A stretch of 64,000 nucleotides of DNA from Planctomycetota bacterium (GTDB lineage: Bacteria; Planctomycetota; Planctomycetia; JALXBF01), in assembly GCA_026991575.1 (NCBI GenBank), contig JALXBF010000033.1, positions 1-64,000 of the forward strand. Reading direction: 5' to 3'. The number at the start of each line of letters is the position of its first letter. The first letter of the stretch is position 1. A program made the position numbers and the translations under genes. Positions 1-64,000 of this stretch are shown piece by piece. Under the pieces are notes generated by a model. That model saw nothing but the letters and a program-made list of their open reading frames with translations, had not been told where the DNA came from and made no database searches.

Positions 1-1162
1 GCTTTCCGCTGTGCGTTGCCATGCGGCCAAGGATCGCCGCCATGGTGCTGAGCGCAAACAAGCGCCCGTGATTGATGCTGGTGCCGCCACGGACGGCCGC
101 GAACATCTCGCGGAACGTGATCAGCTCAGGGTGCTCTTTTGGAACCGGTAGCTCCCGGTCGATGGCCCCCGAGAACCGGAAACCACCCCACTTGACCAGG
201 TCCAGCCGGCCCTTGGAACCGATAACGCGGAACGAGACTTCGTTATAGCAGTTCAGTTGCTGCCGAGTGAACGCATAGCCCCGCAGGCCGTCGGCGAAAT
301 CGTAGACCACAGCGTGATGGTCGAAGATGTCACCCCACTTTGGCGCGGTCCGCTGGGCGCGCCCGCCATAGCCCCACGCCTGCACCGGCGGCTTATCGCC
401 CGCAACCCAGCAGAGCAGGTCGACGAGGTGGACCGTTTGCTCCACAATGTGGTCACCAGACAGCCACGTGAAGTAGTACCAGTTCCTCATCTGGTGCTCC
501 ATTTCGGTCCAGCCTGGGCGGCGACCGCGGTGCCAGAGGTAGCCGATGTTGTAGGTGCCCTGAGCGGTGAGGATCTGACCGATCGCCCCGTCGTGCAGGC
601 GGGCGATCGCCTCCTGGGCTGCCGGACTAAAGCGAAGCTCAAAGCCCGACACCAGACAGAGGTTCTTCTGGTCAGCTAGCCGGGCCGAGTCGAGCAGACT
701 TCGGTACCCGGGTGCGTCCACGGCCATCGGCTTTTCCGCGAAGACATGGACGCCCGCTTCGAGTGCCGCGCGAATGTGCCTGGGCCGGAAGTGAGGCGGC
801 GCGGCCAGGATTACGACGTCCACGTCGCTGTCCAGCACGCCACGGTAGCCCTCGAAGCCGCTGAACCGCCGTTCCGGCGGGACGGAGGCCCGATTGCCGA
901 ACTGACGCTCCAGGGCACGCAGCCTGGGCGGGATCCGGTCCTGGAAGGCGTCTGCTACCGCGACGAGCTGCGCAGTGGGGTCCACGCGCAAGGCGCTCGC
1001 CACGGCCCCGGCCCCCCGGCCGCCGCAGCCGATAAGTCCCAACCGGAGGCCCCCGGTTCCCGAACTGTGGTAGCCGCCACGTGCAGGTAACGCCATCGAG
1101 AGCACGGTGGCTGCTCGGGCTCCGTCGCGCAGAAACTGACGCCGGGTCGCTGTACTGGCCAT
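1..1162 (-). CDS. Gfo/Idh/MocA family oxidoreductase with TAT-type signal; C-terminus truncated by window edge
   Basis: Manual minus-strand translation from the ATG at 1162: MASTATRRQFLRDGARAATVLSMALPARGG...LRLGLIGCGGRGAGAV...VDVVILAAPPHFRPRHIRAALEAGVHVFAEKPMAVD. Twin-Arg motif, Rossmann GCGGRG and EKP motif. Not in the ORF list because it is open at the window edge. Confidence 0.9.
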   Translation of the reverse strand, partial: MASTATRRQFLRDGARAATVLSMALPARGGYHSSGTGGLRLGLIGCGGRGAGAVASALRVDPTAQLVAVADAFQDRIPPRLRALERQFGNRASVPPERRFSGFEGYRGVLDSDVDVVILAAPPHFRPRHIRAALEAGVHVFAEKPMAVDAPGYRSLLDSARLADQKNLCLVSGFELRFSPAAQEAIARLHDGAIGQILTAQGTYNIGYLWHRGRRPGWTEMEHQMRNWYYFTWLSGDHIVEQTVHLVDLLCWVAGDKPPVQAWGYGGRAQRTAPKWGDIFDHHAVVYDFADGLRGYAFTRQQLNCYNEVSFRVIGSKGRLDLVKWGGFRFSGAIDRELPVPKEHPELITFREMFAAVRGGTSINHGRLFALSTMAAILGRMATHSGK

Positions 1163-1393
1163 GGCTGTCCTCCAGGGTTCCAGAACGATCCGGGCCGGCG
1201 GGCAATTGCTAGCTTACCAAGAGAACCAGTGCCGCATTGCGTGCGCAGGGTACAGCGGGCGCGGGCGACGTTCGTTACAATAACGGGTGATGACGTTTCG
1301 ATCGACCCTCCGAGCGCGACTCCCCCACCCGCTATCAGCGCGTTCTTCGCTTACCGCCTGGATCGCTAGACCCCAGCGAGAGGTGCACGACTG

Positions 1394-2857
1394 ATGATCC
1401 GGACGATGGTGATTGCCGTCACGGCTTGGCTGGTCTGTGTTGCAGGCGTGGCGTTTGCGGATGACCAGCAGGGCCAGTCAGGGGGATCCGCCGCCGACAC
1501 GGTCGACTTCGTCAAGCAGATCAAACCGATCTTCGAACGCAACTGCGTTCGCTGCCACGGCCCGGATGAAAGCAAGGGGGACTTCCAGCTACACACGAAG
1601 GAAAGCTTCTTCCGGGGAGGGCTGGAGGGAACCCCGGTGGAGCCAGGCGACGCGGAGGCAAGTCTGTTGTTCGAGTTGATCACGCTCGGGCCTGACGAGG
1701 AGGGACGAATGCCTCCGGAGGGAGATCCACTGTCGAAGGAGGAGATTGAGTTGATCCGCAAGTGGATCGACCAGGGTGCAAAGTGGCCCGAGGGGGTGAA
1801 GTTGTCGGTTGGGCCTGAGCGGAAGAAGGACCCGATCGAGGAGATGCTAAACGGACCGGGCTTGGAGGTTACGCCCGAAGAGCAGCAGGCGATCCAGAAG
1901 ATGCAGAGTCTGGGGGCACTCGTCCTGCCAATTGCTCAGAAAACCAACTGGGTCCGCATCGATTTTAGCCTCGGAGCCACCCACGTTACGGACAGCGACC
2001 TGGCCACCCTCCCGGCCATTCGGAACCTCGTCGAGCTCGACCTGGGCGGCACGAAGATCACTGACCAGGCACTCCAGTACGTCGGCCGCTGTCAGAACCT
2101 CGTCCGCTTGCACCTGGAGCGAACGGCGATCACGGACGCTGGCCTGGCGTATCTCAAGAACTTGCCGTACCTCACGTACTTGAACCTGTATGGCACGAAG
2201 GTCTCCGACAAGGGGCTCCAGCAGCTGAAGGGTCTGAAGAATCTGCGACGGCTCTATGTCTGGCAGACGCAGGTAACCCCTGCTGGTGTCAAGACGCTGC
2301 AGGCGGCTCTGCCGGAGCTTCGGATCGTAGCGGGCTGGGAGCAACAGCTGGCACAGGCTGAGAAGTCGAAGCAGCCCGATCCAAAGAAGCAAGCCGAAGC
2401 AGCCAAACAGGAGGCGGCAAAGAAGAAGAGCCAGCCGAAACAGGAGCCTCAGAAGAAGGCTCAGTCACAGGCGCAGAAGAAGAAGCCGAAAACCAGCAAG
2501 GATGCAAAGCCTACCCAGAAACCGCAAAAGCCTCAACCTGAGAAACCGGCCGCTAAGAAGAACGAGCAGCCCGCCGCGAAACCCGGCAAGAAGCAACAGC
2601 GGCAGGAGCATCAGAAGCAGGAGGGCACCGGCGAGCCGAAGAAGGCTAAGCCAGCTGAGAAGAAGCAGTCGAACGAGAGTGCTGCCAGAGGGGCAGAGCA
2701 GCCGCAGCGGTCCAAAGGCAAGCAGAAGTCTGAGAAAGACTCCGCTAGTAAATCCGCTCGAGGCAATGGTCGTAAGCAGGGGGAAAGAGACAAGCCTAAA
2801 CCGTCAGCCGGTCGAAGCGACGAGCTGGCGAAGTCCAAGAAGAGCAAGTCTCACTAG
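1394..2857 (+). CDS. Secreted c-type cytochrome-domain protein with leucine-rich repeats and a long Lys/Gln/Pro-rich C-terminal tail
   Basis: Signal peptide; NCVRCHGPDESKGDFQLHT heme motif; LRR segment (LVELDLGGTKITDQALQYVGRCQNLVRLHLERTAITDAGLAYLKNL); about 160-aa K/Q/P/E/A-rich tail. Confidence 0.88.
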   Translation: MIRTMVIAVTAWLVCVAGVAFADDQQGQSGGSAADTVDFVKQIKPIFERNCVRCHGPDESKGDFQLHTKESFFRGGLEGTPVEPGDAEASLLFELITLGPDEEGRMPPEGDPLSKEEIELIRKWIDQGAKWPEGVKLSVGPERKKDPIEEMLNGPGLEVTPEEQQAIQKMQSLGALVLPIAQKTNWVRIDFSLGATHVTDSDLATLPAIRNLVELDLGGTKITDQALQYVGRCQNLVRLHLERTAITDAGLAYLKNLPYLTYLNLYGTKVSDKGLQQLKGLKNLRRLYVWQTQVTPAGVKTLQAALPELRIVAGWEQQLAQAEKSKQPDPKKQAEAAKQEAAKKKSQPKQEPQKKAQSQAQKKKPKTSKDAKPTQKPQKPQPEKPAAKKNEQPAAKPGKKQQRQEHQKQEGTGEPKKAKPAEKKQSNESAARGAEQPQRSKGKQKSEKDSASKSARGNGRKQGERDKPKPSAGRSDELAKSKKSKSH

Positions 2858-3270
2858 CGGCAATGATTCCCGCGCGACGGGCGGTACGCCCGCCGACTGT
2901 TATGCACGCACGGTGTGCGCGGCCTGAGCGCGGTCTTTCCGGCGCTTCCTCCCGAGTGAACTGGCCCAACGGGCTGGTCTGTCCGGGGGGGCGGTTGACA
3001 GCTCCTTGTTCCGCATGCGGCATGCGCGCCAAGGCCCCCAAGCGCCGAAGGGGGCATAAGCGCTGTGTGCCGTGACGACCGGCCGCCAGGCTCGAGCGTC
3101 GTTGGCACCAGTCTAGGTGCCGGTGCCTCACCGGCCTTACGCCGAGATGTCTGCGGAGGTGGACGCGCCATGCCGCAGGCAGGTGCGATGGCTGGATGCG
3201 TACAATCGGTCGCCCGCCGTACGCCGGCGTCGGGGGTTGAGCCAGGGGATGAGTTGTTGGAGGAGGAAGT

Positions 3271-4473
3271 GTGACGTCGCCGTCACCGCCACCACGTGTG
3301 GTGCTCAAGCCTCAGCGGGCCAAGCCGTTCTTCGGCCGCCACCCGTGGCTGTTTGCCGGCGCGGTTGCCCGGGTGGTGGGCGAGCCGGAGAATGGCCAGC
3401 CCGTAGCGGTCTACAGCGCCGAGGGGCAATTCATCGCGTGGGGGCTGTACAACGACCGCAGCCAGATCCTGGTACGGTTGTACTCGTGGGACTATGACCA
3501 GCCGCTGGATGAGCAGTTCTGGCGGTCTCGGCTCCAGCGTGCCGTGCAATTTCGGAGCGAAGAGCTCGGCCTCGTGCGGCCGAAGGGAGCCTGTCGCGTT
3601 GTATTCAGCGAGGCCGATGGCCTCTCCGGCTTGATTGCCGACTGGTACGACGGTTGGCTCGTGCTCCAGCCCACAGCTCTGGGCATTCGTCAACGGCTGG
3701 AGTTGTTGGCACGCTTGCTCCGCGACCTGCTGCCGGTGCGCGGGGTCTACGTGCGAACGGAGAAGGGGATGCGGGAGGCCGAAGGGATGGAGCTGGAGGA
3801 CCACCTGCTAGAGGGCGAACCGCCTCCAGCCGAAATCGAGATCGAAGAGGGCCCGGTCAGGTTCCTCGTGAACGTGTGCACCGGTCAGAAGACGGGGTGG
3901 TACCTGGATCAGCGCGAGAACCGTCAGGCGGCAGCACGCTATGCTCGGGGCCGTAGGGTGTTGGACCTGTTCAGCTACGCTGGTGGTTTTGCGTTGTGGT
4001 GCGTCCGCGGGGGGGCCGCTGAGGTGTTGGCGGTCGATTCCTCGGCCGCGGCCATTGAACTCGGTAGTCGCAACGCCGTACACAATGGGGTCAACAGTGT
4101 CCGTTTCGAGCGAGCGGATGTCTTCCAGTGGGTCGATCAGGCGGTGGCACGAGGTGAGCAGTGGGACATGGTGATCGTGGACCCGCCGCGGCTGGCCCGC
4201 CGCAAGCGTGGGGTTCCGTCGGCACTGCGCGGCTACGGTCATCTGAATCGCAAGGCGCTTGAGTTACTCCGGCCCGGAGGGATTCTCGTTACGTGCAGCT
4301 GTTCCGGCCAGATATCCCGGGAGCTGTTTGCCGGCGTGCTACGAGAGGCGGCCTTCGCTACCGGCCGGGATGTCCAGATTCTGGAACAGCGCGGCGCTGC
4401 GCCAGACCATCCCGTGTCGCTCTACTGTCCGGAGAACTCATACCTGAAGTGCTTCATCTGCCGCGTACTCTGA
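3271..4473 (+). CDS. Class I SAM-dependent rRNA methyltransferase, RlmI/RlmK-like with N-terminal PUA
   Basis: RAKPFFGRHPWLFAGAV (PUA), TGQKTGWYLDQRENR, VLDLFSYAGGFAL, DPPRLARRK, LVTCSCSGQIS. GTG start. Confidence 0.9.
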   Translation: MTSPSPPPRVVLKPQRAKPFFGRHPWLFAGAVARVVGEPENGQPVAVYSAEGQFIAWGLYNDRSQILVRLYSWDYDQPLDEQFWRSRLQRAVQFRSEELGLVRPKGACRVVFSEADGLSGLIADWYDGWLVLQPTALGIRQRLELLARLLRDLLPVRGVYVRTEKGMREAEGMELEDHLLEGEPPPAEIEIEEGPVRFLVNVCTGQKTGWYLDQRENRQAAARYARGRRVLDLFSYAGGFALWCVRGGAAEVLAVDSSAAAIELGSRNAVHNGVNSVRFERADVFQWVDQAVARGEQWDMVIVDPPRLARRKRGVPSALRGYGHLNRKALELLRPGGILVTCSCSGQISRELFAGVLREAAFATGRDVQILEQRGAAPDHPVSLYCPENSYLKCFICRVL

Positions 4474-4483
4474 TCCGGGACGG

Positions 4484-5437
4484 TCAGAGCCAGTAGAGCA
4501 GCTCGTTCAGCAGACAGAGCATGCTCACAACGGCCGCAACGATCGCCGCGCCGGTCAAGACGCTCATCCACCATGACGCCCTGCCCACGTCGGCCATCTC
4601 ACGACGTTGGCCGTCCGCCTCGGCGTGCTGCCGATCGTTGCTGTTGGGTTCGCGTGGCACCGGCTCGGCCGCTGGCCGGGACGCTGTTGGCGGGCGGCTG
4701 GTCGCTGCGCGGGGCGTGGCCGTCGTCGGAGTGGTCGTGCTCGATGCAGCCGGCGAAGGCAGTGCTGCCGGTGCCTGCTTCGACGGGTCGAAGGCGCTCA
4801 GGGGCAACGCCCAGAGAATGCTCTTCAGCGGCAGTCCCAGCAGGCTGCACGCGTGGGGGCTACATCGTCGCGCCGGAACCGTAAGCCTGCTCTGTGGCAG
4901 GATCGTCGCGGGTAGCGGGGCTCGGCCGCCGGCGGGCACCGGCCCGGCGCCGCCGCGGCCGGTGGGCTGGTGGGTCGTTCGTGTGCGGGTACGCGGCTCA
5001 ATGCAGTAGCGTTGTGCCAGCCCCGGGCCCACCGGGCCGGGGGGAACGGGTGGACGGAGCCCCGCCGGCACGCACGGCGCACTGCCGTGGCGGCCGTCGC
5101 GACCGTCGCCTGCGACGCGACCGCCAGCGACGATGGAAACGCGCACCGCCGTCCGGCGCGGACGTGCGGGCTGATCAGCGTCGGCGGGTGGCCGGGAGAC
5201 GGTCCCGCGTTCGGAATCATGGTCGCACGACGCCGGGCTGAGGCGGTGGTCGGATGGTTCGTGGGTGAGTTGTTCGAGTGTTCGGAGCAGGTGGTCCAAC
5301 CGCTCGGTTTCGAGCTCAAGCGTGAGCGCGCCGGTATCGAGCGAGGTCTCTAGGGCGGCTTGCTCGCCCGGTTCGTGAGCACGTGCTTCGGGCGGGTCTT
5401 GCGCAAGTTGCCGGAGCAGTTTCCGGTACGCGATCAT
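4484..5437 (-). CDS. Hypothetical protein: N-terminal coiled region, long Pro/Ala/Thr/Arg-rich region, C-terminal TM helix
   Basis: Start overlaps the stop of the ExeA-like ATPase (5434-5437, ATGA). C-terminus WWMSVLTGAAIVAAVVSMLCLLNELLYWL. Confidence 0.6.
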   Translation of the reverse strand: MIAYRKLLRQLAQDPPEARAHEPGEQAALETSLDTGALTLELETERLDHLLRTLEQLTHEPSDHRLSPASCDHDSERGTVSRPPADADQPARPRRTAVRVSIVAGGRVAGDGRDGRHGSAPCVPAGLRPPVPPGPVGPGLAQRYCIEPRTRTRTTHQPTGRGGAGPVPAGGRAPLPATILPQSRLTVPARRCSPHACSLLGLPLKSILWALPLSAFDPSKQAPAALPSPAASSTTTPTTATPRAATSRPPTASRPAAEPVPREPNSNDRQHAEADGQRREMADVGRASWWMSVLTGAAIVAAVVSMLCLLNELLYWL

Positions 5438-6303
5438 CGGTTCTGTCCTGCCCCGCCCACCTCGCTCGGTTCTCCCCGCGCGACCAGCTCATGCACTCGG
5501 TCAGCTGCGTTCAGCTCATCGCTGACGGCCTCAACCAACTCCCCGGTTATCACGTCCCGCTCTTCACCTGCCGCCGCCACAAGCGCCAGGTCGCACAGTC
5601 GTCCGATGCGGCGGGGCACCCCTTCGCAGATGCGGTGGATCGCTGCCACTGCGTCTGGGGCGAACAGAGGCCGGTCGACGCCTCCCCAGCGGACGCAGTG
5701 CTGGATGTAGCTGCCGGTCTCTGCCTCGCTGAACGGTTCCAGAATGACAGCCAGGTCGACTAGTTCGACTAACTCGCGGCGGTAACGGGCAACGGCGTCC
5801 GGGCGGGCGGCGAGGATAACGCAATAGTTGGCGGCCGGATGGTGGTCGAGCTGGAAGAGCGCATTGAGGGCGTGCAGCCCGTCGGGTCGGTCCAGCAACA
5901 ACTCTGCCTGATCGATGACGAAAATCGTATTCGTGCCCTGGACGCGGTTGCCGCTAACGCACTGGCGGAGCTGGCGCCAGAGCTCAGCTTCGCTGCTGTC
6001 TGGGGCGACGGGCAGGCCAAGGCTCTGAGCCAGCTCAAAGAACAGCTCCCGGGCCCCAAAGGCGGGGCAGGTCACTACGGCAATCTCGCGGTTCTGATTG
6101 CTGACGCGGCGAACGAACGTGTCCAGGAGCGTTGTTTTGCCAACGCCGCTGATCCCCGTCACAACCGCGCCTCGGCGCTGTTCGTCGCAGAGGAACTGCA
6201 GTCGGGCCAGCCCTTCTTGCTGGCTCTCGCTTTCAAAGTAGCGATCGGGATCGCCTGGCCCGGAGAAGGGGGCTCGGCGGAATCCGAAGTGCTTCCAATA
6301 CAT
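5434..6303 (-). CDS. ExeA/GspA-family AAA ATPase
   Basis: MYWKHFGFRRAPFSGPGDPDRYFESESQQEGLARLQF; Walker A GISGVGKT; Walker B TIFVIDQAELL; LAARPD. Confidence 0.88.
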   Translation of the reverse strand: MYWKHFGFRRAPFSGPGDPDRYFESESQQEGLARLQFLCDEQRRGAVVTGISGVGKTTLLDTFVRRVSNQNREIAVVTCPAFGARELFFELAQSLGLPVAPDSSEAELWRQLRQCVSGNRVQGTNTIFVIDQAELLLDRPDGLHALNALFQLDHHPAANYCVILAARPDAVARYRRELVELVDLAVILEPFSEAETGSYIQHCVRWGGVDRPLFAPDAVAAIHRICEGVPRRIGRLCDLALVAAAGEERDVITGELVEAVSDELNAADRVHELVARGEPSEVGGAGQNR

Positions 6304-6479
6304 GAGCGTTCCCTCAAGGCGTCAGACGGCCGTCTATTCGGGAGAATCGGCTGGGGGCCAGCAGGAAGTTGAGGCGAAGGCGACAGGGGCGGATAGGAGA
6401 TAGCGCGGTCGCAGACAGCGGTTTGGCAACTTGGCCCGCGCGGTCGGTGATGGTCACGTGACCGGCTGCGGCTGATAGC

Positions 6480-6515
6480 AAAAAGGAACGCGTCCCGGCT
6501 GGGGGCCGGGACGCG
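6480..6515 (-). terminator. Probable intrinsic terminator of the YTV/KVPV-repeat gene
   Basis: Perfect 10-bp stem GCGTCCCGGC (6491-6500) / GCCGGGACGC (6506-6515) with 5-nt loop. On the minus strand it is followed by GTTCC then a T-run (A-run at 6480-6485 on +), downstream of the 6579 stop. Confidence 0.65.
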
Positions 6516-6578
6516 CGGGTCCGTTGGCCGGTTTAGTGCCCTGGCTGGCTGGCAACCGGGGAGCACGCTAGCGGCCGG

Positions 6579-7937
6579 TTACTTGCTGCAGCCTGCGGCA
6601 GCGTGATCGTGGCCGCCGCAGCCGAAGTGGAACAGGCCGTGCAAGGCGCTGACCAGGTCGAGACCGCAAGGGGCGGCGCAAGGCTCGCAAGGTTCAGCCT
6701 CGACGCAGACCCGTTCGGGAACCAGGCGGCAGACCTGCACGGGCACCTTCTTCTTAACCAGCTTCGGGACGCAGCGGACCACTTTCACGGGCACCTCTTT
6801 CTTGACACGCACTGGGACACGGCGGGTGACGGTGACCGGCACCTTCTTGGCGATGCAGACGGGCACCTTGCAGGTGATCTCTTCCTCGACCCATCGGCAG
6901 ACCTTCACCGGCACCTTCTTGACCCGCTCTTCCTCGACCCATCGGCAGACCTTCACCGGCACCTTCTTGGTGATCGTCTCGACCTTCCGCTCGCAGATGG
7001 TCACAGGCACCTTCTTGACGCATTCCTGCTTCACCCAGCGAATCCGCTTGACGGGCACCTTCTTGACCCGCTGCTCTTTCACCAGGCGGCAGACTTTGAC
7101 CGGTACCTGCTCCTTGACCACGCGGCGTTCGTAACGCACCCGCTTGACCTTTTCCTTGACGGTCTTAACCACAGGCACGCGGCGGACGATCTTGCGACCG
7201 GGGATCGTGCACTTGACCAGCTTGGTCTCGCCGGGGATGTAGACGGGCAGGAGGGTGCAGGGATCGATCGTGAAGCAGCCGGGCTCGCGCACGCACCGAG
7301 TCACCTCGCGCGGCGGGCACTCAACCACTTCCTCTTTCCACTCGCACACCTTCCGCTCAACTTCCACTTCCTCTTCCACCGGCACGCACTCAACCCTGCA
7401 GACCTCACGCATCTGGGTCTCGATCACGGGCTTGAGCACCGTGTAGCAGATCTCCTTCTCGACGGTCTCGACCACCGGCTTGCATACCGTGTACCGCACT
7501 TCCTTCTCGATCGTACGATACACCGGCTTCACCACGCACTGGGTGATCTCCTTCTCGATCGTCTCGATCACCGGCTTACGGACCGTGTACCGCACCTCCT
7601 TGTAGACGGTCTCGAACACCGGACGGCGGACCTTCTTCTTGACCTCCTTGTAGCCCAGTTCATACTCGGTCCGGTAGCAGGTGACCTGCTCTTCTTTCCA
7701 CTGGGTCTCGTAGACCGTTTTCATGCAGGTCGTTTCCTGCTTTTCCCAGACAACCTCGCAGACCTCACGTTCCTCGGTCTCGACCACGCGCTTCCAGCGG
7801 ATGAAACAGTGCTTGTGCGGCTGTGGCGGTGTACAGTCGTAGCTGACTGCCCCGAAGAAGGCAGCGTTGGCTGGTTTGCCGGTCAGGACCGCCCCCGCCA
7901 CGACGGCGACCACCGGCACCCACAGAAGTCGCTTCAT
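6579..7937 (-). CDS. Secreted Cys-rich repeat protein with YTV- and KVPV-type repeats (planctomycete cell-wall-like)
   Basis: Signal peptide; repeats such as VRYTVRKPVIETIEKE / VRYTVCKPVVETVEKE / ICYTVLKPVIET, then KKVPVKVCRWVEEE repeats; many Cys; C-terminal GCGGHDHAAAGCSK. Confidence 0.85.
   Translation of the reverse strand: MKRLLWVPVVAVVAGAVLTGKPANAAFFGAVSYDCTPPQPHKHCFIRWKRVVETEEREVCEVVWEKQETTCMKTVYETQWKEEQVTCYRTEYELGYKEVKKKVRRPVFETVYKEVRYTVRKPVIETIEKEITQCVVKPVYRTIEKEVRYTVCKPVVETVEKEICYTVLKPVIETQMREVCRVECVPVEEEVEVERKVCEWKEEVVECPPREVTRCVREPGCFTIDPCTLLPVYIPGETKLVKCTIPGRKIVRRVPVVKTVKEKVKRVRYERRVVKEQVPVKVCRLVKEQRVKKVPVKRIRWVKQECVKKVPVTICERKVETITKKVPVKVCRWVEEERVKKVPVKVCRWVEEEITCKVPVCIAKKVPVTVTRRVPVRVKKEVPVKVVRCVPKLVKKKVPVQVCRLVPERVCVEAEPCEPCAAPCGLDLVSALHGLFHFGCGGHDHAAAGCSK
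6879..6969. repeat. Near-identical 48-bp direct repeat inside the KVPV region
   Basis: ctcttcctcgacccatcggcagaccttcaccggcaccttcttg occurs at about 6879 and again at about 6927. Confidence 0.85.
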
Positions 7938-8221
7938 TGCTTTGACTCCTCCAGTTAACCGACCGTTACGTGTCCCGACGAGTCAGCGTCCACTTCGGGC
8001 TAACTCTGTCTCACTCTTCGGCCGATCTTCCGCTTACCTAAATGGACAGGACTGCGATTCTGGGGCCAGAATGCGGGCCGAGAAGGCTGTAGGCCCAAGC
8101 CCGGTTGCTCAGCCTGTAACGGTCCTGCCGGTCCCACAACCCGTAGCCGTCGGACGGGCCGGCAGCACACCCACAAACCAGCCACAATGGCAGCTGCACA
8201 AGAGTAGACATGGAGCGGCCG

Positions 8222-9043
8222 ATGCCCGAATTGCCCGAAGTCCACACCATGGTCGAACAGCTACGCCCGAACCTGCTCGGGCGCACCGTCACCGGTGTGC
8301 GCATCAGGGACCGTTTCTTGCTGAAGAACACGACCCCGCGCGCGTACCGGGTCGGTGTCGTCGGCAAGCAGATCACGGATGTGCGGCGCAGCGGCAAGTG
8401 GATTCTGATCGAGCACGGCCGGTCAATCTGGACCTTGATCCAGCCACGAATGACCGGGGGGTTCCAAATTGGCGCGAACCGGGCACCGCGGTACGGTCGG
8501 GTCTGCTGGCAACTGGACCAATCCCCACACTACGTTTGGTACACCGATCTGCGCCGCATCGGCGTGATCATGCTGCTGACCGCCGAGCAGCTCTGCAGCC
8601 TTCTGGCCGAGAAGCATGGCCCCGACGCGCTGAGCGTCGATGCCCGCAGCCTGACCCGTCGGCTGAGACGCACGACCAGTCCGATCAAGGCGGCGCTGAT
8701 GAAGCAGGAGCTGATTGCGGGCCTGGGCAACATCTACTCGGAGGAGGCGCTCTTCCGGGCCGGGATTCGTCCTGATCGTCCCGCCAACACGCTGGATCCG
8801 GCCGAGTACCGCCGGCTGGCACGGGCGATCCGCGAGGTGCTGTCGCAGGCGATTGCCTACCAGGGCACGAGCTTCCGCGACTACCGCACGGCCGAAGGAC
8901 GGCGGGGGCAGTTTCAGGAGCTGCTGTGTGTTTACCAGCGGGCCGGCCAACCTTGCCGCCGGTGCGGCAGCCCGATCGAGCGGATGAAGATGCCGGGGGT
9001 CATCAACCGCTACACACACTTCTGCCCGCGGTGTCAGCACTAG
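8222..9043 (+). CDS. mutM: Formamidopyrimidine-DNA glycosylase
   Basis: MPELPEVHTMVEQLRPNLLGR N-terminus, LIAGLGNIYSEEALF, C-terminal zinc finger CRRCGSPIERMKMPGVINRYTHFCPRCQ. ATG at 8222 fits the canonical MPELPE start better than 8210. Confidence 0.97.
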   Translation: MPELPEVHTMVEQLRPNLLGRTVTGVRIRDRFLLKNTTPRAYRVGVVGKQITDVRRSGKWILIEHGRSIWTLIQPRMTGGFQIGANRAPRYGRVCWQLDQSPHYVWYTDLRRIGVIMLLTAEQLCSLLAEKHGPDALSVDARSLTRRLRRTTSPIKAALMKQELIAGLGNIYSEEALFRAGIRPDRPANTLDPAEYRRLARAIREVLSQAIAYQGTSFRDYRTAEGRRGQFQELLCVYQRAGQPCRRCGSPIERMKMPGVINRYTHFCPRCQH

Positions 9044-10791
9044 TCGCGTGCGCCGGACCCGTCGCTGGCCGAGCGGGCGATCAGTTTGCGGGCGCTCTGC
9101 AGCGTGGCGGCTGTGTCGGAGGAGGAGGGCGGCGATTCGAACGGTTCGTCGGGCTGTTGCGGTGGCTGGTAGTGCAACGGGATGGTTACCGTGAAGGTGC
9201 TGCCTGCGCCGACGGTGCTCTCCAGGCTGACGTCGCCGCCCAGCAGCCGCGATAGCTCGCGCACGATGGACAGCCCCAGGCCGGTACCGGGATACTCACG
9301 GGTCAGCAGCGAGTCGCCACGCTGGGTTAAGTGCGTGCCCTGGCGGAACTTCTCGAAGATCCGTTCGCGGTCCTCAGGCGGGATGCCTACGCCGGTGTCT
9401 CGCACAGCAAGCACTAGCTTATCGCCCTCGACCCGCGCGATCACCGTGACCTTGCCTCCCTCGGGAGTGAACTTCACTGCGTTGGACAGCAGGTTGTAGA
9501 GGATCTGCTGGATCTTGGCCGGGTCCTGATATGCCTTGGGCAGTTCCGGCTCCAGCTCCGAGCTGACTTCGATCCGCTTGCGGTCCGCCATGGGGCGGAT
9601 CATACTGATCATGCCGTCAACGATTTCCCCCACCGAAATCCACTCGGGCCGCACTTCCATGCGGTTGCTTTCCATCTTGGCCAGGTCCAGCAGGTCGTTA
9701 ACGATTGCCAGCAGCTGCTTGCCCGCGGTCTGAATGTGCTGGGCAAACCGCCGCTCGCGATCGGAGAGCCGCGAGCTGCTGGCGAGGATTTCGCTGAAGC
9801 CGATCACCGAATTCAGCGGCGTGCGCAGCTCGTGGCTCATCGTGGTCAGGAACTCGCTCTGGCGCCGGTACAGCTCATGGAGCGCCATGTTCGCCTTGGC
9901 CAGTTCGTCGACTTTGGCATCGAGCTCGCGGTTGGCACTGCGTAGCTCCTCCTGCATGACCACCAGATTGCGCAGCATCCGGTTGAACGCGTGGCTTAGT
10001 TCCTCGAACTCGTCGCCGGTCTGGATGTCGGCGCGCACATTGAGTTGGCCGGCGGCGATCTGTTCGCTCACTTCCTTCAGGTGCTTCACGGGTTTGGCGA
10101 TGACGTAGCGCACGATGACCAGGAAGATGACCATGGCGACCAGGGCGGTGAGGGTGGCCATAGCCAGGAGGATGGCGCGATTCTCTTCGATCTCGTCGCT
10201 GGGGGGGAAGCTGATGCTGACGGCGGCCATCAGGTCGCCTTCGTTCGCCAGAGGTTTGACGGCGAGGTTCGGTGGTGGGCCGTGGCAGAGGATGCAGGTC
10301 TTCGTGGCGCGAATGGCGCCGATGTATCGCCGCTGGCTTCCTCCAATGAACAGCTCGTTCGCGCGCCGCTGTCTGCTGAACAGCGCCAGCGCGTTCTTCT
10401 CGAGCTCGGTCTTCGCGGCCAGCTTCTTTGCTTCCTCCTCCGGCCGGGGGGACTCTGGTACGATGACCCGGTACCGGTACCCTTCGACGTGGATGGGCGC
10501 CAGTTCACTCCAGACCTCGTCGATGATCGGCCGAAAGTTCTTATCCGTCTCGAACAGCTCCAGGTGGTGCTTGAAGAAGACGGACCAGACGAGGATGCGC
10601 CCTGTGCTACGGGAGTGTTCGTCAAGCAGGGCCTCGCTCCGCCGCGCGTACCAGTAGAAGCTGCCTGCGATCAATGCCAGGAGGCAAGCGCCGAAGACAT
10701 AGCGGCACTTGCGCTCCAGGCTGGTCTCGCCCAGCAGGTGTTTGAACGTCCGGTACGACATGCGGCCATCCGTTCCACTCAGCCAGCCCAC
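9040..10791 (-). CDS. Sensor histidine kinase with DUF3365/Tll0287-like heme sensor domain, HAMP, HisKA and HATPase_c
   Basis: N-terminal TM; CILCHGPP heme motif in an extracytoplasmic domain; second TM; HAMP; FLTTMSHELRTPLNSVIGFSEIL (H-box); DTGVGIPPEDRERIFEKF; GTGLGLSIV. Confidence 0.92.
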   Translation of the reverse strand: MGWLSGTDGRMSYRTFKHLLGETSLERKCRYVFGACLLALIAGSFYWYARRSEALLDEHSRSTGRILVWSVFFKHHLELFETDKNFRPIIDEVWSELAPIHVEGYRYRVIVPESPRPEEEAKKLAAKTELEKNALALFSRQRRANELFIGGSQRRYIGAIRATKTCILCHGPPPNLAVKPLANEGDLMAAVSISFPPSDEIEENRAILLAMATLTALVAMVIFLVIVRYVIAKPVKHLKEVSEQIAAGQLNVRADIQTGDEFEELSHAFNRMLRNLVVMQEELRSANRELDAKVDELAKANMALHELYRRQSEFLTTMSHELRTPLNSVIGFSEILASSSRLSDRERRFAQHIQTAGKQLLAIVNDLLDLAKMESNRMEVRPEWISVGEIVDGMISMIRPMADRKRIEVSSELEPELPKAYQDPAKIQQILYNLLSNAVKFTPEGGKVTVIARVEGDKLVLAVRDTGVGIPPEDRERIFEKFRQGTHLTQRGDSLLTREYPGTGLGLSIVRELSRLLGGDVSLESTVGAGSTFTVTIPLHYQPPQQPDEPFESPPSSSDTAATLQSARKLIARSASDGSGARD

Positions 10792-12890
10792 TAACCTACG
10801 GCCGCAAGCTGAAGCCGCTGCCCGTAACGGGCCAGCAGCTCACGCCGTAGCGCCGCGTGCTCGGGCCGCCGCAACTGGGGATCAGCCCGCACCAGCTCAA
10901 AAGCGTCCTCTCGGGCCCACTGGACCAATTCCTGGTCACGTGCCAGATTCGCCACGCGCAACTCCGGCAAACCATGCTGCCGCGTGCCGAAGAACTCACC
11001 GGGCCCCCTGAGGCGAAGATCCGCCTCGGCAATCTCAAACCCGTCGGTCGTCGAGGCCAGCACGCGAAGACGTTCGCGAGCTTCCTCGCTCTTCGGCTCG
11101 GCTACCAGAAAACAATATCCCGGATGACTGCCCCGGGCAATGCGACCTCGCAGTTGGTGGAGCTGCGCAAGGCCGAAGCGGCTGGCATCATGGATGACCA
11201 TCACCGTCGCATTGGGCACGTCCACCCCCACTTCCACCACGGCCGTGGCGACCAGCAGATGAAGCTCGCCACGACGAAACTGATCCATGACCGCGTCCTT
11301 CTGAGCCTCACTCATTCGACCATGCACCAGCCCGACGCGGAAATCCCGAAACACGCCCAGCGCCAGCTCCGCCTGTAGCTGCTCAGCCGCCGCCAGCGCC
11401 TCGTCCGTCTCCTCAACCCGCGGGCAGATCACATACGCCTGCCGCCCTTCGGCCAGCTTCTCACGCACAAACGCATAGACTTCGGCCAACTGCTTCGGGC
11501 GCACAATCCGCGTCTCCACCGGCTGGCGCCCCGGCGGCAAGTCACGAATGATGCTGACGTCCAGGTCGCCGAAAACCGTCAGCGTCAGCGTCCGAGGAAT
11601 CGGCGTCGCAGTCATCACGAGATAGTGTGGTTCGCAGCCGGGTTGAGCCATCTGGCGAAAACGCGCCCGCTGGCGGACACCGAACTTGTGCTGCTCATCG
11701 ATCACGACCACGCCAAGCCGGTGAAAAACAACATCCTCCTGGATGATGGCGTGCGTACCCACCACCAGATCAACCTCGCCGTCACGGATCGCCTTCAACA
11801 GCCGCTCGCGTTCAGCACTGCTCAAGCTGCCGGTCAACAACGCGCGGCGCACCCGGCTGTGCGCAAGATACCGCTCCAGCGTCAGCCAGTGCTGACGGGC
11901 GAGCACCTCAGTCGGAGCCATCAACGCAGCCTGGTACCGGTTCGCGACCGCAACCAGCAGCACATAGGTGGCCACAACCGTCTTGCCCGCGCCCACGTCC
12001 CCCTGGACCAGCCGGTGCATGGGCCGAACAGACTGAAGGTCACGCACGGCGTCCGCAATCGCCGCGTTCTGGCCCGCGGTAAACGAGAACGGAAACAGGC
12101 GGCGAATGCGGCGATCGATTTCCTCCGTGACCCGCAGCGGCGGAGCACGACGTTCCCGGTCCATCTGGTGCCGGAGCACCGCAAAGGCAAGCTGGAAGAT
12201 CAGCAGTTCCTCGTAAGCCAACCGCCGCCGAGCCTGTTCGGCAGCCTCCAGCGACGGCGGAAAATGGACCTCACGCACCGCTTGGCCAGCAGGCGGCAAA
12301 CCGCGTTTGAGCAGGAGCTGGCGGGGCACAATCTCCGGCCACTGATCCGCACACTGGGCCAGAGCATGCTTCATGATGCGACGGAGCTCCTGCACGCGCA
12401 GGTCCTGCGTAAGCGGATAGACTGGCAGGAACGGGTCGGTGGGCAGCTCCCGGTCGATGCCAACAATCTGCGGATGCTTCATCTGGAGCTCATGACGGTA
12501 CCGTTCGACCTTGCCCGCGCAGATGATGCTCTGGCCCGGTTTCAGCCGTTCACCAATCTGCTCATAGTTGAACCAGATCAAATGGATGACGCCGGTCTTG
12601 TCCGAGACCCCCACGGTGACAATCTTCAGCCGGTCGTTCCCAACACTGCGCCGTTCGATGAAGAGAATGCGGCCCGCGATGACTGCCCACCGGTCCGGTA
12701 CCAGGTCCTGAATGGGCTGGATACGGCTGACATCCTCGTAGGATCGGGGCAAATGCAGCAGCAGGTCACGGACGGTGACGATGCCCAGTCGCCGCAGGAG
12801 AGCTGCCCGCCGCGGTCCGACACCCTTCAGATACTGAACGTCGCTCTCCAGATGTGTCGTCCCCGCCATTACGGCCTCAGCATGCATGGT
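10791..12890 (-). CDS. recG: ATP-dependent DNA helicase RecG
   Basis: VKGVGPRRAALLRRLGI-type wedge start, QGDVGAGKTVVA, DEQHKFGVRQR, MTATPIPRT, DASRFGLAQLHQLRGRIARG. Start uncertain (12911, 12890 or 12869). Confidence 0.97.
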   Translation of the reverse strand, partial: TMHAEAVMAGTTHLESDVQYLKGVGPRRAALLRRLGIVTVRDLLLHLPRSYEDVSRIQPIQDLVPDRWAVIAGRILFIERRSVGNDRLKIVTVGVSDKTGVIHLIWFNYEQIGERLKPGQSIICAGKVERYRHELQMKHPQIVGIDRELPTDPFLPVYPLTQDLRVQELRRIMKHALAQCADQWPEIVPRQLLLKRGLPPAGQAVREVHFPPSLEAAEQARRRLAYEELLIFQLAFAVLRHQMDRERRAPPLRVTEEIDRRIRRLFPFSFTAGQNAAIADAVRDLQSVRPMHRLVQGDVGAGKTVVATYVLLVAVANRYQAALMAPTEVLARQHWLTLERYLAHSRVRRALLTGSLSSAERERLLKAIRDGEVDLVVGTHAIIQEDVVFHRLGVVVIDEQHKFGVRQRARFRQMAQPGCEPHYLVMTATPIPRTLTLTVFGDLDVSIIRDLPPGRQPVETRIVRPKQLAEVYAFVREKLAEGRQAYVICPRVEETDEALAAAEQLQAELALGVFRDFRVGLVHGRMSEAQKDAVMDQFRRGELHLLVATAVVEVGVDVPNATVMVIHDASRFGLAQLHQLRGRIARGSHPGYCFLVAEPKSEEARERLRVLASTTDGFEIAEADLRLRGPGEFFGTRQHGLPELRVANLARDQELVQWAREDAFELVRADPQLRRPEHAALRRELLARYGQRLQLAAVG

Positions 12891-13536
12891 GCCCGATGCT
12901 CCCACGCCCACCGAATTCTAGCGGCACGGCTGTCGGTTCCATGGGCAACCGGCCCTGGGGCGGGCACCCGTGAGCTACGGTTCAGGATCGGCAGGGGCGC
13001 ACCAGTGGCGACAGCCACGCCCCACGGCTCCGAGCCATGGGACCCGGCAGCCACCGCAGCGCGTCCCGGGCGGGTCAGCGAACCGAACGCACCGAGCCAG
13101 CGCCGAGCGTCGAGGGGATGTCCAGCAGCAAGAAGGTGGACTGCATCACGCTGCCAATGCTGCCCTTCCATGAGCCCGGGCGTGTCATCCGGTCAACCAA
13201 TCTGTCGTGGCTCTTCACAGTCGCGACCGGCGGTGCCTCTGTTCCGTAGGTAGTTGCGCTTCCAGGATGCAGGGGACGGGAACAGGGCGACGATGCACAT
13301 CGATACCACGTCTTACCGATTGAGGCCTACGTGTGACCGCCGTCGGTCATGCAAGAAGGCCGGGTGCGCGGCGATCTGGATAGCGCGGGTTGGCCGATGG
13401 TCCGGCGTACGGGATTTCGCGACCACGACAATCGGGATACAGCGTAACCCGGGGGGAGGCCTGGTCGGCAACGCCGAGGGCAGATGGGCACGATTGGGCG
13501 GGTGAGCGGTGGGCAAGTTCCGCATGGTCGCGACAG

Positions 13537-15081
13537 CTAGCGCCGGGTTGAGGCGTCCTCGTGCGGTGGCTCGCAGGTTTGCTTCAAGAGCTGCTCGACG
13601 GCTTGATCCAACGGCACAGGACGCCAGAACCCACGTTCATGCGTGGCCAGGCCAAGACGTTCCAGCTTCTCCAGCGCATCGCCCACTTCAAAATCCGCCC
13701 GCACGTTGAACCGCTCCAAGAGGAACTGTTCACACTGGACGTCCAGCTCCCTCTGGGTCGCTTCCCCGGCCAGCGCGAGAAACGCATACGCAAGCAATGC
13801 TTCCTTGTATTCCTGTTCCACCACGCAGTCCACCAAATAGAGAATGACGCCAAGGTCGTTGTCGCGGTGCTTCGAGTAGAGGGCGTCGGTGAGCAGGAGC
13901 ATGTACCGGTCCTTGGACACCTTGAACTGGAAGACGATCTTTGAGCCGTAGCCGGCCAACGAGACCAGCGTCATCAACAACACTACGGGGTTCAATAAGC
14001 TCGTCAACATCTTCATGGCCACGGCCACCAGGCCAGCCACGCCGGTGACGGTCAGTTTCACCAGATCCAGTGGCCGCATGGAGATCTTCTTGGCTGGGAA
14101 AATCACTTCCAGGTCGGACAGCGGAATGTCACGGTAGGCTCGGATCTGAAGAGGCTCCCGGGGCTGGCCGCCGTTGCTCCGCTGGCGACGGGCACGCTTC
14201 TCGGGAAGTAGCCGATACAGCAGGACGACTTCCTGGAACGAGGGCTCAACGATCGTGGTCTTGCGGAACAGGTTCTGGAGCCCGTAGCCGGCGGTACGCA
14301 GCGTTACCCGCCGCTTGCTGATCAGACCGTGGATCGACGAGTATGCGGTCCAGGCACGGTACGGTTCGTGGTGAGGATGTTCGGAGACAGCCTCGTGTGA
14401 GCCGGACGAGTGCCGCTGGCGGAACAGTCGCAGCGGCAGGCTGAGCAGACGGCCCAGCGTAACGAGCACGTCGCCCACGAGCAGATCGATTTTCTGCAGG
14501 ATGAACCGCCCCGTTTCCCGCTCCTCGCCCACGCCTCGAAAGAAAATCAGCATCCGGTCGCGTTGTGGTCCCTCCGGCAAACAGTCGCGCCACTCGGGGT
14601 GTTTCGCATAGAAGCGTTGCAGAAATCCGCCGTCCAGCCGATCCCAGTCGATCCGTAGTGGCAACATATAGAGGAAGTCATCGCGCTCGGCTTCAGTGAT
14701 CTGCTGGTAGGCCACTGGCCGGAAGTTTGCCCGTCGGAGGACTTGAAGGAAGTGGTCCAGAAACTCGTCCTCGGCGTCCTCTTTGCCATCCTGGTCATGC
14801 CACCAGTGGTCCGAGTCGGCGTGAATGTGGGACCAGCTTGCCTTCAGCCGCTCGGTCACCTGCCACATCTCCTGCGCGAAGCAGGTGCGTAGCAGGTAAC
14901 AGAATTGGGCCCACCTGCCTTCCGCGGAAATGATCCCGTCCTCGCAGAGGGCCCGGCGCAGCGCGAGTGCCGGTACCGGCAGGTAATGACCCGGAGCGAA
15001 CAGGATCCCGTCGGGCGAGGAATAGTAGGTCGCGTCGTCGGGGATCGCTTGTGTCGGTGCCTTCTCAGTCAGTTCGCTCAT
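13537..15081 (-). CDS. DUF3754 / TMEM143-like membrane protein
   Basis: ILIFFRGVGEERETGRFILQKIDLL, IHGLISKRRVTLRTAGYGLQNLFRKTTIVEPSFQEVVLLYR, two adjacent TM helices, KHRDNDLGVILYLVDCVVEQEYKEALLAYAFL. Start chosen at MSELTEK. Confidence 0.8.
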   Translation of the reverse strand: MSELTEKAPTQAIPDDATYYSSPDGILFAPGHYLPVPALALRRALCEDGIISAEGRWAQFCYLLRTCFAQEMWQVTERLKASWSHIHADSDHWWHDQDGKEDAEDEFLDHFLQVLRRANFRPVAYQQITEAERDDFLYMLPLRIDWDRLDGGFLQRFYAKHPEWRDCLPEGPQRDRMLIFFRGVGEERETGRFILQKIDLLVGDVLVTLGRLLSLPLRLFRQRHSSGSHEAVSEHPHHEPYRAWTAYSSIHGLISKRRVTLRTAGYGLQNLFRKTTIVEPSFQEVVLLYRLLPEKRARRQRSNGGQPREPLQIRAYRDIPLSDLEVIFPAKKISMRPLDLVKLTVTGVAGLVAVAMKMLTSLLNPVVLLMTLVSLAGYGSKIVFQFKVSKDRYMLLLTDALYSKHRDNDLGVILYLVDCVVEQEYKEALLAYAFLALAGEATQRELDVQCEQFLLERFNVRADFEVGDALEKLERLGLATHERGFWRPVPLDQAVEQLLKQTCEPPHEDASTRR

Positions 15082-15572
15082 CGGGTCCCCTGCGCCTCTC
15101 CAAGCTCGCCAGCCGACCCCTGCACCCGGTATTCTAGTTCGCGACAAAAGTCCTCGGGGATTGCCGGCGAGAGGCGAACGGGGAGGACCGGAGCGATGCC
15201 CAGGACCGGCAACCGTGGCAGCCGATAGCGTAGGACGACGGTGTCGTTGGAGAACGCAAAGTTCACCCCCGGTCCGAAGAGGGACCCGTGCCTCGTGGCC
15301 GACACGATGCGGTCATAGCGAAGCCGAACGCGGAACGGCGGGCAGACGATGAGCAGATCATCGTCGCGCAGCTCGTAAAAGGTGACGAACGGCAGGAGGA
15401 GTACCCACGCGGCCGCTGCCACAAGCAGCACGGCTGCTAGGTATGCCCCGATATCGGCAGGTGGCCAGACTGCCGACAGTATCAGCGCAGCGCACAGCGC
15501 CATGGTGGCGCTGAGGGCTCCGAGCACCCAGACGACCCACCGATCGGCTTTTGCCACGTAGCGGTCCGTCAA
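15078..15572 (-). CDS. Small membrane protein, two TM helices followed by a PH-like beta domain
   Basis: WVLGALSATMALCAALILSAVWPPADIGAYLAAVLLVAAAAWVLLLPFVTFYELRDDDLLIVCPPFRVRLRYDRI; 4-nt overlaps with both neighbours suggest an operon. Confidence 0.65.
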   Translation of the reverse strand: MTDRYVAKADRWVVWVLGALSATMALCAALILSAVWPPADIGAYLAAVLLVAAAAWVLLLPFVTFYELRDDDLLIVCPPFRVRLRYDRIVSATRHGSLFGPGVNFAFSNDTVVLRYRLPRLPVLGIAPVLPVRLSPAIPEDFCRELEYRVQGSAGELGEAQGTR

Positions 15573-16978
15573 AACAGACTGCTCCGCGTCAGGAACGGCT
15601 CCTTGCGCGCTCGCCGATATACCTCGCGCCAGTGTTCCGTGCCGTCGTCGGGCACGAGCCGCGTCGTCACGCCGCGCTCGAAGTACGGCATCTTTCCTCG
15701 CTGGGCGAGCGTCAGCATGAAGTTCACCGCTCCCGTGTTGGCTATGTACATTCGCCGCCCGTCAGGCCAGCTTACCTCAATCAGACGCGGCGGTTCCGGA
15801 CGGCGCGGCGGCCGAGGCACGCGGAACCGGTCGATGACCGATGGATCGAGCGTGTAGCCCAGACCGGGGCCGTCCGGAACCGGTGCCATGCCTCGTCGCA
15901 CCGGGATCGGCCGGTCCAGTAGCTGGTGGACATACAACTGGTGGCAGTTGACCGCAGGCCACGTGGCGTGCGACAACACAGCCCCGAAGTGCAACGAGAA
16001 TGCGGCGGTCACGCCCGTCCCGACCAACTGCAACCAGAACGGCTTGTCGGCGATGGCGGCGACGTGTCCGGCTGCCAGCACCTGAGCCGCGCTCCCGCTG
16101 ACTACAAAACCGTCGCAGACGTCTTCGCGCAGCGCCACCAGCGGTGCGGGATTGCCGTAGTGCATGGCGATAGGCGTGCGGACCGCTGCCTTGATTCGTT
16201 TGTTTCCTGCCACATCTCCCTGTGGAATCGGTGTCTCGTAGATTCCCACCTGCGGGTACTGTTCCAGCTCCTTGAGGATCGGGATGGCGCGGTCGGCATC
16301 GAGCAGGGTGTCGTTGAAGTCGAGGTCGACTTTGAATTCTGCCGGCAGCGCCCGCGCGATCTGCTCCACCTGGGCCCACACGTCAAACCAGGGCCGCCCC
16401 TTCGTCTTGTACGCCAGGTAGCCGGACCGATACGCTTCTTTGCACTCGGCCACCATGTCCTCCGGCGGCATGTCGATATTCCACCACGACAGCGGCGTTT
16501 CGCGATGCACTTGCCGCCCCAGCAGGCGGTGGACAGGCACTTCCAGCGTGCGTGCCACCGCGTCGAACAAGGCCATCTGGAGCCCGGCACCGAGCGAGCG
16601 ATCCCAGAGGTACTCAGCGGCATTCTTTCCCAGCACCCGCCGGACGGCGGCCTCGGACGGCACACCCCAGGTGTAGAACAGTAGCGTCTCCCCGAGTCCG
16701 GTGACCCCACTGGCGAGTTTCACAAAACACAGCTCCGTGTATTGCCAGTGGGGAATCTCCCGAGCCATCGCGCGGGCGGGGACCGGCCGGAAGGGCACTT
16801 TCAGCGTGACCCGGTCGACATTGACGACGGTCAGGTGGCGGGAATGGCGGGCCAGGGCGCGGCGCAGCCACCAGTCCGAATAAGCGGCCGCTCCGACCAT
16901 GCAGCCCGTAAGCCAGCGGAGAAAGCGACGTCGTGTGGGCAGGGCGGAACGAGAGGAGTTCGCGTGAGGCTGTCGCAT
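15569..16978 (-). CDS. Enolase-superfamily (mandelate racemase/muconate lactonizing-like) protein with TAT signal
   Basis: RRRFLRWLTG signal; YKTKGRPWFDVWAQVEQIARALPAEFKVDLDFNDTLLDADRAI; YETPIPQGD. Start MRQPHANSS at 16978. Confidence 0.85.
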   Translation of the reverse strand: MRQPHANSSRSALPTRRRFLRWLTGCMVGAAAYSDWWLRRALARHSRHLTVVNVDRVTLKVPFRPVPARAMAREIPHWQYTELCFVKLASGVTGLGETLLFYTWGVPSEAAVRRVLGKNAAEYLWDRSLGAGLQMALFDAVARTLEVPVHRLLGRQVHRETPLSWWNIDMPPEDMVAECKEAYRSGYLAYKTKGRPWFDVWAQVEQIARALPAEFKVDLDFNDTLLDADRAIPILKELEQYPQVGIYETPIPQGDVAGNKRIKAAVRTPIAMHYGNPAPLVALREDVCDGFVVSGSAAQVLAAGHVAAIADKPFWLQLVGTGVTAAFSLHFGAVLSHATWPAVNCHQLYVHQLLDRPIPVRRGMAPVPDGPGLGYTLDPSVIDRFRVPRPPRRPEPPRLIEVSWPDGRRMYIANTGAVNFMLTLAQRGKMPYFERGVTTRLVPDDGTEHWREVYRRARKEPFLTRSSLF

Positions 16979-17004
16979 GGCGTTGTGCTCCGCAGCCTGC
17001 TGCA

Positions 17005-17316
17005 TCAGGGTGGGTCTACGCCCCCGGGATGGAAGGGATGGCAGCGGGAGAGCCGGCGCACCGTCTTGGCCAGGCCCCGCACCGTGCCGTACCGTTTCAC
17101 CGCCTGCAAGCAGTACTCGCTGCAGGAGGGAATGAAGCGGCACTGCCCCCCCAGAAGCCAGCCGAGCGTCAGGCGGTAGGCGTACACCGCGGCGATGACC
17201 AAACAGACCCCTACGCGGTCCAGTGCGCGTAGGGCCCGTGAGAACGAGTACCGCGAGCCGGTTCCCGGGCCAGGTTCGCCCGACGCTGCATATTGTGTGT
17301 GGTTGTGCGCGGTCAT
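17005..17316 (-). CDS. yidD: Membrane protein insertion efficiency factor YidD
   Basis: CLVIAAVYAYRLTLGWLLGGQCRFIPSCSEYCLQAVKRYGTVRGLAKTVRRLSRCHPFHPGGVDPP, the YidD signature. Confidence 0.95.
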   Translation of the reverse strand: MTAHNHTQYAASGEPGPGTGSRYSFSRALRALDRVGVCLVIAAVYAYRLTLGWLLGGQCRFIPSCSEYCLQAVKRYGTVRGLAKTVRRLSRCHPFHPGGVDPP

Positions 17317-17880
17317 GACTCGGCAGCTGGCCAGACCAGCTTCATGATACCGCAGCCGATCGCACCACGTGGCCCGCGTTGGGCCCCGCCGCGTCCAACG
17401 GGACAAGCTTCGCTAGCCAGAGCCACTGGGAGGTGTCGGTTCAGCTTTTGCGCGGCTGCAGTACGTCCACAGGTCTGGATCGGCCCAGGCACCCTCCGCG
17501 CAGAGGCCCAGCTCGTGACGATCTGAGTCCACAGCGTGTTCCGAGGCACCCGGAGCAAGAGCTGAAACGGCCCCCACCGTTCTCCCGTCGATGGTGTCGA
17601 AGGCGAAGCGATCGTAGCCCGTTGGCTGCAGGTGATCCAATGGCGGGCTGAGGGTATACTTGCCTTGGGAGCTAGTCTGGCTCTAGCGCAATCTCAGTAC
17701 GTCTGATCGTCTCGATCGGGCCCCGTTTTGCCTGACGAATCCTGGATACCGGCCTGGCCACCCACTCGCGGGGAGCCGATCTGGACAGGCCCTCAGCCCA
17801 GGGCGTGTTGGGACGGAGGCGACGCAAGCAGCTGAATTGAGCTCGCCTCCGCTTGGCTCAGTGCGTGGAGACCCGAGGCG

Positions 17881-18696
17881 GTGACTGGGACAATTCCCAC
17901 GCCGATCAATCCTGGCCGTCAGGACGGCGACCCGCAGGGAGCGCCCGTCTCGCCGCCGGAGCGCCACTACGCGAAACCACCCCTGGTGGAAGTCCTGTGC
18001 GAACTGCATTTCAAGGGATCCAAGTGGGAGGCGACCGTTGCTGGACAGTTTTACGACAGAGTCAAGGAACGCTTCCCCGCCAAGCGAGAGGATGAACGAT
18101 ACCGGATCAGCTTCGGTTCAGGTTCCTACTCTGTAAGAGCCGAGATTGGGCGGCTTCCTCCAGTGATCCGGTTCGCGTCGGAGGATGGTCGACGGGTACT
18201 CCAAATAGCCCCAGACCTGTTGGTGGTGAACCAACTAGCCCCATACCCTGGCTTCGAAGCGTGGGAACCAGACATTTTCCTTGCGTTCAGGATCTTCCGC
18301 GAGCTGGCCCAGCCTGCAGAGGTCGCGTGGCTTGCCCTGCGTTACATCAACCAGATCATTGTTCCCGGCCCGGTAGACCGAATCAAAGAGTATTTCACCA
18401 TGTATCCACAGCTGCCCCAGACATTGGGCCGGGACACGCGACAATTTCTTTTGCGGGTCGAACTCGCCAGCTCGAGTCCTGAGCACCGATTCTTCATGGC
18501 CTTGGCAACGTGCGCAGTCGGCGAGGCCGATCAGGAAAGCTTCACTCTGGAATTGCACGATGTTGTGGAAAACGTGAACGCCCTCGATGAAGAGCGGATT
18601 AGGTGCCTCGTCCGCCAGGCTCATGCCAACATCGTGTGGGCGTTTGAGTCGGCGATAACGGACCGCTTACGCGAAGTTCTTGGAGTCCAAGACTAA
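17881..18696 (+). CDS. TIGR04255-family protein
   Basis: HYAKPPLVEVLCELHFKG..., PPVIRFASEDGRRVLQIAPDLLVVNQLAPYPGFEAW, VAWLALRYINQI, ...NVNALDEERIRCLVRQAHANIVWAFESAITDRLREVLG. GTG start. Confidence 0.8.
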   Translation: MTGTIPTPINPGRQDGDPQGAPVSPPERHYAKPPLVEVLCELHFKGSKWEATVAGQFYDRVKERFPAKREDERYRISFGSGSYSVRAEIGRLPPVIRFASEDGRRVLQIAPDLLVVNQLAPYPGFEAWEPDIFLAFRIFRELAQPAEVAWLALRYINQIIVPGPVDRIKEYFTMYPQLPQTLGRDTRQFLLRVELASSSPEHRFFMALATCAVGEADQESFTLELHDVVENVNALDEERIRCLVRQAHANIVWAFESAITDRLREVLGVQD

Positions 18697-18965
18697 TGCC
18701 GCAGGTGCTGAAGCCAGCTTCTAATCCGAGTCAACCCAGCGGCATGGAACCAAGCTACGAGTTGGTGGTGAGCGAGGACGCCGTGCGTCACATCGTGAAG
18801 CTCGTGCTGCTGACCAGCACGCGCCTCGCCATCAGCTGCCAGGCGACGGACACGCCGCTGAGAGCAAGGATCACCCGGTTAAAAGGTCTGGGGCGCGAGG
18901 TCTGGCAGGACGTGGACGTGATGAGTTATCTGACCGAACTGAGAGATGCGTGGGAACGACGTTGA
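18696..18965 (+). CDS. Small hypothetical protein between the TIGR04255 and PIN genes, possibly antitoxin-like
   Basis: TAATG overlap with the upstream stop; 89 aa; 3' end overlaps the PIN ORF by about 20 nt. Confidence 0.65.
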   Translation: MPQVLKPASNPSQPSGMEPSYELVVSEDAVRHIVKLVLLTSTRLAISCQATDTPLRARITRLKGLGREVWQDVDVMSYLTELRDAWERR

Positions 18966-19416
18966 GTGGCTTCGGCCAAACGAGACCGTGTGCATCGACA
19001 CATCTCCTTTGATCTACTTCATCCAGGAGAACGAGCGGTACCTGCCCGTCGTGGAACCGGTATTCCGCATGGCCGAAGACGGCTACATTCAGATTGTTAC
19101 GTCGGTGATTACTCTGCTTGAAGTTCTCGTCTGGCCCTTGGAACAGAACCGCCAGGACCTCGCAGAACAGTACGCACAAATCCTCAGCTCCAACCCCGCC
19201 ATTCGGCTCGTCCCCGTCGACGCGACCGTTGCGGCGCTTGCCGCCGAGCTCCGGGCGATGCACAGACTGCGGGTTCCGGACGCCGTACAGCTCGCGACCG
19301 CCCTCCATCAGCAGGCTGACGTGTTCCTGACAAATGACCGGGATTTCCTCCGAGTCGATCCTCCACTTGACGTCGTGCTCGTGAGCAATCCGCTCCGGAA
19401 CGTGGGGCCAGGGTGA
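18946..19416 (+). CDS. PIN-domain protein (VapC-like ribonuclease fold)
   Basis: VCIDTSPLIYFIQEN (first Asp), TSVITLLEVLVWP (Glu), LRVPDAVQLATALHQQADVFLTNDRDFLRV (C-terminal Asp cluster). Confidence 0.85.
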   Translation: MRGNDVEWLRPNETVCIDTSPLIYFIQENERYLPVVEPVFRMAEDGYIQIVTSVITLLEVLVWPLEQNRQDLAEQYAQILSSNPAIRLVPVDATVAALAAELRAMHRLRVPDAVQLATALHQQADVFLTNDRDFLRVDPPLDVVLVSNPLRNVGPG

Positions 19417-20816
19417 CGGGGTCAACCACGGCCGCGGGTAGTTGGGGGCGGGTCCGCACGGACGACCGGGAAGCGGGGCGTTTGGAACGGAGCCCTGCTC
19501 GAATGCGCAGCCCCCGGCCTTGCGTGGCGCCATTCCCGATGGCCTGCACCACCTGGCGGTACCCCTTGTGCAACTTCTCGTCCCCAGTGGAACCGTCCAG
19601 GAGGGACACCGATGTGGGAGATCCACGCCATCAGGTTCGGACGGTGCGGGGGCCCATTTCGGCTTTCGCGCAGGCCTAGTAGGTCCGTCGTCTCGATGGG
19701 ATCCAATTCCGTCCGGGCTGTGGACACCGCCGGATGAAGCAGGCTGGGGCCGATCACGACGCACCGATGTGGTGCGTTCTCGCACAAGCTGAGTTGCACC
19801 CTACGCATGAAAGGGTACTTTGGAGTTCGTTGCTACGATCTGTTTGAGTGTTGCCATCCAGCCTTTGCGGAGCAACAGACGGCCGATCCGGGTCTCACTC
19901 TGCGGAAGGCCTGAATCAGGCCCAATAGTCTTGCGGTTACGAACCCAGCGCGTACGCGACACAGCTGAACGTAGACGCTGTCCCGCGGTGGCTTAAGACG
20001 GGGGAAACAGCCGTCTGCTGAACTGGCGGTCTTGGACTTACTCGCGCGACTCGTTCTGGATAGCTTGCCGGGGCGACCGCACCCGTGCGTGGGCCGTTGT
20101 CACCGCTCGGGCTCGCTGTGGTGTCGTTGAAGCCTGTGGTGGTTCGGCACGGACCGGCGCGCAGAGGTTGGAGGAGCTGGTCGAAGGCATAGAAAGCTGG
20201 GCTATGACAAGCCTGTTCCCCGCTTGAGGTTCTTTTTCCGTGGACAGAGCCTCTGCCCACCGCTACGTTCCGCCGGGGGGTTGCTTAAGGGGCCGGCCCG
20301 CAGGGAACTGTGGCTAGAACCGCTATGAGACGGGGCCCTCGTTTCCGACGTCTTGTCGGCGGTAAACTGCCACTTCGACCGCGCTCTCTGCGGCGCGGCC
20401 GGGTGAGTCGCGGGTGGCGCGAGGAGCAGGAGAGTCATGCCCGGTGTGCCGATAGGAACAGCGGGAGGAGATCAGAGGGACCGACAGTGGGTTTCGCGAA
20501 ACCTGCACGTCGCGGTGGTGTCCGGCTCATCGTGCTAGCCGGCCCAACCGCGGCGCAACGGGCGCTTCGGGACACCGTCCGGAAAAAGGCGGTTCCGCAA
20601 CCTGTCTAGCCAGACTCCTCCATCCAGGCAGCCTCAATCGCGGCAACTCTTCAATCAGGCTGCCGTTGAGATCACGGTGGGGCCTAACTACCAGCTACTG
20701 GGCGGCTCGTAAGGACCGACTGGATGCGGCGAATACATAGTGTGGGGTGGAGACGGAGCGTGGGCACGCTGCCATGCCCGATTCGACCGGAAAGCTACGC
20801 CGGGGGCCGAAGAATG

Positions 20817-21995
20817 CGTAGCACAACACGCGTCGCAATATGCCTGTGGCCTCTGTTGATCGCGCAGGCTCCAATTGGTGCGGTTTATGGGCAAGAGCAT
20901 GGCGCGGGTGCGGACAGCGCAGAGCTGTCACTGGACCGTGTGCTCGACGCTCACGAGGCGACGGTGGCGGCCGTGCAGCGGGTCTGGGCGAAGGCGGAGA
21001 TGCAGGTGCCGCGGCCCGGCGGCGGCTGGAAACCGGTCCTGTGGCTAGAGTGGGCTCGCGATGGCAGCATCGAGCGGTTCCGAACGCTCCGACCCGATCC
21101 CGAAAACCCGGAGGGACGCATCGTGGAAAGTGACGAGCTATTCCGCGGCACGCAGGTCTGGCGGCGGATACGCCGCATCCCTGGTGGCGCCGGCCAGAAC
21201 GCGGGGCTGGCCAGCGCCGAAGAAGCCTACAGGTACCTCATCGAACCAGCAGCAGGAAGAAATCTCCCGCACCCCAATCTTCCTGAGGCCCTTTTGCTCC
21301 GATTGGCTGACCCTCAAGGCCGTTTCCCAGGTGTTACCCTTCGTGAGCTGGTTCGTGCGTTTGCGGAAAAGCAGGGCCGCGTCGCGCTTTCTTCTGCGGA
21401 GAAGGCAGTTTCGATCAGCCTGATACCGAAAGACGCAACTGCGGCCGGAATAAAGAAGGTAGAGATCGAGCTTGACCCGCAGGCTGGCTACCTTGTGCGC
21501 AAAGTAGTCTGGCACATGCCGGCTGCCGACGAAGGCGAGCCCGCACACGACTGGCAGTATCAGCTGGAAGTGGTCCGATTCGATGGAGATGACGCCGGGG
21601 CGTACTTGCCCGTTGAGGTGCATTCAACGAACACTGCGACGGATCCGGCCAGTCATGCCCGGCTCGTAGTCACCGAACTCGTGCTCAATGAGCCGCTTCC
21701 GAACGAAGCCCTCGATTTCAGGATTCCTGCCGGCACTGTTGTCGGTTACTTCGACACACCTGACGGTAAACCACGCATTGCCGTGTGGGGAGCGAATAAC
21801 AAGCCGGAGAGGTTCTTTTCCAAGCTTGCCGATTTCCAACGGTACCTCGAGTCACAAGAAGCAGCCAGAGCAGGTGGTGGGTCTGCGTTTGGAACGGCCG
21901 CCATTCTGGGCCTGTTGATGGCCGTTCTCCTTTGGTTGGCTTACCGCCGACGCGACAGGCAGGACAGCCGTTCGGGTTCTGCCGCCGGCACTTGA
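20817..21995 (+). CDS. Secreted LolA-like protein with C-terminal TM and Arg-rich tail (cassette A, member 1)
   Basis: Signal peptide MRSTTRVAICLWPLLIAQAPIGAVYGQ; beta-rich body; C-terminal GTAAILGLLMAVLLWLAYRRRDRQ. ORF opens at 20724 but the signal peptide suggests this internal start. Confidence 0.65.
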   Translation, partial: RSTTRVAICLWPLLIAQAPIGAVYGQEHGAGADSAELSLDRVLDAHEATVAAVQRVWAKAEMQVPRPGGGWKPVLWLEWARDGSIERFRTLRPDPENPEGRIVESDELFRGTQVWRRIRRIPGGAGQNAGLASAEEAYRYLIEPAAGRNLPHPNLPEALLLRLADPQGRFPGVTLRELVRAFAEKQGRVALSSAEKAVSISLIPKDATAAGIKKVEIELDPQAGYLVRKVVWHMPAADEGEPAHDWQYQLEVVRFDGDDAGAYLPVEVHSTNTATDPASHARLVVTELVLNEPLPNEALDFRIPAGTVVGYFDTPDGKPRIAVWGANNKPERFFSKLADFQRYLESQEAARAGGGSAFGTAAILGLLMAVLLWLAYRRRDRQDSRSGSAAGT

Positions 21996-22179
21996 GCTTC
22001 TCGGGGGCTGATCTGAGCCAGGCGGGCTCCAGCGTCTCATACGCGGCCAGCTGAGGCAGCCGTTGCGCTCGACGGACGAGTCGCCTTGGGTCTTGGGCGG
22101 ATAGCCAGCTGTCGATGCTGTGGTTCAGGGCGAGAGCTGGGGTTAGGGACGTAGCTGAGCCCCAAGGACCTCATGACCG

Positions 22180-23316
22180 GTGGGGGCGATAGGCATGTGC
22201 CAGCCGCCGAGACAAACCTCGCTGTCAAAGTGGCTCGTCGGCATGGCTACGGCCAGAAACATACTTGTGCCGGCCACACTGATAGCGAGCGCCATGCTTG
22301 CATGGTGGGCTGCCCCAAGGGTGATTCCCGGGCTGGGTCTCTCCGTCAGACCTGCTGTGGACAGAGCCGGCCCGTGGACTGTCCAGCAGTTCAGCGACCT
22401 AGAGGTGCCCTTCGAGGTGTTTAATCGCACATGGTACAGCGTCACTCTTGTCGGAGTTGACTTGCCGTGTGGCGTGCGATCATGCTCCCTGTTCCGCGAT
22501 GGCCGCAACCCCGTCAGCACCCCCGCTCTGATACCGCCTGGCAGTCGTTTGACGGGAAACGTTCGCATTGAGAGCTCCGGGAGAACCGGCTCTGTACTAG
22601 TACCGGTCCAGTTCCGCTTCCTGGTGGGAGGTTTCGTGATATACGAACGACTGCAGATTCCTATCACGGTCTACGCTGCCTTATCGGTTAATCCGTGGCG
22701 GATCAACTTCGATTTCAGAGTCGGCAATAAGGATGTCCAACGGAGCCGAATCGTGATCGAGGCCAGATCGGAAGACCTGCTGCCTTTGTCTGTGGTAGCG
22801 AAACCGCGCTTCCTCGCTGTGGAGGCTTTCCAGAGGCCCCCTGCCGGTGCGGCGACGCATTCTGAGCTCCGACGTGCCGTGGTGGTTGTGCGCTGCGTAC
22901 GCCCAGGTCCGACCTGGGAAGGAGCCGTGTCGGGTTGTGTGGTGTTGCGCTTCAAGCATCCGCACCTGCGGTCGCTGCGCATCCCGGTAGTGTGCTTCGT
23001 ACCGCGAGCGAGAGTCGAGTATCGGCCACACGTGCTATGGATCGCTCCCCATGAGGTCGGGCAGGCGGTGACCAGACGGGTATGGTTCCGAGTGCGGCGC
23101 GGCGTGCGCATTCGCCTCCTGCAGTTGCCCAGGTGGGCAAAGGTTCGCCTCAGACAGGTAACTTCCGACGAGGTTGTCGCCACGGTTTCCTTGCGGTATC
23201 CCGGGTCCGGGCCACGTAGCAGTAAACTGACCTTTGTTGCCCAGGACGATGGTCAAGAAACGCTTCTGGAAGTTCCGATTCGGCCTGTTGCCGACACGAG
23301 CACCGACGCAAACTAG
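22180..23316 (+). CDS. DUF1573-like protein (cassette A, member 2)
   Basis: WTVQQFSDLEVPFEVFNRTWYSVTLVGVDLPCGVRSCSLFRDGRNPVSTPALIPPGSRLTGNVRIES, the typical DUF1573 layout; N-terminal hydrophobic segment. Confidence 0.65.
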   Translation: MGAIGMCQPPRQTSLSKWLVGMATARNILVPATLIASAMLAWWAAPRVIPGLGLSVRPAVDRAGPWTVQQFSDLEVPFEVFNRTWYSVTLVGVDLPCGVRSCSLFRDGRNPVSTPALIPPGSRLTGNVRIESSGRTGSVLVPVQFRFLVGGFVIYERLQIPITVYAALSVNPWRINFDFRVGNKDVQRSRIVIEARSEDLLPLSVVAKPRFLAVEAFQRPPAGAATHSELRRAVVVVRCVRPGPTWEGAVSGCVVLRFKHPHLRSLRIPVVCFVPRARVEYRPHVLWIAPHEVGQAVTRRVWFRVRRGVRIRLLQLPRWAKVRLRQVTSDEVVATVSLRYPGSGPRSSKLTFVAQDDGQETLLEVPIRPVADTSTDAN

Positions 23317-23323
23317 CCATTGC

Positions 23324-25066
23324 ATGGCGGCGCACCGACGGTGCACGCAGCGGCGCGGCCCCGTCGAGGCCTGGGTGCTCGTTTTCCTCGTCTTGTCCCA
23401 CGGCCTGCTCCTGTGGTACTCCGTCCACATCCATGGGCCCGTCTACGACGAAGAGGGCCATCTTGTCGCTGGTCTCAGGCACTGGCTGGAGGCGAACTTC
23501 GTGCCCTATCACCAGGATCCCCCCTTTGTGCGATTGCTCGCCACAGGGCCCATAGTCGCGTTCACGAGCCGGGAACACATCAGCATGCTGGTAAGCCCGG
23601 AGTCAGGGGCCAGTCTTCTCGGCAGCCCGTTCGAGGTATCACCGGGGCTGGCAAGGGGTTGGCTGCGCACGGCGCGAAAGGTGTGTACCCTTTTTTCCGT
23701 TGCCGGTCTCTTGGGCTGCTACGTGTGGGCTCGTTCCCTCGCACGCTCCCCTGTAGCGGGCTTGGTCGCAGCGGCGACCTGGGCGTACAGCCCGCTTGTG
23801 CTGGCCAACGGGTCGCTGTTCCTGGAGGACGTGCCGTGCGCAGCGCTCAGCCTTTGGGCTGCGATTGCTTTCGATCGATGGTACCGGCAGCGTACCGTGG
23901 GGGCGGCCGCAGCGGCCGGATTGCTCGTTGGGCTGGCCCTTGCCACGAAGTTCACCGCAGTCTTGGTCTTGGCCGCGTTGCTTCTTGCCTGGCTTGCCCT
24001 GCTGGTCCTGGACCGGCGCCGGCCACGCCTCCAGGACACGATCGATCTGGCCCTCCTGTTGACCATTGCGCTGTTCACGGTCAACGCTATGTATGCCTTC
24101 AAGGATAGCTTCGTGCGTCTGGACCGGTTTCGATTTACCAGCCGCCTTCTGGCCGGGCAGAGACCGCAAGACCAGCAGGGTGGCAATCGCTTCGCCAGTT
24201 CGTGGCTTGGACGTCTGCCTGTGCCGGTCCCTGCGCAGTATCTCATCGGGATGGATTTCCAGAGGAGGGAGTTCGAGCGGAAATACTGGTCCTACCTGCG
24301 TGGCGAGTGGAGGCTTGGCGGCTGGTGGTACTTTTACCTGTACGCCTTGAGTGTCAAGGAACCCATCGGTACCCTCGGGCTGCTCATCCTGGGGGGGCTG
24401 GCCGGGCTCCGACAGCTTACCGCGAACTACAGACTCAGCTGGGTGATTCTCCCGGCGGTCGTTGTGTTGGCGATCGTCAGTGCGCACACGGGCATCAACC
24501 GCCACGTTCGCTATGTCCTCCCGGCTATTCCCTTTCTGATCGTCTTGGCGAGCGTTGGCCTGGCACAGCGCGCTACCACCCAGTGGCTGGCAGCTGCCCT
24601 GTGTAGTCTTTCCGCTGCCGCGACGCTCTACGTTGCCCCTCACTTCCACGCCCATTTCAACCTGCTTGCAGGAGGCCCATCCAATGGGCCCCGGCACCTG
24701 CTCTTCAGTGCGATCGACTACGGTGAGGACCTGCTCGTACTGGCCCGTTGGCTGAGGCGGCATCCAGCGATTGTCCTTGATGGCGTCACCTGCGAACCGA
24801 ACGTGACGCGGCCGTCATGGCACGGGCTGCCTGACCGGAGTCCGCCAGCTGTCGTCGAACGACTCCGTCCAGGCTGGTACGCGGTCACGGTGATGACGCT
24901 GTACTACCGAGACCCCAGGTGGAAGTACTTCAGGATGCTCAAACCTTATCGCCAGTTTGGGTGGACGGTGTACCTGTACCGGGTGACTACCCAGGACATT
25001 CGGCGGCTACGCGCCGTCGCCGGATCGAACGGCTCCCGACCGTTCCCTGGCGATAGCGTGCCATAG
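23324..25066 (+). CDS. Multi-TM glycosyltransferase (GT39/ArnT-like) (cassette A, member 3)
   Basis: GPVYDEEGHLVAGLRHW; YWSYLRGEWRLGGWWYFYLYALSVKEPIGTLGLLI; many TM helices. Start MAAHRR preferred over 23234, which overlaps the upstream gene. Confidence 0.75.
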   Translation: MAAHRRCTQRRGPVEAWVLVFLVLSHGLLLWYSVHIHGPVYDEEGHLVAGLRHWLEANFVPYHQDPPFVRLLATGPIVAFTSREHISMLVSPESGASLLGSPFEVSPGLARGWLRTARKVCTLFSVAGLLGCYVWARSLARSPVAGLVAAATWAYSPLVLANGSLFLEDVPCAALSLWAAIAFDRWYRQRTVGAAAAAGLLVGLALATKFTAVLVLAALLLAWLALLVLDRRRPRLQDTIDLALLLTIALFTVNAMYAFKDSFVRLDRFRFTSRLLAGQRPQDQQGGNRFASSWLGRLPVPVPAQYLIGMDFQRREFERKYWSYLRGEWRLGGWWYFYLYALSVKEPIGTLGLLILGGLAGLRQLTANYRLSWVILPAVVVLAIVSAHTGINRHVRYVLPAIPFLIVLASVGLAQRATTQWLAAALCSLSAAATLYVAPHFHAHFNLLAGGPSNGPRHLLFSAIDYGEDLLVLARWLRRHPAIVLDGVTCEPNVTRPSWHGLPDRSPPAVVERLRPGWYAVTVMTLYYRDPRWKYFRMLKPYRQFGWTVYLYRVTTQDIRRLRAVAGSNGSRPFPGDSVP

Positions 25067-25341
25067 ATGCCCGTGTAGCGCTGCTCTCCCGTCCGACGCG
25101 GCTGACGGCCTTCCCGGGCTGAAAAAGCTAACGCTCGAGAACCTCCGCTCTCTCGCGGTCGCTGCTTTCTTTGCCTACCGCTGATGCCGCCCGCATCTGT
25201 TATCGTTTCCTCCAAGTATGCCAGCTGCCACACCATCGGTGTTGCGTCCGCACATTGCCTGCGTGATTCGTCACGGTTTTCTACTGCGGGCGCGCGGATC
25301 GTTGCATACGATGCTCAGGGATGTTCGGAAGGAGTGAGCCG

Positions 25342-26208
25342 ATGAAGCGTTCATTGCAAGATGCCAGGGTGCTGCTCACCGGTGCGACCGGCGGTCTGGG
25401 GACGGCACTGGCCCACGCACTTAGCCGTCGCGGCGCCCGGCTGCTGTTGACAGGCCGTAACCAGGATGCCCTCAGCCAACTGGCGGCTCAGCTTCAAGGA
25501 CGCACCGAGACCCATGTGCTCCGCGCCGACCTCACCAACCCGGAAGACCGAAACGCTCTGATCCAATCCGCCGCCGACCGCTTCGGCGCACTGGACGTGC
25601 TCATCAACAACGCCGGCCTCGGTGCACGCGGCCTGTTCGAAAACTCAGACCCGGAGGTGCTTCGCAAGCTGATGGAGGTCAACTTCTTTGCCCCCGCGGA
25701 ACTGATCCGTACAGCGCTGCCGCTCTTGGCCCGCGGCCGCCAACCGATCGTCGTTAACATCGGCTCGGCCAGCGGCCGTAGAGGGTTCCCCGTGCGGGCT
25801 GAGTACGCCGCAAGCAAGTTCGCCCTGGCCGGGCTGTCTGAGGTCCTGGCCGCGGAACTGTCCATCCATAACATCGACGTCCTGCTTGTTTCCCCCGGCC
25901 ATATCGCGACCGAATTCTTCCGCCACTTCGTGGCCAACACCACCCAGGCCGGGCGCACCGGTCAGATGCACGCCCGGGGCGTTCCGCCGGACGTGGCCGC
26001 TGAGAAGATCGTGCGCGCGATCGAACGGGGCAAACGAGAACTGATCTTTCCGTTCAAGATCTGGCTGACGCTCCTGGTCAACCGGCTCTTCCCGTGGATC
26101 CTGGACTACTTCGCGGCCAGGCATTGCCGTAAGCACTACACCGCCGAATCACGCTTGCGCCAGGAGCCCGGTTCGCCTCAGCCGATCTCCGATTCCGGCG
26201 GCCCGTAA
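25342..26208 (+). CDS. SDR-family NAD(P)-dependent oxidoreductase
   Basis: VLLTGATGGLGTALAHAL (TGxxxGxG), NNAG, S-YAASKFAL active site, SPGHIATEF. Confidence 0.93.
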   Translation: MKRSLQDARVLLTGATGGLGTALAHALSRRGARLLLTGRNQDALSQLAAQLQGRTETHVLRADLTNPEDRNALIQSAADRFGALDVLINNAGLGARGLFENSDPEVLRKLMEVNFFAPAELIRTALPLLARGRQPIVVNIGSASGRRGFPVRAEYAASKFALAGLSEVLAAELSIHNIDVLLVSPGHIATEFFRHFVANTTQAGRTGQMHARGVPPDVAAEKIVRAIERGKRELIFPFKIWLTLLVNRLFPWILDYFAARHCRKHYTAESRLRQEPGSPQPISDSGGP

Positions 26209-29200
26209 CCGCCTCCCCCTGGCGTCTCAATCCGAAGAATGTCGCCTGCCGACACGCGAACGTGTGCCTGCGGACCAAGCTCCTGCCATTGCGGTTCCGT
26301 GGAGCGGTCGGACGAGCGGTGCCAGAGGAGGTTCTTGCCTGATGCCCCGGGTCGGCCGCCCGCCAGACCGTAGGGCCTGGTGGTGCGGCGCGAAGTGAGC
26401 AGGGACACTTCCAGCGGGACAAGGAACTCGATCTCCCGAACCACACCATCGCCGCCCCGCTGGCGGCCAGCTCCGCCGGACCCCCTCCGCACGGCGAACC
26501 GGCGAAGCCGCACCGGAAACCGCATCTCAAGGATCTCCACGTCAGTGATTCGGGTGTTGGTCATGTGCGTGTGTACCGCGTCCGCTCCGGGGAAGTCCGG
26601 ACCGGCTCCGGCGCCGCCGGCAATCGTTTCGTAGTAAGAAATCGGTTCCGTGGCGTCGGGCGGGGTGCCAAAGAGAAAGTTGTTCATCGTCCCCTGGCTA
26701 GCGGCTACCACACCCAGGGCACCAAGGATGACGTCGACGACGCGCTGAGACGTCTCCACGTTGCCGCCCACGACGGCGGGCAGCTGCGAAGGATCTTCCT
26801 CATAGGAAGGGTTCAGGATCGTGCCTGACGGGATGATCAGGTCGATGGGTTCGAGCACGCCGGCGTTCAGCGGGATCGGTTCGTCGATCAAGCACCGCAG
26901 ACAGTACAGCACGGCGCTGGTGACGATGGCCCGGTTGGCGTTCAGATTGCCCGGATGCACCGGCCCCGTACCGCTGAAGTCGATCCGCGCACGCGGCTGG
27001 TCCCGGTCGTCACGGGAGACGACCACTTTCACGGCAATTGGCGTCCCATCGTCCATCTGGTCACGGAAACGGTACTCGCCCGGCGGGAACCGCTTCAGGG
27101 CCAACCGCATGGACCGGGCCGCAGCATCCTGGATGTGCCTCATGTAGGCGTGCACGCCGGCCAATCCGTAGCGGCGAACGAGTTCGCGGAGCAGGTTGGC
27201 GGCCATCTGATTGGCTGCCACCTGGGCTTTGATGTCCGCGATGTTGTCGTCCGGTCGGCGGCTGGGATAAGGGCCGGCCAGAAGCAGTTCCCGCAGCTTC
27301 TGCTCGTCGACCCGACCACCGCGGACGAAGCGGAACCAGCGGATCAACACGCCTTCTTCCACCAGCCGCCGCGAGAAGGGGGGCATGGAGCCCGGGGTTG
27401 CGCCGCCGATTTCCGCATGGTGAGCCCGGCTGGCTGCGAAGAATGCCAGGCGGGCGTGGCCGTGTTCGTCCGCTTCGAAGATCGGAGTGATCACGGTGAC
27501 GTCCGGGAGGTGGCTGCCGCCCCGAAACGGGTCGTTGGTCACGTAGACATCGCCGGGCTCGATTTCGCGCACGTCCTCCAGCAAGCACTTCACACACTCA
27601 CTCATGGCCCCCAGATGCACCGGGATGTGCGGCGCGTTGGCCACCAGATCACCTTCCGGTGTAAAGATCGCGCAGGAAAAGTCCAACCGCTCCTTGACGT
27701 TCGTCGAAAGGGCCGTCTTCTGCAGTGTTGCCCCCGCCTGTTCGGCGATCGACATGAAGTGATTGCGGAACAGCTCCAGCCGCACCGGGTCGGGCCGCTC
27801 GTACTCCTCGGGCGCCAGTTGATCGTGACCTGTCATCCCGGATCGGTCGCGGAGCACGATATCATCTGTTTCCGTCAGCTCAGCGGTCCAACCGGGCTCA
27901 ATCACGACTGTCGACGTGGGTTCGACCACGATGGCCGGGCCGTCCAGGCAGTGGCCGGGACGGAGGGATTGACGCAGGTAGACAGGCGTCTCGTGCCAGC
28001 GGCCTTCGAAGTAGCTTCGCACCGTGCGAGCTGGCTGCGGTGGCCCGCTGGCCGGGTCGGGTCGGGCCAGCTCCGGTCGGGGTAGGGCCCCGCTTCGAGA
28101 AACGCGCGCGGCGTAGATCTCAATCGGCCTCCCCTCGTATTCGAAGCCGTACATCTGCCGGTGCAAGCGGCGGAATTCGCGGGCGTAGTCACCGTCAGGT
28201 GGCTCTGGTACGGTGATCGTCGTGTCCTGAGCCTGAAAGCGCAACTCCAACATGCGATGGGGCGGTTCCATCTGAGGGGGGGCGATCCCTTCGGCAGCCA
28301 GCAACTCCGTCACCTGCCGTTCCAGCCGCTGGAACGTTTCCTCCAGGCCGCTGGGGCGGACCTCCCCGTCGGCTACGAACTCCGCGTAAGGCCGAGCGAT
28401 CGTCTCCTCGGCAAACTTGGTCACGTCGGCCGTGCCGATTCCCAGCGCGCTGAGCACTCCTGCGTAAGGGCTGCACAGGACGGTCCGGATGCCGAGCGAT
28501 CGGGCAATGGCACAGGCGTGCTGCGCACCGGCACCTCCAAAGCTGACCAGCACGTAGTCACGCACGTCGTAGCCTCGCGAGATGGAAATCCGCTTGATCG
28601 CCGCGGCCATGTTCGCGTTGGCGATCTGCACGAACCCCTCGGCCAGTTGCTCCCGGCGGTAGCGGACCCCGGTGGCCGTGTGGATCTGCTCGATCAGTTC
28701 ATCCAGCCGCCGGATTACGGCATCCCGGTCCAACGGAAACGGGAAATGCTCGGGCACCAGCTTGCCCAGGAACAAGTTCACGTCGGTCACGCACAGCGGC
28801 CCCCCCTTCCCGTAGCAGGCCGGTCCCGGGTCGGCACCGGCAGAGCGCGGCCCGACCTGGGGCTTAACGCCGTCGAACCAGCAGATCGAACCGCCACCGG
28901 CGGCGACCGTTTCGATGGCCAGCATGGGGGCGACGATGCGCACCCCGGTACGCCCCGCCGGGTCGCGTAACTCCATTTCGTACCGTCGCTCGTACTGGCC
29001 GTCGAAGCGGCTGACGTCTGTGGACGTACCGCCCATGTCAAAGCCGATCACCTTTTCAAACCCGGCCCGTCGCCCCACGAACACGGCGCCGACAACGCCA
29101 CCGGCAGGACCGGACAGGATCACATCCCGCCCGCGTACTGTGTCGGCGGACGTTACCGAGCCGCTGCTGGTCATGATCTTCAGCTCGGCCTCGGGCAGCC

Positions 29201-30101
29201 CGTCGCGGATCCGCTGCACGTACTCTCGGATCACGGGGTTCAGATAGGCGTCGACGACTGTTGTGTCGCCTCGTGCCACGAACTTGGGCAGCCTGCTGAT
29301 TTCCGTTGAGCGGGAGACGAAGCGGAAGCCGATCTGGCGCGCCAACCGCTCGAGCTGCAGCTCGTGGTCCGGGTTCCGGTAGGCGTTGACCAGGCAAATC
29401 GCCAGACTCGTGATTCCTCGAGCTGCCACCTGCCTGAGCTTCGCTTCGGCGTCGGCCAGATCCAGTGGCTGGACGACTGTCCCGTCGGCTGCCACCCTTT
29501 CGTGGACCTCTACCACTTCCCGGTACAGCGGCTCAGGCTTGCGGATGTTGAGTTCGAACAGCTCCGGGCGGTTCTGGTAGGCAATGACCAGGCCGTCGGC
29601 GAATCCTTCGGTGGTGACCAGCGCCGTTGGCGCGCCGGTCCGTTCCAGCAGGGCGTTCGTACCGCGGGTTGTCCCCAGCCTCACCTCAATCGGCCCGGTC
29701 GGCCGATCCAACGGCAGGCCAAGCAGCCAGCGGACACCGAGCACGGGCGCCTCCTGGCCACAGGTTAGTTCGTACGGTGTCCCTGCTTCCGGGGGGGCGC
29801 CCAACGGGGGATCAATGACCAATGTGCCGGTTGACGGTTCGAAGCGGACCACCTGGTGTTCGGAGCTGACCGAGCCATCGCGCGCCAGCAGACGCAGGCG
29901 GAAGCCGCGGAAGAAGTCGTCTGGATCCGACTGACGCACTGGATCGCGGATCTCCCGCTCCGTCGATCCGTCGTGTACCGCCCCTCGGTAGGCGCCGGAG
30001 CTGAGCAGCTTGTGCGTCTTCAGTGTGCCGTCGGGCCAGCGGGCGATGCAGTCCGTGAACGTGCCACCCACGTCGATCCAGAATTGCACGGGCTTGCTCA
30101 C
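26178..30101 (-). CDS. Hydantoinase/oxoprolinase, fused HyuA-HyuB (5-oxoprolinase-like)
   Basis: [14 protein letters not shown]...; [22 protein letters not shown]; second half [62 protein letters not shown]. Confidence 0.95.
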   Translation of the reverse strand: [1307 protein letters not shown]

Positions 30102-30513
30102 CGTCGGACCTCCGAAGCGCCAGGCCGCAGACCACTATTCTAGCGCCGACCGATCCCGGCCCCCGTCCTCGAGCCCCTCAACCGGGGTCGAGCCCGACTC
30201 GGCTATCCCGCGACGCCACTGCAAGGCATCGTCTCGATTGGCCCCAATCTGGTTTGGCCGATCGCCCGCAATTAGCCCGCATCCGGGCTTGCCTGGACCA
30301 AAGCGCAGTCGCGGCTGGCTGCGCACTGCCGAGACCGGGGGGAGCGTTTCCGCTATTCGAGCACGCCGGGGGAGCTGGCTCGCTGGCAGGTGATTCGGCT
30401 GGAGGGTCCCTGCCAGCACACCGCGCCCGCCAACGGTGCGGTCCGTGCCGAGGCGGTGAGCCACAGCCTGGGATCCGCTCTGCCACCTGCTCCAACTGCC
30501 GAATGGGGATGCG

Positions 30514-33210
30514 ATGGCACCCGTATCATCGAACGTAACCCGGCTCCAGCGGGAATCGCGGAAGCAGATGGCCAGGAAACGACAAGGAAAACGCGCGAGA
30601 AGACGAGCTCCAGGACCATCCACGCCACGCATCATGGACCTGGTCCTGTGGGCTGCTTTTCTTGTGTGGACCTTTTCACTGGGCTGTTTCCTGAACCGTG
30701 ACATGGACATCTGGTGGCACCTGCGCGCCGGGCGGGACATCGTGGCCACCGGTGAGGTGCCTCGGGTAGACCGGTACACGTTCTCGGCTCAAGGGGCGCC
30801 GTGGATCGATCTGCACTGGCTGTTCCAGCTGGCCGTGTACCATCTCTACGAGCGGGGGGGAAGTCGACTCTTGACCCTGGCCGCCGCGGCGTGCGGGACG
30901 TTGGCCGTTGCGATCGGCACGGTCGGGCTCAGGATTCCGCACCGGTGGGGACTGACGCTGGCGTGCTGGGCACCGGCGGTGCTGTTGATGAGCGGCCGGT
31001 TCTATGTGCGGCCGGAAATCGTGACGCTTGTCCTGCTCAGCGTAACCACTGCCGCGGCCCGAGCGTTCCAGGACCGCCCGTTGCTGATCTGGTGGCTGGT
31101 TCCCATGCAACTTCTCTGGGTCAATACCCAGGGGCTGTTCGTGCTCGGCTATGTGGTGGTCGGCGCGTTTGTCGGGGAGCTGCTGCTGCGACGCTTCTTC
31201 GGCCACACCGTTCGGATTGGCTGGCCGTTCTGGCTTGGGGTGGCTGCGTTTCTCTGCGTGGCTTTGGTGAATCCCTACGGCTGGCGCGGCGCGGTGTTCC
31301 CGTTCGTGCTTTTTCGGAAACTGGGCAGCGAGCATGCGTTCTACGGGCAACACATCGCGGAGCTGATGAGCATCCCGCGCTTCATCGAGCGGAACGGACT
31401 GCGGAACCCATACCTGCTCTTGCACCTGGCTCTGATCGCGGTCGGTTCGGCCAGCTTCCTCCTGCCGCTTGTCCGGCGCCGCTTTTCCCCCGCGCTGTTG
31501 GTGATCTGGATCGGCTTCGTGTGGATCGGCTTGCGGGCGACGCGCAACAGCGGTCTGTTTGCCTTCATGGCAGGGGCCGTGATCGTTTCCAATCTCAGGC
31601 TGTTCTTCCTGGACAGAGCACCGGGCCGAATTCGGGGGCGTCTGGCCGGCCGCCTGGCCGGAGTGGTGCTCTGTCTCGTGGGCACCGCTGTCGTGCTGTC
31701 CGGGACGTGGTACCGGTGGGCTGGAGAAGGCAGGCTGGTGGGGCTGGGCGAGCACCCGTTCTGGCACGCGCACGCGGCTGCGCGCGTGGCGGCTGACCCC
31801 AGACTGCCTCCTTACGTATTCGCATACCACGAGGGACAAGCCGCGCTGGTGGAGTTCTACATGGGCCAGGAGAAACGGGTCTGGTGCGACCCGCGCCTCG
31901 AGGTCGTGCCCAGGCAGGCTTTAGAGGAGTATTACGAAGCGGTTGATCTGATGCGGACCGGCGCGCCGGGCTGGCGCGGACGACTGGCCCGACTGCCCTC
32001 CCCGTTGGCGATCTTGCTGGACCATGAGGGGGCAGTGGAGGCAGAGGCGACGTTGTTGGCCGCCCCGGAGTGGCAGTGTGTGCACTACGGGGACGTCGCA
32101 GGCGTGTACGTGCGCGGACGGTTTCCAGGATTTCCGCCGGTCAATTTCCCGGGAAGGTACTTCCGATTGGATCAGGCGGTGCCGCCTGCGAGATGGCCTC
32201 CGGGGGAGCTGAAGCGGGCCGAGTGGTACGTGCGACTGGGCAAAGCACTGCTGGCTCGACCGGCCGCTCCGCCGGACGTTACGCTGGCCGTCTTGCTCAC
32301 TGCTTACCGATGTGGACAACGCTACCGGCAATACGATCCGCTCGACCTGGCGGGGGACCGCGTCCTGGGCATGGCAGCGCTTCAGTTGTGGTTGGTCCTC
32401 TCGGGAACGGATCAGCCGTTGAAGTCGCCGGCGGATGCGGGCCTGTTGCTTGAGCTGGTCGTGGCTCGCCAGCACCTGGGCCGTGTTCTTCAGCTACGGC
32501 CCACGGATTTCGTGGGATTGGCTTACCAGTTTCACACGCTGCGGTTGCTCGGCGACCGGGCAGCCGCGCTGGAAGTGGCCGCTCGATTGGAGCAGCTGGA
32601 GCCGCGCACTGCGCAGGAGCAGGCGCTGCTACCGGTCTTTCGCAAGGAAGCTGAGAAGCTACGGCGTGCTCGAGCCGTGCCTGACCGAGCCCCTGCGAAC
32701 CTTTCCGAACTCGAAGCGGTGACCCGCGAGCTGGTTCGCGCCGGCGATTACGGTCGCGCGTTGGCGGTATTGGAGCGGTATGCGGAGGTGAAAGAGCTGG
32801 ACGTTGACCGAGCGGTGCTGCCATGGGAACTGGCTGATCTATGGGGCTGGCTGTACTTTGTGCGGGGACAGCAGGGGCAGGCACGCCGTGTGTGGCTTGC
32901 ACACACGCCCGTGGCGCCGGCGGGGGAGTTGGCGGTCAGGCTCGGCTACAGCTGGCTGGCGCAGGGGGAGCCTCAGGCGGCCAGCGATCGCTTTATCGAA
33001 GCATTGCAGGTGGCACGCGGCTGGCCAGCGGCCGTTGTAGGTCGGGTGCTGTGCCACGTCTACAGGGGGGAGCTCCCGGAAGCGGTTGACGCGCTGGCCG
33101 TCGCGCGCGCCGACGGCGGGGAGTACGGCTACCGGCTGGAGCTTCTTCGCAGGCTGGTTCGCGCTGCACAGGAGGCATCGGACGGGAGACGGGCCGGTGA
33201 CGGTTCCTAA
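30514..33210 (+). CDS. Large multi-TM membrane protein with C-terminal TPR-like region
   Basis: FLNRDMDIWWHLRAGRDIVATGEVPRVDRYTFSAQGAPWIDLHWLFQL, about 10 TM helices, then helical repeats. Start uncertain (30514, 30568 or 30634). Confidence 0.75.
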   Translation: MAPVSSNVTRLQRESRKQMARKRQGKRARRRAPGPSTPRIMDLVLWAAFLVWTFSLGCFLNRDMDIWWHLRAGRDIVATGEVPRVDRYTFSAQGAPWIDLHWLFQLAVYHLYERGGSRLLTLAAAACGTLAVAIGTVGLRIPHRWGLTLACWAPAVLLMSGRFYVRPEIVTLVLLSVTTAAARAFQDRPLLIWWLVPMQLLWVNTQGLFVLGYVVVGAFVGELLLRRFFGHTVRIGWPFWLGVAAFLCVALVNPYGWRGAVFPFVLFRKLGSEHAFYGQHIAELMSIPRFIERNGLRNPYLLLHLALIAVGSASFLLPLVRRRFSPALLVIWIGFVWIGLRATRNSGLFAFMAGAVIVSNLRLFFLDRAPGRIRGRLAGRLAGVVLCLVGTAVVLSGTWYRWAGEGRLVGLGEHPFWHAHAAARVAADPRLPPYVFAYHEGQAALVEFYMGQEKRVWCDPRLEVVPRQALEEYYEAVDLMRTGAPGWRGRLARLPSPLAILLDHEGAVEAEATLLAAPEWQCVHYGDVAGVYVRGRFPGFPPVNFPGRYFRLDQAVPPARWPPGELKRAEWYVRLGKALLARPAAPPDVTLAVLLTAYRCGQRYRQYDPLDLAGDRVLGMAALQLWLVLSGTDQPLKSPADAGLLLELVVARQHLGRVLQLRPTDFVGLAYQFHTLRLLGDRAAALEVAARLEQLEPRTAQEQALLPVFRKEAEKLRRARAVPDRAPANLSELEAVTRELVRAGDYGRALAVLERYAEVKELDVDRAVLPWELADLWGWLYFVRGQQGQARRVWLAHTPVAPAGELAVRLGYSWLAQGEPQAASDRFIEALQVARGWPAAVVGRVLCHVYRGELPEAVDALAVARADGGEYGYRLELLRRLVRAAQEASDGRRAGDGS

Positions 33211-33251
33211 CGTGCCCTAATCCCCCGGAGGCGATCGCGCACCTGGTCCCG

Positions 33252-34220
33252 TTGCCGTGGTTGCAGCCGGTTGCGCGGCCGCATAGGATTGGTGGTCAGT
33301 TGGGGCCGGGCACGGCGGTGGCCCGGTGGCTCGTCCAGGTTACGACGGCGTCCTGTGCGTACCACTCAGGGAGTCATGCGGTGGCGACGACATTGAGCGA
33401 CACGAAACGGCAGGAGCTGGAGGCCATCGCGAAGCGGATTCGGCGACACATCATCGCCAGTACGACCAAGGCCGGTTCCGGACATCCAAGTAGTTCGTTG
33501 TCGGCGGTCGAGATCGCCGTGACGCTGTTCTTTGGGGGCGTGATGCGGTACCGGCCGCAGGAACCGGGCTGGCCTGACCGTGACCGTTTCATCTTGAGTA
33601 AAGGGCACGCCGCACCGCTGCTGTATGCTGTGCTGGCCGAGGCGGGATATTTCCCGGTCGAGGAGCTTCAGACGCTGCGTCGCATTGGCAGCCCGCTGGA
33701 GGGCCACCCGAATCGGAAGCGGCTGCCCGCTGTGGAAGCTTCCACGGGCTCGCTGGGGCAGGGGTTGTCCATCGGGCTCGGCCACGCGCTGGCCGCGCGC
33801 CTAGATGGCCGTGACTACCGGGTGTACGTGCTGCTGGGGGACGGTGAGATCGACGAAGGCCAGGTCTGGGAGGCGGCCGCGGCAGCGCGCAAGTACCAGG
33901 TCAGCAACCTGATCGCGATCATCGATCACAACGGCTACCAGCAAACCGGGCCAACCAGCGAGGTCCTGGATATGGAGCCGATTGCGGAGAAGTGGCGCAC
34001 GTTCGGCTGGGACGTCCAGGAGATCGATGGACACGACCTCGATGCGCTCGCCGCTGCGTTTGCGCACGCGACGGCGGCAGAGGCACCGTCGGTCATCGTG
34101 GCGCGGACCGTTAAGGGCAAGGGCATCGAGTCGGTGCTGAAGGAACTGAAAGACGAGAACATGCACGGCAAACCTCTGCCGGAGGAGGCGGCCCAGAAGG
34201 CTTTAGCCCTGCTTTCCTGA
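33252..34220 (+). CDS. Transketolase, N-terminal (TPP-binding) subunit
   Basis: KAGSGHPSSSLSAVEIAVTLFF, DRFILSKGHAAPLLYAVLAEAG, STGSLGQGLSIGLGHALAARL, GDGEIDEGQVWEAAAAA. True start likely about 33381. Confidence 0.93.
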   Translation: MPWLQPVARPHRIGGQLGPGTAVARWLVQVTTASCAYHSGSHAVATTLSDTKRQELEAIAKRIRRHIIASTTKAGSGHPSSSLSAVEIAVTLFFGGVMRYRPQEPGWPDRDRFILSKGHAAPLLYAVLAEAGYFPVEELQTLRRIGSPLEGHPNRKRLPAVEASTGSLGQGLSIGLGHALAARLDGRDYRVYVLLGDGEIDEGQVWEAAAAARKYQVSNLIAIIDHNGYQQTGPTSEVLDMEPIAEKWRTFGWDVQEIDGHDLDALAAAFAHATAAEAPSVIVARTVKGKGIESVLKELKDENMHGKPLPEEAAQKALALLS

Positions 34221-34259
34221 CCAGGAATCAGCCAGGCAATTAAGCGACCGGAGTACACG

Positions 34260-35216
34260 ATGAAGATCGGAGCGCGGATCGGGCTGAGTCTGGGTAAGGC
34301 GACCCGCGATGCGTTCGGCCTGGCTCTAGCCGAGTTGGGCCGTGAGTATCCGGATATCGTGGTTATTGACGGCGACGTACACAACTCCACCCGCACCGAA
34401 TACTTTGCCCGCGAATTCCCCGATCGCTTCTTCAACGTGGGCATTGCTGAGTCGAACATGGTCGGCATCGCGTCGGGACTGGCGGCCTGTGGTAAGCGGC
34501 CCGTCGTGGCCAGCTTCGCGGCCTTCATCTTGTGCAACGCGTTTGATCAGCTGCGCATGGGGGTCGCCTTTCCGGAATTGCCCGTGAAGGTCGTCGGTTC
34601 GCACGCGGGCATTTCAATTGGCGAGGACGGTCCGAGCCAGATGGGAATCGAGGACGTGGCACTTGCCTGCGCCCTGGGCGGCTTCGCCGTGGTCGTGCCC
34701 GCGGACGAACCGAGCACGCGTGCCGCCACACGTGCGATGATCGAACATCCCGGTCCAGTCTATCTGCGGGTTGGCCGGCCGAAGGTGCCGGTCGTGTACA
34801 CGGATGGGTGTGAATTCCAGATCGGTCGCGCGAATGAGCTGCGCGATGGAACGGACGTAACGTTGATCGCGAACGGGTTGATGGTCGCGGCCGCGCTGGA
34901 GGCAGCGTACCTGCTCGAGCAGGAGGACATCAGCGCGCGTGTGGTCGACATGCACACGGTCAAGCCGATTGATGTGGCGGCGATCCAGGCGGCTGCGGAG
35001 GAAACGGGCGGGATCGTCGTCTGCGAGGAGCACCTCCATTACGGTGGTCTCGGGGCAGCGGTTGCGCAGACGGTGGCGGAGACCAGTCCGTGCCGGATGG
35101 CGTTCGTCAATCTGGGCGACCGGTATGCGGAATCCGGAACGCCGGACGAGTTGCTGGAGGCTTATGGCTTGACGGCTGAGGCCATCGTTGCCGCTGCCCG
35201 CCGCGTGCTGGAATGA
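34260..35216 (+). CDS. Transketolase, C-terminal subunit
   Basis: IVVIDGDVHNSTRTEYFAREFPDRFFNVGIAESNMVGIASGLA, SHAGISIGEDGPSQMGIEDVAL, VDMHTVKPID. Confidence 0.93.
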   Translation: MKIGARIGLSLGKATRDAFGLALAELGREYPDIVVIDGDVHNSTRTEYFAREFPDRFFNVGIAESNMVGIASGLAACGKRPVVASFAAFILCNAFDQLRMGVAFPELPVKVVGSHAGISIGEDGPSQMGIEDVALACALGGFAVVVPADEPSTRAATRAMIEHPGPVYLRVGRPKVPVVYTDGCEFQIGRANELRDGTDVTLIANGLMVAAALEAAYLLEQEDISARVVDMHTVKPIDVAAIQAAAEETGGIVVCEEHLHYGGLGAAVAQTVAETSPCRMAFVNLGDRYAESGTPDELLEAYGLTAEAIVAAARRVLE

Positions 35217-35427
35217 GTCTGCTGGCCAGACGTCGGTTCTGCGCAAACACGTGCGTGGGGTCAGCAGGGCGTCTCGGGTAGTCTATTCTGCGTGTGCAGA
35301 TCGTGGAGAGCCCTGGGCATTGAGGTGATCTGACCGGATCAGGCGGACCGCCGGCTGCATGGGCGCGATCGGATCGACTGGCGACTCAATTCTTTGAGCC
35401 GGGGCGCGGCCCTGTGCGCGTGAAAAG

Positions 35428-36150
35428 GTGGCGCGGGCTATGCCTAGAAGACTCTGGTTGGCAGAGCTTGTGAACGCTCTGGAGGGGGGACTGTATCTGA
35501 CATCGCTGTGCTTCTTGCTATCGCTGTGCGTCAAGTTACTCTTTGGCGGCATGTTCGGGTCTGTGCCTCTAGCCACGGCGTCTACCGTCCAAAGCCCGAT
35601 CGCAATCGCACTCGGATTCCTGTTGTGGTGGCTTCTGCTGGTGCAAAGGTCGCCACGGCCTACGGGCGTGGGGCGTGCAACGCTTGGCTGGCTGCTCTGG
35701 ACAAGCGGGTCGATTCTGGCCGGTGTGGGTCCGGGCATCACTTCGGAGCCGACGCTCTCGGAACTCCTGCTTGCGACAGTGTGGTACTGTGGCATGTTCG
35801 GGGGGTGGGGTGGTGTCTGTTTCCGCGTCGCGTTCGGGCCGGGTAGCTGGAGGCAATGGCTGTGTTGCGCCGCCTGGGTTACTGTCCGTTGGGCTGTCAG
35901 CATATTGAGCGTCATCCTGGGCGGGTTCCCATTCGCGGCAGCACACCCGCTTGTTACCGGATCCTTCATGGCTCTTTCCGGTTTCACCTGGTCGGTGGCG
36001 GTTGTGCTGTGGTGTCAGGACCACAGGGCGGCCGACGACGGGAGTCGGTTCGTCAGTTTCCGAACTTCGGGGAAATCGAGTCGGTATGTCATGGGTACGG
36101 TGAGCGTTCTGCTGATTGTGTTCGCCCTCCGAGGTCTGCGCGGGCTCTGA
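35428..36150 (+). CDS. Hypothetical multi-TM membrane protein
   Basis: Several hydrophobic helices, no recognisable family. Confidence 0.55.
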   Translation: MARAMPRRLWLAELVNALEGGLYLTSLCFLLSLCVKLLFGGMFGSVPLATASTVQSPIAIALGFLLWWLLLVQRSPRPTGVGRATLGWLLWTSGSILAGVGPGITSEPTLSELLLATVWYCGMFGGWGGVCFRVAFGPGSWRQWLCCAAWVTVRWAVSILSVILGGFPFAAAHPLVTGSFMALSGFTWSVAVVLWCQDHRAADDGSRFVSFRTSGKSSRYVMGTVSVLLIVFALRGLRGL

Positions 36151-36216
36151 GCCAGCCGCTGCCCGTTACCGGGCGAGCGTCGTCCGGTCGAATCCTTCTC
36201 GGGGTGTGGACTTCAC

Positions 36217-37719
36217 TCAAAGCTTCGGCCACCAGTGCGCCGGGCCAGTTTGGACGGCGGCAGAAGCGTATGCGACGATCGCGAGCGATACCGCCAACAG
36301 GCGTTCGCCGCGCGCGCGGGCCGCAAGACCGCTCACTGCCACGGCAGTTCCGCAGACGATCGCGGGTAGCACTAGTCGCTCGCTGCTCGCGATCGGCGTA
36401 TACCAACCAAACAGCACCAGGCCACAAACGACCGTCGCGCCGATGCTTCCCCGTACCCAGCCGCCGCAGTACCAGGTCAAGTAGAACGCGGCCAGGCCAA
36501 ACACGGCGCTGCCGAGCAGCAGCCGCACGGCGGTCGGCCCTGGAGGCCCGCTTCCGCGCGCGATGATGAAGCACTCCCACACGATCCCGCGTGCGATGCG
36601 TCGGCACACCCCCTGCCAACCGTGCCGTTCAACGAAACTTCGGGCAGCGCCGAGCAGGCCAGTCGGCTGCTCGATCTGTCCGTCCTCGAACGTGTCGGCG
36701 AACAGGAAGCGAGCGTTGTAGTTGTGTAGCGGGTTACCGTAGACGACCGCATTGCGGACCAGCAGGGGGGATGCGATCGTGGTCCAGGTGACCAGCATCA
36801 GGAGAAAGGCGGAGGTGCTCTCAGCGCGGCGTTTCCGCTGCAGTGCCAGCGCTACGAGCGGCAGGGTGCACCAGAGAAGCCCGGTTGCTTTGGCCATATA
36901 TGCCAGCGCGGCCGCGGCCGCGGCCACAGTGGACCACGCCAAGAAGTCCCTGAATGGCACGCTGTCGGCTGCTCGTAACGCGGCGTACCAGGACCAGAGG
37001 ACGCAGCACGCGAGCGTCCCGTCGGCCAGCACGCTGACGGATGCCCTAAGCACGGCAGCGGTGCAGGCGGCGTACAGGACACCGACAGCGGCAGCTGTAG
37101 CCGAGAGCGTAAGTCGGCAGGTCAGGGCGTACGCGGCCACGAGCGCCAGCGCTGTCGCGGCAACGGAGACCGCCGCGGCCCGGTGCCGCGTTCCGCCAAC
37201 TGCGTACACGGCCAGCGGGTAGAGCGGATGTCGGTTGGCCTCGCGCCACTGTCCTGAGTAAAGATCGGCCAACAATTGCAGCACGCCGCCACGTTCTCCG
37301 ATCGAACGGGCCAGCGCGAGAAAGTGCACTTCGTCGGCGGACAGATCCTTCGCCGTCTGCGCCTGTGCCACGAACGCGGCCACCAGGGGCAGGGCGGCCA
37401 GCCAGGCAAGCCGCGTGGCGCTACGGGCGGTCTCACCGTGCGGCTGTGTCCGGGGAGCCAGCACGGTGATACAGCGGATCAGACGGTTGCGCGGTAGCAG
37501 GGCCAGCGCTGCACCGCATCCAGCGACGGCGCATGCAGCTACCAGTGCGATGAGCGCCTGGGTGGAGAGGTGACCGACTAGCGGTCGGGCGCTTTGGTGC
37601 TCGGTGAGCAGTTCGACGACGGCGTAGCCGGCCACGAGCGCAATGGCAGCAGCCAGCCAGCGCCAGCGGCGCGGACCTAGCGCGTCGGTGTCGAAATTGC
37701 CCTTTGCATACGGGTCCAT
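36217..37719 (-). CDS. Glycosyltransferase family 39-like multi-TM protein
   Basis: LSADEVHFLALARSIGERGGVLQLLADLYSGQWREANRHPLYPLAVY, many TM helices; divergent from the 37795 kinase. Confidence 0.7.
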   Translation of the reverse strand: MDPYAKGNFDTDALGPRRWRWLAAAIALVAGYAVVELLTEHQSARPLVGHLSTQALIALVAACAVAGCGAALALLPRNRLIRCITVLAPRTQPHGETARSATRLAWLAALPLVAAFVAQAQTAKDLSADEVHFLALARSIGERGGVLQLLADLYSGQWREANRHPLYPLAVYAVGGTRHRAAAVSVAATALALVAAYALTCRLTLSATAAAVGVLYAACTAAVLRASVSVLADGTLACCVLWSWYAALRAADSVPFRDFLAWSTVAAAAAALAYMAKATGLLWCTLPLVALALQRKRRAESTSAFLLMLVTWTTIASPLLVRNAVVYGNPLHNYNARFLFADTFEDGQIEQPTGLLGAARSFVERHGWQGVCRRIARGIVWECFIIARGSGPPGPTAVRLLLGSAVFGLAAFYLTWYCGGWVRGSIGATVVCGLVLFGWYTPIASSERLVLPAIVCGTAVAVSGLAARARGERLLAVSLAIVAYASAAVQTGPAHWWPKL

Positions 37720-37794
37720 TTCTGGTACGAAGGTGGACGCTACAGGCTACATTCCACTGTACCGTGGTCGAACGAAGCGGGTCAGGTAGGCCCC

Positions 37795-39441
37795 GTGCCG
37801 GGGACACGGATGTCCGGGAAGAAGCGACGCTTACCGCTGAGAATCAAATTTGCCGCGGTTCTCGGGCTCGTGCTGGCGATCAGTGTCGTCCTGATGGCGA
37901 CCACGCTGATCGGCCTCTACGGTTACCGTCGCACGATCAAGGAGCTGGGGACCAGAATCGATGACTTGCCGCGCGCAGCGGAACTGCTGGAGTCGATCGT
38001 CTACCTGGTACACCCGGAGCTGATCCCCGAGTCGGGCGATGTGCGGAACAAGGCTGCTGGACGATCGTTTGCGGCCCGGCTGCGTGCGGTTGAGCGGTCG
38101 CTGGCTGCGTATCGCGATCGCTTACGGAAGCTTGCGCGCGACGGCGACGCGTTGCGGCGGGTTGAGGAGCAGCGGGCTCTGGATGAGATTGACCTGGCGT
38201 TGCGCGAGTTGCATGAGGCGGCCAGGCGTAGCGGGGCCGGTCGCGGCGGGGTCCGCCTGCTGCCGCCTGAGTTGGTGGGGGACCGTTCCGGGGCACGTCC
38301 TGATGAGGCGGCGCTGAGAGAGCCTCTGGCGCGCACCCTCCGATCCATTGGCCCGCTGCTGCGGGGAGCCTTTGCCGACATGGATCGGATGGTGGACCGT
38401 TCCCGAGAGTTGTATCGGAACACGCTTCGGGTGGCGTGGGTCAGCGGCGTGCTGGTTGTGCTCACGCTGCTCGGCTTCGCGCGCCTGTTCTACCGCTGGG
38501 TCTTCTATCCGATTCGCGTGCTGCACCGCGGGGTGAACCGAGTCGGTCATGGTGACCTGGATCATCGCGTGCAGCTCGTCACGGGCGACGAGATGGAAGA
38601 TCTGGCCGAATCGTTCAACGCAATGACCGAGCGGCTGCAGCAGATCTACGTGGATCTGGAACGCCAGGTCAAGGAACGGAGCCGGCAGTTGGTTCGCACG
38701 GAGCGGTTGGCCAGTGTGGGGTTCCTGGCCGCCGGTGTCGCTCACGAGATCAACAACCCGCTTGCCTCCATCAGCCTCGGTGCCGAAGCGCTCACGCGCC
38801 GGTTACGCCAGTTGCTGGATCCGAACGGTGAGAACCGCTACCAGGACATCTGGCGCTGCCTGGAGATGATCCAGAGTGAGGCATTCCGGTGCAAGGGCAT
38901 CACCGAGAAGCTGCTCGACTTCTCGCGCGCCGGCGAGCTGAAACGCGTACCCTCCTCGCTACCCGGCCTGGTGGCTGATGTCATCGACATCGTGCAGCAC
39001 CTGGGTCGGTACCGCGAGAAGCGGATCGTGCTGGATGCTCCCGAGGACGTGGTGGCGGAGGTGAATCCGGAGGAGATCAAGCAGGTTGCGCTGAACTTGA
39101 TCGTCAACGCGCTGGACAGCATGGACGGGGAGGGGACGCTGCGGATCGAGATCCGCCGGGATGATCAGTGGGCGGTGATGGTGTTTGAGGATGATGGCTG
39201 CGGCATGACCCCAGAGGTGCTGGAGAACGTCTTCGAGCCGTTCTTCACCCGGTCTCGGTCGCGCCGCGGAACAGGCCTGGGGCTGTCCATTACGCATAGG
39301 ATCGTCGTCCAGCATGATGGCGAAATCACGGCTCACAGTGACGGACCGGGCAAGGGGAGCCGTTTCACAGTGCGGCTTCCTCTGGTAGCGAAGCGGCAGG
39401 AAACAGGCGAGGAGGTGGATGGTGCCAAGCGAGCCGCGTAA
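37795..39441 (+). CDS. Sensor histidine kinase (HAMP, HisKA, HATPase_c), NtrB-like
   Basis: HAMP region; SVGFLAAGVAHEINNPLASISLGAE; LIVNALDSM; DDGCGMTPEVLENVFEPFFT; GTGLGLSITHRIV. Confidence 0.93.
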   Translation: MPGTRMSGKKRRLPLRIKFAAVLGLVLAISVVLMATTLIGLYGYRRTIKELGTRIDDLPRAAELLESIVYLVHPELIPESGDVRNKAAGRSFAARLRAVERSLAAYRDRLRKLARDGDALRRVEEQRALDEIDLALRELHEAARRSGAGRGGVRLLPPELVGDRSGARPDEAALREPLARTLRSIGPLLRGAFADMDRMVDRSRELYRNTLRVAWVSGVLVVLTLLGFARLFYRWVFYPIRVLHRGVNRVGHGDLDHRVQLVTGDEMEDLAESFNAMTERLQQIYVDLERQVKERSRQLVRTERLASVGFLAAGVAHEINNPLASISLGAEALTRRLRQLLDPNGENRYQDIWRCLEMIQSEAFRCKGITEKLLDFSRAGELKRVPSSLPGLVADVIDIVQHLGRYREKRIVLDAPEDVVAEVNPEEIKQVALNLIVNALDSMDGEGTLRIEIRRDDQWAVMVFEDDGCGMTPEVLENVFEPFFTRSRSRRGTGLGLSITHRIVVQHDGEITAHSDGPGKGSRFTVRLPLVAKRQETGEEVDGAKRAA

Positions 39442-40888
39442 AGGGTTACGCGTGCTGTTTGCCGACGACGAGGCGCATCTGTGCGAGTTGATGCGCATGG
39501 AGCTACCTAGGCTGGGCCACCAGGTATACACCTGTACGGATGGCCGCACGGCGCTGGAGACGCTCATGCGCGACACGTTCGACGTGGCCATCCTGGACAT
39601 TCAGATGCCCGGCCTGCGTGGCACCGAGGTGCTTGCGCACCGCGAGGAACATTTTCCGCACACGGAGGTGGTGTTGCTCACCGGCCACGCCAGTCTAGAG
39701 ACAGCCATCGAGGCGCTGCGGCACGGAGCGTTCGACTATCTGACCAAGCCGTGCAAATGGGCGGAGCTGGAGGCGGTGCTGCGGCGAATCGAGGAGAAGC
39801 GCGAGCTGGCGCACCACAACATCGCCCTTCAGCAGCAGCTTCGCGCCGGCGGCAGTGACCTGGAGCCGCGGTTGGTCGGTTCGTCGGCTGCGATGCGGGC
39901 AGTCCGGGAAATGATCCACACGATCGCTCCAACCGACTGCGCCGTGCTCATCCTCGGTGAGACCGGCACAGGTAAGGAGTTGGTTGCGCGCAGCCTGCAT
40001 GCTCAGAGCATGCGGCGCAATAAACCGTTCGTGCCGGTCAACTGCGGTGCGATTCCCGAGAACCTGGTCGAAAGTGAGCTGTTCGGGCATCGTAAGGGGG
40101 CATTCACCGGAGCGGATCAGCATCGGAAGGGACTGGTGGAGGTTGCCGACGGTGGCACGCTGTTTCTGGACGAAATCGGCGAACTGGACAAGCAGGTACA
40201 GGTGAAGCTGCTGCGGTTCCTGGAGTCCGGGGAAATCCGCCGCGTAGGCGAGAACGAGCCGTTCCGGGTAGACGTGCGTGTCATCTGTGCCACGAACCGC
40301 TCGCTCAAACAAATGGTCGAAGAAGGCACCTTCCGCCAGGACCTGTACTTCCGGATCAACACCTTCGAACTGCACCTGCCACCGTTGCGGGAACGACGTG
40401 AGGACATCCCCGAGCTGGTCGAGCACCTCATTGCCCGCAAGTTGCCTGGGAGGCGGCAGGTGCGGGTCAGCCCGGAGGCGCTGCAGTTGTTGATGGCCTA
40501 TGACTGGCCGGGCAACGTGCGGGAGCTGGCCAACGTCGTGGAACGGGCCCTGATCCTGTCGCGCGGAGAGCAGATCACGTGTGAGCACCTGCCGATCCAT
40601 GTGCGCGACCGCGGCGGCTCGGCGCCGAGCACTCCGGGAAGGGAGGCCGCCAGAGTAGCCCCGGCGGTCGCACCGGAAACCACGCCTGAGGTGCCGGCAA
40701 TGACGTTACGCGACTTGGAACGAGAGCACATCCTACGGGTCCTGGCCAAGCACAACGGCCGCAAGCCGGCGGCTGCCAAGGAGCTTGGCATCAGCCTCAA
40801 GACGCTCTACAACAAGCTCCACCAGATGGTCGAAGAGGGCGACCTGCCGCCGGAGAATCCCTACGTCTCCACCCGCCGTGCCTCGTAA
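39419..40888 (+). CDS. Sigma-54-dependent NtrC-family response regulator
   Basis: [12 protein letters not shown]...[41 protein letters not shown]; Fis-type HTH. Overlaps the kinase by 23 nt. Confidence 0.95.
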
Positions 40889-41021
40889 CGCACCGCGCGG
40901 CTGACGCGCGCGGCACAGGGATCACCCGCCGGCGCACGGACTTCGGGCGGCTGGCCGGATCGATCGTGTGCGGTAGAATTGGGCGTGGAAGCGATCTTTC
41001 CTCTTGGTTCAAGGATCCCGC

Positions 41022-43055
41022 ATGGCTGGCGAAAAGGACAGGCGACCCACTCGAGGCCCAAGTCAACGATCGCCTGAGCGACGTAAACCCCCGGGGCTGC
41101 CCCAGTGGGGTGTCGTTGTGCTCTGGGCGCTGTTGATCTGCACGGCGGTCTTCTTCGCGATTCATCTGGGCAACTGGATGAACGCGGTGGAGATCGCCTA
41201 CTCGGATTTCCTGCGCTATGTGGAGCAGGGCAAGGTCAGCGTCGTGCGCATCGAAGGGCAGCTTGCGCGCGGCGAATTCCGTCAGCCGGTCAACCTGGTC
41301 GACGCCGACGGCCGCCGGCGGGTGAAGGTCCGGGCGTTTCGCACCTATCTGTTGCCGTTTGCCGAGGATCCGGACCTGAAGGACAAGCTGCTGAAGGCCG
41401 GCGTGCGCGTGATCTCGGCACCCGAGCGGCCGTCGTTCTGGAACATGCTCGGCTTCTGGCTGCCGACCATCGTCCTGATCCTGTTCTTTGTGTGGATGAT
41501 GCGGCGCGCCCGTGATGTCGACGGGCCGTTGATTTCGTCGTTTACGAAGAGCCCGGCCAAGCGGTACCAGGAGTCGAACGTCCGCGTCACGTTCAACGAC
41601 GTTGCCGACCTGGAACATGCCAAGCAGGAACTGCAGGAGATCGTCGAGTTTCTGCGCAACCCGGAGCGGTTCCAGCGGCTGGGCGGCCAGATCCCAAAGG
41701 GCGTACTGTTGATGGGGCCACCCGGCACGGGCAAGACGCTGCTTGCCCGTGCGGTGGCAGGCGAGGCGGGTGTGCCGTTCTTTTCGATCTCCGGTTCCGA
41801 ATTCATCCAGATGTTCGTCGGCGTCGGTGCCAGCCGTGTCCGCGATCTGTTCAAGACCGCTAAGGAAAACGCCCCCGCGATTATTTTCATTGACGAGATT
41901 GACGCGGTCGGTCGGGCTCGCGGCACCGGCTTGGGTGGCGGGCACGACGAGCGTGAGCAGACACTGAATCAGATCTTGAGCGAAATGGACGGCTTCGCGC
42001 CGAACGAGTCGGTCGTGGTGATCGCGGCCACCAACCGCCCGGATGTGTTGGATCCGGCCTTGCTGCGGCCAGGACGGTTCGATCGCCACGTGACGGTAGA
42101 CCGGCCCACACAGCGCGGTCGCCTGGAGATCCTCCGCGTCCATACACGCAATGTGCCGCTGGCCGACGACGTGGACCTCGAGGCGCTAGCACGGGCCACC
42201 GCCGGCTTGACCGGCGCGGACTTGAGAAACTTGGTCAACGAGGCGGCTCTGCTGGCGACGCGCGAAGGCAAGGACAAGGTCGACTGGGATGCCTTCGAGA
42301 AAGCCCGGGACAAGATCCTGATGGGGCCCAAACGGGAGGAGGTGCTCTCGGAGGAAGAAAAGCGGATCACGGCGTACCACGAAGCCGGCCATGCGCTGAC
42401 GGCCTGGCTGCAAAAGGAGATCGATCCGCTGCACAAGGTGACGATCATCCCACGCGGCCGAGCGCTGGGCGTGACGCAGCTGTTGCCGAACGAGGATCGA
42501 CACAATCTCACTGAGTCGCAAATCCGTGCTCGGCTCGTCTTTTCGCTGGGTGGTCGAGCTGCGGAACGGCTCGTCTTCAGGGAGCTTTCTGCCGGAGCCG
42601 AGGACGACTTGAAGCGGGCAACCCAGCTTGCTCGGTACATGGTGACCCACTGGGGTATGAGCGATCGGCTGGGGCCCGTCTCCTACCGAGTGGGTGAGGA
42701 GCATGTGTTCTTGGGACGTGAGATCGTGGAGCCGCGTGACTTCAGCGAGTACACGGCGCGGCTGATTGATGAGGAGGTCCAACGGATCCTGCGCGAAGCC
42801 GACCAACGGGCACTGCACATGCTGAGCGAGCATCGCGAGCAGCTGGACCGCCTGGCACAGGCGCTGTTGGAGCACGAGGAGTTGACACGTGAGGAGATCG
42901 AGCGGATTCTTGCTACGGATGGCGACGCACGCGGCCGAGCAGAACCTGCCGTGGCGACCCAGGAGCCAGCGGCGGCAGCACGCGGCGGCGTCGGCCAGAC
43001 AAGTGCCTCACGGTCGCTGCCCGAAGACTCCGGTGAACCACCGACCGAAACCTAG
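41022..43055 (+). CDS. ftsH: ATP-dependent zinc metalloprotease FtsH
   Basis: [54 protein letters not shown] zinc site; two N-terminal TM helices. Confidence 0.97.
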
Positions 43056-43124
43056 CTGCTCGCCCGTGTCGTTACCTCAGTTCCACTCGATCACGCAACT
43101 AGACGAGTTCGCGGGAGTCTGCCG

Positions 43125-43598
43125 ATGGAACAGCCGATGACTCGTCAGGCCTACGAACGGTTGCAGAAGGAACTGGAGCGACTGGAGAACGAAGAGCGGC
43201 CTAAAGTGCTGGAACGGCTCAAGCGAGCGCGCGAGTTCGGCGACCTTTCCGAGAACGCTGAGTATGACGCCTCCAAAGAGCAGCTGCAGCGGTTGGACGA
43301 GCAGATCAACATGTTAAGGTTGCGGCTGTCCCGGTGCCGGATTGTGGACGAGGATGAGATCCCGCGGGACCGCGTTGCGTTCGGCGCGAAGGTGCGAGTG
43401 TTCGATGAGACGTTCGGAGAGGAGGAGGTCTACGAGTTCGTAAGCCCTGGCGAGGAGGACGCGTTTGCAAACAAGATTCTGATCACCAGCCCGCTTGGCC
43501 AGGCCCTGCTGGGCAAGAAGGTCGGCGAGGTGGTGGAGTTCGAGGCCCCCGCCGGCGTCCGCCGCCTCAAGATCCTGGAGATCACGTACTCGTTTTGA
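43125..43598 (+). CDS. greA: Transcription elongation factor GreA
   Basis: ARE-FGDLSENAEYDASKEQ; SPLGQALLGKKVGEVVEFEAPAGVRRLKILEI. Confidence 0.95.
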   Translation: MEQPMTRQAYERLQKELERLENEERPKVLERLKRAREFGDLSENAEYDASKEQLQRLDEQINMLRLRLSRCRIVDEDEIPRDRVAFGAKVRVFDETFGEEEVYEFVSPGEEDAFANKILITSPLGQALLGKKVGEVVEFEAPAGVRRLKILEITYSF

Positions 43599-43623
43599 AC
43601 TGCTTCTCGGCCATGACTCGCTT

Positions 43624-43654
43624 GCGATCGAACGTGTGCCGCATGTTCGATCGC
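43624..43654. terminator. Strong hairpin between convergent greA and GT genes, candidate bidirectional terminator
   Basis: Perfect 10-bp inverted repeat GCGATCGAAC / GTTCGATCGC, extendable inward (GTG/CAT with one G-T), 5-nt loop; no clear T-tract. Confidence 0.5.
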
Positions 43655-43740
43655 CCCGAATTCCGTCACCCGGTCAGCGTCCATTGGTTGCAGCGACGCT
43701 GCTGTACACGCCGGACCCTCGTGTGCACGCTATCCACAGG

Positions 43741-45624
43741 CTAAGGGCCGGTGTCATCTCGGAGAACCCGTCGCGAGTGAAGCGGGGGCTGCTGTGGCTG
43801 GTGCGGTGAGCACGCCGTCGAACCCCCGCCGTGGGCCTTGCCGCTGTTGATGACAGAGGCCGCCCGCAGCTGGCGGGCTGTGGCCGCATCGATGCGGTAA
43901 ATCCATAAGCTGGGCGTGATACGCCAGGTGGGCTCCATCAGGAAGAAGTAGTGATAACGCCGCTCCGGATCCATCAGCGCAGCTACTGATACCGCGTATG
44001 TACCCGCCCGCGGCTCGTCTGCCAACTGCTCAGTCAGCGGCCCTGACGGCCCGATTGGGACATATTCGTCGTCGACCTTGAGTCCCAGAGCGTTCGCAAC
44101 GCCATAAGCTACCGATGAACCGAGCAGTGCGCCGTCCAACTGTACGTCCGGATGCGACGCTAACCATCGTGTCAAGAAAGGAACGTCCTGTTCCCATGTC
44201 AGGGCGCTGCCGTGAAGATGCCGCCAGCCTTCTTCTGGGCCCCCAGCTATCTCGTTGAAGTAGCTCTCACAATGGGGGAACCAGCGGAGCCCGGAAGCTG
44301 TTCCCGCGGCCACGCAGGCCCAAACCAGCAAACGCCACCATCGGCTTTGCCCGCCTCCTGCCAGACAAGCCCCGGCACAGGTGAACAAGAACGGCAGGGC
44401 CGGCATCACATAGCGGTAATGGGCATTGAAGCCACGCTCTGCGCTGACCACTGCAAACACAGCCGCGGCAGGCAGTACCAGACAGCAAACCGTTCGTGCC
44501 GTCGCGCGCCGGGTCAGCAGCAGGACGAGCCCCGCGAAGACGAGGACAAGTGTGCCGAGCGTTTCCTTGACGAGGAATGCATAGACGTAGTAGTGGTACC
44601 AGCCAAGGAACCGGTACTCGCCCCGTAAGTACGACCACTGGCCCCGGTCGAAATCGACCTTTTGGATATCGATTCCCCGCACATAGTCTGCCGGCAACGG
44701 CACCGGCAGCATACCGAGGACGGTACCCCGAAATCGGTTTCCCGGCGTTGAGCACTGAGGATCGTCGGACGCGGCCAAAAAGCGCGAGAGAAAACTGTAG
44801 TCACCCAACCGGACCCCTACCCCGCGGAACGAGTACGCCGCGTTGATGACCAGTAGGCTTATTGCCAGGAAAGCGACGAACTGCGCGCTTGATCGAGCGA
44901 TCCGCTGTTTGCCCGCCGTCAGCAGCACGGCCAAGAAGCTGACCGGGTACAGCACTAGCAACGTGAACTTGGCAAGCTGGGCGATACCCATCGTCACCCC
45001 GGCCGCTATCGCATCTCTCCATGCGCAGTGTTCCGTCCAGCGGTAGACCGTGTACATGGCTGCCAGACCCAGGCCAGCGGCGACGCCATCGGGCGCAACC
45101 CAGGTGTAGGAGAGAACAGTCGGACTGAAGCAGTAGAGGATAACCGCCAACAGGCCAGCTTCGTTGCCCCACAACTGGCTGGCCCACTGCCATGCCACCC
45201 ATGGACCGATCAGATACAGCGGCAGTACGGCCAGCCGGGCCAGTCGGTGCATCAGCAGAAACTCGTTGCCTGCATGCACCGCAAGGTTGGGCATGTAGTA
45301 GTACTCGGGCCGCAGAGCAACAAGACCCGGGTGCTTTTCTCCCCGCGGTTCGGTCGGCCGAGTCCTGTGGTAGTCAGCTGGCAGGCTGCGCGCCGTTTCG
45401 GTCCAGAGCACGGCTAGCGCCCCGACCATCCGAACCAGTGGTGGATTGACCCGGTATGGCGTATAGTCCCCGTCGCGCCAATGGATGATGCCCGCTGCCA
45501 GGTGGCCTGGCTCATTGACCGTTGGCCCATGCAACCAGGCGGAAACAATGTAGCAGACGCTGTACGTTGCTAGGACGGCTGTGCCCAGCAGTCGATAGGC
45601 TCGTGACCGCCGATCTTGCTTCAT
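43741..45624 (-). CDS. Multi-TM glycosyltransferase (GT39-like), paralogue of 23324..25066 (cassette B, member 3)
   Basis: GPTVNEPGHLAAGIIHWRDGDYTPYRVNPPLVRMVG; QWSYLRGEYRFLGWYHYYVYAFLVKETLGTL; CESYFNEIAGGPEEGWRHL aligns by eye to HAHFNLLAGGPSNGPRHL of the other copy. Confidence 0.8.
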   Translation of the reverse strand: MKQDRRSRAYRLLGTAVLATYSVCYIVSAWLHGPTVNEPGHLAAGIIHWRDGDYTPYRVNPPLVRMVGALAVLWTETARSLPADYHRTRPTEPRGEKHPGLVALRPEYYYMPNLAVHAGNEFLLMHRLARLAVLPLYLIGPWVAWQWASQLWGNEAGLLAVILYCFSPTVLSYTWVAPDGVAAGLGLAAMYTVYRWTEHCAWRDAIAAGVTMGIAQLAKFTLLVLYPVSFLAVLLTAGKQRIARSSAQFVAFLAISLLVINAAYSFRGVGVRLGDYSFLSRFLAASDDPQCSTPGNRFRGTVLGMLPVPLPADYVRGIDIQKVDFDRGQWSYLRGEYRFLGWYHYYVYAFLVKETLGTLVLVFAGLVLLLTRRATARTVCCLVLPAAAVFAVVSAERGFNAHYRYVMPALPFLFTCAGACLAGGGQSRWWRLLVWACVAAGTASGLRWFPHCESYFNEIAGGPEEGWRHLHGSALTWEQDVPFLTRWLASHPDVQLDGALLGSSVAYGVANALGLKVDDEYVPIGPSGPLTEQLADEPRAGTYAVSVAALMDPERRYHYFFLMEPTWRITPSLWIYRIDAATARQLRAASVINSGKAHGGGSTACSPHQPQQPPLHSRRVLRDDTGP

Positions 45625-46772
45625 TCCTGATCGCTCCCGTGCGGCTGCTGCCGGGTACGGCCGCGAGCAGTGTCCATGTTGGCACGGATGTGAATTTGTA
45701 GCGTATCGGAGTTACCTGCGGCATCTCGCACGATGATGGTCACCGCGTGTACACCACGGGGCACCGAGCGCAGACGTAGTGTCATCCGGTGAGTCGCTCG
45801 GTATTCGTCCGCGGTCGGGCAGTCCAAAGACAACCACTCTTCGGCTGCCGACGGCATCAGCACACGCACGGGACGAACCGCTTGGATCGTTACGCGCCGC
45901 CGGGATTCGTCGTCCTGGCCGGCAACTGCCGTAATCATGCGGGGCGTGACCTTGGCCAGCCCGGCGGTCGACAGGCGGATCGACTGCTCATCCATCCATG
46001 GGCCGTACCCGAAGCGTAAGCGGCAACGCTGCCCCGGATGCAGATCTGCGGCGGCAAGCTTGACTGTCAGGCGGCCGCGCCACGCCCGATAGTGGACGGG
46101 CCGTTCACGCCACTCGGTGAACGCGGCCACGACGGCGGAGGGACCGTAGAACTCCCAGTCAGCCCATCGTGCTTCGATCCACGGCTTGGCCTCCGGGATC
46201 GTTTCATCCAGTGTGTAGTAGACGCGCAGCTCGATTGGAACGGTCCCACCGGGGATGAACCGTTGTTGCGTTAGCGGACCACGAACACCGACCAGTTCTA
46301 GCCGAGGGAAAGCGACTGTCCGCACGATGCACCGCTTTTCGAGTCGCTCAGAGCCAGCCTGGACCTCAACCACTGCGGATTGCTCGGTGATGCCAGAATC
46401 GCCAGTAACACGAAACGCAAGCTCGAGCCTGGCCGTCTCGCCCGGTGCCAGTACTTTGGGACTGAGGTTGACCGAGAGGCAGGTACAACTGAGCTTCTTG
46501 AGGCGTGCGATACACTTCGAGCCGAAAGGGTTCGGCACCTCAAAGGTCGCCTGAAGGTCACGGTGTTGGTTCGGGTCAAGGACGAACGGGCCGAGCTCGT
46601 CGAGATCCACGGTCTGCCAGTCTTGATGGATGTCCACAGTGGCTTCTCGACCGCCGCACCCGGAAAGCATCGTTATGGCTGCGGATGCGCACGACACCCC
46701 GAACGCCCACGAGAGAAATACCCGGAACGGTCGCGCCCACGTTCGCATGGCTCTGCACTCGCTCGATCCCAA
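45621..46772 (-). CDS. DUF1573-like lipoprotein (cassette B, member 2)
   Basis: Lipobox-like LSGC; LGPFVLDPNQHRDLQATFEVPNPFGSKCIARLKKLSCTCLSVNLSPKVLAPGETARLELAFRV; 4-nt overlap with the downstream GT. Confidence 0.8.
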   Translation of the reverse strand: MGSSECRAMRTWARPFRVFLSWAFGVSCASAAITMLSGCGGREATVDIHQDWQTVDLDELGPFVLDPNQHRDLQATFEVPNPFGSKCIARLKKLSCTCLSVNLSPKVLAPGETARLELAFRVTGDSGITEQSAVVEVQAGSERLEKRCIVRTVAFPRLELVGVRGPLTQQRFIPGGTVPIELRVYYTLDETIPEAKPWIEARWADWEFYGPSAVVAAFTEWRERPVHYRAWRGRLTVKLAAADLHPGQRCRLRFGYGPWMDEQSIRLSTAGLAKVTPRMITAVAGQDDESRRRVTIQAVRPVRVLMPSAAEEWLSLDCPTADEYRATHRMTLRLRSVPRGVHAVTIIVRDAAGNSDTLQIHIRANMDTARGRTRQQPHGSDQE

Positions 46773-46795
46773 CCGTCACGCCGTCGTGATGGGGC

Positions 46796-48022
46796 TCAGC
46801 CACGGCCGCGTAGCCAGCGGTAGACGCGCAACCCTGCCAAGACCGCGGCGGCGGCGAGCAGTGTGAGCGCGAGGATCAAGGGGCGGCGGTATGGGGATCC
46901 CGCGACGCCGCTTCCCTGTCGACCGAGTTGGTCCACGCGAGGCCACCGGATCGGTTTCGCATCCAGTTTCGCCGGTTCAAGAATGTCTTCGGCGGCAAGC
47001 CTGGCCAGGTCGAGAACGTTGTCGGAAGGGTATCGGGCCAGACCAACGGGCGGTTTACGGCCGCGCAGATCGATGCGGAAGTCCTCGGGGTTGGCCGGCG
47101 GTAAGGGGCGGTCCGTCAGTTCGAATACTCGTGCGGACACAGTCCCCTGGCCATCTTCGTCGTAGGACAGCTGAATCCACTCCAGAGGAATCGGTACATC
47201 CCCCTCTGACAACCGGCCAGGCATGTCAAGCATGTGATGAGTCTCACCTCCGCTCGTTAGCGCGACCGACAGCCGATCCAGTACGAAGTACTCTCCATGG
47301 CGCACCAGCACAAACTCAACTGTCTCAGACATAGACTCCGCATCGCCGCTACCACCGAGCCCGATTCGCCGGACGAACCGGTAGCGCACTTGGTCAGGCC
47401 CCCCATCTCTTGCTGCGTCCAGGTACTCGATGCGCCGTCCGGTCTCACCAAATCGCAGCGACCGAACACGACGCCATCCTGTGGCCAGCACCGGCCATGC
47501 CCACGCTACGTGATCTGCCGCGTGGATTAGAGGGTAACGCTGCACGCGGATAAGCCGGTCCAGATCGTTGTCTATGACGAAGATGAGTTCGTCGGGTTCT
47601 ATCCGGAACAGGTGGAGCATCCACACGCGCCGGCCGGCCCGCGGTGGGGCCCCCGTGGCTCGCAAAGCGCGCGCCGGCACTGAGCGGCCTGTGCTTTCAT
47701 AGCGCACGAGGTCTCCGTCAACGGCCACAAAGCCTGAGGTGGCCTCACGCGGTGACTCCACCCACTCGAGCCGATCGGTAGCCGCACTACGCCCGACCAG
47801 CAACCGCCAGCGCGAGCGGAAACTCCATTGCGTGCGCCACTCGTCGAGTAAGCTCTGAAGCTCTTCGGCAAGGGCTGCAGCATGTCCGTCCAGCGACTTG
47901 GCCACTTGCCCAGCCCGCATGGCATCCGCGCCGGCTTCCTGGGCCGTGCACACTACGGGACGCGTGGCCTGCCACAGCAAGGCTAGCCAGGGCCCAAGGA
48001 GCCCAGCGATCCACCGTTTCAT
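46796..48022 (-). CDS. Secreted LolA-like protein with C-terminal TM and Arg tail (cassette B, member 1)
   Basis: Signal peptide MKRWIAGLLGPWLALLWQATRPVVCTAQ; C-terminus PLILALTLLAAAAVLAGLRVYRWLRGRG; same architecture and position as 20817..21995. Confidence 0.7.
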   Translation of the reverse strand: MKRWIAGLLGPWLALLWQATRPVVCTAQEAGADAMRAGQVAKSLDGHAAALAEELQSLLDEWRTQWSFRSRWRLLVGRSAATDRLEWVESPREATSGFVAVDGDLVRYESTGRSVPARALRATGAPPRAGRRVWMLHLFRIEPDELIFVIDNDLDRLIRVQRYPLIHAADHVAWAWPVLATGWRRVRSLRFGETGRRIEYLDAARDGGPDQVRYRFVRRIGLGGSGDAESMSETVEFVLVRHGEYFVLDRLSVALTSGGETHHMLDMPGRLSEGDVPIPLEWIQLSYDEDGQGTVSARVFELTDRPLPPANPEDFRIDLRGRKPPVGLARYPSDNVLDLARLAAEDILEPAKLDAKPIRWPRVDQLGRQGSGVAGSPYRRPLILALTLLAAAAVLAGLRVYRWLRGRG

Positions 48023-48254
48023 GGCCCGTCTCCCGTTCGGCTCATCACCCGTTCGATCTCGCACACCCCTCCTTCAATCGGATCCGAGCACACGACTCGC
48101 CCCCGGCAATTCTTGTCCTCGTAGCTTACCTGACCGAGATGGACGCGAGCAAAACGCCCGCTACCATCTGAGACCGACTCGACCTGAGCATGGCCGCATC
48201 TCCTACCAGAGAGGGCAGTTGCTGCCAACGCGTGTATTGTACGCCATAATCAGG

Positions 48255-48280
48255 ACACACACACACACACACACTGTCAA
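48255..48280 (-). promoter_or_regulatory. (AC)10 microsatellite abutting a TTGACA (-35-like) hexamer, upstream of cassette B
   Basis: Minus strand: ACTTGACA-(GT)10-CC-TGATTATGGCGTACAATACACG, ending about 230 nt upstream of the 48022 start. Confidence 0.6.
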
Positions 48281-48706
48281 GTGGTCCTGCAGGTGCGTGC
48301 CAGCTCTAGCGACAGGCCGTTTGTCGGGTGTCCCGGCTGGGCGGCCACGGAGGCGCACGCCCGGTCGGTGTCGCAGCTTCGGAACGGTGTACTGTTGCAG
48401 TCGGCCATTAGAACCGCTGCACTCGACAACTGTGCTGGCCAGACGCCCCGCCTGTGCCGGCAGCCAAGCCAGCCCCCGTTGCCGGGTAGGACGAGAACCC
48501 GCCACCATGACTTGCCCTCCACCGTTGGCATCGTACCCCATGATAGTGTGTGTGGGTCAACCTCCCATCATCGCTGCAAATAACGCCGCTCCCTGCGACA
48601 ACCCAGCACGTGCGATCGCACGGCTGACGCACTTGGAGGGATAGTTGGGCTGGGGAGAGAGGTTGCTCTGGAGCAGAGACGACGGCAGGATGTTTGGGAT
48701 TGAGGA

Positions 48707-49827
48707 GTGGAGGACCGAGGACGGCAGGCAAATGTCATGGCCGGGGCAGTGGGGATTCCCCTGGTGGAGCATTCGTCAAGGGTCCCAGACCAGCGGCGGC
48801 ACTGCGCGCGTCTACGCGATCCGCGGGCGAGCGTAGTTGTGCTGGCGTTGTGTGGAATGCTATGTACGGCGAGGAGCTTTCGGGTGATTGAGGCGTGCTG
48901 CCGTCGGCACGAGAAGCTTTGTCGCCGAGTGGCCAGAGTTTCCGCGTGCGATTGCGTTGCATGACACGTTTGTGCGGGTGCTTCAGGTGGTGGACCAAGA
49001 GCAGTTGATTGGGGCGTTCACGGAGTGGCTTTCGGCTGGCGTGCGCAGCGTGGAGAGCGTAGTCGGGCGTTCGTGGCGATGGACGGGCAGGGCGTTGCGA
49101 GAGACGCCGCGTGGCGGGACCAGGGGGAATGGCGCTAGGGGTCGCCACGACACCGGTCAGGCACGACACCGGTCACGGAGGAGGGCTTGGTGCTGGGACA
49201 ACTTGGCATGAAACCGACGGCGCACAAGACGGCGGTGATTCAGCACCTGATTGGGGCGCTCGAACTAAAGGACGTCATCGTGGTGATTGACGCGACTGGC
49301 TGCCACACGCAAACTGCGGAAGCCGTTGTCGCAAAAGGGGGGCCTGCATGCCGGCGCTGAAGGTAAACCACCCGACGCTTTGCCGGAACGTGCAGGCGTA
49401 TTCTGTGGCCATGGGCGAAGGTGGGGAAGTGTCCTGACTTCCGACCTGCTTGCAGGGGGAGTGTGGACGTGGCCTTCGGGGAACTCGCTGCACGACCGTG
49501 GTGCTGCCTCTGCCCGAGATCCGCGCGCCGGCTGGCTGGCGGAGCATCAGGATGATCGCACTGGTGACAACTGAGACGATTTGCCCGTGGCCTGGTCGTA
49601 GCACAGAGCAGGTGCGGTGCGACGTATCCAGCGCAGAGCCGCCTGCCGAGCTCCACGCGAACGCGATTCGAAAACGCTGGTCGATCAAGAACCGGATGCA
49701 CTGGTGGTGCGATACGCGTTTCGTGCGACCAGATGCGCACTTGGCATCTGGTGGCGGCACAGAACATGGCATTAGCAAGCCGCCCAGCCCTGTCCTCGCG
49801 CCGAGGCACCCATGGTCACGAGGATAG
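48707..49827 (+). pseudogene. Degenerate ISAs1-family (H-repeat) transposase, several frameshifts
   Basis: Across three frames: SSRVPDQRRHCARLRDPRASVVVLALCGMLCTARSFRVIE; HDTFVRVLQVVDQEQLIGAFTEWL; GMKPTAHKTAVIQHLIGALELKDVIVVIDATGCHTQTAEAVVAKGG; ALKVNHPTLCRNVQAY; RCDVSSAEPPAELHANAIRKRWSIKNRMHWWCDTRF. Confidence 0.85.
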
Positions 49828-50085
49828 CATCGACTCGGTCCGCTCGCGACTCGCGTCCAACCCGAACGATCTACGACAACTGTTCTGTACGGGCTCCTTG
49901 CCCCCGATTTGAGACCCGTCAGCCGTTTGGATTAGCCCTACGACCGTTGGGCTTATCCGCGGCGAGGGGCGCCCGGCCGGAGCCGACACCGGGCAGAAGC
50001 GTGGACGCCTGTTTGTGCCTCTGGTGCCGGGCTGCAGGGTGCGGTGGTCTTGATCGCGCATCGAGCGTCCGTTCATGCAGTGCTG

Positions 50086-50388
50086 CTAGCAAACCTCTTG
50101 ATTGATGCCATGCATCTCGGCGAAGGCACGCAGCACCTGGTACAGGTCCTCGGTAATCTTTACCTCGTCGTCCAGAAAGTCTTCAATCCAGAGGTAATTG
50201 CCCCGTATAGCTTCCACAAGCGTCGGTAGGATGTCCCGCAGCCGAAGCGCAACGACGGCCGGTTGTGCCGTGGCAGGTGTGCCCGATGCCGATGGCAGCA
50301 GACAGTCTTCGATGTCGTCTGGACCGCGGTACAGTCGCAGGCGCGAAGGCGTTTCCGATCGCTCGGTCGAGTCGTACATGGTGCTCAT
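50086..50388 (-). CDS. Small acidic hypothetical protein
   Basis: 100 aa, EDFLDDEVKITEDLYQVLRAFAEMHGINQEVC; composition plausible for a real protein. Confidence 0.45.
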   Translation of the reverse strand: MSTMYDSTERSETPSRLRLYRGPDDIEDCLLPSASGTPATAQPAVVALRLRDILPTLVEAIRGNYLWIEDFLDDEVKITEDLYQVLRAFAEMHGINQEVC

Positions 50389-50926
50389 CCCAGTTCAGAG
50401 TCGGGTTGCTCGGCCTTGCCGTCCCTGCGGTTTCTCAGACCGTACGCTCCGTGGTGAGTCGAGGAATGCTTTCCACGCACGTTATCGGACTGGGCAAGAT
50501 CGAGAGTTTAGAGAACCAGATGAACATGGGCAGTGTGGCAGCCTTCTGTCGGTTGGGATGAATGTAGCGCATGGTCGGCTGCGATGGCAGGTTACTGTTG
50601 AGCGAGTGGCCGGAGCGTGAGCACGGCTGCGCAGAGAGGCAACAGGGTTGCCGACCTGGCGCCTGCGCGCGGACCGCGAGCGAGACCGGTCAGTTGAAGC
50701 CGGTTTCCCCGCATGGTTTGCGGTCTGCTACCGACGTGGGGCGTCGTCGAGCGGCGTCTGCCAGCATCGAACCGGGCCTAGTTGAATGAGGCGTTGTTCA
50801 CGTTCAGCGCAGGCGGACATGTTGCGATGGCATGTCACGGCGGGGAGGGGCGTGGGCTAGGCGACGCGCCGGGTCGGTCTCAGCATGCCTTCGAAGCAAC
50901 GCATGCTCTGATTGCGGTGGCCTTTT

Positions 50927-51284
50927 CTAGACAGCACTGGTAACCGCGGGCGGCGGAATGACAGCTCGGCCGATGGAATCGGTCGACTCATCACTCGAGG
51001 AAGTGGCCGCTTCGCGGGCCAGTTTGCCGACAGCCACCAGTTCCAGCCGTGCGGCTGGCTGATCATCGAAAAGGAGAAACGGTCGGATGATCTGCCAGTA
51101 GTTGTGCTCCTGTGCCGGTTCGTCGGTCGTGACGACTTCGACCAAATGGATCCGGTTCGTGATGCGTTCAACATGCCCCAGGAAATCATATCCCGAGCCC
51201 CCTAGCAGCGTGCGCGCCTGGAGCGAATCCGGGGACATCGGCTGCCACGAACAAGGAAGCGGCCAGCAACAAGACCGCCGCCAT
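50927..51284 (-). pseudogene. Small secreted protein gene with an apparent frameshift after the signal peptide
   Basis: MAAVLLLAASLFVAADVPGFAPGAHA... from 51284 stops at 51186; the adjacent frame continues LLGGSGYDFLGHVERITNRIHLVEVVTTDEPAQEHNYWQIIRPFLLFDDQPAARLELVAVGKLAR to 50927. Confidence 0.45.
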
Positions 51285-51395
51285 CGGTGGCTTTGCCGTG
51301 AACGGTAATTGCCGGTCGCCGACCGGGTCCTGACAACACAGCGGACAACGACGGGCTGATCCGGTTGCGCTTTCTGACAGCCCGATGGCGATGGT

Positions 51396-52604
51396 TCATG
51401 CGCCGAAGCGACGGCGCAGCAGCCAGGCCGCCAGCAGAACCGCCACCCCACCCGTCCCGAGGCCGATGCTGAGCCAGGGAAGTTGACGGCCGCTCGGTGC
51501 AGACAGTGCGCCATCGGATACGGTTGTGGGCAGTTTCTCGGTATCAACCCAGGGGGCCGGTCCGGTGGGCGCGACCGGCAAGACGGGGCCGCCAGGTGGC
51601 GGGCCGTACCGTGCTGCCAGCGGGTCTGAGTCCGAGGTCTGCCGGACCGCATCCGGCGGCGGCGGAATCCGGAACGCGTCGTCCTGAAAGCCCACGTTCA
51701 CGCGCACCGAACGCCGGATGACGACCAACCGTCGGCTCATCTTTATCGTCCAGCGTTGTCCCGAGAGCTTCAGGGCGCCTGTTCCGTGCCATGGCATCGT
51801 CCACTCTGCACGCCACTGGCCCGGCACCCAGAGAGGCGGTCGCTGGTCGGACCAGTCAATTCGGTGCAGTTTGGTAAACTCCATCGGCTCAAACTCCAGC
51901 TCCTTGGTCACTTTCCCTGCTTCGCTCCTCGCTATGATCGCACGTCGTAGGACCACGGCGCGATCCACGTCAATCCACAGATGCTCGGCCGGCTCCGGCG
52001 GTTTCGCTGTGGCATCGGTCGCGCGAATGTACTGTTCTAGGCGGTGCTGGAAGATCGTTCGGTCGTACACGACCACACGGGCGCAGTTGGTCCCGCGCAC
52101 GCGCTCCCAGCCGATCAGTTCCACTGCGTAACGGTCAGGTTGAGCAGCGGCAATGAAGTGCTCAAACGGTATGCAGTATCCGATGCAGGCCATTTCGACT
52201 GCGGCTTGCGTGTGGTGCACCAATACCTTGCGCCCACCGCGTATGCCTTGGAACAGGAGTGTGTTCGTGCCACGCAACACGGCTGTCTCGGTATGCGTCT
52301 GTTCGGAGCCGCGCATGATATTGGTGCTCAGGTGGTACGCTCCGTCGTTGAAGCGCAGCCGGAATGAGCCAGTGATGGTTTCGTCGGCCTTTTCCGTAGG
52401 GCCTGCGGTCCGCCGCCACTCGTCGAACTCGAACTCCAAATCGACCAGTCCACGATACCGCTCTCGGAGGGTCGTCATCAGTGCCTGGCCGAGCTCAAAC
52501 CGGCGTGCCGGCGTGCTTTCCTGGTCGTCAGCCGCCGCTACCCGGTAAGCCGGCCACAGTATGAGCGGGACACACATCAGCCAGCAGAAGTTCACCCTCT
52601 TCAT
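51396..52604 (-). CDS. Secreted LolA-like protein with C-terminal TM and Arg tail (cassette C)
   Basis: Signal peptide MKRVNFCWLMCVPLILWPAYRVAAA; FELGQALMTTLRERYRGLVDLEFEFDEWRR; C-terminus WLSIGLGTGGVAVLLAAWLLRRRFGA. Confidence 0.7.
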   Translation of the reverse strand: MKRVNFCWLMCVPLILWPAYRVAAADDQESTPARRFELGQALMTTLRERYRGLVDLEFEFDEWRRTAGPTEKADETITGSFRLRFNDGAYHLSTNIMRGSEQTHTETAVLRGTNTLLFQGIRGGRKVLVHHTQAAVEMACIGYCIPFEHFIAAAQPDRYAVELIGWERVRGTNCARVVVYDRTIFQHRLEQYIRATDATAKPPEPAEHLWIDVDRAVVLRRAIIARSEAGKVTKELEFEPMEFTKLHRIDWSDQRPPLWVPGQWRAEWTMPWHGTGALKLSGQRWTIKMSRRLVVIRRSVRVNVGFQDDAFRIPPPPDAVRQTSDSDPLAARYGPPPGGPVLPVAPTGPAPWVDTEKLPTTVSDGALSAPSGRQLPWLSIGLGTGGVAVLLAAWLLRRRFGA

Positions 52605-52760
52605 TGCCTTTGCTCCTCCCACGACCGGCCCCCGTGTGGGCCCGTGCGCGATCGGTTCGTTGCTGCCCACCAGGCACAAGCTCAAGGGGTGCCACGCACG
52701 GGGTCACGTGCACCGCTGACCCGTGCGAGTGTCGTCTTGTGGGCCCAGGATTGGGTGCGA

Positions 52761-53144
52761 TCATCGGCCAGCCAGAGGCTGTTGCGTGACCAGTGCCAAA
52801 TCGTGGCAGGTAAAGGGGGTCAACCCCATGACGACACAGACGTTGTTTATGCACACGCCCCATACGACGGGGCCACAGATAAACGCTCCACTGACGATCC
52901 ATCCATTATCGCCCTGTCCAAACACCATCCTCGTGCCGGAACTGAACTGGCACTTGTAGCACGGCGCTGCAGGGCAATTCGGAACGAGTTGGTTCTGCGC
53001 ATCGCAGGACGATAGTTGGCAGCCTATGAGTGTGTCTGCGCGTGCAACGTCGCTCATGGACCACGAGTTGTAGCGAGGATCGTGGTCAGCACATACGATT
53101 AGAAAGACACCAGCTGCTAGCAGTCGAAGCGTGGTTCGCACCAT
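52761..53144 (-). CDS. Small secreted Cys-rich protein
   Basis: N-terminal hydrophobic signal; 9 Cys in the putative mature part (IGCQLSSCDAQNQLVPNCPAAPCYKCQ...FICGPVVWGVCINNVC...FTC). Confidence 0.6.
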   Translation of the reverse strand: MVRTTLRLLAAGVFLIVCADHDPRYNSWSMSDVARADTLIGCQLSSCDAQNQLVPNCPAAPCYKCQFSSGTRMVFGQGDNGWIVSGAFICGPVVWGVCINNVCVVMGLTPFTCHDLALVTQQPLAGR

Positions 53145-53154
53145 TTCCGTCCTC

Positions 53155-54246
53155 CTAAAAAGCAGCCGAGCGATCAGAAGCGGTCTCGTCGATTAGTTCT
53201 TCTCCGTCACGCGTGCCTAGAGCTCGCCAGACGCTCAGATCGATCGAATCGCTCACGAAGCGGACATGGCCGTCGGCGAACGCTACATTCACCCCGCCTG
53301 GGTGGGCGCTACGGGCCGTCACCGCACCGAACGTGTCCGCGGCCAAGCAGTCGGTTACCCGGGAGTTGGGCGGCAGCACGTGGTTGTACTGGGTGAACAA
53401 GGCACCGGAAAACATCCAGAACCGGCCTGCGTAAGGAAAGATCCTTTTCCGGGGCCGGCGGGTCAGATGCGCACAGATGCGTGCGTACTGCTCTGTCCGG
53501 TTGGGCAGAGGCACGGCGATGAAGTCGAGGATGTCTCGTTTCGGATGCCACCGCTCCGTGCGGAAGCCGACTCCCACCAGCCGCTCGCTTAAGGCTGCCG
53601 TGTACGTAAGTCCGTCGATGATGTGGTCGAATCTAATCGGCGGCCGACGGAAAACGCCGTGGCCACTGTCAGGCCAGCCTCGGCGCGTTGCGAGGTGGTC
53701 GAGGATACCCGTACAGCCGCGGTAGGAGACGTAACCGCCCGGGCCGGCATGCGGGTCGGCCGGGCAAAGGAACAGCTGCACGGTACTGTAGAGAATGGTG
53801 CGGTTTGCGAATACCCCGTATCCGGCCGCAGTATCGCTGAAGTGGTCCACGCGTAGGTTGATAGCGGTGTACAAGTCTTGTCTGCCGACATAAGGCAGCA
53901 GATGACACAGAAACGAGAACTCGCGTTGGACGCCCGGCGCAGAAAGGCCGATGTCGATCGTCGGTGCCCAGGATACGCTCAACGGCGGTACGATTCCGTG
54001 GGTGTCATGGTAGCGTGCGAGAGCAAGAGCGAGTTGACGCAGGTGGTTCTGGCACGATAGCCGGCGCGCCGCTGCTCGTGCGCGCTGGACGGCCGGCAGG
54101 ATCAGTGCAGCCAACACGCTCAGAATGCCTATGACGACCAGTAGTTCCACAATGCCAAGTCCTATGCGTGCCACGGGTAGTGGACGGCCGCAGGCGGCTG
54201 AACGGGTAGCGAGTCGTGGAATGCGGAGTTGTGCGCGTGTTAGCAT
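53155..54246 (-). CDS. DUF1559 pseudopilin-like protein (type II pseudopilin N-terminus, H-x9-DG motif)
   Basis: GIVELLVVIGILSVLAALILPAVQRARAAARRLSCQNHLRQLALALARYHDTHG; HPGGVNVAFADGHVRFV. Confidence 0.93.
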   Translation of the reverse strand: MLTRAQLRIPRLATRSAACGRPLPVARIGLGIVELLVVIGILSVLAALILPAVQRARAAARRLSCQNHLRQLALALARYHDTHGIVPPLSVSWAPTIDIGLSAPGVQREFSFLCHLLPYVGRQDLYTAINLRVDHFSDTAAGYGVFANRTILYSTVQLFLCPADPHAGPGGYVSYRGCTGILDHLATRRGWPDSGHGVFRRPPIRFDHIIDGLTYTAALSERLVGVGFRTERWHPKRDILDFIAVPLPNRTEQYARICAHLTRRPRKRIFPYAGRFWMFSGALFTQYNHVLPPNSRVTDCLAADTFGAVTARSAHPGGVNVAFADGHVRFVSDSIDLSVWRALGTRDGEELIDETASDRSAAF

Positions 54247-54298
54247 CGTCTACACCGTCCGAAGCGATAGAATAGCAGCGACTGACTCCACGATCAGG

Positions 54299-55378
54299 CT
54301 ATAACGAGCCGGCATCGACTGATTCCTCTCCATCGCGGGTACCCAGAGCACGCCAGACAGCCAGATTGATCGAATCGCTCACGAACCGGACATGGCCGTC
54401 GGCGAAAGCCACGTTTACGCCGCCCGGGTGCGAGCTCCGTGCCGTCGCGGCACCGAACGTGTCCACTGCCAGGCAGTCGGTGACCTGCGAGTTGGGCGGG
54501 AGCACGTGGTTGTATTGGGTAAACAGGGGCCCGGAGAAGATCCAGAAGCGACCCGCGTATGGGAAGATCTTCTTCTCGTCCCGGTGAGTTAGGCTGGCAC
54601 AGATGGCTGCATACTGCTCGGTCCGGTTGGGCAGCGGTACAGCCTGGAAATGGAGTATATCTCGCTGAGGACTCCGTCTTGCCTTCTGCAGGCCGACGCC
54701 GACCAGCCGTTCGCTCAGGGCTGCCGTGTACGTAAGCCCATCCGTGATGTGGTCAAATCGGATCGGGGGATAGCGAAAGAAGCCATGTCCACTGTCCGGC
54801 CAGCCCCGCCGTGCAGGGAACTCGTCGAGCACACCCGTGCAACCGCGATAGGAGACGTAGCCTCCAGGACCGGCCAGTTGGTCTGAGGGGCAGAGGAACG
54901 AACCCACCGTCGTGTGCAGGACAGTCCGGTTCGCCTGGACACCATATCCTGCACACTTAAAGCTGACGCCATCCACACGCAAGTTTAGGGCGCTGTAGAG
55001 GTCCGATCGGCCGATATAGGGTAGCAAGTGACAGAGGAACGAGAACTGACGCATCCTGCCCGGCCCTGAGAGGCCGATGTCAATCATCTCGTACCAGTCC
55101 ATGTGAAGAGGCGGTACGACTCCGTGCGTGTCATGGTACCGTACAACGGCTGCCACGAGTTGCCGGAGGTTGTTCTGGCAAGACAGCCGGCGCGCGGCTG
55201 CCCGTGCTCGCTGCACGGCAGGGAGCAGCAGTGCGACAAGAATGGTCACGATGCCGACAACGACCAACACTTCGACGACACCCAGAGCGCGGCGTCCGAT
55301 TCCGCGCACCGGGAGGTTCTTGCCCGCGCGGACAAGCGATCCTTTAGCGTGGGTGGCTTGCTGAGTGCCTGGAATCAT
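54299..55378 (-). CDS. DUF1559 pseudopilin-like protein, tandem paralogue
   Basis: GVVEVLVVVGIVTILVALLLPAVQRARAAARRLSCQNNLRQLVAAVVRYHDTHG; HPGGVNVAFADGHVRFVSDSINLAVWRALGTRDGEE, nearly identical to its neighbour. Confidence 0.93.
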   Translation of the reverse strand: MIPGTQQATHAKGSLVRAGKNLPVRGIGRRALGVVEVLVVVGIVTILVALLLPAVQRARAAARRLSCQNNLRQLVAAVVRYHDTHGVVPPLHMDWYEMIDIGLSGPGRMRQFSFLCHLLPYIGRSDLYSALNLRVDGVSFKCAGYGVQANRTVLHTTVGSFLCPSDQLAGPGGYVSYRGCTGVLDEFPARRGWPDSGHGFFRYPPIRFDHITDGLTYTAALSERLVGVGLQKARRSPQRDILHFQAVPLPNRTEQYAAICASLTHRDEKKIFPYAGRFWIFSGPLFTQYNHVLPPNSQVTDCLAVDTFGAATARSSHPGGVNVAFADGHVRFVSDSINLAVWRALGTRDGEESVDAGSL

Positions 55379-56462
55379 GACCCATCCCCGCTGTTCCCCG
55401 GAGCAGCAGAACTGGGAACCTCACTTCGCGCTGGGCTACTCCGCGAAGGGGAAGCCGAAACAGCGCCAGCGGCTCGGTCACCTTTGTGCAATCCAATCGC
55501 AGCTGGATTTCCCACTTGTCCGGCGCCACCTTCTGGCAAGCTTGCAATGCCATGCCCGCCGGAAGAGACCGTGGGACACCGACAGCAAACTCCTCGTCAT
55601 TACTGGCCACGAGCGTAAGCCGAACCAAGTGGCCCGGACAAGGGTCCCCGGGTGCACAGCGGGCAACCGTGCTGCTACTGGGACAGGTTCGGACCAGCGG
55701 GCGGACCTCCAGGGTCACCAACATCTCTGCCGTCCGATGCCCTTGAGAGACCCGAAAGGCGACGCTGCGGGTTCCTGGCATTGAAGGCATCGTGAGTTTC
55801 AGTTTCACGGGCCAGGCCACCTCGTGGATGGATCCGCGGAGATGTACGCCTTCTGGTGGCTCGCCAACTTCAAGAGAGGTCTTGGGTTCATCTGCCTCCA
55901 CAACGGGTATCGTGGCGGCGGCCGGTGGCTCTGACGGATCGTATCGCAGGATGAGTTTCCCGTTGCGCGCAACCTTCGCACCGGCGGGAGCTACGATTCG
56001 ATTGGTGCCATCCCCAACACGCAGCTCCGCCCACGGGAGTAACACTCCTTCAATCAACACCCGTTGCCGCCGCGTGGTTCCAGAGGCGTCACGCCACTCA
56101 ACGCCGACCCACGCCCGCTCCGGCTCCCAAGAGTGACTCAGACGAAGCGCCAGGTTTAGTTCTCCCGTTTTCCCAGGAGCCAATGTCAACTGGCCTTGCT
56201 CAACACGCAGACAGCAAGGCGAACTGACGGTAGCCACCCTGACTTCCACGGGAGAACGTGAATCGTTGAAGACCGGAACACGTATCGGCTCGATATGCAC
56301 GGGCTGGCCCAGCACTGGCCCAATGTCGATGTGCTGCGGTAACCGAATGCCGGGAGCGCGCTCTGACCGCTGCTGGCCCGTCCACTCACCGACACAACCG
56401 GCCATCGCAACGGCCCAAACGATGACACCGATTTGACGGCGCCGCCCAAACCGGGCGCCCAT
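55344..56462 (-). CDS. DUF1573-like lipoprotein (cassette C)
   Basis: Lipobox-like AMAGC; VPVFNDSRSPVEVRVATVSSPCCLRVEQGQLTLAPGKTGELNLALRL; 3' end overlaps the DUF1559 start by about 35 nt. Confidence 0.75.
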   Translation of the reverse strand: MGARFGRRRQIGVIVWAVAMAGCVGEWTGQQRSERAPGIRLPQHIDIGPVLGQPVHIEPIRVPVFNDSRSPVEVRVATVSSPCCLRVEQGQLTLAPGKTGELNLALRLSHSWEPERAWVGVEWRDASGTTRRQRVLIEGVLLPWAELRVGDGTNRIVAPAGAKVARNGKLILRYDPSEPPAAATIPVVEADEPKTSLEVGEPPEGVHLRGSIHEVAWPVKLKLTMPSMPGTRSVAFRVSQGHRTAEMLVTLEVRPLVRTCPSSSTVARCAPGDPCPGHLVRLTLVASNDEEFAVGVPRSLPAGMALQACQKVAPDKWEIQLRLDCTKVTEPLALFRLPLRGVAQREVRFPVLLLRGTAGMGHDSRHSASHPR

Positions 56463-56516
56463 GGCATCCTCCCCGAGATACCACAGTCTTGTCCCCTCCT
56501 GTGAACTATGTTAATT

Positions 56517-56546
56517 TGTGTGTGTGTGTGTGTGTGTGTGTGTCAA
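56517..56546 (-). promoter_or_regulatory. (TG)13 microsatellite abutting a TTGACA (-35-like) hexamer, upstream of cassette C
   Basis: Minus strand: CCTACTTGACA-(CA)12-AATTAACATAGTTCACAGGAGGGG, about 55 nt upstream of the 56462 start. Confidence 0.6.
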
Positions 56547-56979
56547 GTAGGTCGTGTGTTCGGATGCCGCCAGGTCTTGGCGCGACTGACCGCGTTCGAA
56601 CATCCCAGTCGGGTAGGTCCCGCCAAGGCTGCCAACTGACGCTTTGCCCACTAGGTAGGCCCTGCCAGCGGTAACGGGACGCACGAGTTGCCCCGGGGCC
56701 AGGCAGGGGAAGTGGGAATGGCAGGCCTTTCGTGTGACGGTCAGCAGGATTCGGGTCACCCCTTCCCAGCTCACGCACCTTCCGTGGTACCTTGGCTCTG
56801 GTGAGCTAACCGTTCACGGGGCGCACGTGGGTGGCGGGGCCCCTGAATGGAGGTGAGGTCGACCGGCGTGAGTAGCGCTTGATGACTCTTGGAAGATGTG
56901 AGGGTAGTCAGAGGCGTCACGCGGTAGTCTTGGGAAGAAGGCGTGGAGGTTGTCTCCCTTGGCGGTAGGCAACCAGTCC

Positions 56980-58270
56980 CTCCGTCAAAAGGTTCGGATA
57001 CGGCGCCCGATTTGTCGGCATGCCTCGGCGACGCTCAGCAGCCGCTCCCTGCAGCAAGGACCGGGCTCGGTGTCATTGCCGAGGCTGATCTTCCACCAGA
57101 TCACCACTGACGGCAGTGCCCGTTCGGCGGCATTGTTGGTCGGCTCGGCGCGCTCGTGGTACAAAGAGACCCACAACGACGGCTCGCGCCGCCGCAGCAT
57201 CAGGAGGCCGCACGTCGCTGGGGCTCTGACACAGTTCGGCTCTTCCCGTGCTGAGGCAGTTCTCTGATCCACCACCGTGCGTGCTTCTGGATCGAGTCCC
57301 ACATGGTGGCGCGCGTGATCTCCCCACGACACATCCGAGCATGCTGCAGAAGGACAAACTCCAGGTCGTTCAGCAAAGGCGCCCCGATCCGGGCATTTTT
57401 GCCTTCCGGCTCCTGCATCGCCTCCGCGTGTCGCTTGACGTGCGCCAGGCACTGCTGACGACGATGGGGAGTCGTCTTGCCGCACGATGAATCCCCCTCC
57501 GTGCGCACAATCGCCCGTGTCAGTGGCCCCAAAGCTGCTTCGCCACCGCCTGCGATCGGCTCCGGCGAATCAGGTAGTACGTCACTCTCTCCGTTGCCGC
57601 CCCCCATAGCCATGCTCGCTTCTTCTCCACTCGCCAACTCGTCTCGTCGGCATGCACCACCGACGCCGACCGCACCCCCTGGCCAATCTCCTCAGCCAGC
57701 TCCACCAACGCTTCTGCTGGTTCCTGCACACTCGCTGACACCCGCCCCAGCGACATCCTCACCAGAAACCAATCCTCCAAGAGTCGCAGGTCGGTCGCAG
57801 CGGGCCCTTGTAGACCGTTTTCAGCGGCACTGCGAACGCCGTCAGACAAGGAGCGAAAGCCCGCCGAGCCTCCGCAGGCAGGTCTCCCACCGTAATGTGC
57901 CCGGACCGAGGACGCACCACGGAGTACACCTGGTACTCGGTCGCCCGCGTCTCCGGCCTGGAGATCTCCGGTACCTGATGCCGCTCCGGATTGGGATTCG
58001 GCTCTGCCCCGTGCAGTCCCTTTCCGCATCACGGACCTGACAGGACGCACCCCCTGGCCTCGGGTACCTCTTCCTATGGAACCAAGTGGCGCTGGTGCCG
58101 TGGATGCCCCGGCTGAGCACGTCGCTTACGGCCCGTCGGCTCCTTCTGGCGACGCTTCTGAGCGACCGGATCCGATGACGGCGGCTGAGATGAGTTGCGA
58201 GAGTTGCGCCGTAACTGGGCTGCCTGCTCTTCAACGCGCCCTGCTAACTGGCGGATCCTCTACACCAGCG
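56980..58270 (-). pseudogene. Degenerate IS66-family transposase (TnpC)
   Basis: Fragments in several minus frames: RIRQLAGRVEEQAAQLRRNSRNSSQPPSSDP (about 58260-58150); EEIGQGVRSASVVHADETSWRVEKKRAWLWGAATERVTYYLI; LLNDLEFVLLQHARMCRGEI; TNNAAERALPSVVIWWKISLGNDTEPGPCCRERLLSVAEACRQIGRRI. Confidence 0.88.
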
Positions 58271-59368
58271 CCTTCAGCACGCACCGCACCACGCAGGCAG
58301 TCTCCGACGACATCTCCTTCCATACGCCCTTGGACAAGAGTTCCCTTTTCATGTTGTCGCAGATAGCCGCCGAGTTCTCCCCTTCCGTCAACACCAGTCC
58401 GCGAACGGTTACTGCCGGGGGAATTGCCGAATCAACCGGCCAGCTTGCTTCGATGGACGGGAGGGAGGCTTCATGCCCCCCTCCCGCAAGGTTGATGGGT
58501 AGAGCCGGCGGATCCCAAAAAATTTCTTCGCTGCCGAGCCGCAGGTGGGTTGATCCCGCCCGCGGCTCGGGTGGTTGCATTTCTTTGGACGCGTGGCGTG
58601 CGGTCATTCGCCTCGCCGACGCCGCGGACGAGGTCCACGGCGTCGGGGGGATTCTTCAAGTGGCAAGGTGAGAAAACAAAACTCGTATTGTCCGCGCCGC
58701 CCATCAACAGAGCGGGCGGGGGGCCTAAGCTCCCCTCCCGCGAGCTCACGGTAGCTGGCGAGGTGAACGGTCGTCCGACGCCGGCGAGACCAGCTCCCAA
58801 CGCAGCCGGAACCAACTCGCCAACGCAGGCGAGACCATCGCCCAAACGCAGGCAATGCGAACCCGCGACGAGGCCTTCGCGCCTGGAAGAGCGGTTGAAC
58901 AACGCAACCCGGACGTGAACGGTCACGCACGAAAGGCCGGGGGGCGGTGACCGCGCGGCTGAGCCAGGACGAGGTAGGAGACGGTTTAGCGTCGGCTAGG
59001 CCCTGTCAGCGACGAGCGTTCTGAAGCGTGGCTCAAGCGGGGAGCCAGCACGCCACGGGTACCATACGCCGCGAGGTGCGCTCCAGCTTCTGCATGATCC
59101 TGGCGCGACTCGGGCGCGCTTCGGCGTGGCTTCCGGCGGAAGGGTGCGCCGCCTCTCTGACCGCATTCATCGCACGCGTCCGCGTGAAACGGGAGCGATG
59201 AGCGTTCGGTAATCGCCGCGAGAGGCGGCAGGACAAAGCGCTGCTGAAGCGGTGCGTACTGCGAGACTGGGATCAAGCAAGCCAGGGCAGACGGTGGCGG
59301 CATCGATCCATGGCCACCAGGTCGGTGGAAGGCGGAGTCGGAGGCGATGGAGGGAGACTGGCGTACTA

Positions 59369-60636
59369 GTGCCGTTTCAACTAGAGAAGTTTCCCTCGCG
59401 GGGCGGGGCAGCGGGCAACCGCGCTTGCGGGACACGGAGGTTATGACGTAAAAAGGAGCCTCCACAGTGGGTGTCAAAGGGAGAAAACGTGGAGGCTCCA
59501 AGGATGGACAGAGTTCGTGTTCGTCGCTTGGCCCCGCCTGAGCGAAGGCGACTCCGTTCAATGAAACGTGCCAGAGGGAACGCTGTCAAGGCCAAACGCG
59601 CCGGCGTGATTCTACTCTCGGCAGAAGGTTGGAGCACAAGGGAGATCGCCCAGGGCGTGGGCTACACGGTGCAGTGGGTACGGAAGATCATTCATCGGTT
59701 CAATGAAGGAGGATTGAAGGCCATTGACTGGGACCCCGGTGCGGGGAAACGGGGCAGGAGGCGGAAGTTTTCCCCCAGAGTAATCCAGCGGATCGTCGAC
59801 ACAGCGCTGTCACCTCCGCAACAGCTGATCGGGATGACGCAGTGGTCCCTGGCGAAGCTGCGGCAGTACCTGATCGAACAGGGGATTGTCGAGGAGATCA
59901 GTCTGGAATGGTTGCGTCAGATCCTCAGACGTGCGGGCGTGCGCTTGAGGCGGACGAAAACCTGGAAGGAGTCGAAAGATCCGCACTTTGTGCAAAAGTC
60001 CCGCCGCATCGGTGGGTTGTACGAGAGGCGTCCTGAAGGCGGAAGGAGGATATGTGTCGACGAGTTTGGGCCACTGAATCTGGCGCCGCGGCCTGGCATG
60101 TGCTGGGAGCATGAGGGCAGCCGACGCCCGGGCCGGCTGCCGGCGACGTATCGCCGCGACGGCGGGGTGCGGCACTTGCTGGCCTTTTACGATCTGGAGA
60201 CAGGCCGGCTCGACGGCTGGTTCTACGAGCGAAAGAGAACGGATGAATTCCTCGATTTTCTGAAGCGGGTCCGGTCTCGTTATCCAGTGGAGGAGACCCT
60301 GCATGTGGTGCTGGACAACTACGGTCCCCATCTGAGTTCAAGGGTTCTGGAGTGGGCGGAGGCGAACAGGATGCTCTTTTACTTCACCCCGACCAATGCC
60401 TCGTGGCTGAACCGAATCGAGTGCCACTTTGCGGCGTTGAAGAAGTTCGCCCTTGCCGGATCGTACTATCGGTCCCATGGACAGCTCCAGGGGGCAATCA
60501 GGAGCTACCTGGCATGGCATAACGGCGAACGGCCGATTGCCTGCGGCAAACCCCGCACCGGACAACGCGCGAACCAGACTCGCCCCGATCGCAAGCGACC
60601 ACCAAGAAGGGGAAACTTCTCAACTTGAAACGGCAC
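59369..60636 (+). mobile_element. Intact IS630-family insertion sequence with imperfect TIRs and TA target duplication
   Basis: Left TA|GTGCCGTTTCAACTAGAGAAGTTTCCC, right GGGAAACTTCTCAACTTGAAACGGCAC|TA; TIRs match except 2 positions; encloses the full transposase ORF. Confidence 0.92.
59471..60628 (+). CDS. IS630-family transposase
   Basis: GWSTREIAQGVGYTVQWVRKIIHRFNEGGLKAI HTH; CVDEFGPLNLAPRPG; VVLDNYGPHLS; FTPTNASWLNRIECHFAALKKFAL (DDE). Confidence 0.95.
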   Translation: MSKGENVEAPRMDRVRVRRLAPPERRRLRSMKRARGNAVKAKRAGVILLSAEGWSTREIAQGVGYTVQWVRKIIHRFNEGGLKAIDWDPGAGKRGRRRKFSPRVIQRIVDTALSPPQQLIGMTQWSLAKLRQYLIEQGIVEEISLEWLRQILRRAGVRLRRTKTWKESKDPHFVQKSRRIGGLYERRPEGGRRICVDEFGPLNLAPRPGMCWEHEGSRRPGRLPATYRRDGGVRHLLAFYDLETGRLDGWFYERKRTDEFLDFLKRVRSRYPVEETLHVVLDNYGPHLSSRVLEWAEANRMLFYFTPTNASWLNRIECHFAALKKFALAGSYYRSHGQLQGAIRSYLAWHNGERPIACGKPRTGQRANQTRPDRKRPPRRGNFST

Positions 60637-60641
60637 TAGCT

Positions 60642-60839
60642 CTAGAGGCCTGAATGCTGATCGAAGCGACCCCAGAGCAGCCAGTGCACGCCGACGTACG
60701 CTCCGAAGAACAGCGCGACGCCGACGAGCACAAAGGTGCCCGTAAGCACGGACAACAAGCTGAGCACTCCGAAGGCGGTAACCACCGCAAGCAGGACACC
60801 TGTTCCGACCTTCCCAGGCTTCATGGGGGCGAACTCCAT
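60642..60839 (-). CDS. Small two-TM membrane protein
   Basis: MEFAPMKPGKVGTGVLLAVVTAFGVLSLLSVLTGTFVLVGVALFFGAYVGVHWLLWGRFDQHSGL; ends 6 bp from the IS630 right end. Confidence 0.65.
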   Translation of the reverse strand: MEFAPMKPGKVGTGVLLAVVTAFGVLSLLSVLTGTFVLVGVALFFGAYVGVHWLLWGRFDQHSGL

Positions 60840-60966
60840 CGATCTGGCGAGTTGACCTGTGCGTTTCTATTATCTCAGTCGCCAGCGTTCCATTTCGCGC
60901 ACGTCTGCTCGGTGCCTGTGCCGATGTACGTACCCCTTGTTGATCTTCGACAACGGCCTCGGCCCG

Positions 60967-62259
60967 TCACGTGCCATTGCGGTCGGCGGGATTGGTGGTC
61001 TGGGTGCGAAGCTTCTCCAGCAGCTCGTCCGCGGGGGCGTAGGCCGGGTCCTGAGCCAGGGCCATTTCGCACCACCCGATTGCCTCGCGCTGCCGTCCCA
61101 GCCCGGCGCAGTGCTCGGCCAGCTCAACACACTTTTCCGGGCTCGGTACGGTCCACTGCGGCGCGCGCTCATCGCCACCCAGCTCGGAAATGAACTGCTG
61201 GATCGCATCGTAGTGCGTCTTCAGCTCACGGAACCGCGCCAGATGCGCTCGACCCTCTTCGGCCCGGCTGCGTCGGATCAGCAAACCACCCAGTGAGAAG
61301 TGGATCCGGTGGTCGTAGGGTGCCAGCCGGAGGGCGCGGCGGTAGAAGCGCTCGGCAAGATCGAGCTTTCCAAGGCCGTCGTACGCTTGAGCCACCGCCT
61401 TCCAGAATTGCACTGGAGCTTCGCTAGGTATCGTGTGCTTGCGGAGCCACTCATCGATGGCCCGGAAGTTCTGCCTGGAGACGTAGACCTCGAACAGCAC
61501 CGCCACGGTGTCGAGGTCGTCTGGCAAGAGCCGCGCGGCCTGCTCGGCCCACCGCACCGCCTCATCCAGGTTCCCCCCCTTCATGTAGTACCAGGCCAGC
61601 GCACGCCGCGAGATGCCGTCCTCGGGATCCGCTTCCACCGCGACCAACAGCTCCTTAACCGCCCGCTCAATGTAGACCGGCTCCCCCTGCAACCTGGCCA
61701 GCGCGATCAGCAGACGCCATGGCTCGGCGTGTTCCGGGTACACGCCCCAAATCAATGGGATCGCCTCGCGCGCCCGCCGTTCCAGGGAGTACATCGAAAC
61801 CAGCTCGTAGATTGCTGCGCGCCTGTATTCCAGCGCCGCCGGCGTGTTCCGCTGCTCACCAAGCGTGATCACCTTCTTGAACAGCGTTTCCGCCTTCCGC
61901 CGCCGCCCGAGAACCTTCTGGATCTGGCCGCGACGGAAGACCGATTCGAGGTAGTCGGGAGCCTGCTCCGGAATCTGTTCCAGCAGCTGGAGTGCTTCTT
62001 CGTAGCGTCCAGTTGCCGCGCGCACACGGCCAGCCAGAAACAGCAGAGCCGGTCGCCGATCGCCCGCTGCCAGGTAGCGATCAATCACCTGACCTGCTTC
62101 CTGCCAGTGCCGGTTCTCCACCCATGCGCGGACTTTGTTCAACGGCGGTAACCGCTGCTCGGAGCTCCGCCACAACGATATCAGTAATGCTCCGATGCCG
62201 ATCACGACACCGAGCATCACCACATTGCCGATAATTCGGGCCGTTTGCGTCTTGGTCAT
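60967..62259 (-). CDS. Membrane-anchored TPR protein
   Basis: N-terminal TM IIGNVVMLGVVIGIGALLISLW, followed by repeated TPR-like helical pairs. Confidence 0.8.
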   Translation of the reverse strand: MTKTQTARIIGNVVMLGVVIGIGALLISLWRSSEQRLPPLNKVRAWVENRHWQEAGQVIDRYLAAGDRRPALLFLAGRVRAATGRYEEALQLLEQIPEQAPDYLESVFRRGQIQKVLGRRRKAETLFKKVITLGEQRNTPAALEYRRAAIYELVSMYSLERRAREAIPLIWGVYPEHAEPWRLLIALARLQGEPVYIERAVKELLVAVEADPEDGISRRALAWYYMKGGNLDEAVRWAEQAARLLPDDLDTVAVLFEVYVSRQNFRAIDEWLRKHTIPSEAPVQFWKAVAQAYDGLGKLDLAERFYRRALRLAPYDHRIHFSLGGLLIRRSRAEEGRAHLARFRELKTHYDAIQQFISELGGDERAPQWTVPSPEKCVELAEHCAGLGRQREAIGWCEMALAQDPAYAPADELLEKLRTQTTNPADRNGT

Positions 62260-62449
62260 GGGGGATCCGGCCAACCGATCGTTCGGCGGGAAACGCTACG
62301 TCTTTTTTACGCTGACCGTGCCACGTGGGTCGCCGCCCGAACGCCTGCCCAGGAAGCCGCGGGGCAGCCGGCCCGCCGTCGGCAGATGCCTGCTTCGATC
62401 AGCGGCTACAATGCGGCCAGGTGGAGCTGCGCGGCACGAGGCGGGAGCG

Positions 62450-63085
62450 ATGGAGTTCATACGGGAGCGGTGCGAAATCGTCGAGATCTGCCGGAGGCTG
62501 TATGACCGGGGGCTGATCAGCGGGCCGGAAGGTAATGTCAGTGTGCGCCTCGCAGCGGCTATTCTGACCACACCCGCCGGATGCTGCAAGGGCTTCCTGT
62601 CGGCAGCCGATGTCGTCGCGGTCGACGATCAGGGACGCCCGGTCGGCGGTTCGGGACGACCGACCAGCGAGCTGCCCATGCACCTGGCTATCTACCGGGC
62701 CCGGGACGACGTCGGAGCCATCGTCCACGCTCATCCGCCGGCGGTCGTTGCACTGTCGCTTGCGCGCAAATCGATACCCAGGCACGCTCTGGCCGAGTCG
62801 ATCGCCGTGCTTGGCGAGGTGGCAAGGGTTGAGTTCGAGTTGCCGGGCAGCGCGGAGCTGGGTTCCAGAGTCGCCGAGGCGCTCGGGCCGGCCGGCCGGG
62901 CGGCAATCCTGGAGCACCACGGTGCTGTGACCGTCGGTAGGACGCTTCAGGAAGCCTGGCTCCGCATGGAAACTCTAGCCGCAGTGTGCCAGACGATCTG
63001 GATGGCTCACGCCGTGGGCGAGATCCACGAGTTGCCTCAGGCGGCCGTGCAGCGGTTACTGGAGCGGTTGAAGCAGACGAGCTGA
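62450..63085 (+). CDS. Class II aldolase/adducin family protein
   Basis: LYDRGLISGPEGNVSVRL, SELPMHLAIYRARDDVGAIVHAHPPAVVALS, EHHGAVTVGRTLQEAW; start MEFIRER at 62450. Confidence 0.93.
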   Translation: MEFIRERCEIVEICRRLYDRGLISGPEGNVSVRLAAAILTTPAGCCKGFLSAADVVAVDDQGRPVGGSGRPTSELPMHLAIYRARDDVGAIVHAHPPAVVALSLARKSIPRHALAESIAVLGEVARVEFELPGSAELGSRVAEALGPAGRAAILEHHGAVTVGRTLQEAWLRMETLAAVCQTIWMAHAVGEIHELPQAAVQRLLERLKQTS

Positions 63086-63212
63086 GTCCGGCAGGCGTGG
63101 GGCCGCTGGCAAGGGCGGCAGACTCGCTTTTGTGCCGCTGCTAGCTCTCGTTAGTTACGAGGACGCCATGAGCACGGCCCATGGCAGGCCGCCCAGCCGG
63201 ACAGGATTCTCT

Positions 63213-64000
63213 TTAGAGGCTGATTCGTACCGGCAGGAACCGGTGGTCCGATTCGGGCCGCCGGCCCAGTTCGATCACCTCCATGACGGCCATCGTCTCG
63301 CGACGGTCAACCAACGGCTTGCCCGCTTCGAAGAAGTCGAGCATCGCCGCACAGGCTCGAACAAACAGCGTCTTCAGGTCGACCGCAACGTAGCGGGTTC
63401 CCTGCCGCGTCGTCACGGCCGCAGCGTATGGCGTCCGGGCACGGGTGTAGATGTTGATGACGGCTGTGCGGTCGCCGGTGAAGTCGAGCAGAAGCTGCAC
63501 TTCGGGCTCGGTCCCACGGCGCATCAGCCGTACCACCTCCGGCCCCATGCATGAGATCACCAGCTCAATCGGATGCACAGCGTACTCGTCGTATGTCCGG
63601 CCGCCGCCCCACGCCACCATATGCCGCACCCGGTCCCGGCCGACCTGCCGGACGTAGTCCTGGACATTCGTGTACCGCAGCGCCGAGCTCGTCTGAACGG
63701 CGACGCCGTAGCGGTCCGCAAGCCGGAACAGCTCGCGCGCAACGGTCGGGGAAGGGGCGAATGTCTTGTCCACAAACGTGGGCTTGCGGTGCGGGAACAC
63801 CGCGCGGCACAGCCCCAGGTGCGTCTCCGGGGTTGATGGCGCGAGCACGGCGAAGTAGTCAACGTGCGGTGCCAGTTCATCGACCGATCGGTAGTACGGC
63901 ACGTTGTTCTTTTCAGCCCATGCACGCGCTGCGTCTTGCCGCAGTGCCGTGACGCCCACCACCTCGAAGCCACGATCTTTCAGGTCGTTTCGGATGATCC
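63213..64000 (-). CDS. Gfo/Idh/MocA-like oxidoreductase, N-terminus beyond window edge
   Basis: IIRNDLKDRGFEVVGVTALRQDAARAWAEKNNVPYYRSVDELAPHVDYFAVLAPSTPETHLGLC...FVDKTFAPS; frame stays open to 64000. Confidence 0.8.
   Translation of the reverse strand, partial: IIRNDLKDRGFEVVGVTALRQDAARAWAEKNNVPYYRSVDELAPHVDYFAVLAPSTPETHLGLCRAVFPHRKPTFVDKTFAPSPTVARELFRLADRYGVAVQTSSALRYTNVQDYVRQVGRDRVRHMVAWGGGRTYDEYAVHPIELVISCMGPEVVRLMRRGTEPEVQLLLDFTGDRTAVINIYTRARTPYAAAVTTRQGTRYVAVDLKTLFVRACAAMLDFFEAGKPLVDRRETMAVMEVIELGRRPESDHRFLPVRISL

Follow-up and report, generated by a model that had tools for sequence, protein, structure and literature searches.

What does a long dinucleotide repeat do directly after a −35-like hexamer in a planctomycete genome, and could chance have placed it there? 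The question arises in a 64,000-nt stretch of contig JALXBF010000033.1 (the window), part of a draft assembly of 4.96 Mb in 191 contigs (G000; sites are named by contig, as in C28 or C63). Read directly from the sequence, minus-strand positions 56550-56508 are CCTACTTGACA-(CA)12-AATTAACAT, immediately upstream of an operon denoted cassette C (Table 1). The original prediction placed TTGACA and (CA)12 about 55 nt before the first gene of this cassette; the sequence matches, with 54 nt measured between the end of the repeat and the ATG at 56462. It also anticipated that seven CA units would set TAACAT 17 bp from the −35 hexamer, and removing five units from the present 27 bp does give 17 bp. The downstream gene, described there as DUF1573-like, is present, and Pfam does not assign DUF1573 to it. 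A phage search with this gene as query gave no match. An ORF beside cassette C (59471-60628, plus strand) reads like an IS630-type transposase.

A second repeat lies at 48.27 kb, where the minus strand reads GGACCACTTGACA-(GT)10-CCTGATTATGGCGTACAAT upstream of cassette B. The (CA)12 and (GT)10 tracts are by far the longest short-unit simple repeats in the window, and CACACACACA gives 14 overlapping matches there against 0.1 expected when dinucleotide composition is preserved. Cassette A (20724-25066, plus strand), a paralog of cassette B encoding an exported unknown protein and a PMT_2-type transferase, has no TTGAC+repeat promoter. The window also contains a 48-bp tandem repeat array at 7416-7653, possibly within a coding region.

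Table 1. Promoter elements and genes of cassettes C and B, in window coordinates.
Feature	Position	Strand	Basis
−35-like hexamer TTGACA, cassette C promoter	56541..56546	-	sequence; 16-18 bp spacer peak of this genome for TTGAC..TAnAAT
(CA)12 repeat, longest CA/GT tract in genome	56517..56540	-	sequence, genome tract search
−10-like hexamer TAACAT; spacer now 27 bp, would be 17 bp with 7 units	56508..56513	-	sequence
First gene of cassette C, exported protein, DUF1573-like	55344..56462	-	30% identical to first gene of paralogous C122 cassette; no Pfam hit
DUF1559 (SBP_bac_10) pilin-like protein, cassette C	54299..55378	-	Pfam
Second DUF1559 protein, cassette C	53155..54246	-	Pfam
Small exported Cys-rich protein, cassette C, 127 aa, 10 Cys	52761..53144	-	sequence
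Exported unknown protein with C-terminal membrane helix, cassette C (LolA-like in original prediction)	51396..52685	-	no Pfam hit
Third, weaker site TTGACC-CACACACAC-TATCAT, spacer 9 bp	48540..48560	-	sequence
−35-like hexamer TTGACA, cassette B promoter	48275..48280	-	sequence
(GT)10 repeat, cassette B promoter	48255..48274	-	sequence
−10-like hexamer TACAAT, cassette B, spacer 33 bp; weaker alternative box GATTAT at 23 bp	48236..48241	-	sequence
Exported unknown protein, cassette B (LolA-like in original prediction)	46796..48064	-	no Pfam hit
DUF1573 protein, cassette B	45621..46772	-	Pfam
PMT_2-type glycosyltransferase, cassette B	43741..45624	-	Pfam

Across the genome, CA/GT tracts of at least five units number ten, and those of at least seven units occur at three places: the two window sites and C28:17471. 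The latter reads ACTTGAC-(TG)8-TAGACT and lies directly 5′ of a MauE gene followed by genes for a Cys-rich small protein and an exported unknown protein. All three of these longer tracts sit directly after TTGAC, an adjacency with a chance of P ~0.003 per tract at the TTGAC base rate of the window. A search for TTGACWSWSWSWSWS (TTGAC followed by alternating W/S bases) returned 7 genome matches versus 1 for the reversed control, six of them upstream of operons of the cassette type and one inside a coding frame. TTGAC followed by 15 purines gave 9 matches in G000 versus 0 for the control, eight of which are repeats upstream of such operons. The pyrimidine-tract pattern TTGACNY14 had no matches in G000. 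The AG, GAA and GGA versions of the repeat first came from regions upstream of DUF1573 paralogs, and each of the four (GGA)≥5 tracts of the genome likewise comes directly after TTGAC, in the same promoter slot. The co-occurrence of TTGACA and a repeat is far from chance, and the enrichment proposed at the outset, upstream of DUF1573/DUF1559/LolA-like operons, is strongly positive for both patterns.

Pattern searches and paralog loci, including the shorter copies of the C63 array, together yield 16 sites in G000 (15 clear and one weak, at 48560 of the window) on ten contigs, with a simple sequence repeat between −35 and −10 hexamers; a further 9 were found in relatives. The units at the 16 sites are CA (AC), GT, TG, GA (AG), TC, GAA and GGA. 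As the search used named patterns and chosen stretches, repeat types that were not searched could be missed.

All 16 sites precede operons of one type, whose parts are a small exported Cys-rich protein, MauE, DUF1573-like proteins, an exported unknown family (340-490 aa, with a C-terminal membrane helix), Peptidase_C39, DUF1559 and a PMT_2 transferase. Export is inferred from N-terminal signal-like segments judged by eye, from the Cys-rich small proteins and from Pfam matches to DUF1559, MauE, PMT_2 and C39 peptidase; location was not measured. No Pfam hit identifies the ~340-490 aa operon protein as LolA, and with a mean pLDDT of 48 its structure model does not allow a fold search. Where DUF1573 genes stand alone in a different context, at C88, C116 and C35, there is no repeat. 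Membrane-anchored Peptidase_C39 domains occur beside Cys-rich proteins at C118 and C74, one of them fused to DUF1573, hinting at leader cleavage or maturation.

Ordinary promoter-like pairs supply the spacing rule. TTGACN{10,26}TANAAT has 26 matches in the genome versus 9 for the control, with spacers of 16-18 bp in 21 of the 26 (binomial P ~4e-12); a sigma-70-like rule therefore holds in this genome. The common −10 among these pairs is TAGAAT, and the boxes that follow the repeats are TAGACT, TAGCAT, TAAGAT, TAACAT, TATCAT or GATAAT. Spacers at dinucleotide sites are 9, 15, 15, 15, 19, 27 and 33 bp, all odd; those at trinucleotide sites are 11, 11, 14, 14, 20, 29 and 35 bp, all 2 mod 3 with the exception of site C39. 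Whole-unit changes can reach 17 bp at nearly all sites and also pass through the optimal 16-18 bp range. The exceptions in G000 are site C39, where the repeat is interrupted and the spacer of 19 bp has no whole-unit path to 17, and C104, which lacks a clear −10 box. Seven sites stand one unit from 17 bp, five short (C6, C28, C122, C63a, C74a) and two long (C151, C118). No site has a spacer clearly of 16-18 bp in the assembly (C104 has one only via a weak box), and therefore nearly all of these promoters would be weak or off. The −10 boxes were picked by eye and later by simple rules, and those of C104, C33a and G045d are weak or ambiguous. The 17-bp phase could also be an inheritance from ancestral 17-bp promoters without present function.

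Repeat number differs between closely similar paralogs. The tandem copies at C74 carry 10 and 5 GGA units with a downstream identity of 293/300, and the three copies at C63 carry 12, 4 and 4 units with an identity of 287/300 between the first 12- and 4-unit pair. These differences were seen between paralogs only, not within a population or between strains, and could be old. In the homologous operons at C104 (AG) and C151 (TC), whose DUF1573 proteins are 46% identical, the repeat is kept in the same slot and the unit differs. Both C63 and C74 are tandem arrays of near-identical Cys-rich-protein operons with their own GGA promoter per copy; the mature Cys-rich parts diverge, and the leaders and promoters are almost identical.

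Among 59 relatives, perfect-repeat sites were found only in G045 (CALFAY01, an uncultured planctomycete), among the matches listed. This genome has TTGAC(AC)n at five sites, with TAGACT after the repeat at four, and its readable operons encode a Calx-beta-like or pilin-like early gene product, MauE, a Cys-rich protein and an exported protein. In one G045 paralog the −35 has decayed to CTGACA and the repeat is broken. In G220 and G223, two genomes of the same family, operons for Cys-rich and exported proteins are preceded by TTGACA(GT)n with a spacing of 19 bp (three sites) and by TTGACA(CA)n with one of 11 bp. Judged from sequence, a second planctomycete family (G045, G220, G223) has the same architecture before similar operons. 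A short dispersed repeat (~35 bp, dozens of copies) lies just upstream of the CA promoter in G045.

We consider it probable, in the absence of expression or read data, that these sites are phase-variable promoters at many loci, switched by slippage in the spacer as in hifAB and porA. This reading rests on the position and phase of the repeats, the conserved boxes, the confinement of long repeats to the slot and the differences in unit number between near-identical paralogs. The repeat would fill the space between −35 and −10 in a sigma-70-type promoter (TTGACA, repeat, TAnnnT or GATAAT), where replication slippage would add or remove whole units. At 16-18 bp the operon would be transcribed, and at other lengths the promoter would be weak or silent. 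With ~16 such switches acting independently, each in front of one operon that encodes an exported Cys-rich protein together with maturation and surface machinery, a clonal population would become a mosaic of surface or secreted phenotypes. Control of transcription by length, reversible switching within a population and a cell-surface location of the products are inferences. With less assurance, we lean towards a repeat-unit-agnostic contingency system, in which ~16 independent spacer-slippage promoters each gate one paralogous exported Cys-rich-protein operon, new units arise repeatedly in the slot, and most switches stand at least one unit from ON. If true, this amounts to combinatorial bet-hedging in a phylum with large genomes that is not known for such behaviour.

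The off-optimum spacing at most sites, together with the G045 paralog with its CTGACA −35 and broken repeat, would also fit neutral slippage, in which promoters that are little used or in decay put up with changes in spacer length, and repeats grow there without selection as switches. We regard this as unlikely, because repeats of several unrelated units have appeared in this one slot, no long CA/GT or GGA tract lies elsewhere in the genome, TTGACA is preserved and most sites retain a −10-like box, the homologous C104 and C151 operons retain a repeat despite differing units, the downstream genes are open, and the design recurs in two families. The original argument from two window repeats for function over random slippage is supported, and the phenomenon is broader than those two repeats: it extends to 16 sites, to units other than CA/GT and to a second family.

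Even less weight falls on the repeats as spacers that do not switch and act through DNA structure (Z-DNA, flexible or purine-rich DNA), or as sites bound by a dedicated sigma factor or regulator. Z-DNA can form in CA/GT tracts, and the purine strand is the coding strand at all GGA/GAA sites found, but CA, GA, TC, GGA and GAA have no structural property in common, length differs widely between near-identical copies, and the flanking boxes match the ordinary promoter of the genome. The Z-DNA version was rejected because GA, GGA and TC units occur as well. Mis-assembled repeats or coincidental TTGACA adjacency can be set aside almost entirely: absolute repeat counts may be collapsed in a draft of 191 contigs, so exact lengths stay in doubt, but the existence of the sites is secured by their number on ten contigs, matched controls near zero and recurrence in three other assemblies.

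Spacer slippage has precedent in the Haemophilus influenzae hifA/hifB fimbrial promoter, where (TA)n lies between −35 and −10 (PMC2651432, PMC3899988). As there, a dinucleotide repeat occupies the spacer, unit slippage would shift the spacing through an optimum and genes for exported, putative surface products lie downstream; unlike that single divergent promoter with one unit in a small-genome pathogen, the present set comprises ~16 promoters with six or more kinds of unit, trinucleotides among them, in a planctomycete of 5 Mb that belongs to another phylum. The length of a poly-G spacer repeat likewise sets transcription of an outer-membrane protein from the Neisseria meningitidis porA promoter, although porA is a single gene with a mononucleotide tract. 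In nadA (TAAA) and hmw1/2 (heptanucleotide), promoter repeats lie outside the spacer, and repeat number sets surface-protein expression, as proposed here. The mycoplasma vlhA genes, a large paralogous family, each carry one GAA promoter repeat whose number sets surface-protein expression. The nadA, hmw1/2 and vlhA repeats space regulator sites or sit upstream of the core promoter, whereas those described here separate the two core hexamers. Phase variation driven by repeats is described as typical for the surface genes of pathogens with small genomes (PMC11475388), and we found no published planctomycete case of such promoters in the literature searched, from which most subscription journals are missing. 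Its probable occurrence at many loci of an uncultured planctomycete of ~5 Mb suggests that the same stochastic switching can be selected outside hosts, by phages, predators or competitors. The sites offer a ready map of exported proteins under such diversifying pressure and a natural series of spacer-length variants for one promoter type.

Beyond these genomes, a scan of 84,980 species for TTGAC(AC)5..TAGACT returned only CALFAY01 (G045), in a set from which G000 itself may be missing. A DNA search for a G065 ortholog gave a match near a contig end, and no repeat promoter was identified there. Class-wide, the CA pattern matched in 8/398 genomes, five of them outside such operons or unclear; the matches in G303, G317, G370 and G386 look incidental. 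The fifth, at G334:C17:6542 in another family, has a long CA tract after TTGACA and then, with a spacing of 28 bp, TAAAAT; the gene downstream is possibly PEP-CTERM-like, and this site may be an independent case of a repeat promoter.
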